Of a stretch of 6,066 nucleotides of DNA, positions 1-6,066 are shown piece by piece. The notes under the pieces are model-generated. The model did no database searches and had not been told where the DNA came from. It worked only from the letters and a program-made list of their open reading frames with translations. How positions within the stretch are numbered: the first letter of the stretch is position 1; each line of letters starts with the position of its first letter. Source of the stretch: Candidatus Latescibacterota bacterium (GTDB lineage Bacteria; Latescibacterota; UBA2968; UBA8231); the NCBI GenBank assembly GCA_021295675.1, contig JAGWBY010000151.1, positions 1 to 6,066 on the forward strand, read 5' to 3'. The position numbers and the translations under genes were made by a program.

Positions 1-516
1 CATCGTCAACTGTCCGATCCCACCCTTGGCCGCGGCATAGCCCGGCACGGTGATCCCGCCTTGGAAGGTCAGCACCGACGCGGTAAAGACGATCTTGCCC
101 CGGCCGCGCGCGAGCATCTGCTTGCCGAATTCTCGCGCCAGTACGAATTGTGCGTTTAAGTTGACCTCGATGACGTGGTCCCAGTCTTCGTCTCCATGTT
201 CCTCAGCCGGGGCGCGTCGAATGGTACCGGCGTTGTTGATGAGGATGTCGATTGGGCCGACCTCGGCGTTGACCTGCTCGACGAAGGCGCGGACTGCCTG
301 CCGGTCGCTGAAATCACAAGCGTAGCCTGTGAACCGTTTACCGCGTGCTGCAATGTCTTGGCCGACCTCGGAGTCTGCTTCCAGCGAGGCGCTGACGCCG
401 ACGATATCTGCTCCCGCCTCGGCCAATGCTTGCGCGAACCCGCGCCCGATGCCTCGGCGGCACCCGGTGACGAGGGCCGTCTGGCCGTCGAGCTTAAAAA
501 GATCCAATATGCTCAT
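1..516 (-). CDS. KduD-like short-chain dehydrogenase/reductase, N-terminal part (runs off window)
   Basis: An NAD(P)-dependent oxidoreductase of the classical SDR family; the visible 172 residues hold the Rossmann fold and the whole active site. The cofactor motif T-G-C-R-R-G-I-G is at residues 17-24, NNAG at 94-97, and the catalytic tetrad is complete: N119, S147, Y160, K164. The stretches LAEAGADIVGV (31-41) and FQGGITVPGYAAAK (151-164) resemble 2-deoxy-D-gluconate / 2-keto-3-deoxygluconate dehydrogenase KduD more than fatty-acid FabG, so a sugar-acid or polyol substrate is likely but not proven. The start ATG at 516 is supported by a Shine-Dalgarno AAGGA (528-524) seven bases upstream. The substrate-binding C-terminal third lies outside the window. 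The gene follows the HEPN gene by 31 bp but resembles the metabolic genes further upstream in composition; the bases just before its start are a remnant dehydrogenase tail. Confidence 0.93.
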   Translation of the reverse strand, partial: MSILDLFKLDGQTALVTGCRRGIGRGFAQALAEAGADIVGVSASLEADSEVGQDIAARGKRFTGYACDFSDRQAVRAFVEQVNAEVGPIDILINNAGTIRRAPAEEHGDEDWDHVIEVNLNAQFVLAREFGKQMLARGRGKIVFTASVLTFQGGITVPGYAAAKGGIGQLTM

Positions 517-517
517 G

Positions 518-541
518 CTATGTTCCTTGAGTGTCGATTAA
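518..541 (-). pseudogene. Remnant 3' tail of an MDR dehydrogenase gene directly before the SDR
   Basis: Read on the minus strand, 541-518 spells L-I-D-T-Q-G-T-stop, and the TAG ends one base before the SDR ATG. The same words (K-I-L-I-D-T-Q-G) form the C-terminus of the intact dehydrogenase at 2473-3507. Nothing upstream in this frame is dehydrogenase-like: the HEPN stop codon lies at 550-548. I infer that this is what is left of an earlier dehydrogenase-SDR junction. The piece also supplies the SDR's Shine-Dalgarno sequence, which may explain why it was kept. Confidence 0.5.
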
Positions 542-542
542 A
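525..542. repeat. Direct repeat copy 1 (18 bp), downstream edge of the inserted segment
   Basis: Plus-strand CCTTGAGTGTCGATTAAA matches 2492-2509 (CCTTGGGTGTCGATTAAA) at 17 of 18 positions in the same orientation. The two copies enclose 1,949 bp holding the CMD gene, the SDR remnant and the HEPN pair. This copy lies between the HEPN stop and the SDR start. Confidence 0.75.
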
Positions 543-547
543 GCGGT

Positions 548-1090
548 TCAATCTACGCGGTGAGCCTTATAAGATTCCTCGTCAAAGGCCACTTCGTCCA
601 AAGCTGGGACTTCTTCTTTCTTAAAGTACCACTTTGCAATGAGATTTTCGCCATCCACTGCTTGCACTGTAAGGTCGAAGGACACGTCTTGGTTTGGAAA
701 TATGGTCCTAATTTTGTCTCGCACTTGCTTCAGGTTTCCTAGGAAGGAACCGCATCGTTTAGGTACCTCAAATTCGACATTTACGAAAGGTGGCTTTTGC
801 TGTTTGAAAGCCTTTAGCCCATGTGCTGTCGTGAGAGAGCCGAGGTGGTATCTAAGCAGCCTGTCCCTATGAGTATCGACTTCAATGACTCCTGCCAAGG
901 CACGAGCGAGAGCGACCACAAAACGCACTAGGCAGCCGATCTGTACGCGGCTCAAGGTTAATCGGATGTTCTGATTTCTTGAACTCGAAAGGATTAATTT
1001 GTCTTTGCATATGGAGAAGGCCTTGTTATGTACGATCTCATTGCGATATGGGAGTGAGAGTGTAGGTATTTTTGGGTGGTGAATAGAGGG
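548..1090 (-). CDS. HEPN protein, 3' part (frameshifted from 994-1644); carries the R-N-x3-H motif
   Basis: This is the C-terminal half of the HEPN gene. Alone it could start only at a weak TTG at 955, with no good ribosome-binding site, but the frame is open back to a TAA at 1132-1130, and the part overlapping the upstream ORF is clearly protein-like. It reads L-P-Y-R-N-E-I-V-H at about 1054-1028, the HEPN ribonuclease motif, then a beta-like stretch (LILSSS), a helix (CLVRFVVALARALAGVIEVD) and a C-terminal alpha/beta region ending at 548. In the joined 365-residue protein the motif is R201-H206. Known HEPN domains use this Arg/His pair to cut RNA. The joining shift is one base (a missing C, or a -1 slip) near 1088-1092. 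I am confident the two pieces belong together, less so about whether the break is real or a sequencing error. Confidence 0.75.
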   Translation of the reverse strand, partial: PSIHHPKIPTLSLPYRNEIVHNKAFSICKDKLILSSSRNQNIRLTLSRVQIGCLVRFVVALARALAGVIEVDTHRDRLLRYHLGSLTTAHGLKAFKQQKPPFVNVEFEVPKRCGSFLGNLKQVRDKIRTIFPNQDVSFDLTVQAVDGENLIAKWYFKKEEVPALDEVAFDEESYKAHRVD

Positions 1091-1644
1091 GGATATTGGA
1101 GTTTGGATTTGTCCTTGAGGAGATCTAACTTATCCGTAAAACGCCAAGGAATCTCCTTGATTTTCCCCGCGCTGTGATTCTCTTCGAGTATCCATTCGAA
1201 GATCATATCTAGTACCTTATAGGAAGCTATAAAAACGAGAGGGGTCATTGTAAAAACGAGAGAGGTCATGTGGGGAGGAGTATAGAATTCTTCCCCAGAA
1301 TCCAGAATGACTTCGGTTCCTAGCTCACCGCTCCTGATCTTGAGCGTCGCTATGTCTGTGCCTCCGTCAAATATCTGGTATTCTGCCAGTTGATTGAGCA
1401 GCCAAAGCTCATAGTCCAACTTGTCTAGTAGCTTTTGCTGCGCTTTATGAGCGTACATGAAGTTATTTCTTTTTTTAATTATCTCATTCGGAGATGGTGA
1501 GCCTTCTGACACGCGGGAGCGCGATGCCGCCACTTCGGCTGCTAGCTGAAGTGCTCCAAAGTACCCCCCATGAGCAGAGACTTTTCCACGCCGCTCGGCC
1601 CCCAATCCCTTTGCTATGCGTTCCATGTCTAGCGTCGTACTCAT
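994..1644 (-). CDS. HEPN protein, 5' part (out of frame at its end)
   Basis: A 216-codon frame whose first ~184 codons are the N-terminal half of the HEPN gene; its last ~32 codons (from about 1092) look like out-of-frame translation that hides the RNEIVH motif. Residues 16-40 hold a compact Ala/Gly-rich segment (GAERRGKVSAHGGYFGALQL) that I recall from small uncharacterised bacterial proteins. Residues 54-180 are helix-rich, with KLDYELWLLNQLAEYQIF and SYKVLDMIFEWILEEN typical of the helices before a HEPN active site. Start ATG at 1644 has a good AGGAG (1655-1651) six bases upstream, inside the end of the preceding gene, whose stop lies 3 bp before this ATG: the pair should be translationally coupled. 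GC content falls sharply inside the gene, from about 63% (1501-1560) to about 33% (1441-1500). Confidence 0.78.
   Translation of the reverse strand: MSTTLDMERIAKGLGAERRGKVSAHGGYFGALQLAAEVAASRSRVSEGSPSPNEIIKKRNNFMYAHKAQQKLLDKLDYELWLLNQLAEYQIFDGGTDIATLKIRSGELGTEVILDSGEEFYTPPHMTSLVFTMTPLVFIASYKVLDMIFEWILEENHSAGKIKEIPWRFTDKLDLLKDKSKLQYPPLFTTQKYLHSHSHIAMRSYITRPSPYAKTN
1088..1092 (-). other. Probable frameshift site in the HEPN gene (C5 run)
   Basis: The minus strand reads TAT-CCC-CCT-CTA here. Adding one C (CCC-CCC-TCT-ATT) carries the upstream frame into the downstream frame and its RNEIVH motif. The shift must lie between 1129, where the second frame opens, and about 1054, so the homopolymer is the likeliest but not the only place. 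T-CCC-CCT is a poor -1 slippery heptamer because the P-site codon would re-pair on TCC, so an indel (real or from sequencing) is more likely than programmed frameshifting. Confidence 0.6.
1230..1271. repeat. 21-bp tandem duplication inside the HEPN gene
   Basis: Two adjacent 21-base units (1230-1250 and 1251-1271) share 18 of 21 bases, both beginning TAAAAACGAGAG. They are in frame and give consecutive seven-residue units MTSLVFT (126-132) and MTPLVFI (133-139) in a hydrophobic helix region. It may be a normal feature of the family or a local duplication. Confidence 0.7.
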
Positions 1645-1647
1645 AGC

Positions 1648-2034
1648 TCACTCCTCTGAAAAATTTCGGAACGCTAGGTACTCGTCTCCAATCACGAGCC
1701 CCACTTCTCCTTGACGAGCCTCACGTCCCATTCTTCGGCAGAAACTCCCGAGCTGGGCAAGACGCTCAGGATCATTGAGATCATCGGGTGTCGTATAACA
1801 GTGAATGATGATCGGCTCATCCTCGACTAGTACTGCCCCCATTTCATCATCGCGCCATACCCCTCTAGCTCGTGGGAATGCCGTAGCTCCTCCATATAAG
1901 TGTCCAAAGGTTCTGAGTGCCTCCGTTACCCAGTAATCTTGGTTTACCGATGTAATCCCGTCCCGTTCGACGCTTGGTATAAAAAGCACCACCAAGACCG
2001 CTTTACGACCGACCTGCAAATCCGCCATCTCCAC
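1648..2034 (-). CDS. 128-residue protein of unknown function paired with the HEPN gene
   Basis: I do not recognise a named family. The order of predicted elements is strand (AVLVVLFIP, 12-20), helix (DYWVTEALRTFGHLYGG, 33-49), two strands around GVWRDDEMGAVLVEDEPIIIHCY (58-80), helix (ERLAQLGSFCRRMGREA, 90-106) and a final strand (GEVGLVIGDEYLAF, 109-122): a beta-alpha-beta-beta-alpha-beta order like a ferredoxin/ACT-type fold. Striking residues are the F-G-x-L-Y-G-G turn, G-V-W-R-D-D and R-M-G-R-E-A-R-Q-G-E-V-G. It has no signal peptide or membrane helix and no nucleotidyltransferase GSxxxGxxxSD motif, so it is not an MNT antitoxin. GTG at 2034 is the chosen start because AGAGG (2044-2040) sits five bases upstream; ATG at 2028 is the alternative. 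Its stop lies 3 bp before the HEPN ATG. Its position suggests an antitoxin or regulator of the HEPN protein, which is inference only. Confidence 0.85.
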   Translation of the reverse strand: MEMADLQVGRKAVLVVLFIPSVERDGITSVNQDYWVTEALRTFGHLYGGATAFPRARGVWRDDEMGAVLVEDEPIIIHCYTTPDDLNDPERLAQLGSFCRRMGREARQGEVGLVIGDEYLAFRNFSEE

Positions 2035-2044
2035 ACGTACCTCT

Positions 2045-2077
2045 ATTATACTTTGTTGATATTGATGAGGATGTCAA
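2045..2077 (-). promoter_or_regulatory. Possible promoter for the HEPN cassette
   Basis: The minus strand has a perfect TTGACA (2077-2072) and a perfect TATAAT (2050-2045) before the 128-residue gene. The spacer is 21 bp, longer than the usual 16-18. A start about 7 bases past the TATAAT would fall near 2038 and leave out the AGAGG ribosome site, giving an almost leaderless GTG or ATG start. The TTGACA also comes from the V-D-I codons of the SDR remnant. It could be a fortuitous promoter or only coincidence. Confidence 0.25.
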
Positions 2078-2105
2078 CCGGTCCGACGGACCCAAAATCC
2101 CCATG
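2046..2105 (-). pseudogene. Remnant of an SDR gene between CMD and the HEPN cassette
   Basis: In the frame ending at TAA 2048-2046 this reads F-G-S-V-G-P-V-D-I-L-I-N-I-N, matching V-G-P-I-D-I-L-I-N-N (86-95) of the SDR at 1-516. At DNA level 2062-2087 matches 236-261 at 22 of 26 bases. Directly upstream, 2092-2117 matches the SDR start region 504-529 at 20 of 26, including a shared GCATG with the start codon. The remnant therefore seems to be an SDR start fused, out of frame and with about 75 codons missing, to the NNAG-motif region, then cut off before the NAG. It is too short to be functional and may be the scar where the cassette entered. Confidence 0.6.
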
Positions 2106-2480
2106 CTATTCCCCTTGGTTCTGTCCTTGAAGAACGGTCAGTGCATCCCAGGTCGCCGGAAATCCGCCGAAAGCGCTCATCTGCAACATGACCTCCTCAA
2201 TCTCCGTCCTTGTGGCTCCACAACCGAGGGCTCGGTCGATGTGAACAGCAAGCTGTTCCGGCCGGCCGAGAACCGTCAAGGCTGCGATTGTGCACAGCAG
2301 ACGGGTCTTAATGTCCAGCCCGTCCCGTCCGTACAGGTCATGCATCACGTGCTCCATCACGAGTCGCTCAAACTCGGGATGAAGTGTGCGCATCTTCTTG
2401 GCAGCGGCCTCTGCAGCGGCCTCTCCGAGCATCGTCGAGAGGACTCTGCGCCCTGCTTCGTAGCGTTCACTTTCAGTCAT
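2106..2480 (-). CDS. Carboxymuconolactone decarboxylase (CMD) family protein
   Basis: A 124-residue, all-helical, single-domain protein close in length and layout to gamma-carboxymuconolactone decarboxylase PcaC: an N-terminal E-R-Y-E-A-G-R-R-V-L (5-14), H-P-E-F (34-37), the core helix K-T-R-L-L-C-T-I-A-A-L (58-68), conserved H80 in L-A-V-H-I-D-R-A, then G-A-T-R-T-E-I-E-E-V-M-L-Q (88-100) and G-G-F-P-A (105-109). C63 and C87 do not form the CxxC of AhpD-type peroxidase partners, so a redox role is unlikely. The family includes decarboxylases and hydrolases of lactone rings, which would suit a pathway with sugar dehydrogenases, but with no other protocatechuate genes in view the true reaction is unknown. 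Start ATG 2480 has GGAGG (2489-2485) four bases upstream and overlaps the end of the dehydrogenase gene by 8 bp. Confidence 0.9.
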   Translation of the reverse strand: MTESERYEAGRRVLSTMLGEAAAEAAAKKMRTLHPEFERLVMEHVMHDLYGRDGLDIKTRLLCTIAALTVLGRPEQLAVHIDRALGCGATRTEIEEVMLQMSAFGGFPATWDALTVLQGQNQGE

Positions 2481-3507
2481 ACATCCTCCCCCCTTGGGTG
2501 TCGATTAAAATTTTGACCGCATCGGTGCCCGCCGCCAGTCGGGCGAAGGCGTCGGGGAGTGCGTCTAAGGGAAGGTGTTCGGTAATCAGCTCGTTGAGCG
2601 GCAGCGTGCCGCTGGCTGCCAGTTCGATGGCGCGGTCGTAGTCTTCGGGTTCGTACACGCGCACGCCGCACATTTTTAACTCGCGCCAAAAAAATTGAAA
2701 GAGATCGACTTTGGGTGCGTCAGCGAAAATCGCTACTACCACGATCCGGCCTCGGACTTTGGCGAGTTTAGTCATTACCTCGGCTCCGGCCGACGAGCCG
2801 GAGACCTCGAAGACTGCGTCGGCTCCCGCGCCTTTGGTCCAGGTCTCGACGTAGGAGACTAAGTCCTCCTCCAGCGGATGGACGGTTTCCAGTCCCAGCG
2901 CGTGCGCCGCTTGCAGCCGAAAGGCATTGACCTCGGCCACTCGCACCTCGGCCCCCGCGTGTTGCGCCACCAGCGCATTGAGTAGGCCGATTGGCCCGCC
3001 GCCAATCACCACCACCTTCTCGCCCGGCACCACCTCGCCCAAGCGCACGTCGTGGCAGGCAACTGCTAGCGGCTCAACTAGAGCACCCAGTGTCAGCGGC
3101 ATGTCGTCCGGCAGGCGGTGCAGTGTATGGGCCGGCACTGTCCACGACCCCTGAAAGGCCCCCGGACTGTCGATGCCGATGAAGTTGAGGTTTTGGCAGA
3201 TGTGGCCATTGTCGGCGCTGCAGGCCGCGCACGCGCCGCAAGCCTCTAAGGGGCGCACGACGACCGGATCGCCCACGGCCCAGCCTTCGACATCGGCCCC
3301 GACTTCTGCGATCCGTCCCGACATCTCGTGCCCAATGACTTGGGACATGTCAATCCGGCGGTCCTGATGGCCTAGGTAAATGTGGATGTCCGTGCCGCAT
3401 ACGCCGCAATAGGCCACTTCGATCCGCACCTGATCTGCGCTAGGGGATTGCACTCGGCACTCGCCGATTTCGACGGTGCGGTCGCCGCAGTAGTAGGCTG
3501 CCTTCAT
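2473..3507 (-). CDS. Zinc-dependent medium-chain dehydrogenase (threonine/sorbitol/butanediol dehydrogenase-like)
   Basis: A complete 344-residue MDR-family NAD(P)-dependent alcohol or polyol dehydrogenase. Catalytic zinc ligands are C37 (in C-G-V-C-G-T-D), H60-E61 (G-H-E) and E145 (V-E-P-L-A-V). The structural zinc lobe has four cysteines, C90, C93, C96 and C104. The Rossmann cofactor motif is V-I-G-G-G-P-I-G at 167-174. The closest recognisable types are L-threonine 3-dehydrogenase, sorbitol dehydrogenase and 2,3-butanediol dehydrogenase; motifs do not choose between them. ATG at 3507 overlaps the phosphodiesterase stop as ATGA, typical of translational coupling; the frame stays open to 3594, but that extension lies within the phosphodiesterase gene and is not MDR-like. 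The tail L-I-D-T-Q-G-G-R-M-Y-D differs from the second copy of this tail (L-I-D-T-Q-G-T-stop) at 541-518, so the original C-terminus may have been replaced. Confidence 0.95.
   Translation of the reverse strand: MKAAYYCGDRTVEIGECRVQSPSADQVRIEVAYCGVCGTDIHIYLGHQDRRIDMSQVIGHEMSGRIAEVGADVEGWAVGDPVVVRPLEACGACAACSADNGHICQNLNFIGIDSPGAFQGSWTVPAHTLHRLPDDMPLTLGALVEPLAVACHDVRLGEVVPGEKVVVIGGGPIGLLNALVAQHAGAEVRVAEVNAFRLQAAHALGLETVHPLEEDLVSYVETWTKGAGADAVFEVSGSSAGAEVMTKLAKVRGRIVVVAIFADAPKVDLFQFFWRELKMCGVRVYEPEDYDRAIELAASGTLPLNELITEHLPLDALPDAFARLAAGTDAVKILIDTQGGRMYD
2492..2509. repeat. Direct repeat copy 2 (18 bp), upstream edge of the inserted segment
   Basis: CCTTGGGTGTCGATTAAA on the plus strand, 17 of 18 identical to 525-542. 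Here it encodes part of the dehydrogenase C-terminus (L-I-D-T-Q-G). Identity stops abruptly on both sides: the coding context upstream differs from the HEPN tail, and downstream this copy runs into the G-rich ribosome-binding site of the CMD gene. Confidence 0.75.
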
Positions 3508-4490
3508 CGCAGATGCCAGTCCGCGTCTTCGAGTGCCTCGTAAATCACGCCGCCCTCTACCTGCGCGGGCATGGGGATGCCGAGCAAGTAGCACAGCGTC
3601 GGCGCGACGTCCACCGCTCGCACCTGACGTTCGAGCGCCAGCCCTTGCTTTACGCCGGCACCGGCCAGCACGAACGTGCAGTGCTGGCCGCCGATACCGA
3701 GGGTTGCCGAGGGGAGCTGCTTGCCGTGCGCGCCGTCGTATTCGGGCCGCAGCGCATAGACCACATCGCCGACGAGTTCGCCCTCCAGATTGACCATCTC
3801 GGCGTCTTCCCGCGTCAGCGCGAGGGCAAAGGGACCGCGCCCGGTCTGCGGATGGCGATAGGCGTGGAGGGCTTCGATGAGGTCGAGCCGCGTTTGCTCG
3901 TAGTCGCTAGGATCGACGATCCCCGTAGGCTCGCGTCCCTTGAGATTGACGAAGATGTGGACCAGCCCCACGTTGGCCGCCCGCGTCCGCTGCCAGTCGA
4001 TCTGCTTTTTTTCGGCGTCCGCATAGACCAAAAAGCCGGCCTGTTCCAGCACCTCGGCGATATCGACTGGCCGGTGCTGGTTGGGGGTGCCGCCGTGGTC
4101 GGCGACGACTGCGACGACGGTGTCGTCATCGGCCAGCTCGACGACGCGGCCGATCATGCGGTCTATGGAGGCGTAGGTCTCGGCGACGCCGGCTTGGCAG
4201 CGCGCCAGCGTGTGTGGGTCGGCTCCGCTGCACTCGTCGGCCTGCGAGAGGAAGAAGTGGCTGGTGTAATCCGAGGCGTGGGTTTCGATGAACAGCACGT
4301 CCCAGTCGTTGCTCTCCGTTAGGTAAGCAGCGACCTCGGCCAGCCGCTGGTGGTGAAAGTCCAACAGCTCGAAATAGGTGTCGTCATCGACTACGCCCAA
4401 AGCGTCGCGTGCCGGATTCTGCAGGAAATTGCCGATGCGCCACTTCCTCCGGCTGCGTGTACCCGCTCGCTGGCCAGACCTGCGGCACAA
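3504..4490 (-). CDS. Type I phosphodiesterase / nucleotide pyrophosphatase-like hydrolase, C-terminal part
   Basis: The C-terminal half of an alkaline-phosphatase-superfamily hydrolase. The first 15 codons are out-of-frame sequence inside the N-terminal half; true coding begins near 4445 with K-W-R-I-G-N-F. Using joined numbering (this frame plus 299), it supplies the remaining metal ligands: D373 and H377 in S-D-Y-T-S-H-F, D430-H431 in V-A-D-H-G-G, and H569 in G-I-G-G-Q-H, followed by the family's V-D-V-A-P-T-L-C-Y-L-L-G-I-P. Enzymes of this family cleave phosphodiester, phosphonate or pyrophosphate bonds at a two-zinc site. The stop overlaps the start of the dehydrogenase gene (ATGA at 3507-3504), so it belongs to the same operon. 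No ribosome-binding site supports an independent start near 4490. Confidence 0.87.
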   Translation of the reverse strand: MCRRSGQRAGTRSRRKWRIGNFLQNPARDALGVVDDDTYFELLDFHHQRLAEVAAYLTESNDWDVLFIETHASDYTSHFFLSQADECSGADPHTLARCQAGVAETYASIDRMIGRVVELADDDTVVAVVADHGGTPNQHRPVDIAEVLEQAGFLVYADAEKKQIDWQRTRAANVGLVHIFVNLKGREPTGIVDPSDYEQTRLDLIEALHAYRHPQTGRGPFALALTREDAEMVNLEGELVGDVVYALRPEYDGAHGKQLPSATLGIGGQHCTFVLAGAGVKQGLALERQVRAVDVAPTLCYLLGIPMPAQVEGGVIYEALEDADWHLR

Positions 4491-5388
4491 AAAGCTCGAA
4501 GATATCGCCTGCTGCGCTCAGGCTAACGAGCTTCATGCGCACGTAGCCGTCAAGCGCTTGGCCGTCAATCTCAAAGTCGTCCTTCCACCACTCGGTCCAT
4601 TGGCCCACCGCTAGCTCGGCGACTCGGTCACTCGCATTGCGGCTGCGGCAAATGAGCAGCCGGTCGTAGCCCTTGTCGGCTGAGGCGTATATCAGGCCGT
4701 AGAAATGCTTAGGCGTTCCCTCCCGGTTTTGTCGGCGCATGTCAGCCCGACCGCGTTTGAGCGGTTCGATGACCAGCGCCACTTCTTTGGGCGGCAGCGC
4801 AGATGTGGGCGCGTCTTGCCATCCTTCCGCCGGGACGATCTCCACTGGATCGACGTTGCGCACCTTTTGCAGGGCGCTCGGGTCCAAAGTCTCAGGGTCG
4901 CGTGGCCCGCCGATTGGCCGGGGCGTCCAGCCGCCGCCGACAAAGAGATGGTATCCGGTGATCTGATGCACGTTGGACACGCCAGGGCCGGTGCCCTCGA
5001 CTTGGATGCCGGTTTGCACGGTCGGCGGCCAAGACATTTCCCACTTGACCAAGATCGGTTTTTTACCAGCCCGCTCGACCGTGTTCCACATGTACTCGGC
5101 CTGCGAAAGCTCGGTGTTGATGCCCCACACGGTCTCGTCGAGACGTCCGCCGAGCTTGCGGATGTTGAAGTCCATGACTTGGTGGGTTCCCGCCCAAGCT
5201 CCGGTCGAAGTGGCCGTCCAACCGGGTGGGGTCAGGGTTGGAAAGACGCCGATCATGGGCCGCTTGACGCCCTGCGCCATGAGCTGACCCAAGTGGGGCA
5301 TGTGACCTTGATCCACCATGTGTTGCACCAACTCCATGGCGGCTCCGTCCATGCCAATGACGATGGCTTTTTGCGCCGGACTCTGCAT
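4384..5388 (-). CDS. Type I phosphodiesterase / nucleotide pyrophosphatase-like hydrolase, N-terminal part
   Basis: The N-terminal half of the same hydrolase, real up to about 4447 and out of frame after that. It begins directly with the fold's first strand and metal ligand, I-V-I-G-M-D14-G, and has the nucleophile loop F-P-T-L-T53-P-P-G-W-T, in which T53 corresponds to the catalytic threonine of NPP enzymes; S-T-G and G-T-H-Q follow as usual. There is no signal peptide, so the enzyme is probably cytoplasmic. Start ATG 5388 has AGGAG (5399-5395) six bases upstream and lies 14 bp after the sulfatase stop. Joined with the downstream piece the protein is 627 residues with every expected metal ligand present, so the enzyme would be active if the reading frame is intact in the cell. 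Confidence 0.87.
   Translation of the reverse strand: MQSPAQKAIVIGMDGAAMELVQHMVDQGHMPHLGQLMAQGVKRPMIGVFPTLTPPGWTATSTGAWAGTHQVMDFNIRKLGGRLDETVWGINTELSQAEYMWNTVERAGKKPILVKWEMSWPPTVQTGIQVEGTGPGVSNVHQITGYHLFVGGGWTPRPIGGPRDPETLDPSALQKVRNVDPVEIVPAEGWQDAPTSALPPKEVALVIEPLKRGRADMRRQNREGTPKHFYGLIYASADKGYDRLLICRSRNASDRVAELAVGQWTEWWKDDFEIDGQALDGYVRMKLVSLSAAGDIFELFVPQVWPASGYTQPEEVAHRQFPAESGTRRFGRSR
4444..4452 (-). other. Frameshift site joining the phosphodiesterase halves
   Basis: The minus strand reads CCG-GAG-GAA-GTG in the upstream frame; the downstream frame reads AAG-TGG-CGC. Dropping one G from the pair at 4447-4446 gives CCG-GAG-AAG-TGG and the continuous peptide Y-T-Q-P-E-K-W-R-I-G-N-F. The overlap of the two frames (4384-4490) bounds where the change can be. 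A one-base insertion, real or a sequencing error, explains it; I see no known +1 programmed-frameshift signal. Confidence 0.75.
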
Positions 5389-5402
5389 AGTGTTCTCCTG
5401 TG

Positions 5403-6066
5403 TTAGATTCCCAAGCGTTCGTACTGCTCTGATGGAGCTTCACATTCTTCCATCACCCCCCGCAACAGTCCCTGCATTCGCTGCTCCAAGGTTGGGTCAG
5501 AGAGCGGGTTTTCTTGGCGCGGGTCTTGCTCTAGGTCAAAGAGCAGGGTCCCGTACTCGTGCTGTTTGCTGCGCGTGTGTCCTTGCGTCCGCAGCAGCCG
5601 GCAGCCCTTGCTGAAACCAAACGGCTCGGCGAGCTCCACGTTGGCAAATTCATCGACTGAGAAGGGGTCGCGCATGTGCGTGGGCATGAGCGTGTAGTTG
5701 TACAGGGGCTGGTTGTCGGGCTGGGTGGGTGCGCGCATGTACACGTAGCGGCCGTCGGTAACGTTTACCTGCCCGCCGTGGTTGCCGAAAATCGCGGCCT
5801 CGCGCACGGGGGTGTCGCTTGCGCAGACTTCGCGCAGGCTCTGGCCCAGCATGTCTGCGGTCGGTTCCATCTCAAAGAGATCCAGCAAGGTCGGCCCCAA
5901 GTCGATCGACGGCTGCACTAGACTCTGCCGCCGCTGACCCGCTTGGCCGCAGCGAGGATCCCAGACGAAGAACGGCGTGTTGGACAGCTCGCGGTACCAA
6001 GGCATCTGTATCTTGGCCCACAGGTCGTGCTCGCTGAGCAGGAAGCCGTGGTCGGTCCACACGATG
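5403..6066 (-). CDS. Sulfatase, C-terminal part (starts outside window)
   Basis: The last 220 residues of a type I (formylglycine-dependent) sulfatase. It enters in frame at the window edge with V-W-T-D-H-G-F-L-L-S-E-H-D-L-W-A-K, the conserved metal-site block of the family, where D-H-G binds the catalytic calcium. Then come I-D-L-G-P-T-L-L-D-L-F, the standard helix after the active-site domain, V-T-D-G-R-Y-V-Y-M-R, and the C-terminal subdomain marker L-L-F-D-L-E-Q-D-P-R-Q-E-N-P-L. The N-terminal C/S-x-P-x-R formylglycine motif lies outside, so activity and export cannot be judged. The enzyme would release sulfate from a sulfated carbohydrate or similar ester. TAA at 5405-5403 lies 14 bp before the phosphodiesterase start, so the two superfamily members are probably cotranscribed. 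Confidence 0.95.
   Translation of the reverse strand, partial: IVWTDHGFLLSEHDLWAKIQMPWYRELSNTPFFVWDPRCGQAGQRRQSLVQPSIDLGPTLLDLFEMEPTADMLGQSLREVCASDTPVREAAIFGNHGGQVNVTDGRYVYMRAPTQPDNQPLYNYTLMPTHMRDPFSVDEFANVELAEPFGFSKGCRLLRTQGHTRSKQHEYGTLLFDLEQDPRQENPLSDPTLEQRMQGLLRGVMEECEAPSEQYERLGI

Follow-up and report, generated by a model that had tools for sequence, protein, structure and literature searches.

Two minus-strand reading frames of a Latescibacterota contig very probably form one broken HEPN-like gene of a modular family

Introduction

The window analyzed here, a 6,066-nt stretch of a Candidatus Latescibacterota contig, carries two minus-strand open reading frames that would pass for two hypothetical proteins. 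Are they a single gene, to which family would it belong, and what could hold its product in check? A sequence-only reading had proposed one HEPN ribonuclease-like gene of about 365 residues, split by a one-base slip near a run of five C's. We followed up this proposal with homologue searches, DNA alignments, predicted structures, and a comparison of gene neighborhoods; the features of the locus are collected in Table 1.

Table 1. Coordinates of the HEPN-like gene, its partner, and the surrounding insert in the window
Feature	Position	Strand	Remark
Inserted stretch (gene A, HEPN-like gene, CMD-family gene)	543..2489	.	
Left 20-bp direct repeat	2490..2509	minus	3' end of ADH gene
Right 20-bp direct repeat	523..542	minus	just before SDR gene
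Gene A, 128 aa	1648..2034	minus	directly upstream of HEPN-like gene; predicted ferredoxin-like fold
First half of broken HEPN-like gene	994..1644	minus	in the ancestral frame between 1644 and about 1055
N-terminal module, about 50 codons	1495..1644	minus	common to small RHH-like or XRE-HTH proteins
Break site	1051..1054	minus	25 nt absent compared with L001 and L002 (DNA alignment)
Out-of-frame tail of 216-aa ORF	about 1054 to 994	minus	
Open frame with second half	551..1129	minus	193 codons; relatives match from about 1054 to 551
LPYRNEIVH, with the HEPN active-site motif Rx4H	1028..1054	minus	
Shorter ORF	548..955	minus	portion of the 551-1129 frame after the first in-frame TTG

Results

A full-length relative runs through both frames

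The one-gene inference was made without any joined sequence. A homologue search with the 216-aa frame alone as the query gave 280 matches, and the counts that follow come from the best 120. Thirty-eight of these best 120 of 280 are 359 to 378 aa long, in keeping with the length first proposed, and the pattern R[NH]x[IV][VI]H is found in 38 of 38; 36 are close relatives, and the other two, P0073 and P0075, are 37 to 38% identical and have a different N terminus, of the zinc-finger type. P0001 (373 aa) shares 99% identity across 92% of the 216-aa query. Past ...YLHSHS, where the first frame breaks down, its sequence continues as ...LLPYRNEIVHNKAF and follows the second frame to its end. Because P0001 bridges both frames without interruption, we regard it as very probable that 994-1644 and 551-1129 make up a single gene, a member of a HEPN-like family, which a 25-nt gap disrupts in the present assembly.

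Several features read from the letters alone are borne out. The frame that contains the 548-955 ORF runs open between 1129 and 551, and the nonapeptide LPYRNEIVH, placed in the hidden frame within the overlap, is encoded at 1054 to 1028, where the 994-1644 frame reads ...SHSHIAMRSYITRPSPYAKTN. P0006 (217 aa), the homologue nearest in length to the 216-aa frame, ends otherwise, reading through RNEIVH and then breaking off. The expectation that annotation would miss the family also agrees with our scans, in which the separate pieces gave no family: the best Pfam row was an unrelated DUF at 0.017, and PADLOC returned none.

The reading frame is interrupted by a 25-nt gap

The presumed lesion had to be revised. 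The run at 1088-1092 is present, as GGGGG on the plus strand, but a one-base slip there does not hold, as agreement of the first frame with P0001 extends beyond the run and the gap lies at 1051-1054. By DNA alignment, the window is 88.8% identical to locus L001 over 1,493 aligned bases, with a 25-nt gap at 1051, and 87.7% identical to locus L002 over 1,490 aligned bases, with a 25-nt gap at 1054. The remaining gaps against L001 (3, 3, 12, and 21) are all multiples of three; those against L002 are 3, 3, 3, 3, and 6, plus one +1/-1 pair. What stood of the sequence-only reading is thus the single gene, its HEPN assignment, and the motif, and what did not is the C5 slip, in place of which we find the 25-nt gap.

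It is a substantial possibility, to which we give somewhat less than an even chance, that this break is an artefact of assembly or strain mixing and that the cell's gene is intact, its DNA being free of the 25-nt gap. P0001 is intact and 99% identical in the first half, and a second, unrelated gene of the same 6-kb window is also short, by 17 nt compared with L002. This phosphodiesterase-like gene (3504-5388, minus strand) is in two frames, with the 17 nt missing at 4435, and a single 654-aa ORF spans the corresponding region of L002; the gap speaks for an artefact or a decaying region. However, neither gap is a homopolymer slip, and 17 to 25 nt would be unusual for base-calling errors. Other family members are broken as well: P0005, P0040, P0042, P0044, and P0046 have out-of-frame tails at other break points, P0006, P0041, and P0043 end early with tails of 1 to 3 residues, and the zinc-finger member in genome G044 is split. 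Since these breaks lie at differing places, breakage appears to recur in the family, though all of these sequences are assemblies too.

HEPN-like domains stand behind different N-terminal modules

The N terminus, as judged from sequence, is a separate module, a point missed in the earlier reading. Among the best 120 of 280 matches, the module is joined to the HEPN motif in 38, to an RHH-like tail in 35, to an XRE-type tail in 7, and to neither in 10, while 27 have the HEPN motif without the module, 2 are RHH-like without a module recognized by pattern, and 1 is a fragment. The XRE tail is solid (HTH_3 at 2.2e-12 in P0068); XRE-type HTH tails follow the module in P0051, P0061, P0068, P0074, and P0076 to P0078, and P0051 and P0061 seem to contain internal repeats of a module-like segment. 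The tail counted above as RHH-like may be of that kind, as faintly suggested by RHH_5 in 1 of 27 at 0.025 and HTH_32 in 3 of 27 (best 0.0015); a PDB search with it gave no match below E 1.1.

In a sister branch the front end is a YgiT-type zinc finger. TIGR03831 was above the cut-off in 6 of 8 scanned proteins and below it in L020 and L024; in these eight, only the first 59 to 77 of the 127 positions of the MqsA profile were matched, and a C-terminal HTH of the MqsA type was not matched. A DUF4258 gene lies directly upstream at six of the nine zinc-finger loci in the phylum (G004, G040, G033, G003, G054, at a contig end, and G002), with Pfam E values of 1e-23 to 9e-22 in the three scanned; at L004 it overlaps the zinc-finger-HEPN gene by 4 bases. 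A 21-residue DUF4258 remnant is found upstream in G044, and no DUF4258 gene was found at the zinc-finger loci of G005 and G053.

A wider profile search, in which only 7,998 candidates were scored, gave 285 matches, and the best 120 of these added 68 proteins, comprising 32 of the zinc-finger type, 29 standalone, 4 with other N termini, and 3 fragments. The four are a module with an earlier start, a longer standalone protein, and P0275 and P0286, with extensions of 150 to 180 residues. In P0275 (residues 1 to 178) and P0286 (residues 1 to 165) the HEPN core follows a third kind of N-terminal extension, in which Pfam found no domain above the cut-off. A 35-row tree places the module proteins and the zinc-finger proteins as sister groups, each making up one side of a branch, and the standalone proteins P0045, P0047, and P0048 group with the module branch with strong support. 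The front ends of this family are modular and recur in small regulator-like proteins or as the zinc fingers of antitoxins.

The gene is the second of an inserted pair

The HEPN-like gene is the second gene of a two-gene inserted cassette, which had likewise escaped notice. Gene A ends at 1648 and the HEPN-like gene starts at 1644; the 543-2489 insert is absent from the ADH-SDR junction in six other genomes, which represent empty sites, and the copies of the 20-bp repeat are identical at 17 of 20 positions. Such a layout, a compact pair of neighboring genes carried by a mobile segment, resembles that of a toxin-antitoxin module.

The window has, in addition, a carboxymuconolactone decarboxylase (CMD)-family gene at 2106-2489, between ADH and A, that is absent at the corresponding place in L001 and L002. 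By eye, a decayed-looking piece of the start of the SDR gene follows the end of ADH (2050-2120 in the window; between ADH and A in L001 and L002), and it looks as if the insertion had duplicated the ADH-SDR junction. The L001 genome contains a second ADH copy on another contig (G001:C107:19770-20792), 94% identical to that of the window.

Gene A is a fixed partner: in the phylum of G002 it is found in 2 of 64 genomes, exactly the two that have a module-HEPN gene, and it occurs in 2 of 301 and 1 of 13 genomes of other surveys, the 13 including one of the 301; no plasmid carrying A was found in the search made. The predicted fold of A (model pLDDT 84), a GlnB/PII-like alpha-beta sandwich, is closest to phage SAM lyase and then to CutA/PII, with 6zm9 and 6znb as the top rows of Foldseek and VIA. 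Its homologue search gave 1,372 matches, the best 120 of which were listed and 30 aligned with the query. Q108 and D72 are each kept in 30 of 30 members, and residue 73 is E in 20 and Q in 10; the catalytic Glu, expected where the T-loop ends, and the B-loop Gln were placed by chain order rather than by superposition, and the position of the catalytic Glu is uncertain. Assignment of A to DUF3574 was dropped for want of any supporting Pfam row.

The second gene of an ordinary pair of these kinds encodes a DNA-binding domain. Here the HEPN domain would occupy its place, and a partner-binding module would consequently be joined to an RNase. The intact protein would be an RNase effector that needs no metal and has R209 and H214 (P0001 numbering) as its RNA-cutting residues. 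The protein encoded immediately upstream would bind its N-terminal module and restrain it; in the window this is A, and in the sister branch it would probably be the DUF4258 protein, acting on the YgiT-type finger. Should A be lost, modified, or ligand bound, the RNase would be freed and growth would stop, in the style of toxin-antitoxin or abortive-infection systems. The pair is a cassette insertion, and broken copies are frequent, as with many growth-arresting genes. We infer that control acts on the front end through the upstream product and that growth arrest follows when control fails. This mechanism of a leashed RNase comes just short of an even chance in our estimate, and the explanation as a whole, identity and mechanism, seems to us evenly balanced between right and wrong. 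A bolder version is rather unlikely: the HEPN-like RNase family would at least twice have taken the place of the DNA-binding half, behind the YgiT finger in the DUF4258 pair and behind the module in the A pair, with the partner-binding half leashing the RNase, and the SAM-lyase/PII-fold leash of the window would couple RNA cleavage to S-adenosylmethionine or to a SAM-derived nucleotide signal.

Distribution and defence neighbors

Surveys found the HEPN family in 10 of the 64 genomes from the phylum of G002, in 1 of 369 genomes of the class of G009, and in 1 of 301 genomes of the phylum of G006, the single genome being in each case the survey center itself. Standalone members are known from Proteobacteria, Chloroflexota, Dadabacteria, and archaea, and those lacking any such partner continue to weigh against an antidote as the general rule. 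Standalone members also speak for a different explanation, in which the HEPN-like protein would sense phage and act on its own, as an effector of the abortive-infection or restriction-like kind that works without an antidote and whose fused modules serve localization or regulation. Consistent with it, relatives are found on plasmids, the Pseudomonas peli homologue adjoins a Thoeris-like ThsB-ThsA-ThsB set, and a methyltransferase/IIG-like gene lies near the L008 member. The Thoeris-like neighbors also count in favor of the leashed RNase. On the other hand, PADLOC has no model for the HEPN-like protein, no relative was found on a viral contig or phage record by the searches made, and among the five loci checked for defence neighbors, L011 had 0 of 2 neighboring genes matching defence models and L013 had one weak match. 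The defence links are few, and we consider the self-standing effector unlikely, if worth keeping in mind; an effector restrained by its upstream partner is the reading that we prefer. In L001, cas genes (4433-11395) that by eye we take to resemble type I-E CRISPR-Cas come after the SDR gene, two genes past the HEPN gene.

The Rx4H motif is near-invariant within a HEPN-like arrangement

The predicted structure of P0001 has helices at 66-88, 124-158, 192-215, and 241-258, the third of which closes with R209 and H214, and an additional C-terminal alpha/beta domain at 295-373. Conservation was assessed in 139 HEPN core profile members among 189 proteins; the 50 left out are module-only proteins, and 4 to 5 of the 139 are gapped at the motif. 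Among aligned residues, R209 is conserved in 133 of 134 and H214 in 134 of 135, and in helix 2 the acidic residues D146 and E150 are each present in 135 of 136; alignment A4 shows the Rx4H motif in 35 of 35 rows. The residue after R (n = 134) is N in 111, H in 7, D in 2, and G in 14, the glycine belonging to a proteobacterial branch. R and H stay near-invariant down to 24 to 27% identity, one of the two being lost in P0259 and P0291.

The top rows of a VIA fold search were HepT (7.6 and 7.4) and Csm6 (5.2). All Pfam HEPN families were below the cut-off for P0001, P0045, P0049, P0073, P0275, P0286, P0241, P0297, P0246, and others, the nearest rows being RiboL-PSP-HEPN (0.049 and 0.053) and Swt1 (0.17). 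The four helices and the motif position of the P0001 model fit the HEPN description in the available part of Anantharaman et al. 2013 (PMC3710099). A near-invariant Rx4H within a HEPN-like helical arrangement thus backs the HEPN assignment made from the letters, and R209 and H214 are the predicted residues of RNA cleavage.

It is improbable that the domain has no nuclease activity and serves as the nucleotide- or RNA-binding domain of a regulator. Some HEPN families have lost the motif and bind substrates (PMC3710099, available part), and A has a PII/SAM-lyase-like fold of the nucleotide-binding type, but R and H are almost invariant even among the distant members, which argues against a mere binding domain, as such a domain would not need this conservation. 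Very improbable, finally, is a split or programmed-frameshift gene that functions as two proteins or by recoding: the two open frames do overlap at 994-1129, but close full-length relatives have a single frame, and with 25 nt of conserved coding sequence missing, a recoded product would still be without residues kept in relatives.

Discussion

A broken HEPN gene alone would be ordinary; the interest lies in the modular layout of the family and in its partner. If our reading is right, it adds a HEPN family that is unnamed in the libraries searched and a case of modular exchange, in which an RNase domain replaces the DNA-binding domain of an antitoxin, and does so in two sister branches whose front ends are unrelated. 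Through the SAM-lyase-fold partner, an RNase outside type III CRISPR might be tied to a small-molecule sensor or lyase. The lesson for annotation is that such a gene would be filed as two hypothetical proteins with its motif concealed in the second frame.

HepT carries H-x-Y. The family of the window differs from MntA-HepT (PDB 6m6w, 6m6u) in having H-N-K/N at this place, and its partner A differs in that Pfam found no nucleotidyltransferase match in 30 A members, the fold being SAM-lyase/CutA-like. Compared with Csm6 of type III CRISPR (PDB 5yjc), Pfam found no CARF domain in the HEPN-like proteins, the cas genes near L001 look like type I-E, and a type III set was not seen. As described in the available part of PMC3710099, HEPN superfamily RNases share with this family the Rx4H ending helix 3, the all-alpha bundle, a mostly polar residue after R, and conserved acidic residues in helix 2; the C-terminal alpha/beta domain and the swappable N-terminal modules set the family of the window apart. 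Protein A is 11 to 16% identical to phage SAM lyase Svi3-3 (PMC7877911) and the CRISPR SAM-AMP lyase (PMC12255297).

Fusions of this kind were not described in the accessible text of the literature searched on HEPN with MqsA/antitoxin/zinc finger, DUF4258, Latescibact, and SAM lyase, a body that covers few subscription papers; HEPN and DUF4258 co-occur in the accessible part of one paper, as separate table entries. The sister branch shares with MqsRA and DUF4258-YgiT pairs the order of a DUF4258 gene followed by a YgiT-type zinc finger, but in place of the antitoxin HTH half it has the HEPN-like domain. The nearest precedent found is the PaREP1 HEPN-RHH fusion, which, from the accessible part of PMC2701414, likewise joins HEPN to an antitoxin-type domain; there HEPN and RHH stand together, whereas here HEPN replaces the RHH-like or HTH region.
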